A stretch of DNA of 43,845 nt, taken from an uncultured SAR116 cluster alpha proteobacterium (lineage in GTDB: Bacteria > Pseudomonadota > Alphaproteobacteria > Puniceispirillales > Marisalimonadaceae). The notes under the pieces were generated by a model. It did no database searches. It saw only the letters and a program-made list of their open reading frames with translations, and was not told where the DNA came from. The stretch lies in NCBI GenBank assembly GCA_902619615.1, contig CACNFD010000015.1:1-43845 (forward strand), written 5' to 3'. Shown in pieces: positions 1 to 43,845 of the stretch. The number at the start of each line of letters is the position of its first letter. Within the stretch, counting starts at the first letter, position 1. Made by a program: the position numbers and the translations under genes.

Positions 1-3000
1 ATGACAAAATTCCTACAGATATTATTTCTTCAGTAAAAATGGGTACAACCGTTGCAACTAATGCCTTACTTGAAAGAAAAGGTGACAGAACTCTTCTACT
101 TATTACAAAAGGCTTTGGAGACTTATTAAGAATTGGTTATCAAAATAGACCTCTTTTGTTTGATTTAAATATCAAATTACCAGAGTTGTTATACGAAAGA
201 GTAGTAGAAGTATCAGAAAGATTAAACGAGAAAGGTAAGGTAGTTACTAAATTAAATGAGGAAGAAGTACGTAATTCACTAATCAAAGCAAAATCAGATG
301 GTATAAATAGTGTAGCTATTGCTTTTATGCATTCATATATAAATCCAGATCATGAAAATAAAATTGAACAAATTGCAAAAGAAGAAAATTTTAATCAAAT
401 TTCAGTAAGTCATAAAGTATCTCCACTAATTAAATTAGTTGGTAGAGGTGATACCACCGTAGTTGATGCTTATTTATCTCCAATTCTTAGACGGTACGTA
501 AATCAAGTTTCAGAAGAACTTAAAGACACTAAATCTACTCAATTAATGTTTATGCAATCCAATGGAGGTCTAACAGACGCCAATCTTTTCCAAGGTAAAG
601 ATGCTTTATTATCTGGCCCAGCTGGAGGAGTTGTGAGTATGATACAAACCGGAAAGCAAGCGGGATTTAATAAATTAATTGGATTTGATATGGGTGGAAC
701 CTCTACAGATGTATGCCATTTTGCTGGTGAATTTGAAAGATCGTTTGAAACAGAATTAGCAGGTGTGAGAATTAGAGCTCCTATGATGCAGATTAATACT
801 GTGGCAGCAGGTGGTGGCTCAATTATTTCCTATAAAGATGGTAGATTTCAAGTTGGCCCGGAGAGCGCTGGGGCAATTCCTGGCCCAGCATCATATGGTA
901 GAGGTGGACCACTAACTGTAACTGATTGCAACGTCTTATTAGGTAAATTAAATCCAGATTTTTTCCCAAAAGTTTTTGGGAAAACTGGCGATCAACCTTT
1001 AAATTTTGAAATTGTAAAGAAAAAGTTTTTGGATTTGTCAGATATAATTTCTAAAGAAAAAAATGAACCAATGATGGATATCTTTAAAATGGCTGAAGGT
1101 TTTTTAAAAATAGCTGTCGAGAATATGGCTAATGCAATAAAAAAAATATCAATTCAAAAAGGTTATGATTTAACAAATTATATGTTGAATTGTTTTGGAG
1201 GTGCAGGCGGACAACATGCATGTAATGTTGCTGATTCTCTTGGTATTTCAAATGTTATGATTCATCCATATGCTGGAGTTTTATCAGCCTATGGAATGGG
1301 CCTTGCTGAAATTAGAAGTATTAGGGAAGGTCATTTTGGAAAAAATATCACAAATATTTTGGACGCTGAAAACTTAATTGAAATCTTATCTTCACAAGCA
1401 AAAAAAGATCTAAATGATCAAGATATTTCTGATGCTTCAATTATTCTCTTAAAAAATGCTTTTTTGCATTATAAAGGTTCACATCAAATTTTAGAAATCA
1501 AATTTGATACACCTGAAAATATGAGAAAATCTTTTGAACAAGAACATAAAAAACGCTTTGGTTTTTTTGTTGAAGATAGAGAAATATTTATTGAAATGCT
1601 AACTGTTGAGGCAGTAGGTAAAAAAACAGAAAACTATGATTTTTTAAATCCTAACACATCAACTACAAAGGCAAGTCCTATTGCATTCAAAAAAATGTAT
1701 GTAAATGGCTCAAAAATTAATACACCAATCTATAAAAGGGGTGAATTAATAATTGGACAGAATATTTCAGGTCCAGCTATTATTGTAGAAGCAACAGGTA
1801 CTAACATAATTGATGAAGGTTGGTCGGGAACTTTAGACAAGCATTATAATTTGATTTTATCTAGAGTAGAAGAAAAAAAACTTCAAAAAGGATTAGGAAC
1901 ATCCGTAGATGTTGTGATGCTTGAAGTATTTAACAATCTTTTTATGAATATTGCAGAACAAATGGGTGCAACGTTAGCAAACACTGCTTATTCAGTGAAT
2001 ATAAAAGAAAGATTAGATTTTTCATGTGCTCTTTTTAATAATGAAGGATCTCTAGTTGCCAATGCCCCTCATGTTCCAGTTCATTTAGGGTCTATGTCAG
2101 AGGCAATAAAAACAGTAGTTAGATTAAACAAAAATAATATTTATCCAGATGATGTTTTTGTACTCAACGCACCATTTAATGGTGGAACACATCTTCCAGA
2201 TGTAACGGTGATAACTCCAGTTTTTGATAAAAATGGAAAAGAAATTATATTTTTTGTTGCCTCTCGTGGCCATCATGCCGACATAGGAGGTAAAACACCA
2301 GGTTCTGGTCCACCAGACTCAAAGCATATTGAAGAAGAAGGTGTCTTGATTGATAATTTTAAATTGTTTGATAAAGGTATCTTTCGTGAACAAGAAATGA
2401 GAAAAATCTTATCGTCAGGTAAGTATCCATGTCGAAATATTGAACATAATATGGCAGATCTTGCAGCGCAAGTTGCAGCAAACAAAACAGGTATTCATGA
2501 AATTAATTCAATGATTGACCAATTTGGTATTGAAACTGTGCATGCCTATATGAACCATGTACAAGATAATGCAGAAGAAAGTATACGTAATGCCATAGTT
2601 AATTTAAAACAAGGTGAATATGAGTATGAACTTGATAATGGTGAGTTCATAAGAGTTAATGTAAAAATTGATAAGAAAAATCGTGAGGCTATAATTGATT
2701 TTACAGGCACAGCTCCTAAAAATCCTTTCAATTATAATGCCCCAATGGCAGTATGTTATGCTGTAATTTTATATGTATTTAGAACATTAGTTGGAAATAA
2801 TATTCCACTTAATGAAGGATGTTTTAAACCAATCAAAATCATTATACCAAATAATTCAATGATAAATGCAAAGTACCCTTCTGCAGTGATAGCCGGCAAT
2901 ACAGAAGTAAGTCAGTTGACATGCAACGCATTATTTGGAGCACTAGGTGTGATTGCTGGTAGTCAAGCAACCATGAATAATTTTATCTGGGGAAATGACA

Positions 3001-3434
3001 CAATACAAAATTATGAAACCATTTGTGGAGGAACTGGTGCTGGTCCTAACTTTCATGGAACATCAGCTATTCAAACTCATATGACTAATACTAGAAGCAC
3101 TGATCCAGAGGTATTAGAAACTCGTTTTCCAGTAAGACTTGAAGAATTTTCAATAAGAAAAAACTCTGGTGGAAAAGGTAAGTTTAATGGAGGAGATGGA
3201 GTAACCAGAAAACTTAGATTTTTAGAGTCAATGACAGTAACAACATTATGTTCACATAGGAGAGTGAAACCATTTGGTTTGAATGGAGGTAGTCCAGGAG
3301 ATTGTGGTAAAGAATGGCTTGAAAGAACTGACGGTAGTATTTTAAACTTGAATGGTAACGATAGTTGTGAAGTTGAACCGAATGACTTATTTGTAATGGA
3401 AACACCTGGTGGTGGTGGTTTTGGTAAAAAATAA
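1..3434 (+). CDS. 5-oxoprolinase / N-methylhydantoinase A-B fusion (5' end outside window)
   Basis: The frame is open to the left edge (first complete codon at base 3), so the gene starts upstream; the ATG at 39 lies inside the conserved N-terminal motif [15 protein letters not shown] and is not the true start. About 1140 residues are visible, close to the roughly 1200-1290 of full-length 5-oxoprolinases. The first 600 or so residues are HyuA-like (ATPase-fold motifs such as [10 protein letters not shown] and [10 protein letters not shown]). From about base 1905 to the end it is HyuB-like ([35 protein letters not shown], Gly-rich end TPGGGGFG). The family uses ATP to hydrolyse cyclic amides such as 5-oxoproline (to glutamate) or hydantoins; the substrate cannot be read from sequence. 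The stop is 11 bases from the convergent GntR gene. An M20 carbamoylase-type enzyme sits at 18933 but is not linked. Confidence 0.9.
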
Positions 3435-3445
3435 TTTATAGATAC

Positions 3446-4099
3446 TTAAAAACTTTTGTTCGCGTGAATAATACCATTTTGAATATGCTCTTCTAATACC
3501 ATTTGTGCCTTTTTAAAATTTCTTTCAAGACAATAATCCAATAGTTTTTTATGTTCTTCAATCGAACCACTCCCCCTAAAAGTTAATACCAATAATTGAT
3601 ATCTTAAATATTTATCAAAAATTAATTTGTGAAGTTCAATTAAGTTATTTGAATTACAATTTCTTACTAATGTTTGATGAAATTCACTATCATATCTTTT
3701 CCAATTGCTTCTTTCTTCAGTTTTATTTTTTAATAATTTATTTTCATAAAGATTTAATTTGTGGTGTGCTGCAAGTAAAGATCCTTCCCAATCGGGATTT
3801 GAGTTTTCTAAGGAATATTTTAATGCGTGACTTTCAATTAAAATTCTTAGATTTGCTATTTCTTTTAAATCAGATTCAGAAACTGGTGAAACATAAAATC
3901 CTTTTTGTTCTTCATAAACAACAAATCCATCACCAGACAATCTACTTAAAATTTCTCTTAAAGTTGAAATACTAGTTTTATAATTATTTTTTAATTCATT
4001 TAGTTTTAATTTTTTTAAAGGTTTTAAATTACCAAAAATGATATCTTTTTTTATCATTTCATAAGTATTTTCACCAACAGTTTTATAACTATCAATCAT
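3446..4099 (-). CDS. GntR-family transcriptional regulator, FCD (FadR-like) subfamily
   Basis: 217 residues. An N-terminal winged helix (about residues 5-75, including the recognition-helix region SISTLREILSRLSGDGFV) is followed by an all-helical FCD ligand-binding domain (about 80-205). The FCD metal-site residues are visible as the D and H of YDSEFH, the H of EEHKKL and the H of LEEHIQNG, so a bound metal with a carboxylate effector is expected from the family. It is transcribed divergently from quiC, with an 86-base gap containing a 13-bp direct repeat that could be its operator. It most likely controls quiC; control of the convergent oxoprolinase gene is less likely from the geometry. The effector is not identifiable. 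Confidence 0.9.
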   Translation of the reverse strand: MIDSYKTVGENTYEMIKKDIIFGNLKPLKKLKLNELKNNYKTSISTLREILSRLSGDGFVVYEEQKGFYVSPVSESDLKEIANLRILIESHALKYSLENSNPDWEGSLLAAHHKLNLYENKLLKNKTEERSNWKRYDSEFHQTLVRNCNSNNLIELHKLIFDKYLRYQLLVLTFRGSGSIEEHKKLLDYCLERNFKKAQMVLEEHIQNGIIHANKSF

Positions 4100-4140
4100 A
4101 TAATAAAACTCAATATAAAGTTATTATTGTCAATTTTTAA

Positions 4141-4172
4141 AATATCATATATTATTAAAAATATCATATATT
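4141..4172. promoter_or_regulatory. Candidate GntR operator: 13-bp direct repeat
   Basis: AATATCATATATT occurs at 4141-4153 and again at 4160-4172, a 19-bp period, in the short gap between the divergent GntR gene and quiC, directly upstream of the quiC start at 4186. Location and exact repetition suggest a regulator or promoter site. The region is extremely AT-rich, so chance similarity is possible. Confidence 0.4.
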
Positions 4173-4185
4173 TTGGAAATTTCAA

Positions 4186-6003
4186 ATGAAAACCTCCATT
4201 GCTACAGTTTCAATAAATGGAACATTAAAAGAAAAGATAATAGCTATTGCAAATGCTGGCTTTGATGGTGTAGAAATTTTTGAAAATGATTTCCTAACAA
4301 ATAATTTGTCTCCTAAAGAAGTAAAAAAAATAGTGAAAGATAATGGTCTTGAAATAACTTTATTTCAACCATTTAGAGACTTTGAAGGAATGCCTGATAA
4401 TCATAGAATTAGAGCGTTTGATAGAGCTAGAAGAAAATTTGATATAATGCAAGAACTTGAAACAGAGCTTGTTTTAATTTGTTCAAATACTTCAAAAATA
4501 TCTTTAGGTGGAATAGATAGAGCAGCAGATGATTTTTATGAATTAGGAGAAATTGCTAAAGAAAGATCAATAAAGATTGGATATGAAGCTTTAGCTTGGG
4601 GAAAATATGTAAATGATCATAGAGATGCCTGGGAGATTGTTAGAAGAGCCAATCATGAAAACGTAGGCATAATATTAGACTCTTTTCATACTCTTTCAAA
4701 AAAAATTGATTTGAAATCCATCTCATCTATACCAGCAGAGAAGATATTTATAGTGCAATTAGCAGATGCACCCTATTACGAAATGGACTTACTTTACTGG
4801 AGTCGACATTTTCGAAATATGCCCGGGCAAGGTGATTTACCAATAAATGATTTTATGACTTATTTAAATCACACTGGTTACGACGGATATCTTTCTTTAG
4901 AAATTTTCAATGATAATTATAGATCAGGTCCAAGAGATTTAATTGCTAAAGATGGCAAAAGATCATTGATTTCTCTTATAAATGAAACTGATAAAAAAAA
5001 GAAAAATACTACAATAATTCACAATATAGAATTTATTGAATTTGCTTTAGAAGAAAAAAATTTAGAACAGCTAGAAAATTTTTTAAAAATGTTGGGTTTC
5101 AAAGAAATTGGAAAACATAAATCAAAATCAATAAAGTTATTTATATTTGATTATGTGAAAATAATATTGAATTATGAAAATACAATTCTTGTAAAAGAAG
5201 GCAGAAAACAAGGTCCTTCACCATATGCATTTGGAATAAAAGTGAATGATATAAAATCCGTACTACACAATGCAAAATCACTAGATATAGATTTTATTAG
5301 AAAAGACAGTGATAAGTCTATGAATGTTATAAATAATATTGATGGTTCAATTTACATAGTTGATCATAATAACTCGAATGTTTGGGAAAAAGACTTTAAT
5401 CTTCAAGAAAAAAATTTAAGTAATGAATTTGATTTAAAAATTGATCATATTGCTCAAACACTTCATCAAGATGAAATGTCATCAGCTTTACTTTCTTACA
5501 CAACATTATTTGGAACAAAAAAATCACCTATATTTGATATCATTGATCCATCAGGAATAACTAAAAGTCAAATTATTGAAAACGAAGAACAAACTTTTCG
5601 AATGACAATTAATGGAGCTGACAATAAAAACACAATAGCTGGAAAGTTTTTAGATAATAAAAAAGGCTCAGGTATTCAACACGTAGCTTTAAGTACAAAT
5701 AATTTAATTGAACTTGTAAAAAAATTAATAAATCAAGGACAAGAATTTCTTAAAATTTCTAAAAATTATTATGATGACATTGAAGCAAGATTTGGTTTGG
5801 ATTATGAATTTTGTAAAGAGCTTGAAAGGCTCAATATTTTATATGATGAAGATGATAGTGGATCTTTTCTACAAATTTATACTCCAGTATTTAATGATAA
5901 TTTTTTCTTTGAGTTTGTGCAGAGAATAAATGATTATGAAGGATATGGTGCAAGTAACGCCCTATTTAGAATTGCAGCACAAAAATATGCAAATGATAAT
6001 TAA
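4186..6003 (+). CDS. quiC: 3-dehydroshikimate dehydratase, two-domain (sugar isomerase/epimerase + HPPD-like)
   Basis: 605 residues, the usual length of the bacterial two-domain QuiC family. Residues 1-270 form a xylose-isomerase-like TIM barrel (start MKTSIATVSINGTLKEKI; metal-site stretches GYEALAWG, IILDSFH and LSLEIFND). Residues 275-605 are a vicinal-oxygen-chelate region like 4-hydroxyphenylpyruvate dioxygenase. The HPPD-type iron triad is preserved: H421 (IDHIAQT), H499 (QHVALS) and E576 (FFFEFVQR). The N-terminal domain is expected to convert 3-dehydroshikimate to protocatechuate in quinate/shikimate use. What the C-terminal domain does is not settled by sequence. No protocatechuate ring-cleavage genes are present here. 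It is divergent from a GntR regulator, and its end overlaps the convergent cyclase gene by 4 bases. Confidence 0.88.
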   Translation: MKTSIATVSINGTLKEKIIAIANAGFDGVEIFENDFLTNNLSPKEVKKIVKDNGLEITLFQPFRDFEGMPDNHRIRAFDRARRKFDIMQELETELVLICSNTSKISLGGIDRAADDFYELGEIAKERSIKIGYEALAWGKYVNDHRDAWEIVRRANHENVGIILDSFHTLSKKIDLKSISSIPAEKIFIVQLADAPYYEMDLLYWSRHFRNMPGQGDLPINDFMTYLNHTGYDGYLSLEIFNDNYRSGPRDLIAKDGKRSLISLINETDKKKKNTTIIHNIEFIEFALEEKNLEQLENFLKMLGFKEIGKHKSKSIKLFIFDYVKIILNYENTILVKEGRKQGPSPYAFGIKVNDIKSVLHNAKSLDIDFIRKDSDKSMNVINNIDGSIYIVDHNNSNVWEKDFNLQEKNLSNEFDLKIDHIAQTLHQDEMSSALLSYTTLFGTKKSPIFDIIDPSGITKSQIIENEEQTFRMTINGADNKNTIAGKFLDNKKGSGIQHVALSTNNLIELVKKLINQGQEFLKISKNYYDDIEARFGLDYEFCKELERLNILYDEDDSGSFLQIYTPVFNDNFFFEFVQRINDYEGYGASNALFRIAAQKYANDN

Positions 6004-7742
6004 ATTTTTTTAATGAAACTTAATAACTCACTCTTAATAACCTCATCTTGAATATGAAATCTATCTACAGCTTGGTCCCAATCAGTTTTTTCAAACTCAC
6101 TTTTTAAAACTTTATATTCTTTACTCATTTCTAAATCTTGTTTTAATTGCGACCTTGAATATAGTATTAAAGCAATAGATCTTGGATCCATCACACTTAT
6201 ATCAAAACTTAATTCAACTACTTTATTATAATCCTCTGCAAAAAAATAACCAAGAACTAAGTCTTTTACTCTGTTATCAGATGATGACTGACCTTGAGGA
6301 ATTGGGTCAAGCTCATATGCCTTATTAAGTAATTCTAAACCTTTATCAACCTTTCCTGTTCTTACTAAAACTTCACCATATCCAGATAGCACTCTTGGAT
6401 CGTTTGGAACCATATTAAATGCTTTTTTTCCATGATCTTCAGCTAAAACATAATCATGATTACTTAAGTAAACTGCAGATAACATTCTATGACACTCAAA
6501 ATCATTCTCATTTAATTCTAGAGCTTTATCTATGTTTTGTTTAGCTTCTGCAAAAATTTCTTCAGGATTCTGATCTGAAAAACCCCTAAACATTGCTTGG
6601 CCCAGAGTACAACATTTCCAAGCATATGCCTGAGCATTATTAACATCTGCTTCAATGGCCTTGTCGAAGTTTTTTAATGCCTCCTGACAAGCTTCTTTTG
6701 TAAATTTATGATGATTTTCTTTCCCTCTTAATAAATATTCATATGAACTTATATTCTCAGTAGGTTTTCTTTTTGATCTTTGCAACGAACTAATTTCAAT
6801 CTCTCCTAGTAGAGCGATTGAAATTTTTCTAACTATTTCATCCTGTAAATCAAAAATATCTTCAAGAACCCTGTCATATTTGTTACTCCAGATAATACTA
6901 TCATCTTTCGCATCACTTAATTCGATACTTATTCTTACTCTTTTACCAGAAGCACGGATGCCTCCTGTCACAATAAAATCTAAATCGAATTTCTTTGAAA
7001 ATTCTTTTATGTCTTGATTTTCATCTTTGAAATTAACAGTTGTTTGTCTTGAAAGGATTTCGAATTCACGCATCATAGAAAATTCTGTAATTAAATCCTC
7101 AACAATGCCATCTACCAAAAAACCACTATCCTCATCTTTACTGGTATTCGCAAAAGGTAAAATTGCAAATTTTGGTTTTTTATTAAGATTTTTATTTGTG
7201 ATATTTTTTATTTTACTTTTTCCATCACCAAGTAAAGAAAAAACTTCGAAATTATTTGAAATATTTTTCAACTCAATTTTACCTAGAGGATGAATGGTCT
7301 CTTCAATTTTATTATAAATTTGCTGCCTTACTACATCTGAAATTAAAATTTCTCCAACTGGTGATTGACTCTCAAGACGAGCAGCTATATTTACACCATT
7401 TCCATAAATGTTATCACCTTCAATTATGATATCATCTAAATGGATCCCTACTCTCCAAGATAATTTAGGATTTTTATCCTCTGTTAAATTCCTATCTTTA
7501 ATAGATTTTTGAAATTCAACACCCGCTTTTGTGGCTCCCACTGGACTATCAAATTCAGCTATTATTGAATCACCAGCAGTATGGAAAATTCTACCAGAAA
7601 ATTTATTTATTATTGGATCAATGATATCTCTACATTCTTTTAAACTGCTTAGTGTTTTTTCTTCTTGGGCTTCCATATGCTTACTGAAATCAACACAGTC
7701 AGTTGCTAATATAGTTGCTAATCTTCTTTTAACTTCAGACAT
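6000..7742 (-). CDS. Class III adenylate/guanylate cyclase with TolB-like and TPR domains
   Basis: 580 residues. Residues 1-175 are a class III nucleotide cyclase domain. The two metal aspartates are D15 (LATDCVDFS) and D58 (HTAGDS), and the transition-state pair is N118/R122 (GNGVNIAARLES), so it looks catalytically competent. The position that usually holds a purine-selecting Lys before TxGD is His here, so cAMP versus cGMP is open. Residues about 190-310 match the periplasmic-TolB/FlgO-like module common in such proteins (FAILPFANTS, VDGIVEDLITEFS, DFIVTGGIR). Residues about 330-560 are helical TPR-like repeats. No membrane segment is evident, suggesting a cytosolic signalling protein. It is a monocistronic, minus-strand gene. 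Confidence 0.85.
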   Translation of the reverse strand: MSEVKRRLATILATDCVDFSKHMEAQEEKTLSSLKECRDIIDPIINKFSGRIFHTAGDSIIAEFDSPVGATKAGVEFQKSIKDRNLTEDKNPKLSWRVGIHLDDIIIEGDNIYGNGVNIAARLESQSPVGEILISDVVRQQIYNKIEETIHPLGKIELKNISNNFEVFSLLGDGKSKIKNITNKNLNKKPKFAILPFANTSKDEDSGFLVDGIVEDLITEFSMMREFEILSRQTTVNFKDENQDIKEFSKKFDLDFIVTGGIRASGKRVRISIELSDAKDDSIIWSNKYDRVLEDIFDLQDEIVRKISIALLGEIEISSLQRSKRKPTENISSYEYLLRGKENHHKFTKEACQEALKNFDKAIEADVNNAQAYAWKCCTLGQAMFRGFSDQNPEEIFAEAKQNIDKALELNENDFECHRMLSAVYLSNHDYVLAEDHGKKAFNMVPNDPRVLSGYGEVLVRTGKVDKGLELLNKAYELDPIPQGQSSSDNRVKDLVLGYFFAEDYNKVVELSFDISVMDPRSIALILYSRSQLKQDLEMSKEYKVLKSEFEKTDWDQAVDRFHIQDEVIKSELLSFIKKI

Positions 7743-7846
7743 AAAACTTTACTAAATTATAATTTAATCTCATTTCGTGAATCATAATTAATATGACACT
7801 TAATTACTATGTTACGATTTTTTTTTAACAATTGAAGTAAAATTTT

Positions 7847-8047
7847 ATGAGTAATGATAATAAAATTAATAGTCCATTAATCTGCTTAAAAACTGGATCA
7901 AATGCAAAAATAATTAGTTATTTTGATAAAGATGAAGTTCCTTATGTTAAAATAAGTATGGAAATAGAATTCGAAGACACGAAATTTCACGTACTAAAAA
8001 CAATTCCAATAGACGATTTTAAAGATCAATTTAGTTATAATAACTAA
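7847..8047 (+). CDS. Small hypothetical protein (66 aa)
   Basis: A 66-residue frame in the gap between the cyclase gene (divergent) and gcdH (convergent, 9 bases away). It starts with ATG after a weak purine stretch (GAAG). The predicted protein is soluble, charged and probably beta-rich (KISMEIEFEDTKFHVLKTIP), without signal peptide or membrane segment. The balanced residue composition and filling of an otherwise empty slot argue for a real gene. I do not recognise the family. Confidence 0.5.
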   Translation: MSNDNKINSPLICLKTGSNAKIISYFDKDEVPYVKISMEIEFEDTKFHVLKTIPIDDFKDQFSYNN

Positions 8048-8056
8048 TACCTGTAT

Positions 8057-9298
8057 TTAAAAAAACGCTTGAATACCGGTTTGCGCTCGACCAAGGATTA
8101 ATGCGTGAACATCATGAGTACCTTCATAGGTGTTAACAGTTTCCAAATTCATCAAATGTCGCATTACCTGATATTCAGCATGAATACCGTTTCCACCGTG
8201 CATATCTCTTGAAAGTCTAGCAATTTCAAGAGCTTTTCCACAATTATTTCGCTTAATGAGTGAAATGGCTTCAGGTGCTAAATTGCCTTGATCAAATAAC
8301 CTGCCAACTTGAAGTGCAGCACCTAAACCTAATGTAATTTCAGTTTGCATATCAGCTAGTTTTTTTTGAATTAACTGCGTGGCAGCCAATGGTTTACCAA
8401 ATTGTTTTCTATCTAATGTGTACTGGCGAGCTCTATGCCAACAATCCTCAGCAGCTCCCATCACTCCCCAAGCTATGCCATATCTTGCTCTATTCAAACA
8501 ACCAAATGGTCCTTTTAGACCAGTTATATTTGGCATAAGATTTTCATCTGGAACAAAAACATTATCCATAACAATTTCACCAGTTATAGACGCTCTTAAT
8601 GATAATTTTCCTTTTATTTTTGGTGCACTTAAGCCATTCATCCCTTTTTCAAGTATAAATCCTTTAATGGCGTCCCCATGTTCTTTAGACTTAGCCCAAA
8701 CAACAAAAACATCAGCTATTGGAGAATTAGAAATCCACATTTTTGAACCAGATAAAGAGAACCCACCCTTAACTTTTGTTGCTGTAGTTTTCATAGAGCT
8801 GGGATCTGATCCAGCATCAGGTTCAGTCAATCCAAAACAACCAATAAGATCACCTGAAGCCAAACCTGGTAAATACTTTTGTCTTTGTTCTTCGCTACCG
8901 TAAGAGTAAATTGGATGCATCACTAAAGAAGATTGAACAGACATCATTGATCTATAACCTGAGTCAACTCTTTCTACCTCTTTAGCTACTAATCCATAGG
9001 ATACGTATGAAGCACCAGCACAACCATACTTTTCTGGAATAGTAATTCCCAACAAACCAAGTTCTCCCATTTCCTTAAAGATTTTTTTATCAGTTTTTTC
9101 TTCTAAAAATGCTTCCTCTACTCTTGGTAAAAGTTTGGCTTGAGCGTATTCGTGAGCAGTTGATTTAATTAGAGCTTCTTCTTCAGAAATCAAAGAATCT
9201 AATAAGAGAGGATCTTCCCAATTGAAATTGGGTTTATTCTTTGACTTTGATTTAAAATCAACTACATTTTTTTGATCTATATCAATACTTGTATCCAT
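8057..9298 (-). CDS. gcdH: Glutaryl-CoA dehydrogenase (acyl-CoA dehydrogenase family)
   Basis: 413 residues, FAD-dependent, expected to oxidise and decarboxylate glutaryl-CoA to crotonyl-CoA in lysine/tryptophan/aromatic degradation. Two residues typical of glutaryl-CoA enzymes are present with the right spacing: E109 and R116 in [19 protein letters not shown], equivalent to the Glu and Arg that contact the distal carboxylate. The catalytic Glu is in [13 protein letters not shown] near the C-terminus, and the acyl-CoA dehydrogenase signatures [13 protein letters not shown] and DMHGGNGI are clear. AAGGAT lies just upstream of the ATG, supporting the start. It is last in a minus-strand series after the TauD-like, cupin and isomerase genes, 63 bases after the isomerase stop. 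Confidence 0.93.
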
Positions 9299-9361
9299 GA
9301 CATATCCTTAATTTTTTTTGCATATTACTCAAATAATTTTTTAAAAACAATACTTATTAGT

Positions 9362-9964
9362 TCAATTCAAACTTAATAAGTGTCTTTCAACAAAATCTAA
9401 CCTATCTTGCCCCCAATAAATTTGATCATTTATAATATATGTTGGAGCTCCAAAAACATTTTTTTTAATCGCTAGTTGGGTATATTCTTCAAAAATTTTT
9501 TCACATTCTTCACTTTTAGCAAACGAAATAATTTTTTTTGAATTTAAGTTCATAAGGTTCAATATGTTAATAAGCACATCTTCATTGTCTACATCTTGAT
9601 TTCTTACCCACAAACTATTCATAATATTATCGGCAAGCTCAAAATAATTTTCTACTTTTTGAATTTTTCCAGCTATGATTATTAATGAAGGAAGAATAGA
9701 TTTTGATGGGAAAAATTTTGGTTGTGGATTTAATTTTATATTTAAAAATTTAGACCATCTCTTCAATTCTTGTAATCTCAAATTTTGTCTTTGAGGTGGT
9801 CTCTTTGAAACAGGAAGACCTCCTGAAATTGGGAAAATCTCCCCATAGTTTACTGGATACATATTTAAATTAACATTAAATTTTTTTATCAATTCCCCTA
9901 AACGACCATGTCCAAGAAATGTCCAAGGACTTCCATGGCTCATAAAATAATCAATTGAAATCAT
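9362..9964 (-). CDS. 2-hydroxychromene-2-carboxylate isomerase-like protein (DsbA fold)
   Basis: 200 residues, the usual size for the HCCA isomerase/kappa-GST group. N-terminal IDYFMSHGSPWTFLGHGRL replaces the redox CxxC of DsbA with a Ser-containing HGSP segment, as in GSH-dependent isomerases. VFGAPTYIINDQIYWGQDRLDFVERHL near the end is the conserved cis-Pro and GQDRL region of this family. It would act on an aromatic breakdown intermediate with glutathione as cofactor, but the substrate is unknown. Its start overlaps the cupin stop by one base (TAATG), so the two are translationally coupled. Confidence 0.85.
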   Translation of the reverse strand: MISIDYFMSHGSPWTFLGHGRLGELIKKFNVNLNMYPVNYGEIFPISGGLPVSKRPPQRQNLRLQELKRWSKFLNIKLNPQPKFFPSKSILPSLIIIAGKIQKVENYFELADNIMNSLWVRNQDVDNEDVLINILNLMNLNSKKIISFAKSEECEKIFEEYTQLAIKKNVFGAPTYIINDQIYWGQDRLDFVERHLLSLN

Positions 9965-10332
9965 TATGAACCGAAACCAGAACCAGCAGATTTGTAATTT
10001 TCTCTAGGAGGGCTAAAAACATCAAGGATTTTTGCTCCTTCTGGACCAGCGATAATACCATGTTCAACACCGCCAGGCGTCTGCCAAAAGTCACCCTTTT
10101 TAATTTCTATTTCTTCGCCACCTTGAATTCTAATTCCAGAACCTTCAATCAAAAATCCCCATTGCTCTTCTGGATGTGAGTGAATTTTACCTTTAGCATT
10201 TGGCTCAATATCAACCAGAGATAGCATAGCTTGTTCACCACAAAAAATTCTCGTAGAAACTCCTTCTGCAAGTTCTCTTTTTATTCCTGCATCTAAGTCA
10301 TTTATGTTATTAAAATATTTTTTTTGCGACAT
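9964..10332 (-). CDS. Cupin-domain protein
   Basis: About 122 residues with a single cupin domain. Metal-site motif 1 is HSHPEEQWGFLIEG (HxH with E), and motif 2 is the PGGVEHGI region. A GTG 12 bases upstream (10344) could extend the frame, but it overlaps the GGAG at 10339-10342, which sits 6 bases before the ATG at 10332, so I chose that ATG. The tail is Gly/Ser-rich (SAGSGFGS). It lies between a TauD-like dioxygenase and a DsbA-fold isomerase in one operon. It could be a small dioxygenase, isomerase or sensor; function unknown. Confidence 0.85.
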   Translation of the reverse strand: MSQKKYFNNINDLDAGIKRELAEGVSTRIFCGEQAMLSLVDIEPNAKGKIHSHPEEQWGFLIEGSGIRIQGGEEIEIKKGDFWQTPGGVEHGIIAGPEGAKILDVFSPPRENYKSAGSGFGS

Positions 10333-10352
10333 CTTTTTCTCCACTTTTTTGC

Positions 10353-11216
10353 TTATGACGGTTTGTCTCCTGCAAAAGTAATTCTATGCATTAATCGTCT
10401 TTGTCCATGGTAATCATTTATAGGATTATGCATTGTACATCTATTATCCCAAATTGCTACAGACCCTGGTTTCCATTGAAATCTACAAGTAAATTCTGAT
10501 TTGATTTGATGCTTGTATAAGTACTCTAATATTGGTGTACTTTCTTCTTCCGTCATGCCAACAAAATTGGTCGTATGAGCTTCATTAACATATAATGATT
10601 TTCTTTTAGTTTCTGGGTGTGTTCTTACTACTGGATGAATAGCTTTTAATTCGTCTCCTTTTAGACCAACTGATGCATGTTTCATAATATCCGATCTGGT
10701 TTTTGCAACACGTGATTTGCCTGAAATATTTACTGCTTCAAGAGTATCTAAAAATTTTTTCATACCCTCCGACAAACTTTCATAAGCCATATATTGATTG
10801 GACCACTCTGTATCTCCACCATAATCAGGTGTTTCAATACCATACAGCATTGTTCCCATAGGAGGTTCTTCTTGATAGGTAGTATCACTATGCCAAATTC
10901 CACCAAAATTGTTTGTGTCAGTTTCTTTTTTCAAAATTGGAGTTATCTCAGGAAAATTCTCTAGACTTTTTACAAAAGGATAAACTATTGGCTTTCCAAT
11001 TCTCTCTGCGAATGCTTTTTGAGTATCTGGACTGAACTTTTGGTCTCTAAAAAATATCACTTGATAATCTAGCAGTGCATTATAAATTTCAGAAATAATT
11101 TCATCAGGTAGATTTTTAGATAAATCAATATTATCTATTTGAGCACCAAGCGCACCTGCAATAGGTTTGACTTTAATTGTCTCAAAATGTGTATTCTGAT
11201 TATTATTAATTTTCAT
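10353..11216 (-). CDS. TauD/TfdA-family 2-oxoglutarate/Fe(II) dioxygenase
   Basis: 287 residues from the ATG at 11216. A GTG at 11273 would add 19 residues, but AAGGAG lies inside that extension, 12 bases before the ATG, so the shorter form is preferred. Facial-triad residues H109 and D111 (IWHSDTTY) and the distal His in DNRCTMHNPINDY are present. The Arg that binds 2-oxoglutarate is in RRLMHR. The family hydroxylates and cleaves substrates such as taurine or aryloxyacetates; the substrate here is unknown. It is first gene of the minus-strand operon and divergent from the amidohydrolase gene across 132 bases. Confidence 0.9.
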   Translation of the reverse strand: MKINNNQNTHFETIKVKPIAGALGAQIDNIDLSKNLPDEIISEIYNALLDYQVIFFRDQKFSPDTQKAFAERIGKPIVYPFVKSLENFPEITPILKKETDTNNFGGIWHSDTTYQEEPPMGTMLYGIETPDYGGDTEWSNQYMAYESLSEGMKKFLDTLEAVNISGKSRVAKTRSDIMKHASVGLKGDELKAIHPVVRTHPETKRKSLYVNEAHTTNFVGMTEEESTPILEYLYKHQIKSEFTCRFQWKPGSVAIWDNRCTMHNPINDYHGQRRLMHRITFAGDKPS

Positions 11217-11348
11217 AATATATTTAGGCTCCTTGAAGGTAGGACTAGGAAAACATTCAAATTTTATTTGCACTTATTAAGTTAGTGTTAAATAATTTAA
11301 ATCATAAATAAAAAATAAATTATTTTCAATTTCTACAGAGAAATTTAT

Positions 11349-12392
11349 ATGAAAAAAATCAAATCACCTCACCTTGATGTGAGACCAAATTGGTTAAATA
11401 AATTAAAAGAACAACCTTTACTTCCTGATCTGAACATTATTGATCCACATCATCATCTTTGGGATGTTGGATTTGGACAATATTATGTAGAAGAATTGTT
11501 AGAGGACATAGAGTCTTCAGGTCATAATATAAAGGCAACTGTTTATATTATGAGTTCATCTAACACAAAAATATATTTACAAGACGGACTTGAAGAATTC
11601 AAAACTCTTAGTGAAATTGAATTTGCTACAAATGAAGGCAAAAGAGCTGATTTAATAACAGATAATAAAATTAAAGTAAATGCATCTATAGTTGGATCCC
11701 TTGATCTAACTTTTGGAAATAAATTGAAACCAGTTATACAAAAAGGTTTAGAAATCAGTGAGGGTCGACTAAAAGGCATAAGAATGCTTTTAGCAGCACA
11801 TCCAGACCCTAGAATTAAATCTGGTGCTGTAAATTCAGATTTATCCCTTATGTCACATCCAAAATTTGTTGAAGGTGCAAGATGCTTGCAAGACGCAGGA
11901 CTTTCACTTGATTTTTGGATATATCACACACAATTAAGTGAAATGGAAAAAATAGCCAGGACACTACCAGAACTTAGCATTATTCTTAATCATATTGGAG
12001 GACCCATTCATCTTGGTGAATATGAAGGAAAGCAAGCCTTAACTCATAGAGAGTGGCGTACGGCTATGATGAGATTATCAAGATTACCAAACATTAAAGT
12101 TAAATTAGGTGGATTAGGTATGGAAGTTAATGGTGCAAAATTTCACTTAAATCAAAATCCACCAAACTCTTCTCAATTAGCTGATATTTGGAAGTCATGG
12201 ATTTATGAAACAATTGATATGTTTGGCGTTGAAAGGTGTATGTTTGAAAGTAATTTTCCAGTTGATAAAGGCTCTTGTAGTTATGGTTCGTTATGGAATG
12301 CATTCAAAATAATTTCAGAAAACATGTCAGATAACGAAAAAAATAAATTGTTTTATGAAAATGCTGCAAAAACATATAAGATAAAATTATGA
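11349..12392 (+). CDS. Amidohydrolase 2 family protein (TIM-barrel metal hydrolase)
   Basis: 347 residues. The metal-binding HxH is in NIIDPHHHLWD near the N-terminus, LNHIGGP supplies a later His, and CMFESNFPVDK is the C-terminal Asp-bearing strand. This pattern belongs to the amidohydrolase-2 family (2-pyrone-4,6-dicarboxylate lactonase-like and related lactonases/decarboxylases). It is probably a lactone or amide hydrolase for a ring-derived acid; the exact reaction is not readable. It is 22 bases upstream of the LLM oxidoreductase gene, likely one operon, and divergent from the TauD-cupin-isomerase operon, suggesting one catabolic locus. Confidence 0.88.
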   Translation: MKKIKSPHLDVRPNWLNKLKEQPLLPDLNIIDPHHHLWDVGFGQYYVEELLEDIESSGHNIKATVYIMSSSNTKIYLQDGLEEFKTLSEIEFATNEGKRADLITDNKIKVNASIVGSLDLTFGNKLKPVIQKGLEISEGRLKGIRMLLAAHPDPRIKSGAVNSDLSLMSHPKFVEGARCLQDAGLSLDFWIYHTQLSEMEKIARTLPELSIILNHIGGPIHLGEYEGKQALTHREWRTAMMRLSRLPNIKVKLGGLGMEVNGAKFHLNQNPPNSSQLADIWKSWIYETIDMFGVERCMFESNFPVDKGSCSYGSLWNAFKIISENMSDNEKNKLFYENAAKTYKIKL

Positions 12393-12414
12393 TTATTATA
12401 TTTAGGCAAATTCT

Positions 12415-13449
12415 ATGAAAGTTTCAATTCTTGAACAATCAGTTTCAGTTGAAGGAAAGCCTCAGTCAGTAACAATAAAAGATAGTATAAATTTAGCAAA
12501 AAAAGCCGAAAAACTTGGTTACAAAAGATTTTGGGTTTCAGAACACCATAACCATCCTACAATTATTGGGACTGCACCTGAAATATTGATGGCAGCCATA
12601 GCATGTAATACATCTTCAATAAGGATTGGAAGCGCAGGCATAATGTTACCTCATTATTCACCACTTAAAGTTGCAGAACAATTTAGAGTTTTAGAAGCAA
12701 TAGCCCCTAACAGAATTGATTTAGGTTTGGGAAGAGCACCAGGTTCTGATGGAAGAACTGCATTAGCATTAAATCCAAACAGCAGGAGTGATAGTGAACA
12801 TTTTCCAAGTCATGTAAGGGATCTAATAGCATGGGTCTCAAATGAAAAGTTAATCGAAGGTCATCCATTTAGACATTTAATCGCTCAGCCTATTTCAGAT
12901 ACTATTCCGGAAATTTGGATGCTTGGAACATCTAATTACGGTGCTCAGTTAGCAGCCTACTTGGGTATTCCATATTGTTTTGCACATTTCATTACAGATG
13001 GACAAGGACTGAAAGAAGCTTTAGATATTTATAGATCTGAATTTCGTCCGTCAAAAAAATTCCCTAAACCTTTAGTTAATGTATGTATGTGGGCCTTAAC
13101 TGCAAATACAAATGAAGAAGCCAGATATTTATTTGCATCTAGAGCTGCATGGAAGATTGGAAGAAATTATGGTCAACTTGGATCTATTACTGATCCAGAT
13201 AATGCCTTGAGTATAATCAATGATAATGGTTGGACTGAACAATATCAAAATATGTATCAAAACTCATTGGTAGGAGACGCAAATATAACAAAGGATAAAA
13301 TTTCTAAACTAGTAGAAGAAAATAATATTGATGAGATTGCTATTTTAACTTGGTGTCACAACGAAAATCATCGTATTAAATCTTACGAAATTTTTGCAAA
13401 TGCTTTTGAATTGTCTTTAAAAAGAGAGACTGAAAAATCTGTCGTATAA
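12415..13449 (+). CDS. LLM-class flavin-dependent oxidoreductase (luciferase-like)
   Basis: 344 residues with a bacterial luciferase-like TIM-barrel fold. Recognisable stretches are AKKAEKLGYKRFWVSEHHN, IGSAGIMLPHYSPLKVAEQF, DLGLGRAPGSDGRT and EIWMLGTSNYGAQLAA. These match the MsnO8/YhbW-type subgroup. It probably uses reduced FMN and oxygen; no reductase partner is adjacent. It is downstream of the amidohydrolase and likely co-transcribed. Substrate unknown. Confidence 0.88.
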   Translation: MKVSILEQSVSVEGKPQSVTIKDSINLAKKAEKLGYKRFWVSEHHNHPTIIGTAPEILMAAIACNTSSIRIGSAGIMLPHYSPLKVAEQFRVLEAIAPNRIDLGLGRAPGSDGRTALALNPNSRSDSEHFPSHVRDLIAWVSNEKLIEGHPFRHLIAQPISDTIPEIWMLGTSNYGAQLAAYLGIPYCFAHFITDGQGLKEALDIYRSEFRPSKKFPKPLVNVCMWALTANTNEEARYLFASRAAWKIGRNYGQLGSITDPDNALSIINDNGWTEQYQNMYQNSLVGDANITKDKISKLVEENNIDEIAILTWCHNENHRIKSYEIFANAFELSLKRETEKSVV

Positions 13450-13503
13450 ATTGAATTTAGAAAAAAAACTCTTACATAAGGCAAATAAATTGTGGAGTAA
13501 AAA

Positions 13504-14106
13504 TTGTTTTCTGTTAGTCAACCTGTATATAAATTAAAAGTTTTTTTTATATTTATATTTATATTATTCTTAAGTTCTTGTAGTAAAATTGATATGAAAC
13601 AATTTGAAAATAATACTCCTAAACTAGATTTGTTTTCTTTTTTTGAAGGTAAAACTATAGCTTATGGCATTTTTGAAGATAGATTTGGGAATTTAAAAAG
13701 ACAATTTAGAGTTAACATTACTGGGAAGATAGAGAATAATACCTTAACTCTTGACGAAGATTTTTTATATGATGATGGTGAACAAGCAAATCGTATTTGG
13801 AAAATAAAAAAAATCACTGATAAAAATAAAGTCATATATCAAGGACAAGCTGATGATATCGAAGGTGAAGCCTCTGGATCTATTTCGGGTAATACACTTA
13901 ATTGGTCTTATGATATTTATCTAAATATCAAAGGTTCAAATATTAAAGTTCACTTTAACGATTGGATCTATAAACAAAGTGAAGATCTAGCAATTAATAG
14001 AGCTTACGTAAGTAAATTTGGTATTAATATTGGATCAGTTACATTAGTATTTTTAAGAGGCAATGCTATGAACAGCATTGGATCTTTAAATTTAAATAAA
14101 TGGTAA
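13504..14106 (+). CDS. DUF3833-family lipoprotein
   Basis: 200 residues starting at TTG, supported by GGAG at 13494-13497, 6 bases upstream. The next in-frame ATG would remove the signal sequence. A hydrophobic segment ends in FLSSCSK, a lipobox with lipidation Cys near residue 26. The rest matches the DUF3833 pattern (FFEGKTIAYGIFEDRFGNLKRQF, DDIEGEASGSISGNTLNWSY). It is probably a membrane-anchored periplasmic lipid- or envelope-related protein. It is followed after 6 bases by a chalcone-isomerase-like gene, a pairing common in alpha- and gammaproteobacteria, where cyclopropane-fatty-acid genes are often nearby; none is here. Confidence 0.82.
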   Translation: MFSVSQPVYKLKVFFIFIFILFLSSCSKIDMKQFENNTPKLDLFSFFEGKTIAYGIFEDRFGNLKRQFRVNITGKIENNTLTLDEDFLYDDGEQANRIWKIKKITDKNKVIYQGQADDIEGEASGSISGNTLNWSYDIYLNIKGSNIKVHFNDWIYKQSEDLAINRAYVSKFGINIGSVTLVFLRGNAMNSIGSLNLNKW

Positions 14107-14112
14107 ATCTAA

Positions 14113-14655
14113 ATGTTTAAAAAACATTTAGTTATAATTATTTTATTTTTTTTTAATATTAATATGTTAATTGCAGATGCACCTAAAAAACATTTTAATA
14201 CTGAAACCCATAAAATAATAACAAAGTATCTACCCGAGTATAAAATAGTAGGTAAGGCAAACTATAGTTTTCTTATTTGGAATATTTATGATGCAACTTT
14301 AGTTACTAAGTCGGGTAAATTTAAAAATGATGAATTTGTCCTAGTTCTCAAATATAATAAAGTCATAAAAAAAGAAAGATTAGTTAATGAGACAATAAAT
14401 GAGTTTAAAAAACAGGCAGAATTTAAAGAAGAATACTTAAATAGCCTTAGACAAATATTTAATAAAACTTTTAAGAAAACTAAAATTAACAGTGTTTTTG
14501 TAGGTATAAAAAGAAAAAAACAAGCTTATCTTTACTTTGAAGGTGAAGAGGTATTTAAATCGAATGATGAAAAGTTTATTAATTATTTTTTTAATATCTG
14601 GTTACGAGAAGATAGTCAAAATCCTAGTTTTACAAAAAAACTTTTAGGAAGATAA
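14113..14655 (+). CDS. Chalcone isomerase-like protein (exported)
   Basis: 180 residues with an N-terminal signal peptide (hydrophobic LVIIILFFFNINMLIADA, cleavage probably after ADA). The mature part has the Chalcone_3-type pattern: KANYSFLIWNIYDATLVT, VLVLKYNKVIKKERLVNET, and an YLYFEGEEVF-like strand. The bacterial family is named for its fold and has no demonstrated flavonoid role; it probably binds a fatty acid or lipid in the periplasm (inference). It is tightly spaced between the DUF3833 lipoprotein and yciB. Confidence 0.82.
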   Translation: MFKKHLVIIILFFFNINMLIADAPKKHFNTETHKIITKYLPEYKIVGKANYSFLIWNIYDATLVTKSGKFKNDEFVLVLKYNKVIKKERLVNETINEFKKQAEFKEEYLNSLRQIFNKTFKKTKINSVFVGIKRKKQAYLYFEGEEVFKSNDEKFINYFFNIWLREDSQNPSFTKKLLGR

Positions 14656-14669
14656 AAGGATAAATATTT

Positions 14670-15209
14670 ATGAGACTAAGTGCATTCTTTTTTGAAATTA
14701 TTCCAATTTCCGGCTTTTTTATAAGTGCCCAATATTATAATTTAATAGTAGCGGCAATAATTTCGTTAATATTAAGCTTGTTTGTAATTATTACATTCTA
14801 CCTTATTGAAAGGCGTATTTCAAAATTTCAAATTTTTGCTATTTTTATGTCTAGTCTTATAACCATGTTTGCTTATTTATTTAATGACGAAACATTTGTT
14901 AAAATTAAACCGACTATTTTTAATGGATTTTTTAGTGCAGTTTTATTAATTGGAATTTTAAATGGAAAAGCAATGATGAAACAATTTTTTGGATCTCAAT
15001 TTTCTCTTAATGATGAAACCTGGTATAAACTTAGTTTGAGATGGGGTTTGTTTTTTTTATTTCTTACAATTATAAATGAAATATCTTGGAGGTTTCTTGA
15101 AACTGAGGATTGGGTTTTTATCAAAGTTTTTGTATTATCGCCTTTAGTTGGAATTTTTATGTTGTGCCAGTTGCCAATTACATTAAAAGGAAGAATTAAA
15201 ACCAAATAA
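14670..15209 (+). CDS. yciB: YciB/IspZ-family inner-membrane protein
   Basis: 179 residues with about five membrane helices (roughly residues 13-46 as two, 55-73, 83-98, 120-138 and 148-170). Conserved YciB positions include KIKPTIFNGFFSAVLLIG and NEISWRFLETEDWVFIKVF. AAAGGA precedes the ATG. The family is linked to cell-envelope integrity and septation. It is the third gene of a compact envelope operon after the DUF3833 and chalcone-isomerase-like genes. Confidence 0.87.
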   Translation: MRLSAFFFEIIPISGFFISAQYYNLIVAAIISLILSLFVIITFYLIERRISKFQIFAIFMSSLITMFAYLFNDETFVKIKPTIFNGFFSAVLLIGILNGKAMMKQFFGSQFSLNDETWYKLSLRWGLFFLFLTIINEISWRFLETEDWVFIKVFVLSPLVGIFMLCQLPITLKGRIKTK

Positions 15210-15243
15210 AGCAAATTAAAAATAAGTATCATGGGGGCATTAA

Positions 15244-16398
15244 ATGAAAATAAAGATAATTGATGTTAAAGTCCATGTTATTAAATCATCATTAGAAATT
15301 CCTTTTGCATTTTCTCAAGGATGGGTAAATGTAAGGTCTGCGACACTTGTAGAAATAAAAACAAACTCAGGTTTAGTTGGCTGGGGGGAGGCATTTTGTC
15401 AAGGATTAGAACCTCCCGAAATCTCAGCAGCTGTAATTGAAAATGCTCTAAAGCCTATTTTATTAGATCAGTCCCCATTAAATATAGAAGTCCTGTGGCA
15501 CAAAATGTACAATTCTACAAGAGATTATGGAAGAAAGGGATCTGTAGTATCTGGCATAAGTGCAGTGGATATAGCATTATGGGATATTGCAGGCAAATAT
15601 TACGACCAACCTGTATATCAATTATTAGGAGGTGCATTTAGAAAAAAAATTAAACCTTATGCAACGGGTTTTTACAGAATAAAAGGTAAAGGTGAAGCAA
15701 GCAGATTAGCAGAAGAAGCTTTATCTCACTTCGAAAATGGTTTTGATCATATGAAGGTTAAACTTGGTTTTGGAATAGACGACGACCTGAAGTGTATGGA
15801 AAGTATTGGTCATGCTCTGAAAAATAAAAATGTTACTCTTATGATTGATACTAATCACGCTTATGGAAGATCTGAGGCACTGACATTAGGAAAAAACTTA
15901 CAGAGTTATAAATTACGCTGGTATGAAGAACCAGTTGTTCCTGAGGATATTAAAGGTTATGCAGAATTGAGATCTAAGTTAGACATTCCTATTGCAGGAG
16001 GTGAGAATGAGCATACTCTATTTGGATTTAAATCACTTTTCGAAAATAATGCAATTGACATTGCACAACCTGATATTGGGTCATGTGGCGGTATAACAGG
16101 TGCAAAACATATTATTAATTTAGCACATAGTTTTGGTGTAGAGGTTAATCCTCATGTATGGGGTTCAGCAATTGCTCAAGCTGCATCTATTCAAGTTATT
16201 GCCTCAATTCCAGTAACCCATTTCTCAATTTTTGCTAGAAAGCCTATTTTAGAATATGATCAATCAAGTCATCCCTTTAGAAGAGAATTACTTTCAAAAC
16301 CCTTTGAGCTTGTGAATGGCATGATAAATATTCCAGACGATAAAGGTTTAGGAATTGAGGTTAATCTAGAAACTATTAAAAAATACAAAACTAATTGA
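15244..16398 (+). CDS. Enolase-superfamily dehydratase/racemase (mandelate racemase subgroup)
   Basis: 384 residues with a capping domain (1-125) and a modified TIM barrel. The general-base pair K171/K173 (HMKVKLG), metal ligands D202 (MIDTNH), E228 (WYEEP) and E254 (GGENEH), and the D277 (QPDIG)/H304 (HVWGS) dyad are all present, which places it in the mandelate racemase subgroup and argues for activity. It probably dehydrates or racemises a sugar acid; the substrate is not assignable. It is followed with almost no gap by an alpha/beta hydrolase and an EamA transporter, likely one operon. Confidence 0.9.
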   Translation: MKIKIIDVKVHVIKSSLEIPFAFSQGWVNVRSATLVEIKTNSGLVGWGEAFCQGLEPPEISAAVIENALKPILLDQSPLNIEVLWHKMYNSTRDYGRKGSVVSGISAVDIALWDIAGKYYDQPVYQLLGGAFRKKIKPYATGFYRIKGKGEASRLAEEALSHFENGFDHMKVKLGFGIDDDLKCMESIGHALKNKNVTLMIDTNHAYGRSEALTLGKNLQSYKLRWYEEPVVPEDIKGYAELRSKLDIPIAGGENEHTLFGFKSLFENNAIDIAQPDIGSCGGITGAKHIINLAHSFGVEVNPHVWGSAIAQAASIQVIASIPVTHFSIFARKPILEYDQSSHPFRRELLSKPFELVNGMINIPDDKGLGIEVNLETIKKYKTN

Positions 16399-16406
16399 AA
16401 CAAATT

Positions 16407-17519
16407 ATGATTGAACTTTTAGACCCATTAATCAAATCACATAATGTAGAAATCTCAAATGGTCTAAATGTTCATTATTTAGAGGCAAATTCAAACAAAT
16501 CTCAAAAACCAACTGCTCTTCTTCTACACGGATTTCCCGAATTAAGTTTTAGTTGGAGAAAAATTATACCTTTGTTAGCTGCTGAAGGTTTTAGAGTTAT
16601 TGCACCTGATATGAGAGGATATGGTCAAACCTCAGGCGGGGGAAAAGAATTTCATGCCGACATATCTGAATATCGATTATTGAACTTAAGCACGGACATA
16701 ATAAGTCTTATGAGTTCTTTAAATCTTGATAAAATTGATTTATTAGTTGGACATGATGCAGGTTCATCAGTTGCAGCAGTATCTGCTATAATAAGACCAG
16801 ATATCTTTAAATCTGTAGTTATGATGAGTGCTCCATACGCTGGAACTCCAAATATAAATAGTAGTTTGACGTATGAAGATCCTATTCACAAAGAATTAGA
16901 AAAATTAGACCCTCCCAGGAAACACTACCAATGGTATTATTCTACAATTGAAGCCAACAAACATATGCACCTGGAAAAACAGGAATTACATAAATTTTTA
17001 AGAGCTTACTATCATATGAAAAGTGCAGACTGGAAAAAGAACGTTCCTTACAAGTTGAATTCTTGGAATGCAGAAAACTTAGCTAAAATGCCAGAGTATT
17101 ACATTATGCACCTTAACGAAGATATGGTCCAAAGTGTAATGCCGCACTATCCACAGTCAAATTGTTATGAAAATTGGTTAAATGATCAAGAATTAGAAGT
17201 CTATACCAACAGCTTTTTAAAAAATAGTTTTCAACCTGCATTAAACTGGTATAGGTGCATGACCTCAAATGATCTTAATAGTGATTTAAGAATTTTTTCT
17301 GGTAAAAAGATTGAAGTTCCATCTTGTTTTATTGCAGGTGAAAAAGACTGGGGTATTTACCAAAAACCTGGAGCATTAGAAATAATGGAAAATAATTTAT
17401 GTTTGCATTATAAAGGCAGACATATTATCCAGAATGCTGGACATTGGGTTCAACAAGAAAATCATGTCGATGTAGCAAAAACTTTAATAGATTTTTTTAA
17501 AAATAATAATTTATTTTAG
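16407..17519 (+). CDS. Alpha/beta hydrolase, epoxide-hydrolase/dehalogenase-like (Asp nucleophile)
   Basis: 370 residues from the ATG at 16407. A TTG at 16395 overlapping the upstream stop is also possible (4 residues longer); neither has a clear ribosome site. The oxyanion-side motif is HGFPE (41-45), DMRGYG lies at 68-73, and the nucleophile elbow GHDAG has D117 instead of Ser. The acid is probably in GEKDW and the His in NAGHW. An Asp nucleophile points to an epoxide hydrolase or haloalkane/haloacetate dehalogenase mechanism. It is about 70 residues longer than common members. It is co-transcribed with the enolase-superfamily gene and the transporter. Confidence 0.85.
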   Translation: MIELLDPLIKSHNVEISNGLNVHYLEANSNKSQKPTALLLHGFPELSFSWRKIIPLLAAEGFRVIAPDMRGYGQTSGGGKEFHADISEYRLLNLSTDIISLMSSLNLDKIDLLVGHDAGSSVAAVSAIIRPDIFKSVVMMSAPYAGTPNINSSLTYEDPIHKELEKLDPPRKHYQWYYSTIEANKHMHLEKQELHKFLRAYYHMKSADWKKNVPYKLNSWNAENLAKMPEYYIMHLNEDMVQSVMPHYPQSNCYENWLNDQELEVYTNSFLKNSFQPALNWYRCMTSNDLNSDLRIFSGKKIEVPSCFIAGEKDWGIYQKPGALEIMENNLCLHYKGRHIIQNAGHWVQQENHVDVAKTLIDFFKNNNLF

Positions 17520-17527
17520 GAATTATT

Positions 17528-18421
17528 TTGAACTTCTCTTTATCTGGAAATCTTTTTAAGGGAATTGGAATAGCCACTATTGGTGCATTAGTTTTATCTC
17601 CAGATACCTTATTTATGAGATGGTCTGAAATGGATGCATGGTCAATGCTGACGTGGCGAGGCTTTGAAATGGGATTAATGCTTATCTTATTTTCTAGCTG
17701 TTTTGAAATTTATAGAAAAAATTTTAAAAAAGTTTTTTCAACAGTTGGTATCTGGATAATTTTATCTCAGATATTAAGTTCTATATTTTTCACGTATGGT
17801 GTTGCTGAAACTTCAGTATCGTTAATTTTATTTTGTCTAGCAACTTCTCCAATATTTGCATCTATATTTTCAATTTTTATTCTTAGAGAAAAAACAACAT
17901 CTTCGACATGGATAACTGCATTTTTTGCATTGATTGGAGTTGGAATTTCTGTGGCAAATGGTGAAAATGTATTAAACGCTCCTCAAGGTAGTGTTTTCAT
18001 TGGGACAGTATGCGGAATAGGAGCTGCAGCCACATTAGGCTTGAGTTTAGTATTTTTGAGAAGCAAACCTGATATACCAGCCATGACAGTTACTGGATTG
18101 AGTTCTTTTGGCTATGGTATAATTGGGTTATTAATTGTATCTCCAGATCTTCTTTTTAAAGGGGATATAATAGCAATTTCTTTATCTGGATTAATAATCC
18201 TTCCAATATCTTTTGCGTGCTTAACTTTTGCAACAAGGTATACACAAGCTTCTAATATTGGACTTTTAATGCTTTTAGAGACTGCTCTTGGTCCATTTTG
18301 GGTATGGCTAGGGACTAATGAAACTCCAAATATCTATATGATAGTTGGTGGAGTTATAGTTATTTTTAGTCTTGCTTGGTATATTTTAGTAGATCAAATA
18401 AAAATTTCTTTTTCCATATAA
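17528..18421 (+). CDS. EamA-family (DMT superfamily) transporter
   Basis: 297 residues with about ten hydrophobic segments in two EamA halves; the first repeat includes SPIFASIFSIFILREKTT and the second LLMLLETALGPFWVWLGTNE. The start is TTG at 17528 with AGGAA at 17518-17522; the next in-frame Met would delete helix 1. It lies 8 bases after the hydrolase stop. The family exports or imports small metabolites; the substrate here may relate to the two upstream enzymes. Confidence 0.87.
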   Translation: MNFSLSGNLFKGIGIATIGALVLSPDTLFMRWSEMDAWSMLTWRGFEMGLMLILFSSCFEIYRKNFKKVFSTVGIWIILSQILSSIFFTYGVAETSVSLILFCLATSPIFASIFSIFILREKTTSSTWITAFFALIGVGISVANGENVLNAPQGSVFIGTVCGIGAAATLGLSLVFLRSKPDIPAMTVTGLSSFGYGIIGLLIVSPDLLFKGDIIAISLSGLIILPISFACLTFATRYTQASNIGLLMLLETALGPFWVWLGTNETPNIYMIVGGVIVIFSLAWYILVDQIKISFSI

Positions 18422-18447
18422 TTTGATTTATATAAAATTTGGAAAAA

Positions 18448-18849
18448 TTATTTTGAAAATTGGAGTATTAACTTTGATCTATTTGATTTAGATTTTTCAT
18501 CAAGTTTGTTTTTAAAATTGTATCCCCAAACAGGACCAGGCCAAGCTGGGTCACTTTTTTTTCTTAAAACCAAATGTAAATGAAGTTGAGATACTACATT
18601 TCCTAACATGGCGATATTTACCTTGTCATATTCTTTATTTGATTTAAGAAAATCACCTAGTTCAACCGCAAAATTAATTAAGATGTTTCTTTTTTCAATA
18701 TCTAAGTCACTTAACTCAATTAAATTAATTTTCGTTGGAATTAGAATAACCCAAAAAACTTCTCTTACATCCATTATTCTAATTTGAAAATCATTAAATT
18801 CTTTAACTAGAAAACTATCCTTTTCTATTCTATTATCTAATTTAAACAT
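18448..18849 (-). CDS. HIT-domain protein
   Basis: 133 residues. The histidine-triad stretch reads QLHLHLVLR, so the first His of the usual HxHxH pattern is Gln while the two following histidines are kept. WPGPVWGYNF after it is typical of a proteobacterial HIT subgroup. It is probably a nucleotide (ApnA-like) hydrolase or transferase. AGGAA precedes the ATG. It is convergent with the EamA gene and divergent from the M20 amidohydrolase gene, so probably monocistronic. Confidence 0.85.
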   Translation of the reverse strand: MFKLDNRIEKDSFLVKEFNDFQIRIMDVREVFWVILIPTKINLIELSDLDIEKRNILINFAVELGDFLKSNKEYDKVNIAMLGNVVSQLHLHLVLRKKSDPAWPGPVWGYNFKNKLDEKSKSNRSKLILQFSK

Positions 18850-18932
18850 TTCTATTTCCTAATAAATTGATAAATAATTATTTTATTACGATTTATTAAG
18901 TTAATAAAGATTTCAAATTAAGGGAAAATCCA

Positions 18933-20171
18933 ATGGTTAAAGAAACAAACATATCAATTAATGAGAATAGATTATGGGATAGTTTGATGGAAATGGCAAA
19001 AATTGGTCCCGGCATAGCAGGTGGAAATAATAGACAAACTGTTACTTTCGAAGATGGTGAAGCCAGAAAACTTTTACAGAAATGGACTTCAGAAGCAGGA
19101 ATGTCAATGAAAGTTGATGAACTTGGTTCAATGTTTTTTAAAAGAGACGGAACAGATAAAAATGCTCTTCCTGTAGTAATAGGTAGCCACTTAGACACTC
19201 AACCAACAGGTGGAAAGTATGATGGTGTTCTTGGTGTTTTAGCTGGCCTAGAAGTTATCAGAACACTTAATGATTTAAATATACAAACAAAAAGACCTAT
19301 CTTAGTCGTTAATTGGACTAATGAAGAAGGATCACGTTTTCCTCCTGCGATGATGGCTTCAGCTGGATATGCAGGTATTTATGATGTTAAGACTTTACTT
19401 GCAGCAACTGATTATGAAGGAAATATTTTTGGTGAAGAACTTGAAAAAATTGGATGGAAAGGAACTGAACCAGTAGGTAAAGAAAAATTTCATTGTTATT
19501 ATGAACTTCATATTGAACAAGGTCCAATACTTGAAAGTGAAAATATTGATATTGGGGTAGTTACTCATGGTCAAGGATTAAAATGGTTAGAAGTAAATCT
19601 TACTGGAGTAGAGCAACATACTGGCACAACACCAATGAACATTAGAAAAGATACGGCACTAGCTTTATCAGAAATTGTCTTAACTGTTAATAAAGTTGCA
19701 AACGAGAACCAACCTAATGCACTGGGTAGTGTAGGTCACATTGAAGTCTCACCTAATTCCAGAAATGTGATTGCTGGTCAAACTACTTTTACAATAGACA
19801 TTAGATCTCCTGACATAAAAAAACTTAATTATATGGAAGAAGAAATAAAGTCATGTGCTGAGAAAATCTGTAAGAAATACGAAGTAAATCTTCAAATAGA
19901 ACAAATTGGTGGATTTGATCCTGTAGCCTTTGACAAACTTTGTCTTGATAACATAAGAGAAAGTGCTAAAAAATTTGGATATTCATACAAAGATATAGTT
20001 TCTGGTGCGGGACATGATGCATGTTGGATTAATACAGTAGTACCATCAGCAATGATAATGTGCCCTTGTGTTGATGGCTTAAGTCACAACGAAGCTGAGG
20101 AAATAAAACCTGAATGGGCATGCTCTAGTACAAATGTTTTACTTCATTCTGCTATTGCATCTGCTTCGTAA
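18933..20171 (+). CDS. M20-family Zn amidohydrolase (N-carbamoyl-amino-acid hydrolase / allantoate amidohydrolase type)
   Basis: 412 residues, the typical length. Metal ligands are visible as H86 (GSHLDTQ), D97 (GGKYDG), E131/E132 (NWTNEEGSRF) and H193 (ELHIEQGP), with a late His in DGLSHNEAEE. The dimerisation insert spans about 215-330. The family splits N-carbamoyl groups from L-amino acids, beta-ureidopropionate or allantoate; these cannot be told apart here. It might work with the HyuAB-type protein at the left end in hydantoin use, but they are 15 kb apart. AGGGAA precedes the ATG. Confidence 0.88.
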   Translation: MVKETNISINENRLWDSLMEMAKIGPGIAGGNNRQTVTFEDGEARKLLQKWTSEAGMSMKVDELGSMFFKRDGTDKNALPVVIGSHLDTQPTGGKYDGVLGVLAGLEVIRTLNDLNIQTKRPILVVNWTNEEGSRFPPAMMASAGYAGIYDVKTLLAATDYEGNIFGEELEKIGWKGTEPVGKEKFHCYYELHIEQGPILESENIDIGVVTHGQGLKWLEVNLTGVEQHTGTTPMNIRKDTALALSEIVLTVNKVANENQPNALGSVGHIEVSPNSRNVIAGQTTFTIDIRSPDIKKLNYMEEEIKSCAEKICKKYEVNLQIEQIGGFDPVAFDKLCLDNIRESAKKFGYSYKDIVSGAGHDACWINTVVPSAMIMCPCVDGLSHNEAEEIKPEWACSSTNVLLHSAIASAS

Positions 20172-20180
20172 AATCCAAAA

Positions 20181-21998
20181 TTAATTATTAATTAAATTTA
20201 AGCCTGCACCATTTTCTGCGCCAGTTGCATTACTTCTTAACAAAGAAAATAAATTTCTACCAAAATTTAAGTTTGTATTCTTTTCTGACGTTGTTATTTT
20301 TCTTTTTGAAATATTCTCATTAACGTTAATTTTTCCATTACTTGCATCAATTTCTATTTCGTCTCCATCTTGAATTTTAGCTATTATACCACCATCAATT
20401 GCTTCAGGTGTAATGTGGATTGCAGAAGGAACTTTTCCTGAGGCGCCAGACATTCTGCCATCAGTAATCAAAGCTACTTTAAAACCCATATCTTGTATAT
20501 TAGAAAGAATAGGTGTAAGTGCATGTAATTCAGGCATTCCGTTAGCTTTTGGTCCTTGAAATTTTACTACAACTATTACATCCCGGTTTAGAATACCTTT
20601 ATTATAGGCTATTTTAACGTCTTCTTGATTATCGAATACCATAGCAGGTGCAGTAATATTATAATGCTCAGGTTTTACAGCAGATATCTTAATAACCCCT
20701 TTACCTAGATTACCTTTCAATATTTTTAATCCACCATTTTTTTGATGTGGATCTTTAACGGTTCTTAAAATATTATCATCATATGATTTTGATTTTTCTT
20801 TATTCCAAATTAATTTAGCATTTTTTAAAGTTGCCTCTGAAATATAATCAAATAAATTTTTGCCCCAAATTGTTTTAGCAGATCCATCCAATAAACCTTC
20901 ATCTAATAGCTCTCCAATTATAAAACTCATACCTCCAGCTGCATGAAATTGATTTATATCTGCACTACCATTTGGATATACCTTTGCCAATAAGGGGGTA
21001 ATTTCTGATAAATCCTCAAAATCTTCCCACAATAATTTTATGCCTGCCGCTGCGGCCATAGCTGGGAGATGTAATGTATGATTGGTTGATCCACCGGTTG
21101 CAAGTAAGCCAATAATAGCATTAACAAAACTTCTTTCATCTATAGTTTTTCCAATTGGCCTTACATCATTGCTCTTTCTTGAGATTAAAATTGCTTGTTG
21201 CGTTGCGGCAATATTGTATGCATGTCTTAAATCACTATGAGGATGGATAAAAGCGGCACCAGGTAAATGTAAGCCCATAATTTCCATCAGCATTTGATTA
21301 GAATTTGCAGTTCCATAAAAAGTACAAGTCCCCTCTCCGTGGTATGCTGAAGTTTCTGCTTTTAGTAATTCTGCTCTAGATACCTCACCTTTAGCAAAAG
21401 CTTTTCTAACTTTAGCTTTTTCTTCATTAGTTATTCCTGATGACATTGGTCCTGCTGGAATAAATATTACTGGTAAATATCCAAAAGATAGTGAACCAAT
21501 AAAAAGTCCAGGTACAATTTTGTCACATACACCTAAACATAAAGCGGCATCGTAAATCCCATGGCTTAATGAAACTGCCGTCGACATTGCAATTACATCT
21601 CTAGACATAAGAGATAGTTCCATCGCAGGTCTGCCTTGTGTAATACCATCACACATCGCTGGCACACCGCCAGCCATCTGGGCAGTGGCACCAAATTGAT
21701 TTGCGGCAGCTTTAATTATTTTTGGAAAATTTTCTAACGGTTTATGAGCAGAAAGCATATCATTATAAGCTGATACAATGCCAATATTTGGTTTAGTATT
21801 AAGTAAAATTGAGTCTTTTTCTGTTGAAGGTGATCCAGCTACCACATGTGCCATGTTTGAACATGCTATTGAACCTCTATCGTTATCATTATCATCTTCC
21901 ATAGCAACAACATTATCCAAATATTGTTTTCTATAATATTTACTTCTATCTTTTATTCTGTTGGTAACTTCAATGATTTTACTATTTAATTTAGTCAT
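20181..21998 (-). CDS. edd: Phosphogluconate dehydratase
   Basis: 605 residues of the IlvD/Edd family, expected to convert 6-phosphogluconate to 2-keto-3-deoxy-6-phosphogluconate in the Entner-Doudoroff pathway. Candidate Fe-S cysteines are in VPAMCDGITQG, LGVCDKIVPG and GEGTCTFYGTANSNQ; DGRMSGASGKVPSAIH is the C-terminal family signature. It is the last gene of zwf-pgl-edd and overlaps the pgl end by 8 bases. The KDPG aldolase gene (eda) is not in the window. Confidence 0.95.
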   Translation of the reverse strand: MTKLNSKIIEVTNRIKDRSKYYRKQYLDNVVAMEDDNDNDRGSIACSNMAHVVAGSPSTEKDSILLNTKPNIGIVSAYNDMLSAHKPLENFPKIIKAAANQFGATAQMAGGVPAMCDGITQGRPAMELSLMSRDVIAMSTAVSLSHGIYDAALCLGVCDKIVPGLFIGSLSFGYLPVIFIPAGPMSSGITNEEKAKVRKAFAKGEVSRAELLKAETSAYHGEGTCTFYGTANSNQMLMEIMGLHLPGAAFIHPHSDLRHAYNIAATQQAILISRKSNDVRPIGKTIDERSFVNAIIGLLATGGSTNHTLHLPAMAAAAGIKLLWEDFEDLSEITPLLAKVYPNGSADINQFHAAGGMSFIIGELLDEGLLDGSAKTIWGKNLFDYISEATLKNAKLIWNKEKSKSYDDNILRTVKDPHQKNGGLKILKGNLGKGVIKISAVKPEHYNITAPAMVFDNQEDVKIAYNKGILNRDVIVVVKFQGPKANGMPELHALTPILSNIQDMGFKVALITDGRMSGASGKVPSAIHITPEAIDGGIIAKIQDGDEIEIDASNGKINVNENISKRKITTSEKNTNLNFGRNLFSLLRSNATGAENGAGLNLINN

Positions 21999-22611
21999 TT
22001 GCTTTCTCTATAAAAAAATCTCTATTTCTATTTTTAATTAAATGATGAATTGGTAATTTCTGTTCTTGTTTAGCTTTCTCAAAAATATTTTGCTTAGCTT
22101 TTCCTTTTACTAATAAAATTATATTTAAACTTTCCATTATCAAAGATAAATTCATAGTTATTCTTGGTATTAATGGATTACCTTTAGGTGGTGTTGTTAA
22201 AATTTTTGGACATGCATTTATATCAAATGCTTCATATTGGTTTATCATATCAGGAAATAAAGAAGCAAAATGTCCATCTTCACCCATACCAATTAGAGTG
22301 ATATCAAAAGGCTTTTTGAATTCTGTATTTGATAAAAAATTTTCTGTAAGAGGGTAGAAATTAATATTTTTAGCTTTGTTCTTTATGAGATGTTTATGTA
22401 GTAATTTTTGATTACTGTCTTTGTGATCAGGTTCAACTAATCTATCATCTACTAATGTTAGAAAAACTTTTGACCAGGATAGATCAATATTTGACAATTC
22501 TTCATAAATACTAATTGGACTAGAACCACCAGAAACTACCAAACTGCCAGAACCTTTGTTTTCTATAGAAGAATTTAATTTATCAGAAATTAATTTAACA
22601 ATACTCATCAT
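21991..22611 (-). CDS. pgl: 6-phosphogluconolactonase
   Basis: 206 residues, a short member of the SugarP_isomerase-fold lactonases. Diagnostic stretches are VVSGGSSP, LTLVDDRLVEPDHKDSN and IGMGEDGHFASLFP. It hydrolyses 6-phosphogluconolactone to 6-phosphogluconate. Its start overlaps the zwf stop by one base (TAATG) and its end overlaps edd by 8 bases, so the three proteins are probably made by coupled translation. A second Met directly follows the first. Confidence 0.92.
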   Translation of the reverse strand: MMSIVKLISDKLNSSIENKGSGSLVVSGGSSPISIYEELSNIDLSWSKVFLTLVDDRLVEPDHKDSNQKLLHKHLIKNKAKNINFYPLTENFLSNTEFKKPFDITLIGMGEDGHFASLFPDMINQYEAFDINACPKILTTPPKGNPLIPRITMNLSLIMESLNIILLVKGKAKQNIFEKAKQEQKLPIHHLIKNRNRDFFIEKAND

Positions 22612-24047
22612 TATTCATCTTTTGGATCTAGCCATTGATGCCCTTCCAAAACCAAAATTTTATCTTCTGGGCCCATAGTGCCAGTTCTGTAGAGTTGAGT
22701 TTCTTGATTTTTTGCTATTTCTACAATTGGATCAATAAAATCCCAAGCAGCAAGCACTTCATCAGATCTCATAAAAAGAGTTTGATTACCTCTTACAACA
22801 TCCATTAAAAGTCTCTCGTAAGCATCAGGTAATCTGTCTGCAAAAGTATCACCAAAGGACAAATTGAGTTCTGAAGGAAAAAAGCGCATGCCACCTGGAC
22901 CAGGTGCTTTTGAAGTTAATTTTAGTTTGAGGCCTTCTTCTGGCTGTACTCTTATTATAAGTCTATTAGGTTCGTCATGAGGATCTGCTGTAAATTTGGA
23001 AAAAATATCATGTGGTTTGTTTTTAAAGGTAATAATTATTTCACTTGCTCTAGTAGATAATTTTTTACCCGTTCTGATGTAAAATGGAACTCCAGCCCAT
23101 CTCCAATTATTTATCACAACTTTTAGAGATACAAAAGTTTCTGTATTTGAGTTTTCTCCTAATTCATCTGAAAAACTTCTATATTGACCTGTCTGAATTT
23201 CTTCTTCAGTTATTGGTTTGAGAGCTTTCAAAACTCTTAATTTTTCGTCTCTAAGTTGATCTGCTTCATAAAATGAAGGCGGTTCCATAGCTATCAAACA
23301 TACAAGTTGTAAGAGATGATTTTGTAACATGTCCCTTATTGCACCATATTCATTATAATAAGAAATTCTATCTTCAACACCAACAGTCTCAGAAACTGTA
23401 ATTTGAACATTGTCTACATTTTTATTGTTCCATTGATTTTCAAAAAATGTATTAGCAAACCTTAAAGCCATTAAATTTTGAACTGTTTCCTTACCTAAAT
23501 AATGATCTATTCTATAAATTTGACTTTCTTTAAAAACGCTTGATATTTCATTGTTAATTTGTATGGCTGTTGATTTATTTTTGCCAATTGGTTTTTCAAT
23601 TACAAGCCTACTTTGAGGAACATTTAAACCAGAGTCTCTAATGAATCTACAACTACTACCAAATAAGCTAGATGCTATTGCTAGGTAAAATATTATGGGT
23701 CTATTTGGGTCAAATTTTTCTTTTAAAATTTTAACCAATTCAAGATGACCATTTCCTGAAATAACGTCTAGCTCAACAAATTTTATTATATTTAGAAAAA
23801 CATCCCAGATTTTTTCATTATCAATATTTTTTTTAATAGCTTCATCACATTTAGATTTTAATACTGAAAAAAAATCATCCTTGGATTTTATTTCTTTATC
23901 GCACAAAATTATATTTGAGTTTTCATCAATCTGCTTATCTATAAATCTCCAAAATAAAGCTGGTAAAATTTTATTTTTAGAGAGATTACCCGTCCCCCCA
24001 ACGATTATGAATTCACTTGGAACGATGTTAGATTTTTCAGATATCAT
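22611..24047 (-). CDS. zwf: Glucose-6-phosphate 1-dehydrogenase
   Basis: 478 residues. An N-terminal nucleotide-binding GGTGNLSKNKILPALF has Asn where many have Asp-Leu. The substrate site RIDHYLGKETVQNLMALRFAN carries the catalytic His/Lys region, and PFYIRTGKKL is conserved. It oxidises glucose-6-phosphate to the lactone with NAD(P). It heads the zwf-pgl-edd operon and is divergent from the YihU-like gene across 126 bases in which I see no clear operator. Confidence 0.95.
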   Translation of the reverse strand: MISEKSNIVPSEFIIVGGTGNLSKNKILPALFWRFIDKQIDENSNIILCDKEIKSKDDFFSVLKSKCDEAIKKNIDNEKIWDVFLNIIKFVELDVISGNGHLELVKILKEKFDPNRPIIFYLAIASSLFGSSCRFIRDSGLNVPQSRLVIEKPIGKNKSTAIQINNEISSVFKESQIYRIDHYLGKETVQNLMALRFANTFFENQWNNKNVDNVQITVSETVGVEDRISYYNEYGAIRDMLQNHLLQLVCLIAMEPPSFYEADQLRDEKLRVLKALKPITEEEIQTGQYRSFSDELGENSNTETFVSLKVVINNWRWAGVPFYIRTGKKLSTRASEIIITFKNKPHDIFSKFTADPHDEPNRLIIRVQPEEGLKLKLTSKAPGPGGMRFFPSELNLSFGDTFADRLPDAYERLLMDVVRGNQTLFMRSDEVLAAWDFIDPIVEIAKNQETQLYRTGTMGPEDKILVLEGHQWLDPKDE

Positions 24048-24173
24048 AATGTCACTTTTGTTTAATTGTTAATAATTTATAAATACCTTAAATGTTATAA
24101 ATAATTGTAAATTAATATTATTTAAGTTTAATGTTGATTAAATAATTAGCAATAAGTTAGGGAGAAGTATTTT

Positions 24174-25082
24174 ATGAGTGAACCGATAGCTTTTATTGGT
24201 CTCGGCGCAATGGGAGGACCAATGGCTCTAAATATTATAAAAAAGGGAACAAATTTATCTGTTTATGACATAGAAAAAGAAAAGATGCAGCCCCACATCA
24301 AGTCAGGAGCTGTTCCAGGAAATAATATTAAAGATACTGTTGAAGATGCAGAAATTATTGTAACAATGTTGCCATCTACAGAAAATGTTAAATCTGTAAT
24401 AACCGACCCTGATGGTGTTTTATCATACATAAAGCCTGGATCGATTGTATTAGATATGAGTACAATTGCACCAACAGGAACAGATGAAATATATGAGATA
24501 TGCAAACAAAAAGATGTTGATTTTATAGATGCTCCAGTTGGTAGGTTAGTAAGTCACGCAATCTCTGGAGATTCTCTTTTTATGGTAGGATGTGATAACG
24601 AAGAAGCTTTTAAAAAAATTGAACCATTACTTAATGCAATGGGAACCACTATTATAAGATGTGGGAAAGTTGGGTCAGGAATAAGAGCAAAAGTTGTTAA
24701 TAATTTTCAAATACTAAGTATTGCTCAAATAACTGCTGAAGCCCTTACACTTGCTCAAAAAATTGGTTTAGATTTAAATACATTTAAAGAAGTAAACGCT
24801 GGAACAACTGCTAATAATGGACAGTTTCATATTAATTTCCTATCTAAAGTCCTCCAAAATGACATTGAACCAGGGTTTACAATTGATCTTGCTCATAAAG
24901 ACATGGGGTTGGCAATTGAAACAGCAAATAGTTTTAGAGTTGGTTTACCCGTTGGTTCATCAGTCCAAGCAGTTTATGGTCAAGCAAGATCTGGCAAATT
25001 TGCTAAAAAAGATTTTAGTGCATTACTTGATTATGCTTGTGAGCTTGCTGAAGTTGATCCTCCAAGAATTAAAAAAAGTTAA
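24174..25082 (+). CDS. YihU-like beta-hydroxyacid dehydrogenase (3-sulfolactaldehyde reductase / 3-hydroxyisobutyrate dehydrogenase family)
   Basis: 302 residues. The Rossmann motif is GLGAMGGPMA (9-18) and the catalytic Lys is K173 (IRAKVVNN). At the substrate loop most family members have PVSGG; here it is PVGR (R134), as I remember for E. coli YihU (3-sulfolactaldehyde reductase), where Arg contacts the sulfonate. PGFTIDLAHKDMGLAIETAN also resembles YihU. This suggests a sulfolactaldehyde/dihydroxypropanesulfonate oxidoreductase, although a sugar-acid semialdehyde reductase remains possible. AGGGAG precedes the ATG. It converges on an SDR gene of the ComDE-type operon. Confidence 0.8.
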   Translation: MSEPIAFIGLGAMGGPMALNIIKKGTNLSVYDIEKEKMQPHIKSGAVPGNNIKDTVEDAEIIVTMLPSTENVKSVITDPDGVLSYIKPGSIVLDMSTIAPTGTDEIYEICKQKDVDFIDAPVGRLVSHAISGDSLFMVGCDNEEAFKKIEPLLNAMGTTIIRCGKVGSGIRAKVVNNFQILSIAQITAEALTLAQKIGLDLNTFKEVNAGTTANNGQFHINFLSKVLQNDIEPGFTIDLAHKDMGLAIETANSFRVGLPVGSSVQAVYGQARSGKFAKKDFSALLDYACELAEVDPPRIKKS

Positions 25083-25099
25083 TTGTCTGTCTTTTAAAT

Positions 25100-25873
25100 C
25101 TATACTACAGGACACAAACCACCATCTAAATTTATGGCAGTTCCTGTAATATATGAACTTCTTTTAGAAGATAAAAATGCAACTAGGTTGGCGTAGTCAA
25201 TTTCCTCACCAACCATACCCATAGGAACTTTTTTTGATAGTTCATTATAAAAGTCCTCAATACTTCCTGATCCAGCTCTACGTTCCCATTGAGCACTTTT
25301 AATTAATCCAATACATATTGTGTTAACTCTTATTTGATCTTTTGCATATTGATTAGCAAGAGATTTTGTTAAGTTTATACCAGCAGCTCTAGTAACTGTA
25401 GTTGGTAATGATCCAGCGTTAGGAGCTTTTCCGCCTCCAATTGTAGCATTTATTATAACTCCGCCATTATTTGATTTCATATAAGGTATTGCTAAACGAC
25501 ACATTCTTATCGTAGACATTAATTTTAGATTTATATCATCTTCCCAGTTTTTATCAGTTACATCCTCAAAAAGTGCAGCTGCCGATGCCCCAGCATTGTT
25601 AACTAATACATCTATTTTTTTATATTTAGCAATAGTTCCTTCAACTAACTTTTTACAATCGTCTGGATTGCTAACGTCTGCTTTTATCGGCAAAACCTCA
25701 TTTCCTGTTTTTTCTGTAATTATTTTAGCTTTTTCGTATAAATAATCTCCCCTTCTTCCACAAATAACAACATGTGCTCTTTCAGATGATAATAATTCAG
25801 CTGATGCGTAACCCAAACCATCACTACCACCAGTGATTAAAATTACTTTATCTTTTAGGCCTAAATCGTACAT
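25100..25873 (-). CDS. SDR-family protein lacking the catalytic Tyr/Lys
   Basis: 257 residues of Rossmann-fold SDR. Cofactor motif TGGSDGLG and structural NNAG are intact. The usual Ser...Tyr-x3-Lys catalytic set is not: where YxxxK is expected, the sequence is TTVTR (in SLPTTVTRAAG), and the Ser region reads INATIGGG. It may be an SDR with a different catalytic mechanism or a non-catalytic partner. GGAG lies ahead of the ATG. It is the last gene of a minus-strand operon with a Gfo/Idh/MocA dehydrogenase and the two ThDP subunits. Confidence 0.87.
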   Translation of the reverse strand: MYDLGLKDKVILITGGSDGLGYASAELLSSERAHVVICGRRGDYLYEKAKIITEKTGNEVLPIKADVSNPDDCKKLVEGTIAKYKKIDVLVNNAGASAAALFEDVTDKNWEDDINLKLMSTIRMCRLAIPYMKSNNGGVIINATIGGGKAPNAGSLPTTVTRAAGINLTKSLANQYAKDQIRVNTICIGLIKSAQWERRAGSGSIEDFYNELSKKVPMGMVGEEIDYANLVAFLSSKRSSYITGTAINLDGGLCPVV

Positions 25874-25895
25874 GTCATTTCTCCAAATTTTATGA

Positions 25896-26939
25896 TCATA
25901 TCTTAATTATACTATTTAATTTAGCTGACTCAAGAATTGAAAGTGCTACCTCAAGTGTTCTTTTTGCGTCTGAAGCATTTGTAATGGGGTCCACTTTTTT
26001 ATTAATCACATCAATGAAATGGTTAATTTGGGAAATGTAAGGATCAACTTCACCAAAATCATAATTAAAGCTCTCTAATTCACTCTTCCAATTATCTCCT
26101 TCATTTTTGTAACTCCAGAGCTTAAGATTTGGAAATTCTAGTGAACCTTGTGTGCCAACTATTCTAAGATTATTTTCTTTTAGGTGAGGTAAATGAGTAT
26201 TTTCGCCCGTTCCAGTCTCCCAAGACCAAGGAGAAGTACCACTATCACTAATTAAAAAATTACCTATCAGCCCTTGTTCAAACTTCAAATTTGTAGAAAT
26301 AATATCTTCTTTTTTATAATTATTTACATTATTTGATGAGAATGCCGAAACCTCTGTAATTTCTCCAAATATAAATCTTAGATAATCAATGTCATGAATA
26401 AGATTAGTTATTACAGGACCAGCGCTAATTTCTTTTCTCCATTCAGGTAAAAAATATTCTTCATCTTTTCTTAGCGCCCAAATTCCAGATAGCCCAATAA
26501 CTTTTCCAATTCTTTTTTCATGAATAATTTCTTTTGTTTTTAACACTGTTGGATTAAATCTTCTCTGATGACCAACTAAAACTGAACAATTATTTATTTG
26601 TGCAATCTTTTCAATTTGCTCCGCTTCAGATGATGTTGCTGAAATAGGTTTTTCAATCAAAACGTCTAATCCTAAATTCAGTGCTGAAATTGCATTTTCA
26701 TGGTGCATAATGGTAGGTGTAGAAATAATCACACCATCTACTTTAGTGGATTTTTTTAATTCATTAAGATCATCAAATAATGATATTTTATTATTATTAC
26801 AAAATGATCTTGCGTCTTCAGTTAAATCAATTATTCCACATAGGTTTACATTATTTATTGTATCGACAGCCATTAAATGGCGCTTACCAATAGTTCCTAT
26901 GCCCATAATGGCAAGATTAATCATTTGATTATTTTGCAT
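25896..26939 (-). CDS. Gfo/Idh/MocA-family NAD(P)-dependent oxidoreductase
   Basis: 347 residues. An N-terminal Rossmann domain has GIGTIGKRHL, and DVLIEKPIS holds the conserved EKP Lys. The C-terminal alpha/beta domain carries GPVITNLIHDIDYLRFIFG with the His/Asp catalytic region. The family oxidises or reduces sugars, inositols and their derivatives. Its start overlaps the ThDP beta-subunit stop by one base (TAATG), which means coupled translation and a shared pathway. Substrate unknown. Confidence 0.88.
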   Translation of the reverse strand: MQNNQMINLAIMGIGTIGKRHLMAVDTINNVNLCGIIDLTEDARSFCNNNKISLFDDLNELKKSTKVDGVIISTPTIMHHENAISALNLGLDVLIEKPISATSSEAEQIEKIAQINNCSVLVGHQRRFNPTVLKTKEIIHEKRIGKVIGLSGIWALRKDEEYFLPEWRKEISAGPVITNLIHDIDYLRFIFGEITEVSAFSSNNVNNYKKEDIISTNLKFEQGLIGNFLISDSGTSPWSWETGTGENTHLPHLKENNLRIVGTQGSLEFPNLKLWSYKNEGDNWKSELESFNYDFGEVDPYISQINHFIDVINKKVDPITNASDAKRTLEVALSILESAKLNSIIKI

Positions 26940-27508
26940 TATGATTTAAGAGTGCTCATAAATCTATTTATTGCAACCGATCCATCAAATGAATGTGGGA
27001 AAACCAAAGGTGTTGCCTTTGCTTGACATTTTGCAACAACAAGTGAAGGACCTTCTTCTTCATAAATAGTTTTTATTATCCTATCATAATCTTTTTCATT
27101 TTTTATCGTATAAGAGTTAGAGATCCCTGATCCTTTAGCCACAATTTCAAGATCTGTTTTTCCAGCGGTTGCGGTAGGTTGACTTCCTGTTTCAACATAA
27201 GATTCATTGTCCATAACCACAATAGTAAGATTCGTAACTGGATGGTTTGCGACTGTGGCAATTGAACCAAGGCTCATTAAAGTATCTCCGTCTCCGGTAA
27301 ACAAAAGAATTCTTAAATCTGGCTGTGCCATAGCTAACCCTAACGCAAAAGGTATTGCCTGCCCCATTGCTCCAATAAAACCAAAATTCGCTTTATCATC
27401 GCCGCCAGACATTAAATCCCATGTTGAAGTTCCTAGACCACTAACAACTCTAAGGTTTGATTGTCTATTTTTTAAAATTTTTTGAACAAAAGGTCTTCTT
27501 TCAATCAT
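26939..27508 (-). CDS. ThDP-dependent decarboxylase, beta subunit (ComE-like)
   Basis: 189 residues, the ThDP-binding (PP) domain alone. The diphosphate/Mg motif begins at GDGDTLMSLGSI and ends about 30 residues later with DNESYVETG. Upstream, GFIGAMGQAIPFALGLAMA is the typical substrate-side segment. Together with the alpha subunit it resembles the two-subunit sulfopyruvate decarboxylase ComDE and the related phosphonopyruvate decarboxylases. It is 5 bases after the alpha-subunit stop and coupled to the Gfo/Idh/MocA gene. Confidence 0.87.
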   Translation of the reverse strand: MIERRPFVQKILKNRQSNLRVVSGLGTSTWDLMSGGDDKANFGFIGAMGQAIPFALGLAMAQPDLRILLFTGDGDTLMSLGSIATVANHPVTNLTIVVMDNESYVETGSQPTATAGKTDLEIVAKGSGISNSYTIKNEKDYDRIIKTIYEEEGPSLVVAKCQAKATPLVFPHSFDGSVAINRFMSTLKS

Positions 27509-27513
27509 AATAT

Positions 27514-28041
27514 TTATCCATTTTTAAATTGTTTTGCGCCAATCATTTTTTGAGATAACAAAACTGCTGCAGAACGATTGGTATTAAATGCAAATCTTGC
27601 AGCAGCATCTACTGTTGACCCGACTTCTTCTTTATAATCAGCTCTAAAAACTTTAACGTCCATTGCTTCCAAAACTTTTGGGGTTCCTAATCCCATGGGA
27701 ACTTGCCAGGGAACAAATTCTCCCCATTCACCTCTCATAGAAACTAAAGTTAAGAATGGGATTCTACAAATATTTGGTAAAGCAAGGGCATTTATACAAT
27801 TTCCAACACCACTTGACTGCATTAGCAGTGCGCTTTTTCTACCTCCAGCAAATGCACCACAAGATAAACCAACTCCGTCTTGTTCAGTTGTAAGTGTTAC
27901 AACATCAATTTCATTGTCTTTTTCACAGAGATTTATTAGAGGTGTATGTCCGGCATCAGGAACATGAGAAACCATTGTAATATCTAATTCTTTGAAAACT
28001 TTGTAAATATCATTACGCCAGTCTTTAATCGCACCCTCCAT
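27514..28041 (-). CDS. ThDP-dependent decarboxylase, alpha subunit (ComD-like)
   Basis: 175 residues, the Pyr domain alone. The activating Glu is in TTEQDGVGLSCGAFAGG, and LLMQSSGVGNCINALALPN is the hallmark of the sulfopyruvate/phosphonopyruvate decarboxylase group. It should pair with the following beta subunit to decarboxylate a 3-substituted pyruvate (sulfopyruvate is the first candidate, phosphonopyruvate or hydroxypyruvate the alternatives). It is first gene of a four-gene minus-strand operon and divergent from an SDR-EamA pair. Confidence 0.86.
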   Translation of the reverse strand: MEGAIKDWRNDIYKVFKELDITMVSHVPDAGHTPLINLCEKDNEIDVVTLTTEQDGVGLSCGAFAGGRKSALLMQSSGVGNCINALALPNICRIPFLTLVSMRGEWGEFVPWQVPMGLGTPKVLEAMDVKVFRADYKEEVGSTVDAAARFAFNTNRSAAVLLSQKMIGAKQFKNG

Positions 28042-28196
28042 AGTTTAATCCGTTTGTTTGTAATGAGAATAATGTTAAATTGTAATTAAAAAAATTCAAG
28101 TTTATACATTAGTGTAGTATGTAAAATTATGTAACTATTTTTTCGTAGAATTTTTAGAAATCTTTTTAACAATTTACTTATAGGGAATAATTTTAA

Positions 28197-28943
28197 ATGA
28201 CAGAAAATAAAGGAAAAGTTGCTATAGTCACTGGTGCTGCTAAAAATATTGGCAGAGCAACTTGTGATAGTCTTTCGAAGTTAGGCTTTAATGTTTTAGT
28301 CCACGCAAACTCTGACAAAGAGGGTGCTATGGAAACACAAGAAATTGTAAAAAAAAATGGAGTTAATGCTGACATTTTCATTGGTGACTTAACTAACGAA
28401 GATACATCACGTCATCTTGTAGAAGCTGGATCAAAATTAGGTAATGTTTCAATTTTAGTAAATAATGCATCACAAAGAGAGTTCAATAAATTTGATGATA
28501 TGTCATTTGATCAATGGAGATTTGTATTATCTATTAATCTAGATACATTATTTCATACTTGTAAGGCAGTAATTCCAGAAATGAAAAAAAATAATTGGGG
28601 AAGAATTGTAAATCTTGGAGGATTGTCAGCACATATCAGTGCAATAGGAAGAGCCCATGTTATAACATCAAAGTCAGCAGTAGTTGGTTTTTCAAGAGCT
28701 TTAGCAATGGAATATGCTGAGGTAGGTATTACTGTTAACACAGTTGTGCCGGGGTTGATTGACACCGTTAGAGGTGCTTCTGCAGGAAGAAGCCTTGTAC
28801 ATCCATCTCATTCAAATCCTCCTATTGGAAGAAAAGGTTATCCTGTTGAAGTAGCTACTATGATTTCTAATTTATGTGGTCCTAATTCTGATTTTATAAC
28901 TGGACAAACAATTCATGTTAATGGTGGAAGTTATTTTCCGTAA
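28197..28943 (+). CDS. SDR-family protein with catalytic Tyr replaced by Val
   Basis: 248 residues. TGAAKNIGRAT is the cofactor loop and NNAS replaces NNAG. At the active site the expected YxxxK reads VITSK (in RAHVITSKSAVVG), so Lys is kept but Tyr is Val, with His just before it. Ser of the triad is plausible in NLGGLSAH. Some SDR subgroups carry this AHV..K pattern, so it may be active by another route. It is divergent from the ComD-like gene across 155 bases and followed after 11 bases by an EamA transporter. AGGGAA precedes the ATG. Confidence 0.87.
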   Translation: MTENKGKVAIVTGAAKNIGRATCDSLSKLGFNVLVHANSDKEGAMETQEIVKKNGVNADIFIGDLTNEDTSRHLVEAGSKLGNVSILVNNASQREFNKFDDMSFDQWRFVLSINLDTLFHTCKAVIPEMKKNNWGRIVNLGGLSAHISAIGRAHVITSKSAVVGFSRALAMEYAEVGITVNTVVPGLIDTVRGASAGRSLVHPSHSNPPIGRKGYPVEVATMISNLCGPNSDFITGQTIHVNGGSYFP

Positions 28944-28954
28944 AATATTAAAAA

Positions 28955-29857
28955 ATGAATAATATAAAAAATAGACCAGTTGATTTTCTAGCTGCATCTT
29001 TTTTAATAATATTTTCAATTTTTTTGGGCTTAAACCAAGTTATGGTTAAGTTAGTTAACGAAGGTATGCATCCAGTTTTTCAGGTAGCCTTACGATCCAC
29101 TTTTGCAATCTTTCCAATTTTAATTTATTGCTATATTTTAAAAAAGAAAATTATCATTAACAACGGTAGTTTAATACCTGGAATTATTGCTGGGATACTA
29201 TTTGCAATAGAGTTTATTTTTTTGTTTACAGCCTTAGACTACTCAACAGTCACACGCGTATCATTAATTTTTTATACAATGCCTGTGTGGCTTACTTTAG
29301 CTGCACATTTTTTAATAGAAAATGATAAACTCAATTTAAACAAAATATTAGGTTTAATAATTGCATTAATAGGATTATTTCTAGCTGTTTATGAACCAAC
29401 TACTGGTTATGATACATTACAATTCTATGGAGATGCATATTCATTATTGGCAAGTCTTTGCTGGGCAACAATAGCGATAATGCTGAAAACCACGCGTCTT
29501 TCAAACGCGACACCTGAAACACAACTATTATATCAACTAGTTGTTTCTGGAATTATTTTATTACCTTTATCAATGCAGTTAAATGATTACGTTAGAAATA
29601 TCGACCTAGATTTAATATTAATTTTTTCTTTTCAAGTAATTGTAATTATGTGTATGGGGTTTATTGGATGGTTATGGATAATGTCAAGATACTCTGCAAG
29701 TAGCACTAGTTCGTTTGCATTTTTAACACCAATATTTGGCGTGTTATTTGGGTGGTTAATTATGGATGATCCAATAAATGAACAAATTTACTTATCTTTA
29801 TTTTTTACTTGTCTTGGTATCTATCTAATAAATAAAAGGGGGGCAAAATCAATCTGA
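28955..29857 (+). CDS. EamA-family (DMT superfamily) transporter
   Basis: 300 residues with about ten membrane segments in two EamA repeats (ALDYSTVTRVSLIFYTMPVW in the first half; SSTSSFAFLTPIFGVLFGWL in the second). It is in the same operon as the Tyr-less SDR. It may carry the substrate or product of the adjacent ThDP/SDR pathway. Its end overlaps the convergent DEAD-box gene by 9 bases. Confidence 0.87.
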   Translation: MNNIKNRPVDFLAASFLIIFSIFLGLNQVMVKLVNEGMHPVFQVALRSTFAIFPILIYCYILKKKIIINNGSLIPGIIAGILFAIEFIFLFTALDYSTVTRVSLIFYTMPVWLTLAAHFLIENDKLNLNKILGLIIALIGLFLAVYEPTTGYDTLQFYGDAYSLLASLCWATIAIMLKTTRLSNATPETQLLYQLVVSGIILLPLSMQLNDYVRNIDLDLILIFSFQVIVIMCMGFIGWLWIMSRYSASSTSSFAFLTPIFGVLFGWLIMDDPINEQIYLSLFFTCLGIYLINKRGAKSI

Positions 29858-31705
29858 CATTTTTGATTTTTTGTTCCTAACTTTAATTTTTTTGGATCTT
29901 TTATTATTTTTTTTATCCTTTCTTAGTTTAGTAGTATCACTCCCAGGCTTGGTTCTTTTTTCTATTTTTTTCCACCTATCAGATTTTCTTTTACCTTTGA
30001 AATCAATATTTTTAGGTTTATTGAATCCCTCTTCGTCTTTATCTTTTAAAAATAATTTTGAACTTCTTCTTTTTTTATTTTGTGAAGGTTGAGATGTTGC
30101 TCTATCAAGTTTTGGCGGATTTTTTAATAATTTTACCATAATATGTCGTTCTATTGGCTTTTTATCATTTACAAACTTAAGCAATGAATTAGAGGTTTGT
30201 TCTGAAATTTCAACATAAGTAACTTTTGTTTGTATTTTAATAGAACCAATATCTCTTTTTGAGAGATTTCCAGCTTTACAGAGCATTGCTACTAACCATC
30301 TTGGTTCAGCTGTATCATCTCGCCCAACCGACAGCTCAAACCATACACTTTTAGTAAAAGAAGAATTTTGTGAGTTTTTATCTCTTTTATCGGAAGGATT
30401 TTTTAAATCTTCTGGAACAGATAAATCCTTGCTAACTAGTCTGTAGTAGGCAACCGCAAGCTGATTAACTGTGTTTTTTGAAATTAATTCATCTACAAAA
30501 CCTTGCTCTTCTGCTTCTATCGGATCTTCAAAAATTTTATTTTCTAGAATCCTTTTTTTATCTTCAATTAATATTTCTTCTCTTGAAGGAGGCAAAGTCC
30601 AATGAGGCTTTATATTTGCTTGATCAAATAAACGTTCAGCTGTTCTATTTCTATTTTGAGGTACAAGAATTACACAAACACCTTTTCTTCCAGCTCTTCC
30701 TGTTCTTCCACTTCTATGAAGTAATGTATCTGACGTTCTTGGTATATCTGCATGAATGACTAAATCAAGATTTGGTAAATCCAGTCCCCTAGCTGCTACA
30801 TCTGTGGCAACACACACCCTTGCTTTTGAGGATCTCATTGCTTGCAAAGCCATATTTCTTTCGTTTTGGCTTAATTCACCTGAAAGAGCTACTGCAGAAA
30901 TACCTCTGTTTGTTAAACGACTGGTCATATGATTTACAGCCATTCTAGTAGCACAAAAAATTATAGAATTTGTAGCTTCATAATATCGTAACGTATTAAT
31001 AATAGCATTTTCTTGATCACTTGACACAATTTTGAATGCTTTATATTCAATATCAACATGTTGTGCATTAGATTTACCAACAGTAATTCTAACAGCATCT
31101 TTTTGATAATCTTTTGCAAGTTTAGCAATGGTTTTTGGAACAGTTGCTGAAAACATTAAGGTCTGTTTTTCTTCAGGTGTGGTATCCAAAATGGCTTCTA
31201 AATCTTCTTTGAAACCCATATCTAACATCTCATCAGCTTCATCAAGAACAACAGTTTTAATATCCTTTAGATTTAATTTTTGACTTTCTATATGGTCTCT
31301 TAATCTTCCAGGAGTGCCTACTACTATATTAGGTTTTGTTTCTAAGTTTCTTTTTTCAGCACGTATATCCATTCCTCCAACACAAGAAATAATATTTGCA
31401 TCACAACTTTCCAGGAACCAAGCTAATTCATTTTTTACTTGCAGAGCTAATTCTCGAGTAGGAACAATAATAAGTGCTTGAGGTAGTTTTGATTTTTTAA
31501 AATAATTATCTTTACCAAGTATATTTTCTACTATTGAAAAACCAAAGGCTATAGTTTTACCAGATCCAGTTTGTGCAGAAACTAATAAATCTAATCCTGA
31601 ATAATTTTTTTTTATAACTTCTTCTTGAACAGGCGTTAATTTTTCATAACCTTTTTGAATCATTGCCTCGGCTATAGAATCAGGAATTCCAGAATTTTTC
31701 AACAT
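29849..31705 (-). CDS. deaD: DEAD-box RNA helicase with DbpA-type RNA-binding domain
   Basis: 618 residues. All helicase motifs are visible: AQTGSGKT, PTRELALQ, GTPGRL, DEADEML, SATVP and HRSGRTGRAG. Residues about 450-530 resemble the DbpA/CsdA RNA-binding domain (ELSVGRDDTAEPRWLVAMLC). The last 80 residues are a very basic, disordered Lys/Arg-rich tail. The layout fits CsdA/DeaD, a helicase for ribosome assembly and cold adaptation. The gene is probably monocistronic; the symbol is a family-level assignment. Confidence 0.9.
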   Translation of the reverse strand: MLKNSGIPDSIAEAMIQKGYEKLTPVQEEVIKKNYSGLDLLVSAQTGSGKTIAFGFSIVENILGKDNYFKKSKLPQALIIVPTRELALQVKNELAWFLESCDANIISCVGGMDIRAEKRNLETKPNIVVGTPGRLRDHIESQKLNLKDIKTVVLDEADEMLDMGFKEDLEAILDTTPEEKQTLMFSATVPKTIAKLAKDYQKDAVRITVGKSNAQHVDIEYKAFKIVSSDQENAIINTLRYYEATNSIIFCATRMAVNHMTSRLTNRGISAVALSGELSQNERNMALQAMRSSKARVCVATDVAARGLDLPNLDLVIHADIPRTSDTLLHRSGRTGRAGRKGVCVILVPQNRNRTAERLFDQANIKPHWTLPPSREEILIEDKKRILENKIFEDPIEAEEQGFVDELISKNTVNQLAVAYYRLVSKDLSVPEDLKNPSDKRDKNSQNSSFTKSVWFELSVGRDDTAEPRWLVAMLCKAGNLSKRDIGSIKIQTKVTYVEISEQTSNSLLKFVNDKKPIERHIMVKLLKNPPKLDRATSQPSQNKKRRSSKLFLKDKDEEGFNKPKNIDFKGKRKSDRWKKIEKRTKPGSDTTKLRKDKKNNKRSKKIKVRNKKSKMSD

Positions 31706-31864
31706 GATAAACTTTCAGATTAAAGACACATTGTAAGAAATACATTCTATATTTCTTTAAAATTAACTAGATTGTTGTTTTAGTCTTCAATATCAATAAA
31801 GTAAAGCATTAGAAACTTTATTTATGTTAGCACTTAAAATAAATAATAAAGAAAATAATTTACA

Positions 31865-33049
31865 ATGAATAGAAATTTTGAGGTTATTGTAATTGGAGCA
31901 GGCGCAGCTGGTCTTATGTGTGCAATCGAAGCAGGAAAAAGAAATAAAAAAGTCCTCATTATAGAACATTCCTCCAAGATTGCAGAAAAAATTAGAATTT
32001 CTGGAGGAGGAAGATGCAATTTCACAAATTTATACAGCAATAGTGAAAATTTCTTATCAAACAACAAACATTTTTGTAAATCTGCTTTTTCAAAATATAC
32101 GCAAAATGATTTCATAGATTTAGTAAAAAAACATAAAATTAAATTTCATGAAAAAAAATTTGGTCAACTTTTTTGTGATCATTCTGCAAAAGATATTATT
32201 GAAATGTTAATTACTGAATGTGAAATTCAAAAAGTTGAGATTAGTTTAAACACTGAAATCAAATCAGTAATCCGCGAAAAAAATTTATATATATTAGAAA
32301 CAGAAAACAAAGGGAAATTCGAATGTTCATCTCTTGTTATCGCTACAGGTGGATTATCAATACCCAAAATAGGAGCGTCTGATTATGGATATAAGATTGC
32401 TAATCAGTTTAACTTAAAAGTTACAAACCTTTATCCTGCTCTTGTCCCATTAACTTTTAAAGACGATATATTAGAGTTTTGTAAATCACTAGCAGGTGTT
32501 TCAATTGAAGCTTCAGTTAAAATCAATAAAACAATTTTTAATGAAGGTTTAATATTTACCCACAGGGGTATTAGTGGACCATCAATTTTACAAATTTCTT
32601 CTTACTGGAAACCTGATAGGAGTATTGAAGTAAACCTATTATCATTAAATTCAATGGATAAAACTTTAAAAGAAAGAAGAGTGAAAACACCAAAACAAAA
32701 CATTTCAAATGTTTTATCAGATTTTCTTCCAAATAAATTAGCAATGGCTATTACTAGTTTGTTGGATACAAACCAAAAAATAGGAGAAGCATCGAATAGC
32801 ACACTAAACAAAATTTCTGATTTTATAAATAAATTAAATGTTTTGCCAACTGGCACTGAAGGTTACAGGACCGCAGAAGTTACATTAGGTGGTATCGACA
32901 CAAATGAAATCAATTCAGCAACAATGGAATGTAAAAAATACTCAGGATTATATTTCATCGGAGAAGTAGTTGATGTCACTGGACATTTAGGAGGACATAA
33001 TTTTCAATGGGCCTGGTCAAGTGGCTATGTTGCAGGTCAGAATGTTTAG
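31865..33049 (+). CDS. NAD(P)/FAD-dependent flavoprotein, HI0933/YhiN family
   Basis: 394 residues. An N-terminal FAD-binding GAGAAGLMCAIEAG is followed by ISGGGRCNFTNL, the family signature, and the C-terminal GEVVDVTGHLGGHNFQWAWSSG is equally typical. Biochemical role of the family is undefined. It is divergent from the DEAD-box gene (159-base gap) and ends one base before the convergent LysR stop. Confidence 0.9.
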   Translation: MNRNFEVIVIGAGAAGLMCAIEAGKRNKKVLIIEHSSKIAEKIRISGGGRCNFTNLYSNSENFLSNNKHFCKSAFSKYTQNDFIDLVKKHKIKFHEKKFGQLFCDHSAKDIIEMLITECEIQKVEISLNTEIKSVIREKNLYILETENKGKFECSSLVIATGGLSIPKIGASDYGYKIANQFNLKVTNLYPALVPLTFKDDILEFCKSLAGVSIEASVKINKTIFNEGLIFTHRGISGPSILQISSYWKPDRSIEVNLLSLNSMDKTLKERRVKTPKQNISNVLSDFLPNKLAMAITSLLDTNQKIGEASNSTLNKISDFINKLNVLPTGTEGYRTAEVTLGGIDTNEINSATMECKKYSGLYFIGEVVDVTGHLGGHNFQWAWSSGYVAGQNV

Positions 33050-33050
33050 A

Positions 33051-33995
33051 TTAAATAACAGTACGCTTTGCTGCATCTGAAGTATGATCACCAGCTTCAT
33101 CCCAATAAGGTATAGGTCCATAAATTTCTATTAAAAAATCTAAAAATGCCCTTACCTTAGGAGATAAATGTTTGCCACTTGGGTAGACAGCATAGATTGG
33201 AACATCTTCTTGAACATATTCATCTAGTATTGATACTAATGCCCCAGTAGCCAAATGCCTTCCAACAACAAATCTAGATAACATTGCTAACCCACCACCA
33301 TTAATTGCTGACCTAAGAATCGCATCACCGTGGTTGAACTGTAACTTTCCTTTTGCGTGTATCAATTTGATTTTACCGTCTACTAAAAAATGCCATTCAT
33401 TATAAGGACTTCCACTCCTAAATGAAATAATATCATGGTTTAATATGTCGTCTGGATGTTTTGGTTTTCCATGTTTTTTTAAATATTCTGGAGAAGCAAA
33501 CAAAGTTCTTGGATTTGGAGCCAGTTTTCTTGCAATAAGTGACGAGTCCTTCATGACCGCAATTCTGATACCCAGATCAATATTGTTATCAACTAAATCA
33601 ACAACCTCATCTGAAATAATCATTTCTATTTCTACCTCAGGAAAGCGTTCTCTGAATAAGGGAAGGTGTGGAGCTATGTGCCTGTAAGAAAATGTTCCTG
33701 GTGCAGTAATCCTAAGATGTCCTCGAGGTGCATTAGTAGCACTCAAAACAGCTGCCTCAGCTTCATCTACGTCGCCAATAATCCTCCTAGCTCTATCAAG
33801 ATAAGCTAAACCAACTTCAGTAAGTGACACAGATCTTGTTGTTCTATAAAGCAATCTTGCTCCTAATCTATCTTCTAATGCAGAAATATGTTTTGAAACT
33901 ACGGAGGGAGATAAATCTAATTCTCTACCTGCTTTTGCAAGTGAACCATTGTCAGCTATAGAAACGAAAACTCTCATTCCAGATATTAGATCCAT
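33051..33995 (-). CDS. LysR-family transcriptional regulator
   Basis: 314 residues. The N-terminal winged helix covers 1-60 (VSIADNGSLAKAGRELDLSPSVVSKHISALEDRLG) and the effector domain 90-295 (RFPEVEIEMIISDEVVDLVDNNIDLGIR). It belongs to the large CrgA-like group. GAGGT precedes the ATG. No target operon lies divergently (the upstream neighbour is tRNA-Ser), so its targets are elsewhere or unknown. Confidence 0.9.
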   Translation of the reverse strand: MDLISGMRVFVSIADNGSLAKAGRELDLSPSVVSKHISALEDRLGARLLYRTTRSVSLTEVGLAYLDRARRIIGDVDEAEAAVLSATNAPRGHLRITAPGTFSYRHIAPHLPLFRERFPEVEIEMIISDEVVDLVDNNIDLGIRIAVMKDSSLIARKLAPNPRTLFASPEYLKKHGKPKHPDDILNHDIISFRSGSPYNEWHFLVDGKIKLIHAKGKLQFNHGDAILRSAINGGGLAMLSRFVVGRHLATGALVSILDEYVQEDVPIYAVYPSGKHLSPKVRAFLDFLIEIYGPIPYWDEAGDHTSDAAKRTVI

Positions 33996-34062
33996 GCATT
34001 ACCTCTAAATAAATCTATATTTATCATAAAAAATTTTATTTTCTATAATACATTAATAAAAC

Positions 34063-34091
34063 TTGAAATAATTTTTGTCATTTTGTATTAC
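34063..34091 (+). promoter_or_regulatory. Candidate sigma-70 promoter of tRNA-Ser
   Basis: TTGAAA at 34063-34068, a 17-base spacer, and TATTAC at 34086-34091, placed 50 bases before the mature tRNA 5' end. The spacing is ideal and the -35 box matches 5 of 6 positions; the -10 box matches 4 of 6. Confidence 0.5.
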
Positions 34092-34141
34092 GAGATAGCA
34101 TATAGCGTGAAGTAGGATACTCAAGACATAAACGAGCCCGC

Positions 34142-34233
34142 GGAGGGGTGGCTGAGTGGCTGAAGGCGCCGGTTTGCTAAATCGTTAAAGGGAGCAATCC
34201 CTTTCGGGGGTTCGAATCCCCCTCCCTCCGCCA
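34142..34233 (+). tRNA. tRNA-Ser (anticodon GCU)
   Basis: Cloverleaf by eye: acceptor GGAGGGG pairs with TCCCTCC (last pair G-T), T arm GGGGG/CCCCC with loop TTCGAAT, a long class II variable arm (AAAGGGA/TCCCTTT), anticodon loop TTGCTAA, discriminator G and encoded CCA at 34231-34233. The long variable arm and GCT anticodon identify serine (AGC/AGU). The anticodon stem is weak, with a C-T mismatch at its outer pair and a G-T pair. The 3' end is the attachment site of the adjacent island. Confidence 0.95.
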
Positions 34234-34234
34234 T
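34223..34234 (+). other. Left attachment site (tRNA 3' end)
   Basis: TCCCTCCGCCAT covers the last acceptor bases, the CCA and one further base. It pairs with TCTCTCCGCCAT at 39375. Integrases of the P4 type recombine at tRNA 3' ends, leaving the tRNA intact, as here. Confidence 0.6.
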
Positions 34235-34243
34235 TAAGATAAC

Positions 34244-34278
34244 TTCCTTATGTCATACTATGTCACAAACCTAAGGAA
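34244..34278. repeat. Inverted repeat enclosing tandem TATGTCA, island left end
   Basis: TTCCTTA (34244-34250) and TAAGGAA (34272-34278) form a 7-bp inverted repeat. Between and overlapping them, TATGTCA occurs at 34249 and 34259 (10-bp period). Position 10 bases inside the left attachment site suggests recombinase or excisionase binding, or a regulatory site for the integrase gene. There is no T-run, so a terminator is unlikely. Confidence 0.35.
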
Positions 34279-34345
34279 ACACTGGAGGTTGTTGACGAAA
34301 GCTCTCTAAGTTATTTCATTATAAATCATCTTTAATCAACCAAAC

Positions 34346-34365
34346 TTGTAGACCGAGTTGTAGAC
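34346..34365 (+). repeat. TTGTAGAC pair, 12-bp period, upstream of integrase
   Basis: TTGTAGAC at 34346-34353 and 34358-34365, just before the GGAG ribosome site and ATG of the integrase. The same paired octamer with the same period is found at 39291 and 43207. It probably is an arm-type binding site of the integrase, and binding here would also repress its own gene. Confidence 0.6.
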
Positions 34366-34375
34366 TGGAGATGAC

Positions 34376-35557
34376 ATGAAAAGATTAAATGCAAAACAAA
34401 TATTAGTTTTACCAATAGGCAAATACCCTGATGGAAATGGACTTTATCTTTCAATTTACAAACCTGGAAGAGGTAAATGGAGTTTTCGATATTCCTTTAA
34501 TAAAAAAGCTAGGGAAATGGGTTTAGGTAGCTTACCAGAAGTTTCACTATTAGAGGCACGACAACATGCTTTAAGTAACAAACAATTATTAAGTAAAAAG
34601 ATTGACCCAATAGATGAAAAAAACCGAGCTGAAGTTTTAAGGCAACAGCAAAGTAAGAAATTCTCCGATATAGCTAATCTATATATTGAAACAAAGAAAA
34701 AACCTGAGTGGACAAACCCTAAAAGTGAACAACAATGGCGTAATACAATTAATACTTATGTATCACCAATCTTAGATAGAAAACCATTAAATGATATTAA
34801 TAGAGATGATATTATAAGTGTTCTTAATCCTATTTGGAGAGATAAGACTGAAACTGCCAGAAAGCTTCAACAAAGACTATTCCTCATATTTGCATTTGCC
34901 AAAATTAGAGAATGGTATACTCATGATAATCCAGCATCCTGGAAAGAACATCTCTCATTTATACTTCCAGACCCTTACTTAATAAAAAAAGTTAAACATC
35001 ACGCTTCACTTAAGTTTACTGAAGTTGCAAAATTTTATGAAGACCTATGTAAGTTTGAAATGTTGTCAGCCTATGCATTAAGGTTATTAATTTTAACAGC
35101 CACTAGGACCAAAGAAGTAATTGAGTCTCAGTTTGATGAATTTGATTTACAAAAGAAAATGTGGACTATTCCAGCTGATAAAATGAAAGTTAGAAAAAAA
35201 CATAAAGTGCCTTTATCAGATGAAGCCATTTCAATAATTGAATTGATGAGAAAAAAACATAACCATGAACATGTATTTACCAATCCTGCAACTGGTAAAC
35301 ATATATCTAATGGAGCAATGCTAATTTTCTTAAAAAAGCAATTCCCTCATCTCAAAATTACTGTTCATGGTTTCAGGTCTTCATTTAGAGATTGGGCAGA
35401 AGAAATAGGTCAATATCAACATAATGCAATAGAGTTTTGTTTGGCACACGAATTACCGAACAAAGTTGAAAAAGCATATTTAAGGTCAGACTTAATTGAT
35501 GCTAGAACAACAATTATGAATGATTGGGAAAAATATTTACTTTCTAACTTAGCTTGA
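34376..35557 (+). CDS. int: Tyrosine recombinase, P4-type integrase
   Basis: 393 residues. The N-terminal arm-binding domain (about 1-90, GKYPDGNGLYLSIYKPGRGKW, MGLGSLPEVSLLEARQHA) is the DUF4102 type; a core-binding domain spans 95-195 and the catalytic domain 205-393. Catalytic residues are present: R244 (TATRTKE), H331 and R334 (HGFRSSFRDW), a late His in LAHELP and Tyr nucleophile Y368 (KAYLRSD). It is expected to integrate and excise the island at tRNA-Ser. GGAG lies 5 bases before the ATG. It looks intact. Confidence 0.93.
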   Translation: MKRLNAKQILVLPIGKYPDGNGLYLSIYKPGRGKWSFRYSFNKKAREMGLGSLPEVSLLEARQHALSNKQLLSKKIDPIDEKNRAEVLRQQQSKKFSDIANLYIETKKKPEWTNPKSEQQWRNTINTYVSPILDRKPLNDINRDDIISVLNPIWRDKTETARKLQQRLFLIFAFAKIREWYTHDNPASWKEHLSFILPDPYLIKKVKHHASLKFTEVAKFYEDLCKFEMLSAYALRLLILTATRTKEVIESQFDEFDLQKKMWTIPADKMKVRKKHKVPLSDEAISIIELMRKKHNHEHVFTNPATGKHISNGAMLIFLKKQFPHLKITVHGFRSSFRDWAEEIGQYQHNAIEFCLAHELPNKVEKAYLRSDLIDARTTIMNDWEKYLLSNLA

Positions 35558-35626
35558 TGTTGTTTGAAATAACAGAGTATGTTAAAATGTTTAAAAATAT
35601 ATGACTTCACAATTTTTGTGGGCTAA

Positions 35627-35706
35627 AATCACGGTCAGGCGAAAACCTAAGGAGTGATTACGCGCATGTAAACATGCTAACACTTCGAAATAGATTAATA
35701 AATCTA
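35627..35706 (+). promoter_or_regulatory. Hairpin-rich leader upstream of the AlpA-like gene
   Basis: Three consecutive dyads lie in 80 bases: AATCAC/GTGATT (35627-35632 with 35654-35659, inner AGG/CCT around CGAAAA), GCATGT-AA-ACATGC (35664-35677) and TAGATT-AATA-AATCTA (35691-35706). The AlpA-like ATG follows at 35757. The stretch is richer in G+C than its flanks. It could be a structured mRNA leader, a small RNA, or clustered operators for the AlpA-like protein. Confidence 0.4.
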
Positions 35707-35756
35707 GCGGCGATGGTTCCAAACTTTTTAATTTAACTTTTAATGGGAATACGCCT

Positions 35757-35993
35757 ATGAAACCAATTTATATACCTAAAAAAGAGGTGGCTAGAATATT
35801 TAACAAGAGTGCTTCAACTGTCACTAGATGGTCTAAAGAAATTCCAGACTTTCCAAAACCTTTTCTCCTAGGACCAAATACAGTTATGTGGGATAGGATT
35901 GAAATAGAAAACTATATCAATGAGAGAAAAAAGATTAGGGGCTTTTATGGTCACAAGCCTTTAAGAGACAACAATGTCAACAAAACTCAATAA
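35757..35993 (+). CDS. AlpA-family DNA-binding protein (excisionase/regulator)
   Basis: 78 residues. A MerR/excisionase-like winged helix spans residues 5-60 (YIPKKEVARIFNKSASTVTRW, WDRIEIENYINERKK). AlpA proteins of P4-like islands act as transcription activators of the integrase or as excision factors. Its end overlaps the next gene by 20 bases. It is preceded by the hairpin-rich leader. Confidence 0.8.
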   Translation: MKPIYIPKKEVARIFNKSASTVTRWSKEIPDFPKPFLLGPNTVMWDRIEIENYINERKKIRGFYGHKPLRDNNVNKTQ

Positions 35994-36357
35994 AAATCAA
36001 CTTATTGCAGTTCATTTACTTGCCTCTGGCGTTAAAGCTTCAGTTATTGCTAAACACATTGACATAAGAGAAGAAACATTATCACGTTGGAGGCAAATTG
36101 ATGAATTTAAAGAGGCATTAGAAGAAGCTACAGAGGCTGTTTTAAGAGAAATTGATGAGACTCATAAAAATCTCTTAATTCATTCCCAGAATGTAATTAA
36201 TGAGGCCCTAAATAATGAAGAATTAGATTTATTTAAAAAAGCTAATTTAGCTCTTAGGTATATGAGTTTGATTAGAGGTAAAGATGATATAACTCAAAAG
36301 TCATCTCATAATCTTTTTAAATATGCAGAACTAGGAAAATTTAGAGTTAAAATTTAA
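35974..36357 (+). CDS. Small HTH protein, terminase-small-subunit-like or phBC6A51-like
   Basis: 127 residues. An N-terminal helix-turn-helix (about 8-45: NQLIAVHLLASGVKASVIAK then EETLSRWRQIDEF) is followed by a long helical region (50-115). The arrangement resembles phage helix-turn-helix proteins such as phBC6A51 or small terminase subunits, but no other packaging gene is present. Coupled to the AlpA-like gene by a 20-base overlap. Probably a regulator of the island; not firmly identified. Confidence 0.7.
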   Translation: MSTKLNKNQLIAVHLLASGVKASVIAKHIDIREETLSRWRQIDEFKEALEEATEAVLREIDETHKNLLIHSQNVINEALNNEELDLFKKANLALRYMSLIRGKDDITQKSSHNLFKYAELGKFRVKI

Positions 36358-36426
36358 CTATTAACAGTTCTTAATTTTGTGGTTAAAGTTGAAAAAACTA
36401 AAACTGATTTTAATTTAGCGAGAAAA

Positions 36427-36888
36427 ATGACAATGTTTAAAAAAATCACTTTATTTTCAATTTTACTCTTTGTGTTTTCAAAAAATGTAAATGCTGAGGT
36501 TGCCTTTCAAAAGGTGTATGAAATTCCAAAGATGACCGGTGCTCAAATTAAGGAGGCATATGGTGACCCAACAATAGATGTGAGAGTAGGAACAATGTCT
36601 CAAATGAATGATGCACTTAATACAGTTAGAGGTGATGGGTGGAAGTCTGGTCTAGAACAAGCTAAAACGGGAAAACTTAGATGTAATATATCATTTGCAG
36701 GATGGATGCCTTCACAAAATGAGTGGGTAAACGCAGATGTTATTTTTCAAGTCAAAGATGGAAAAGCAAGAATTACAATAAGCAATTTAAGTGTAAAGGG
36801 TCCTGGAAGAAAACAATGTGTTAATAGTATAGATGAGTTTTTAAACAAAAAATTTGCAACTTTAAAAACCTTAAATGATAAATGGTAA
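36427..36888 (+). CDS. Exported hypothetical protein
   Basis: About 153 residues from the ATG at 36427 (a second ATG follows at 36433; a GTG at 36379 would put charged residues before the signal sequence and is less likely). Signal peptide MFKKITLFSILLFVFSKNVNA with cleavage before EVAF. The mature part has two Cys (LRCNIS and RKQCVN) that could pair, and alternating beta strands. I do not recognise the family. It is island cargo just upstream of the SRA-HNH gene. Confidence 0.65.
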   Translation: MTMFKKITLFSILLFVFSKNVNAEVAFQKVYEIPKMTGAQIKEAYGDPTIDVRVGTMSQMNDALNTVRGDGWKSGLEQAKTGKLRCNISFAGWMPSQNEWVNADVIFQVKDGKARITISNLSVKGPGRKQCVNSIDEFLNKKFATLKTLNDKW

Positions 36889-36923
36889 AAGTTTGAGTAC
36901 TAATTTTTAAAGTAGGTTTTAAG

Positions 36924-37802
36924 ATGCAGTTTGGTCATATAGAAGGAATAAAAGTTGGAGACACGTTTGAATCTCGTAAAGAACTAGCGGATGCTGGTGT
37001 TCATGCTCCTTTAATGGCTGGTATATGGGGGGCACAAGAAGGTGCATATTCTATAGTATTGTCTGGTGGATATGAGGATGACATAGATGAGCTTAACTAT
37101 ATCTTATATACTGGACAAGGTGGACAGGATGCTCCAGGTGGAAAACAAATTGCAGACCAAACATTTTCTAAAGGAAACAAAGGGCTGCAATTAAGCTGTC
37201 AGTACAATCTACCAGTCAGAGTATCTAGGGGGCACCAAATAAAAAATGGCCCTCAATTTGGATATAGATATGATGGACTATATTATGTTGAGAGTTATGA
37301 AAGGATAATTGGTCAAAGAGGTTTTTATATTTGTCGCTTTCACCTACAAAGTGAAGATAGTATTAATCAACTAGAAAATAAACTAAAACCTTCTCTAAAA
37401 TCTTCTTATGAGAGAACAATTAGAGCAACCTCAACTATTAGTCGTCTTAAAAGAAATGTAAAAATAAGTGAAAATATAAAAACACTTTATGACTATAAAT
37501 GCCAAGTTTGTGGTGTTAGGCTTAATTCTCCTTCAGGACCAATCGCAATAGGCGCTCATATCAAAGGTCTTGGTCAGCCTCATAACGGACCAGATGCAAT
37601 AGAAAATATGCTTTGTCTGTGTCCTAATCATCATGACCAATTTGATTATTATTCCTATTACATTGAATCAGATAATTTTGAAATAATTGGGTTAGAAGAC
37701 TTTAAAAGTAAAAAGTTAAACATTCATCCAAGACATAAAATAGATATTGAATTTCTTAATTATCATAAAAAGAAATATTTTGAGAATAACTCATTAAAAT
37801 GA
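36924..37802 (+). CDS. SRA (YDG)-HNH fusion, putative modification-dependent restriction endonuclease
   Basis: 292 residues. Residues 1-150 are an SRA/YDG domain (GGYEDDIDELNYILYTGQGG at 48-67, YDG at 116-118), a base-flipping reader of modified cytosine. Residues 185-245 are an HNH nuclease: zinc Cys C193/C196 (CQVC), H212 in GAHIKG, and N235/H236/H237 in CLCPNHHDQFD. Proteins with this order are type IV restriction enzymes that cut DNA with 5-methyl- or 5-hydroxymethyl-cytosine. No methyltransferase is nearby, which fits a modification-dependent enzyme. It is the probable antiphage cargo of the island, and both domains look intact. Confidence 0.87.
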   Translation: MQFGHIEGIKVGDTFESRKELADAGVHAPLMAGIWGAQEGAYSIVLSGGYEDDIDELNYILYTGQGGQDAPGGKQIADQTFSKGNKGLQLSCQYNLPVRVSRGHQIKNGPQFGYRYDGLYYVESYERIIGQRGFYICRFHLQSEDSINQLENKLKPSLKSSYERTIRATSTISRLKRNVKISENIKTLYDYKCQVCGVRLNSPSGPIAIGAHIKGLGQPHNGPDAIENMLCLCPNHHDQFDYYSYYIESDNFEIIGLEDFKSKKLNIHPRHKIDIEFLNYHKKKYFENNSLK

Positions 37803-37872
37803 TTATAATATTTACTTTGGACTTACCATATTAAAATAATATTAAAAGTGATATAACAAAAGAGGAACTTAA

Positions 37873-39138
37873 ATGAAATTTTGTAAAGTAGTAATTACTG
37901 TAATTTTTATAACTACTGTTGGTACTAGCCAGGCTAGTAAGTGGGATATTTTTTCTAGTCCGAACGAAGAAGTTTTAAAATGTTTTCAAAGTAACAATCT
38001 AAATGAGAGTGAAATCGAAATACTAAAAAACGGTCGACCAGACAAAAAATCATTAAGAAAAAAAGCAAAAAAAGTTATTAAATCCTGTAAAAGTTATCTT
38101 GGAAAAAAAGTCTCTACTAAAATTGATAATAGAAAAAAAACTTCTCAAATTTTTAAAACTTCTCCTTTTGGTAAAGATTTGCAATTATTAAAATATGAAC
38201 CTAATAGTATTCAAAATGGGACGTTTTTATTAGTGGTCCCTCAAAAAAATTCATACGGTCGAGTACTAGAAATTACTAACGATGCCAAAATTATATGGCA
38301 ACATGATGGGAATAGTTCATTTGGAAGATTAGACGATGCTAAACTAACAAATGAAAACACAATCTTAATCGCTGCTGAAAAAGGAGTTTATGAGATAGAT
38401 AGAGAAGGTAAAGTAATTTGGTCTTACAAAACTAAAGTTAGTCATGATGTTGATAAATTAACGAATGGAAATATTCTTATAAATTATGCATGGGGCGCCA
38501 AAGGTAGTAAAAAAATAATAGAAGTTGATAATAACAAAAATGTTGTATGGAGTTGGGATGGTATGAAAACGCATAACGTTGAACCATTCGCTGACGCATA
38601 TGCTTCAGATTCAAAAATTTTTGGTTCCAATAAAACTTGGATACACAATAATGGTGTAACTGCACTTGAAGATGATACTTTTTTGATTTCTATGCGTGAT
38701 TTTCAAGAAATAATTTGGATAAATAGAAAGGCTGATATATTAAAAAAATATATTTTTAAGTGTTCTGCAAAAAAAAGAGCACTTTTGACTTCAGGAAAAA
38801 TAAAAGGTTGTAATCCTCACGAACCACAACAACTTCAAAATGGCAATATAGTAGTTGGTTTAAGAAACCCTAATAGAGCCATTGAATTTAATCCTGAGAC
38901 ACATGAAATTGTTTGGCAATGGCGATCTCCAAAAAGCAAAGCATACGGAACTATTAGGGATGTTGATAAATTAAAAAATGGTAATTTTATTGTTGTTACT
39001 GGAAGTCATTTACTTGAAATAAACTCAAATGGCGAAGTTGTTTTAGATATAGGTGCAAATAAATCACTAAGCCAAGACCATAGAATACTATATAAAGCTC
39101 AAAAAATATATTCTGATGGTACTTTTTCACATGATTAA
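37873..39138 (+). CDS. Exported arylsulfotransferase (ASST)-like beta-propeller protein
   Basis: 421 residues with signal peptide (KVVITVIFITTVGTSQA, cleaved near residue 20), then about 80 Lys-rich residues and a propeller from about 110 to 415. Repeating blade units are easy to see: LTNENTILIAAEKGVYEID, LTNGNILINYAWG, LQNGNIVVGLRNP and LKNGNFIVVTGSHLLEI, each ending in a VxW-type strand. The fold fits the ASST family or PQQ-like propellers; I could not confirm the ASST catalytic His residues. Ribosome site AGAGGAA precedes the ATG. It is the last island gene and is followed by a candidate terminator. Role unknown. Confidence 0.75.
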   Translation: MKFCKVVITVIFITTVGTSQASKWDIFSSPNEEVLKCFQSNNLNESEIEILKNGRPDKKSLRKKAKKVIKSCKSYLGKKVSTKIDNRKKTSQIFKTSPFGKDLQLLKYEPNSIQNGTFLLVVPQKNSYGRVLEITNDAKIIWQHDGNSSFGRLDDAKLTNENTILIAAEKGVYEIDREGKVIWSYKTKVSHDVDKLTNGNILINYAWGAKGSKKIIEVDNNKNVVWSWDGMKTHNVEPFADAYASDSKIFGSNKTWIHNNGVTALEDDTFLISMRDFQEIIWINRKADILKKYIFKCSAKKRALLTSGKIKGCNPHEPQQLQNGNIVVGLRNPNRAIEFNPETHEIVWQWRSPKSKAYGTIRDVDKLKNGNFIVVTGSHLLEINSNGEVVLDIGANKSLSQDHRILYKAQKIYSDGTFSHD

Positions 39139-39192
39139 TGAAATACTATTATGAATGATATAATAAACCTATATCATAGTTTTATCGCAAAA

Positions 39193-39232
39193 ACCCACAA
39201 AACCGAAGTCTTTGTGGGTAGTCTAATTTTTT
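39193..39232 (+). terminator. Rho-independent terminator after the beta-propeller gene
   Basis: Perfect 9-bp stem ACCCACAAA (39193-39201) with TTTGTGGGT (39211-39219), 9-base loop, followed by a T-rich stretch around 39226-39232. The stem contains ACCCACA, a heptamer also paired at 39441 and 39453, so it could alternatively be a recombinase site. Confidence 0.6.
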
Positions 39233-39290
39233 AGATAAGAGTAGCTTTTAACATCAAGACTTTTTCAAATCTAAACTAAATTAAAGTATG

Positions 39291-39357
39291 TTGTAGACTA
39301 ATTTGTAGACTGAATAAATATTACTCTATAAAATGTAAAGAAATCAGATGATTAAAA
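39291..39357 (+). repeat. 67-bp direct repeat, copy 1 (contains TTGTAGAC pair)
   Basis: Ungapped match to 43207-43273 with 59 of 67 bases equal. It begins with TTGTAGAC at 39291 and 39303 (12-bp period) and ends with ATCAGATGATTAAAA. It lies 17 bases inside the right attachment site, where an integrase arm site would be expected. Confidence 0.8.
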
Positions 39358-39374
39358 TGAAACAGTGGGGAAAT

Positions 39375-39386
39375 TCTCTCCGCCAT
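39375..39386 (+). other. Right attachment site of the island
   Basis: TCTCTCCGCCAT matches the tRNA-Ser 3' end at 34223-34234 in 11 of 12 bases. Upstream T-arm sequence is not conserved, so the shared core is short. Confidence 0.5.
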
Positions 39387-39439
39387 AATATGTATTTAAT
39401 ATATTGATATTATTATATTTTTATATTTAACATATTTTT

Positions 39440-39459
39440 TACCCACAAATCTACCCACA
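39440..39459 (+). repeat. TACCCACA pair, 12-bp period
   Basis: TACCCACA at 39440-39447 and 39452-39459. The 12-bp period equals that of the TTGTAGAC pairs on the other side of the right attachment site. It may be a second arm-type site set, outside the island. Confidence 0.4.
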
Positions 39460-39490
39460 ATAAAGTGTAATCTTAAACTCAAATATTGTT

Positions 39491-39510
39491 GGGGGTTACT
39501 GCCCCCTTTT
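39491..39510 (+). terminator. GC hairpin, possible terminator
   Basis: GGGGG (39491-39495) pairs with CCCCC (39502-39506) around a 6-base loop and is followed by TTTT. It stands out in this AT-rich region. It is not directly behind any plus-strand gene, so its use as a terminator is uncertain; it might also close the minus-strand lysR transcript. Confidence 0.35.
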
Positions 39511-39542
39511 CCTAATCAACATTGGTCAATGGTCAGGGGGTG

Positions 39543-39567
39543 GTCTGCCAATTGACCGTAGTCCATG
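39543..39567 (+). repeat. 25-bp repeat, copy 1
   Basis: Begins GTCTGCCA and ends TTGACCGTAGTCCATG. It matches 42954-42978 in 24 of 25 bases (A/C difference at the eighth base). Located 24 bases downstream of the lysR stop codon side. Confidence 0.75.
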
Positions 39568-39590
39568 TAAAATGGATGGTGCATAATTTT

Positions 39591-40481
39591 TCAACTAAGG
39601 TGTCTTTTTATTGCATTTATAAATAACTTTACTTTAATTGGAAGATATCTTCTATCAGGATAAACCGCATATACACTTTTTTCTGGCAATAATGTAAAAT
39701 TAGGAAGTAAAGTTATTAATTCACCAGTTTTGATTTTATCTTTACAAAATACTTCTGGAAGCAAGCAATACCCAATACCTTCAATTGTAGCTTTAAGCAT
39801 TAAAGCTAATGTATTAGTCGTAAGAATAGGATTTGTATTAATTGTTATATCTTCTTTGGTATTTTTGTTTTTAAAACTTAAACTATATGGTGAACTAGAA
39901 TTTTTATAATTTATTGAAGGCATTTTGATTAAATCCTCTGGGTTTGATGGCTCTCCATATTTATTTATAAATCCTGGACTTGCACAAATATATGCAGGAA
40001 AATTACAAATCCTCCTAGCAATTAAACCAGAGTCTTTTAATTTACCAATACGAATTACCAGATCGTAACCTTCTTCTATTACATTTATAAACTTGTCATC
40101 AAAATCTACGTCTAATTTAACATCTGGATAATCTTTTGAGTAATCAGCTATTACATTTACTAAAAATCTTTCTCCAAATGCCATAGGTGCATTAATTCGT
40201 AATTTTCCTGAAGGATGCTCAAGACCTTTAGTAATTTTTTTTATAACACCAGTAATTTCCTCTTCGCTCCTAGTGAGGGTTTCATATAACTGTTCTCCAG
40301 CGTCAGTTAATGTAACCACTCTTGTGGTTCTGTTAAATAGAACTAATTGTAAACGGTCTTCTAAAGCTTTTACTTGTTTACTTACCGCAGCCCCAGATAT
40401 TCCAAGTTTATTAGCTGCTTTCGCAAAACTTTTATGTTTTGAAACCTCTATCATCACATCAAAACTATTTTGAAAAACCAT
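39591..40481 (-). CDS. LysR-family transcriptional regulator of the doxX-pirin module
   Basis: 296 residues. N-terminal winged helix (VMIEVSKHKSFAKAANKLGI, GAAVSKQVKALEDRL) and a CrgA-type effector domain (90-290, GYDLVIRIGKLKDSGLIARR). It is divergent from doxX with a 102-base gap holding a LysR-like T-N11-A dyad. The arrangement implies that it controls the doxX-pirin-reductase-YCII genes and senses an electrophile or quinone (inference). Confidence 0.9.
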   Translation of the reverse strand: MVFQNSFDVMIEVSKHKSFAKAANKLGISGAAVSKQVKALEDRLQLVLFNRTTRVVTLTDAGEQLYETLTRSEEEITGVIKKITKGLEHPSGKLRINAPMAFGERFLVNVIADYSKDYPDVKLDVDFDDKFINVIEEGYDLVIRIGKLKDSGLIARRICNFPAYICASPGFINKYGEPSNPEDLIKMPSINYKNSSSPYSLSFKNKNTKEDITINTNPILTTNTLALMLKATIEGIGYCLLPEVFCKDKIKTGELITLLPNFTLLPEKSVYAVYPDRRYLPIKVKLFINAIKRHLS

Positions 40482-40488
40482 GTATTAT

Positions 40489-40501
40489 TAACCAATTGTT
40501 A
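40489..40501. promoter_or_regulatory. Candidate LysR operator (T-N11-A dyad)
   Basis: TAAC-CAATT-GTTA, a perfect 4-bp dyad with the T-N11-A form of LysR sites, 7 bases upstream of the lysR ATG in the divergent region. Local AT richness makes chance occurrence possible. Confidence 0.4.
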
Positions 40502-40583
40502 TTAATATAATAACTTTTAAACATATTAACATTTTATAATCAATAATATATTTACACCATGTAAATTATTAATGGAGATATAA

Positions 40584-41027
40584 ATGTCAAATTCAAACTC
40601 AAAAACAAATGATCAATCATGGGGATTAAGTATTTTAAGAATTCATTTAGGAATAATTTTACTTGCCCATGGATGGCTAAAAATATCTGTTTTCACTATA
40701 GCTGGCACAGTCGGTTATTTTGCAAGTCTTGGGCTACCAAGTTTTTTTGCTTATTTAGTCATATTTGGCGAAATCATAGGTGGTATAACATTAATTTTAG
40801 GAATACAAACACGTCTTACAGCTTTGTTCTGTTTGCCAATCTTAATTGGAGCAACATTTGTTCACTTAAATAATGGTTGGCTTTTTTCAGCTGAGGGTGG
40901 CGGATGGGAATTTCCAGCATCTTTATCTATTATAGCACTTGCCACTATCTTTATGGGTTCTGGTAATAGAATAAATTTAAAGTTTAATCCTTTGAATACA
41001 TTTCTTCCAACTCAACTTCAAAATTAA
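40584..41027 (+). CDS. DoxX-family membrane protein
   Basis: 147 residues with four hydrophobic helices (around 17-40, 50-75, 80-98 and 112-130). GIILLAHGWLKI and FGEIIGGITLILGIQTRLTAL are DoxX features. The family is linked to quinone or thiol redox balance in the membrane. GGAG precedes the ATG. It is first gene of the plus-strand module and is followed by a strong hairpin that may limit read-through into the pirin gene. Confidence 0.87.
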   Translation: MSNSNSKTNDQSWGLSILRIHLGIILLAHGWLKISVFTIAGTVGYFASLGLPSFFAYLVIFGEIIGGITLILGIQTRLTALFCLPILIGATFVHLNNGWLFSAEGGGWEFPASLSIIALATIFMGSGNRINLKFNPLNTFLPTQLQN

Positions 41028-41043
41028 AGCTTAACTATCATTT

Positions 41044-41068
41044 GGGACAAATTAATTTTGTCCCTTTT
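41044..41068 (+). terminator. Rho-independent terminator/attenuator between doxX and pirin
   Basis: Perfect 8-bp stem GGGACAAA (41044-41051) with TTTGTCCC (41057-41064), 5-base loop, followed directly by TTTT. Placed 16 bases after the doxX stop and 30 before the pirin start, so it probably makes doxX the most abundant transcript or ends it. Confidence 0.8.
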
Positions 41069-41098
41069 ATTAAATTATAAATTAAAAGGAGATAAATT

Positions 41099-41803
41099 AT
41101 GATTACTCATCACAAATTTGAAAATCTTGGAGGAGCCAATCATGGATGGCTGAATGCTAAGCATCATTTTAGCTTTGCTAACTACTATGATCCACAAAAA
41201 TTATGCCATGGAGAATTAATGGTAATTAATGATGATAGAATTGCCCCTAATACAGGTTTTGATACACATCCACATCAGAATATGGAGATTATCACATACG
41301 TTCGCAAAGGAGCTATTACACACAAAGATAATAAAGGTAATCAAGGTAGGACTACTGCAGGAAATGTTCAAGTTATGAGTGCCGGAACCGGGATATATCA
41401 TTCAGAGTTTAATTTGGAAAATGAAGAAACTAATATTTATCAGATTTGGATAAAGCCTAAAACAGTTGGTATTGAACCTGAATGGAATATGGCTGAATTC
41501 CCCAAAGAACCAGTTGAAGATTCTTTGCAACTATTAGTTTCAGGAGACAAAACAGCCCCCCTAAACATAAATCAAGATGCCAGAATTTATACTGGCAGAT
41601 TGAACAAAGGTAAAAAAATAACACACAATGTGAATGGTAAAGCTTATGTTCTAATATCTGAGGGAAATATTGACGTTAACGGTAATAAAACTGAAAAAGG
41701 AGATGGGCTATCTATTTCAGACGAAACAACATTAGAATTTAAAGCATTGAATAATTCTGAGATTCTCATAATTGAAGTGCCTGGTAAAGAAAATGCACGT
41801 TAA
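41099..41803 (+). CDS. Pirin-family bicupin protein
   Basis: 234 residues. N-terminal cupin with metal ligands in FDTHPHQNMEIITYVRKG and AGTGIYHSEFN (three His and Glu); a second, degenerate cupin fills 150-230. Bacterial pirins of this type (YhhW-like) can oxidise quercetin-like flavonols and respond to redox state. AAAGGAG precedes the ATG. Neighbours DoxX and FMN reductase indicate a role in electrophile or quinone detoxification. Confidence 0.9.
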   Translation: MITHHKFENLGGANHGWLNAKHHFSFANYYDPQKLCHGELMVINDDRIAPNTGFDTHPHQNMEIITYVRKGAITHKDNKGNQGRTTAGNVQVMSAGTGIYHSEFNLENEETNIYQIWIKPKTVGIEPEWNMAEFPKEPVEDSLQLLVSGDKTAPLNINQDARIYTGRLNKGKKITHNVNGKAYVLISEGNIDVNGNKTEKGDGLSISDETTLEFKALNNSEILIIEVPGKENAR

Positions 41804-41881
41804 CTCTTAAGTACTATCTGGATGAGTTTTTCTTATTAAATAACTATCTTTTAAACCTATTTTTACTAATGGAGATAAAAA

Positions 41882-42433
41882 ATGAAAAAAAATATATTAA
41901 TTATTGGCGGAAGCCTGCGAGCAAAGTCTTTTAACAAATATCTGGCATCAAATTTAATTGAAATTGGAAAGGAAAAATTTAATTTTGAAATATTTTCTGA
42001 TTTTAATCTCCTGCCCCATTATAACACAGATGATCACAATCAAGATAATTGGCCAAATACCTTATTAGAATTAGAAGATAAAATAAGAAAAGCTGATGGA
42101 GTAATATTTGTAACACCTGAGTATAACTTTTCAGTACCAGGTTACTTAAAAAATTGTATTGATTGGATTTCTAGATTACCTAACCAGCCTCTAGACAGAA
42201 AACCAGTTTGTATACAATCTGCTTCTTTAGGACCTCTTGGTGGGGCTAGAGTTCAGTATCATTTAAGACAAATATTAGTATTTTTAAATGCCAAGGTAAT
42301 GAATAAACATGAAATATTTGTTACATTTGCAAAGCAAAAATTCGATGAAGGCTCTGGTAAATTAACAGATGATATAACAGTTGACTTTATAGGAAAACAA
42401 CTTGATGCTTTTTATGATTTCATTGACGAATAG
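41882..42433 (+). CDS. NAD(P)H-dependent FMN reductase (ChrR/YieF type)
   Basis: 183 residues with flavodoxin-like fold. The phosphate loop is GGSLRAKSFN, and VTPEYNFSVPGYLKNCIDWISR is the conserved isoalloxazine-binding loop. It reduces quinones, azo compounds or chromate by two electrons using FMN. GGAG precedes the ATG. It is between the pirin and YCII genes. Confidence 0.9.
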   Translation: MKKNILIIGGSLRAKSFNKYLASNLIEIGKEKFNFEIFSDFNLLPHYNTDDHNQDNWPNTLLELEDKIRKADGVIFVTPEYNFSVPGYLKNCIDWISRLPNQPLDRKPVCIQSASLGPLGGARVQYHLRQILVFLNAKVMNKHEIFVTFAKQKFDEGSGKLTDDITVDFIGKQLDAFYDFIDE

Positions 42434-42448
42434 CATAAGGACTAGAAA

Positions 42449-42841
42449 ATGAGCGAACCTAAGATTACAAAACAAGATGTTTTAAATGCTTCAAGCGAAA
42501 TGCTTAATAAGGATTTGTATGTTGTGTTTACAAAGCCAATTAATGGAATGATCCCTGTTATGGAAAATCTAGAAGACCATCTAAAATTTCAAGTTTCATT
42601 AGAAAAACAAGGAATTATGTTTGGAGCAGGGCCATTTTGGGAAGATAATGAAATTGACTGGAATGGAGAAGGAATGGTTATCATAAGAGCAAATTCTTTT
42701 GATCAAGCCAAAGAGATAGCCAGTTCCGACCCTATGCACAAGTCAGGCGCAAGAAGCTTTACAATTAGGCCATGGTTACTTAACGAGGGTAACATTCAAG
42801 TAACTCTGGATTACTCAACAGGGAAATTTAAGTTGAAATAA
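42449..42841 (+). CDS. YCII-domain protein
   Basis: 130 residues with a ferredoxin-like YCII fold: VVFTKPINGM, the His in LEDHLKFQVSLEKQGIMFGAGP, and the Asp-Pro-Met-His ASSDPMHKSGARSF with the putative active His. The family is thought to be enzymatic, function unknown. 15 bases after the reductase stop and so probably co-transcribed. Confidence 0.87.
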   Translation: MSEPKITKQDVLNASSEMLNKDLYVVFTKPINGMIPVMENLEDHLKFQVSLEKQGIMFGAGPFWEDNEIDWNGEGMVIIRANSFDQAKEIASSDPMHKSGARSFTIRPWLLNEGNIQVTLDYSTGKFKLK

Positions 42842-42953
42842 TTTAAATTTTTTGAATTATCATATGTAATGGAAATTAATTTCTGTATTTTTTAATATTT
42901 TCTAGGACATATTAAAATGTAACAAATACTAATCTCCCCAGGTTCTTTGGTTA

Positions 42954-42978
42954 GTCTGCCCATTGACCGTAGTCCATG
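42954..42978 (+). repeat. 25-bp repeat, copy 2
   Basis: Begins GTCTGCCC and ends TTGACCGTAGTCCATG; 24 of 25 bases equal to 39543-39567, same orientation. The copies flank the lysR-doxX-pirin-reductase-YCII module. Confidence 0.75.
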
Positions 42979-43206
42979 GAACACTGACCAGGGTTAATTA
43001 TCTTTTTAAATTTTTAGAAGAATTTTTTATAACTGCTTCTGATCAGTAATGTTTTTATTTATGACTAATAATTAATTCTAAAATCTTTTTTTTATAAACT
43101 TAATCCTATTTTGGGAGAGAGCCATTCTCCTTGCCAGTTTTTCCTTGAGAGATAATAAATATAGGTAACACAGGTAGGGGATTTCATTGGTTTTAAAAAA
43201 TGAAAA

Positions 43207-43273
43207 TTGTAGACTAAATTGTAGACTGAATAATTATGAACCTATAAAATCTAATTAAATCAGATGATTAAAA
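43207..43273 (+). repeat. 67-bp direct repeat, copy 2 (contains TTGTAGAC pair)
   Basis: 59 of 67 bases match 39291-39357 without gaps. TTGTAGAC is at 43207 and 43219. It ends 16 bases before the pncA start, so it probably overlaps the pncA promoter region. No tRNA-end-like sequence follows this copy. Confidence 0.8.
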
Positions 43274-43289
43274 AAAATATGAGGAATTT

Positions 43290-43845
43290 ATGAACTTTGA
43301 AAAAGATTGTTCTTTAATAATTGTCGACATGCAGAATGATTTCTGTCCTGATGGCTCTTTGGCTGTTAATGAAGGTAATAAAATTATAAAAAAAATTAAC
43401 TCTTTGCAAACAATGTTTTCCTCAATTATTTTAACTCAGGACTGGCATCCATTAGACCACTTGTCTTTTGCTTCTAATCAAAGCAATAAAATACCCTATG
43501 AAACAGTAGAAATGTCTTATGGAGTTCAAGTTTTGTGGCCTAATCATTGTGTACAAGGAACTTTTGGTGCTGAATTTCACAAAGACCTTGATACAACCAA
43601 AGCAAATATAATTATTAGAAAGGGATATAGAAAACAAATCGATAGCTATTCAGCTTTTTACGAAAACGACAAAAAGACCATGACAGGATTAGATGGTTTC
43701 TTAAAACAGAATAACATTAAAAAAGTGTATCTTTGTGGTTTAGCACTTGATTTTTGCGTTTATTATTCTGCTATTGATGCTAAAACCTTAGGTTATGATA
43801 CTTATGTAATTCTTGATGCAACAAAAGCAATTGACTTAGATGATT
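43290..43845 (+). CDS. pncA: Nicotinamidase (3' end outside window)
   Basis: 185 codons are visible and the frame is open to the right edge. Catalytic triad of the isochorismatase-like amidases: Asp in IIVDMQNDF, Lys in IIRKGYRKQIDSYSAF and Cys in LALDFCVYYSA. LTQDWHPLDHLSFA supplies the metal-binding Asp and two His. It deamidates nicotinamide to nicotinate in NAD salvage. GAGGAA lies 3 bases before the ATG. The 67-bp repeat immediately upstream is unusual. Confidence 0.92.
   Translation, partial: MNFEKDCSLIIVDMQNDFCPDGSLAVNEGNKIIKKINSLQTMFSSIILTQDWHPLDHLSFASNQSNKIPYETVEMSYGVQVLWPNHCVQGTFGAEFHKDLDTTKANIIIRKGYRKQIDSYSAFYENDKKTMTGLDGFLKQNNIKKVYLCGLALDFCVYYSAIDAKTLGYDTYVILDATKAIDLDD

Follow-up and report, generated by a model that had tools for sequence, protein, structure and literature searches.

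A TagI-like endonuclease, built of an SRA domain and an HNH domain, is likely to serve as the defence cargo of a phage satellite seated at a tRNA-Ser gene of a SAR116 bacterium, where it would act against DNA with modified cytosines. The window, by which we mean the whole stretch of DNA analysed (43,845 nucleotides of the forward strand of contig CACNFD010000015.1, assembly GCA_902619615.1, from an uncultured SAR116 cluster alphaproteobacterium), holds the gene within a 5.2 kb island (34225-39386) of six genes with one repeat pair at each end. Judged by its sequence, the 292-residue enzyme is a new member within the known SRA-HNH family, and its setting is more interesting than the enzyme itself. 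The features on which the account draws are the following.

34142..34233, + strand: tRNA-Ser(gct), the gene at which the island is integrated (ARAGORN; sister loci)
34225..34234, + strand: putative left att core CCTCCGCCAT, the 3' end of the tRNA, recurring at 39377-39386 with one mismatch
34346..34365, + strand: left arm-type pair TTGTAGAC-N4-TTGTAGAC (motif search; role from position)
34376..35557, + strand: tyrosine integrase (Pfam Phage_integrase, Phage_int_M and Arm-DNA-bind_3; phrog_1 integrase, E 6.1e-43)
35757..35993, + strand: AlpA-like regulator/excisionase (Pfam Phage_AlpA exactly at the cut-off, 21 bits; phrog_66, E 9.7e-7)
35974..36357, + strand: protein resembling terminase small subunits (TerS-like), the distinguishing mark of the island family (best PHROG model phrog_7344, a terminase small subunit, E 7.6e-10)
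36427..36888, + strand: small exported protein, a passenger (export read from the N-terminus by us)
36924..37802, + strand: SRA-HNH endonuclease, TagI-like, predicted to be modification-dependent, 292 aa (Pfam, phmmer, alignment, model)
36930..37352, + strand: SRA domain (SAD_SRA), residues 3-143 (Pfam)
37500..37664, + strand: HNH nuclease domain (HNH_2), residues 193-247 (Pfam)
37873..39138, + strand: arylsulfotransferase-like protein, a second passenger, 3' of the SRA-HNH gene (Arylsulfotrans domain in Pfam, 56.4 bits against a cut-off of 24.2, E 3.3e-15)
39291..39310, + strand: right arm-type pair (motif search; right-end alignment of five islands)
39377..39386, + strand: putative right att core TCTCCGCCAT, a 10-base echo of the tRNA end with one mismatch (right-end alignment)
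43207..43270, + strand: second, decayed right end of a similar island, arm pair kept and core lost (motif search; right-end alignment)

The SRA-HNH endonuclease

The SRA-HNH reading frame begins with ATG and is free of internal stops, and Pfam recognises in its product both SAD_SRA (E 4e-46; 156.9 bits, cut-off 30.7) and HNH_2 (E 1.5e-9; 38 bits, cut-off 21). The closest solved protein is TagI of Thermocrispum agreste (PDB 6ghs), with which residues 2-284 align in a phmmer search of PDB sequences (E 8.9e-59). An AlphaFold model of the protein (pLDDT 91.9; pTM 0.58, the mutual placement of the two domains not being fixed) returns the same structure as its top Foldseek match (E 2.2e-28, 38% identity, 289 columns). 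The earlier note, made from the letters of the DNA, had proposed an intact SRA and HNH fusion within 292 residues, and the Pfam domains, the TagI alignment and the AlphaFold/Foldseek comparison all bear it out; at the level of sequence, chance resemblance to TagI is ruled out. PADLOC yields weak matches, in the HNH region only (best ZorE, E 0.00012; mREase_IV, E 0.039).

TagI forms the SRA-HNH family together with ScoA3IV and TbiR51I, and the window protein has the same domain order, pocket, H-N-H residues and metal-binding Asp. It differs from TagI in being 38% identical by structural alignment, in its CxxH zinc half and its Met, Pro and Tyr replacements, and in residing on a small integrase-bearing island. 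TagI itself cuts DNA with 5-methylcytosine (5mC) or 5-hydroxymethylcytosine (5hmC) but leaves DNA with glucosylated 5hmC uncut, and in plaque assays it attenuates T4gt (PMC6212794). The natural target of TagI was left somewhat unclear by its authors, whose suggestions include phage DNA with sparse methylation that comes from C5-methylase-bearing hosts (PMC6212794).

Residues were mapped for the window protein and 68 relatives (69 rows), with TagI numbering carried over through the phmmer alignment and residue roles in TagI as given in PMC6212794. The alignment (A3) goes back to 85 candidate stretches. Seventy-nine were clean, 66 of them used and 13 omitted by choice; the other six, in the form in which they were cut out, contained a stop or had a broken frame, and one of them (L041) was used after trimming. 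The alignment leaves out the relatives in genomes G140 and G387 (L016, L017). The flipped-base pocket is kept (I34, Y50, D53, Y62, T63 and G66, equivalent to TagI I38, Y55, D58, Y67, T68 and G71), as are the catalytic residues H212, N228, H237 and D241 (TagI H229, N245, H254 and D258), D224 also being mapped among the residues of catalysis. The zinc ligands C193, C196, C233 and H236 are likewise kept, the zinc half reading CxxH where TagI has CxxD; CxxH is a variant named for the family in PMC6212794. Across the 69 rows D53, Y62, C193, C196, N228 and C233 are invariant. With pocket, catalytic and zinc residues kept, the protein should bind a flipped modified cytosine and cut. The thumb residue Q35 of TagI is replaced by Met31, H33 by Pro29 and the dimer-interface residue N259 by Tyr242, so that sequence-context preference or activity may differ from that of TagI. 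At the thumb position Met occurs in 11 of the 69 rows; within the protein's own clade of 11 rows it does so in eight, which argues for a conserved state and not for decay. The reading of the gene as a restriction enzyme of the SRA-HNH type, a prediction also made earlier, is supported by whole-length homology to TagI and by the kept pocket and catalytic residues.

Architecture of the island

From their position we infer the arm and core roles of the repeats that bound the island. The window holds six single TTGTAGAC motifs where 1.04 would be expected. When the islands of the window and of the sister loci L163, L165, L172 and L173 are compared at their right ends, all five can be aligned between the arm pair and the core position and diverge beyond; the core sequence itself varies among the five, and its distance past the arm pair is constant. 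An exact echo of the tRNA end of at least nine bases was found at 4 of 18 tRNA-Ser loci (the window, L166, L182 and, doubtfully, L168); some of the stretches stop short of the right end of the island. Virion structural genes were found neither among the open reading frames nor among the domain matches of 34225-39386 (ORF list, Pfam, PHROGs), the same three sources revealed no recognisable gene for replication or capsid remodelling in it, and no primase match occurs among its six genes (Pfam, PHROGs).

At 43207-43270, with the arm pair kept and the core lost, an older island probably once sat behind the present one. Between this decayed end and the right end of the island lies a LysR-DoxX-pirin-FMN reductase-YCII-like cassette (39591-42841; the names are our own reading), which recurs in genome G028 (L160) at 93.6-98.6% identity beside a TerS-like gene and may thus itself be cargo. 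At another locus (L172:842-930) the integrase is preceded by one arm motif and a core that resembles att, with no tRNA detected, so that this island appears to be placed behind the right end of another, and tandem stacking of islands may occur. The window's own genome has two further arm-type pairs, with 0 and 1 mismatch (G000:C40:2497-2516, L005; G000:C11:6924-6943, L006), perhaps relics of other islands.

The G+C content is 31% at 36-38 kb, in keeping with the AT-richness remarked on in the earlier note, and the marine host supposed there is confirmed by kinship to the SAR116 cluster (a genome of the same genus, G033, has an SRA-HNH protein 71% identical to that of the window). That the gene is island cargo, a further proposal of that note, is well supported by the tRNA-Ser gene, the integrase, the end repeats, the short tRNA-end echo and the sister islands with other restriction cargo. 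A part in the defence had also been considered for the exported gene at 36427, the start of which is an ATG within a longer reading frame whose longest form begins with GTG at 36379. The suggested check was whether it always travels with the SRA-HNH gene, and it does not: it occurs in 1 of 136 genomes of the order, the window's own. No relatives were found in viral contigs (close-relative search) or among the reading frames of the loci of SRA-HNH relatives (L035-L123). With no relative there or in the other 135 genomes, the candidate defence partner was rejected.

Sister islands and their cargo

The TerS-like protein occurs in 26 of the 136 SAR116-order genomes, in some of them at several places (five in G021, four in G034). 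Twenty-eight of the 33 foreign places were fetched as sister loci, five short or broken ones being omitted. The order tRNA-Ser, integrase, TerS-like gene recurs in 16 of the 28, with AlpA in between in 15, and the anticodon of the tRNA-Ser is gct, gga or tga. Two loci (L161, L172) have integrase and TerS-like gene with no tRNA detected, and in two (L158, L166) the integrase stands at the far end. No integrase was found within the stretch examined in L155-L157, L159, L160 and L164, and in L167 and L170 the TerS-like frame went unrecognised at the ORF-calling step.

The cargo that follows the TerS-like gene differs between islands. It comprises 83 reading frames of at least 120 aa, some perhaps past the island end; 20 large ones were scanned with PADLOC and Pfam, and five smaller ones with PHROGs. 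Type III restriction-modification genes are found in L172, McrB-like AAA and McrC-like proteins in L165 and L173, an IIG-like or helicase-type restriction protein with an Mrr_cat_2 domain in L168, and a NERD-helicase with a TmtA-like protein in L181. The cargo of L163 is IIG-like in PADLOC, with only ResIII and a helicase seen by Pfam. Other cargo consists of trypsin- or caspase-domain proteins (L155, L158, L174, L177), domains that do not prove a defence role, of a transporter and one protein without assignment (L156), and of proteins likewise without assignment (L164, L166). PADLOC gave no match for the two L156 proteins, those of L164 and L166, the McrC-like proteins of L165 and L173 or the caspase-domain protein of L174. 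The five smaller frames gave an ADP-ribosylglycohydrolase (L174), one weak match and, in three cases, none.

Of the islands whose right arm pair is exact, all five (the window, L163, L165, L172 and L173) carry restriction-type genes, and in three of them the type depends on modified cytosine (SRA-HNH once, McrBC-like twice). With other restriction systems in the same place of sister islands, the SRA-HNH gene is most likely one among several anti-phage cargoes that can replace each other.

The TerS-like protein and the satellite question

The three best PHROG matches of the TerS-like protein are all models of terminase small subunits, while Pfam gives transposase-type helix-turn-helix matches below the cut-off only. 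Its structural model, made with an alignment (A2) of 24 sequences out of the 34 places of the family, has a helix-turn-helix followed by long helices (pLDDT 82.6). Foldseek places 2ao9 of phage phBC6A51 first (E 0.058) and Sf6 TerS at rank 7, ranks 2 and 4 being taken by TetR regulators. By VIA, the top match and the next-best whole-model match are the phBC6A51 and Sf6 TerS proteins, with Z scores of 8.4 over 91 residues (2ao9) and 6.0 over 95, an unrelated synthetase reaching 5.7. The assignment by homology is thus of moderate strength; for a mostly helical model the fold scores, too, are moderate.

Searches for close relatives of the integrase and of the TerS-like protein found none in IMG/VR viral contigs. 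In the search with the TerS-like family, the sole relative on a viral contig is L192 (36% identity over residues 5-61). This relative, which matches the N-terminal part, is followed at once by a large-terminase-like and then by a portal-like frame, both labels being our reading of the sequences, on a contig read as phage. The PHROG matches, the fold and the L192 context together favour a small terminase, and hence a satellite; the window island is probably a phage satellite, which a helper phage might package.

The second SAR116 copy of the SRA-HNH gene, in G033, has as neighbours a different small terminase (Terminase_2, 27.5 bits against a cut-off of 26.1), a PD-(D/E)XK protein and a DUF2130 protein, and no integrase match was found on its contig. 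Both copies thus have a terminase-small-subunit-like gene within 2 kb, of differing families.

Distribution of the SRA-HNH family

Full-length SRA-HNH proteins were found in 2 of the 136 genomes of the order (the window's own and G033; four other matches are partial), and the gene is accordingly rare among these islands. Among 398 sampled genomes of the phylum three have one, the window's own included, and 17 other matches are partial. A species-level scan confirmed 91 loci, 80 of which were kept. In the tree the window protein falls in an 11-row clade (support 100/100) with members from SAR116, SAR11, SAR86, SAR324 and Prochlorococcus and one Rhodospirillales MAG whose title names no habitat. 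The spread of this clade over distant plankton groups points to gene transfer and a common pressure from modified-cytosine DNA.

Six near-full-length relatives lie on IMG/VR contigs, in three of which (L115, L118, L119) a frame that we read as integrase-like stands within two or three genes of the SRA-HNH gene. Phage genomes gave three records with partial matches only, and plasmids 18 records with a match, three of them at 80% coverage or more. No relatives of the island's integrase, AlpA or TerS-like protein were found by phmmer among the reading frames near SRA-HNH relatives in L035-L123. In all, six window proteins besides the SRA-HNH protein, five of them from the island, gave a single match among those frames, a LysR in L053, and the idea of an always-mobile gene was not upheld. 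Among the matches listed, some marine relatives, L035 and L041 included, are flanked by frames that we read as housekeeping-like.

The SAR11 proteins have an additional N-terminal stretch of about 85-110 residues (L037:7740-8000, L038:7731-8000, L041:5980-6309), which in L037 and L038 resembles a winged helix by our reading, with no Pfam match, and could be a second modification sensor. In Prochlorococcus (L043) a tRNA-Ser(gct) at 7595-7687 lies just upstream of the SRA-HNH gene at 7995-8885; no relative of the window integrase was found in the stretch fetched.

Cytosine methylases and the shared tRNA slot

The earlier note had remarked on the lack of a methyltransferase nearby. This holds and, for C5-cytosine methylases, the class searched, extends to the whole genome, in which PF00145 finds no match (completeness 99.03); as a control, the same model matches in 10 of 14 known genomes. 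Matches occur in 34 of the order's 136 genomes, in 30 of these above the cut-off; some neighbours thus probably make 5mC, which this host probably does not. As proof of self-tolerance the lack of a C5-methylase was dropped, since 106 of the 136 genomes likewise have none above the cut-off.

In the 58 genomes of the family, the PF00145 places above the cut-off were merged by eye into 19 loci, among which those of G017 and G022 are short pieces of some 60 residues that hardly exceed the cut-off, and that of G004 and part of that of G052 hold stops. Seven of the 19 have an integrase homologue at an edge-to-edge distance of 0.9-4.7 kb, with about 0.2 expected within 10 kb under a binomial that takes the loci as independent; some may share descent. 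Fifteen methylase stretches were fetched from the 34 matching genomes. In two genus-mates (L197 in G026 and L207 in G032) the flanks identify the slot of the window island, with the HI0933-like gene (94% and 99%), LysR (97.8%) and the tRNA-Ser(gct), after which come a different integrase and a C5-methylase. Writers and cutters of 5mC thus use one site. The integrases of the writer loci are 35-43% identical to that of the window, and no TerS-like match was found in the 15 stretches. The L197 methylase is followed by frames of 640, 289 and 235 aa in what resembles a multi-gene restriction operon (L197:9426-13917), and that of L207 has a Vsr-like neighbour by our reading. In the four genomes where a type IV cytosine-modification system was seen (G000, G033, G021 and G046; the survey of McrBC was non-exhaustive) there is no C5-methylase match, which proves nothing, as the chance probability of such a lack in all four is about 0.37.

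Proposed function and alternatives

In the mechanism that we propose, the SRA domain would flip 5-methyl- or 5-hydroxymethylcytosine out of incoming DNA, whereupon dimeric HNH domains would nick or cut near the flipped base, the host's own DNA being spared if the host makes no 5mC. Upon infection by a helper phage the island would leave the chromosome and use the TerS-like protein for its packaging; between infections it would guard its host from rival phages or elements whose cytosines are modified. The analysis establishes the sequence family, the kept active-site residues, the limits of the island and the recurrence of the module with changing restriction cargo. Cutting, modification dependence, dimerisation, a 5mC-free host, an anti-phage effect and packaging by a helper are all what we infer. 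Phages with 5mC or 5hmC, the target named in the earlier note, are possible; that the signal is 5mC set by the C5-methylases of sibling bacteria is at least as plausible.

That the SRA-HNH protein is no defence nuclease, and is instead degenerate or regulatory, for example an inactive reader of modified DNA, is very improbable: Met for the thumb Gln and Tyr for the interface Asn would fit such a loss, but pocket, catalytic and zinc residues are intact, as is the reading frame, and the protein is 71% identical to the G033 copy. The island could also be an ordinary genomic island whose TerS-like protein is a DNA-binding regulator and which spreads by host conjugation, transformation or generalised transduction. 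We hold this to be somewhat unlikely, in recognition that small helix-turn-helix proteins resemble many regulators, that unrelated chains of this fold abound in the fold lists, that Pfam gives only transposase-type matches below the cut-off, and that no replication or capsid-remodelling gene was recognised. Against it count the terminase models that make up the three best PHROG matches, the lead of phBC6A51 and Sf6 TerS in VIA, and the position of the L192 relative just upstream of large-terminase-like and portal-like frames.

A reading on the unlikely side, yet a real possibility in so far as writers and cutters contend for one site, keeps the nuclease and changes its adversary. The enzyme would mainly exclude rival islands or phages marked with 5mC, its main effect being competition for the tRNA-Ser site and not defence against phages with hypermodified genomes. 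The closeness of 7 of 19 C5-methylase loci to integrases, the presence of L197 and L207 in the window's own slot and the lack of a C5-methylase in the four type IV genomes speak for it, but the last has the chance probability given above, the writer integrases are distant and unaccompanied by a TerS-like match in the 15 stretches, and the writer islands were recognised from their flanks, without delimited far ends, some of the loci being fragments or holding stops. Defence cargo of a satellite, directed against modified-cytosine DNA, remains our preferred reading. In its widest form, which we offer tentatively and consider unlikely, the contest would set two classes of integrase islands against each other at the 3' end of the SAR116 tRNA-Ser(gct), writers with a C5-methylase and, on TerS-bearing satellites, cutters with SRA-HNH or McrBC, the cutters mainly targeting writer-marked DNA of phages and rival islands.

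Relation to known systems

Satellites with defence hotspots are known (PMC9122126, PMC11389934). The PICMI satellites of Vibrionaceae resemble the window island in being small and marine, with an integrase, AlpA and defence genes in a variable place (PMC10803314), and differ in that the window island has a TerS-like gene, a tRNA-Ser site in place of fis and no primase found. In the model of that paper int, alpA and prim are mandatory, and no terS homologue occurs in the PICMI studied there (PMC10803314); with no primase match in its six genes, the window island falls outside this definition (int, alpA and prim). P4-like satellites and P2-like phages are likewise integrase-bearing with a variable anti-phage cassette (PMC9122126), a likeness by description; in the window island neither a capsid nor a replication gene of the P4 type was recognised.

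Marine bacteria also harbour tycheposons and VEIMEs (PMC11389934; for tycheposon features, PMC10872708), which share with the window island a flanking tRNA, a tyrosine recombinase, cargo and marine bacterial hosts, whereas the cargo of the window island is of the restriction type. The tycheposon marks of a tRNA at the border and a tyrosine recombinase are both present in the window island, which is not classed as a tycheposon here. Among the papers listed in searches of the open literature, judged by title and start of abstract, none concerned the SAR116 island family; the primary VEIME and tycheposon papers lie outside this scope.

McrBC, whose relatives fill the cargo position in L165 and L173, shares with SRA-HNH enzymes a restriction that depends on modified cytosine, and the proteins are unrelated (an AAA/GTPase subunit with McrC). 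PcaRCI and PcaRCII of Pectobacterium (PMC8989522) likewise set a mobile, methylating restriction-modification system against a methylation-dependent endonuclease; as that paper describes them, both reside in one genome with silencing, whereas the SAR116 writer and cutter occur in different genomes, in one slot.

Implications

The present findings give SRA-HNH nucleases a concrete setting in ocean picoplankton, on a family of small mobile islands that swap restriction systems. If the island is a satellite, modification-dependent restriction would be tied to the conflict of phages and satellites in a marine lineage; and if the contest of writers and cutters at the tRNA-Ser(gct) is true, occupancy of this site would decide which 5mC-marked DNA a lineage can accept.
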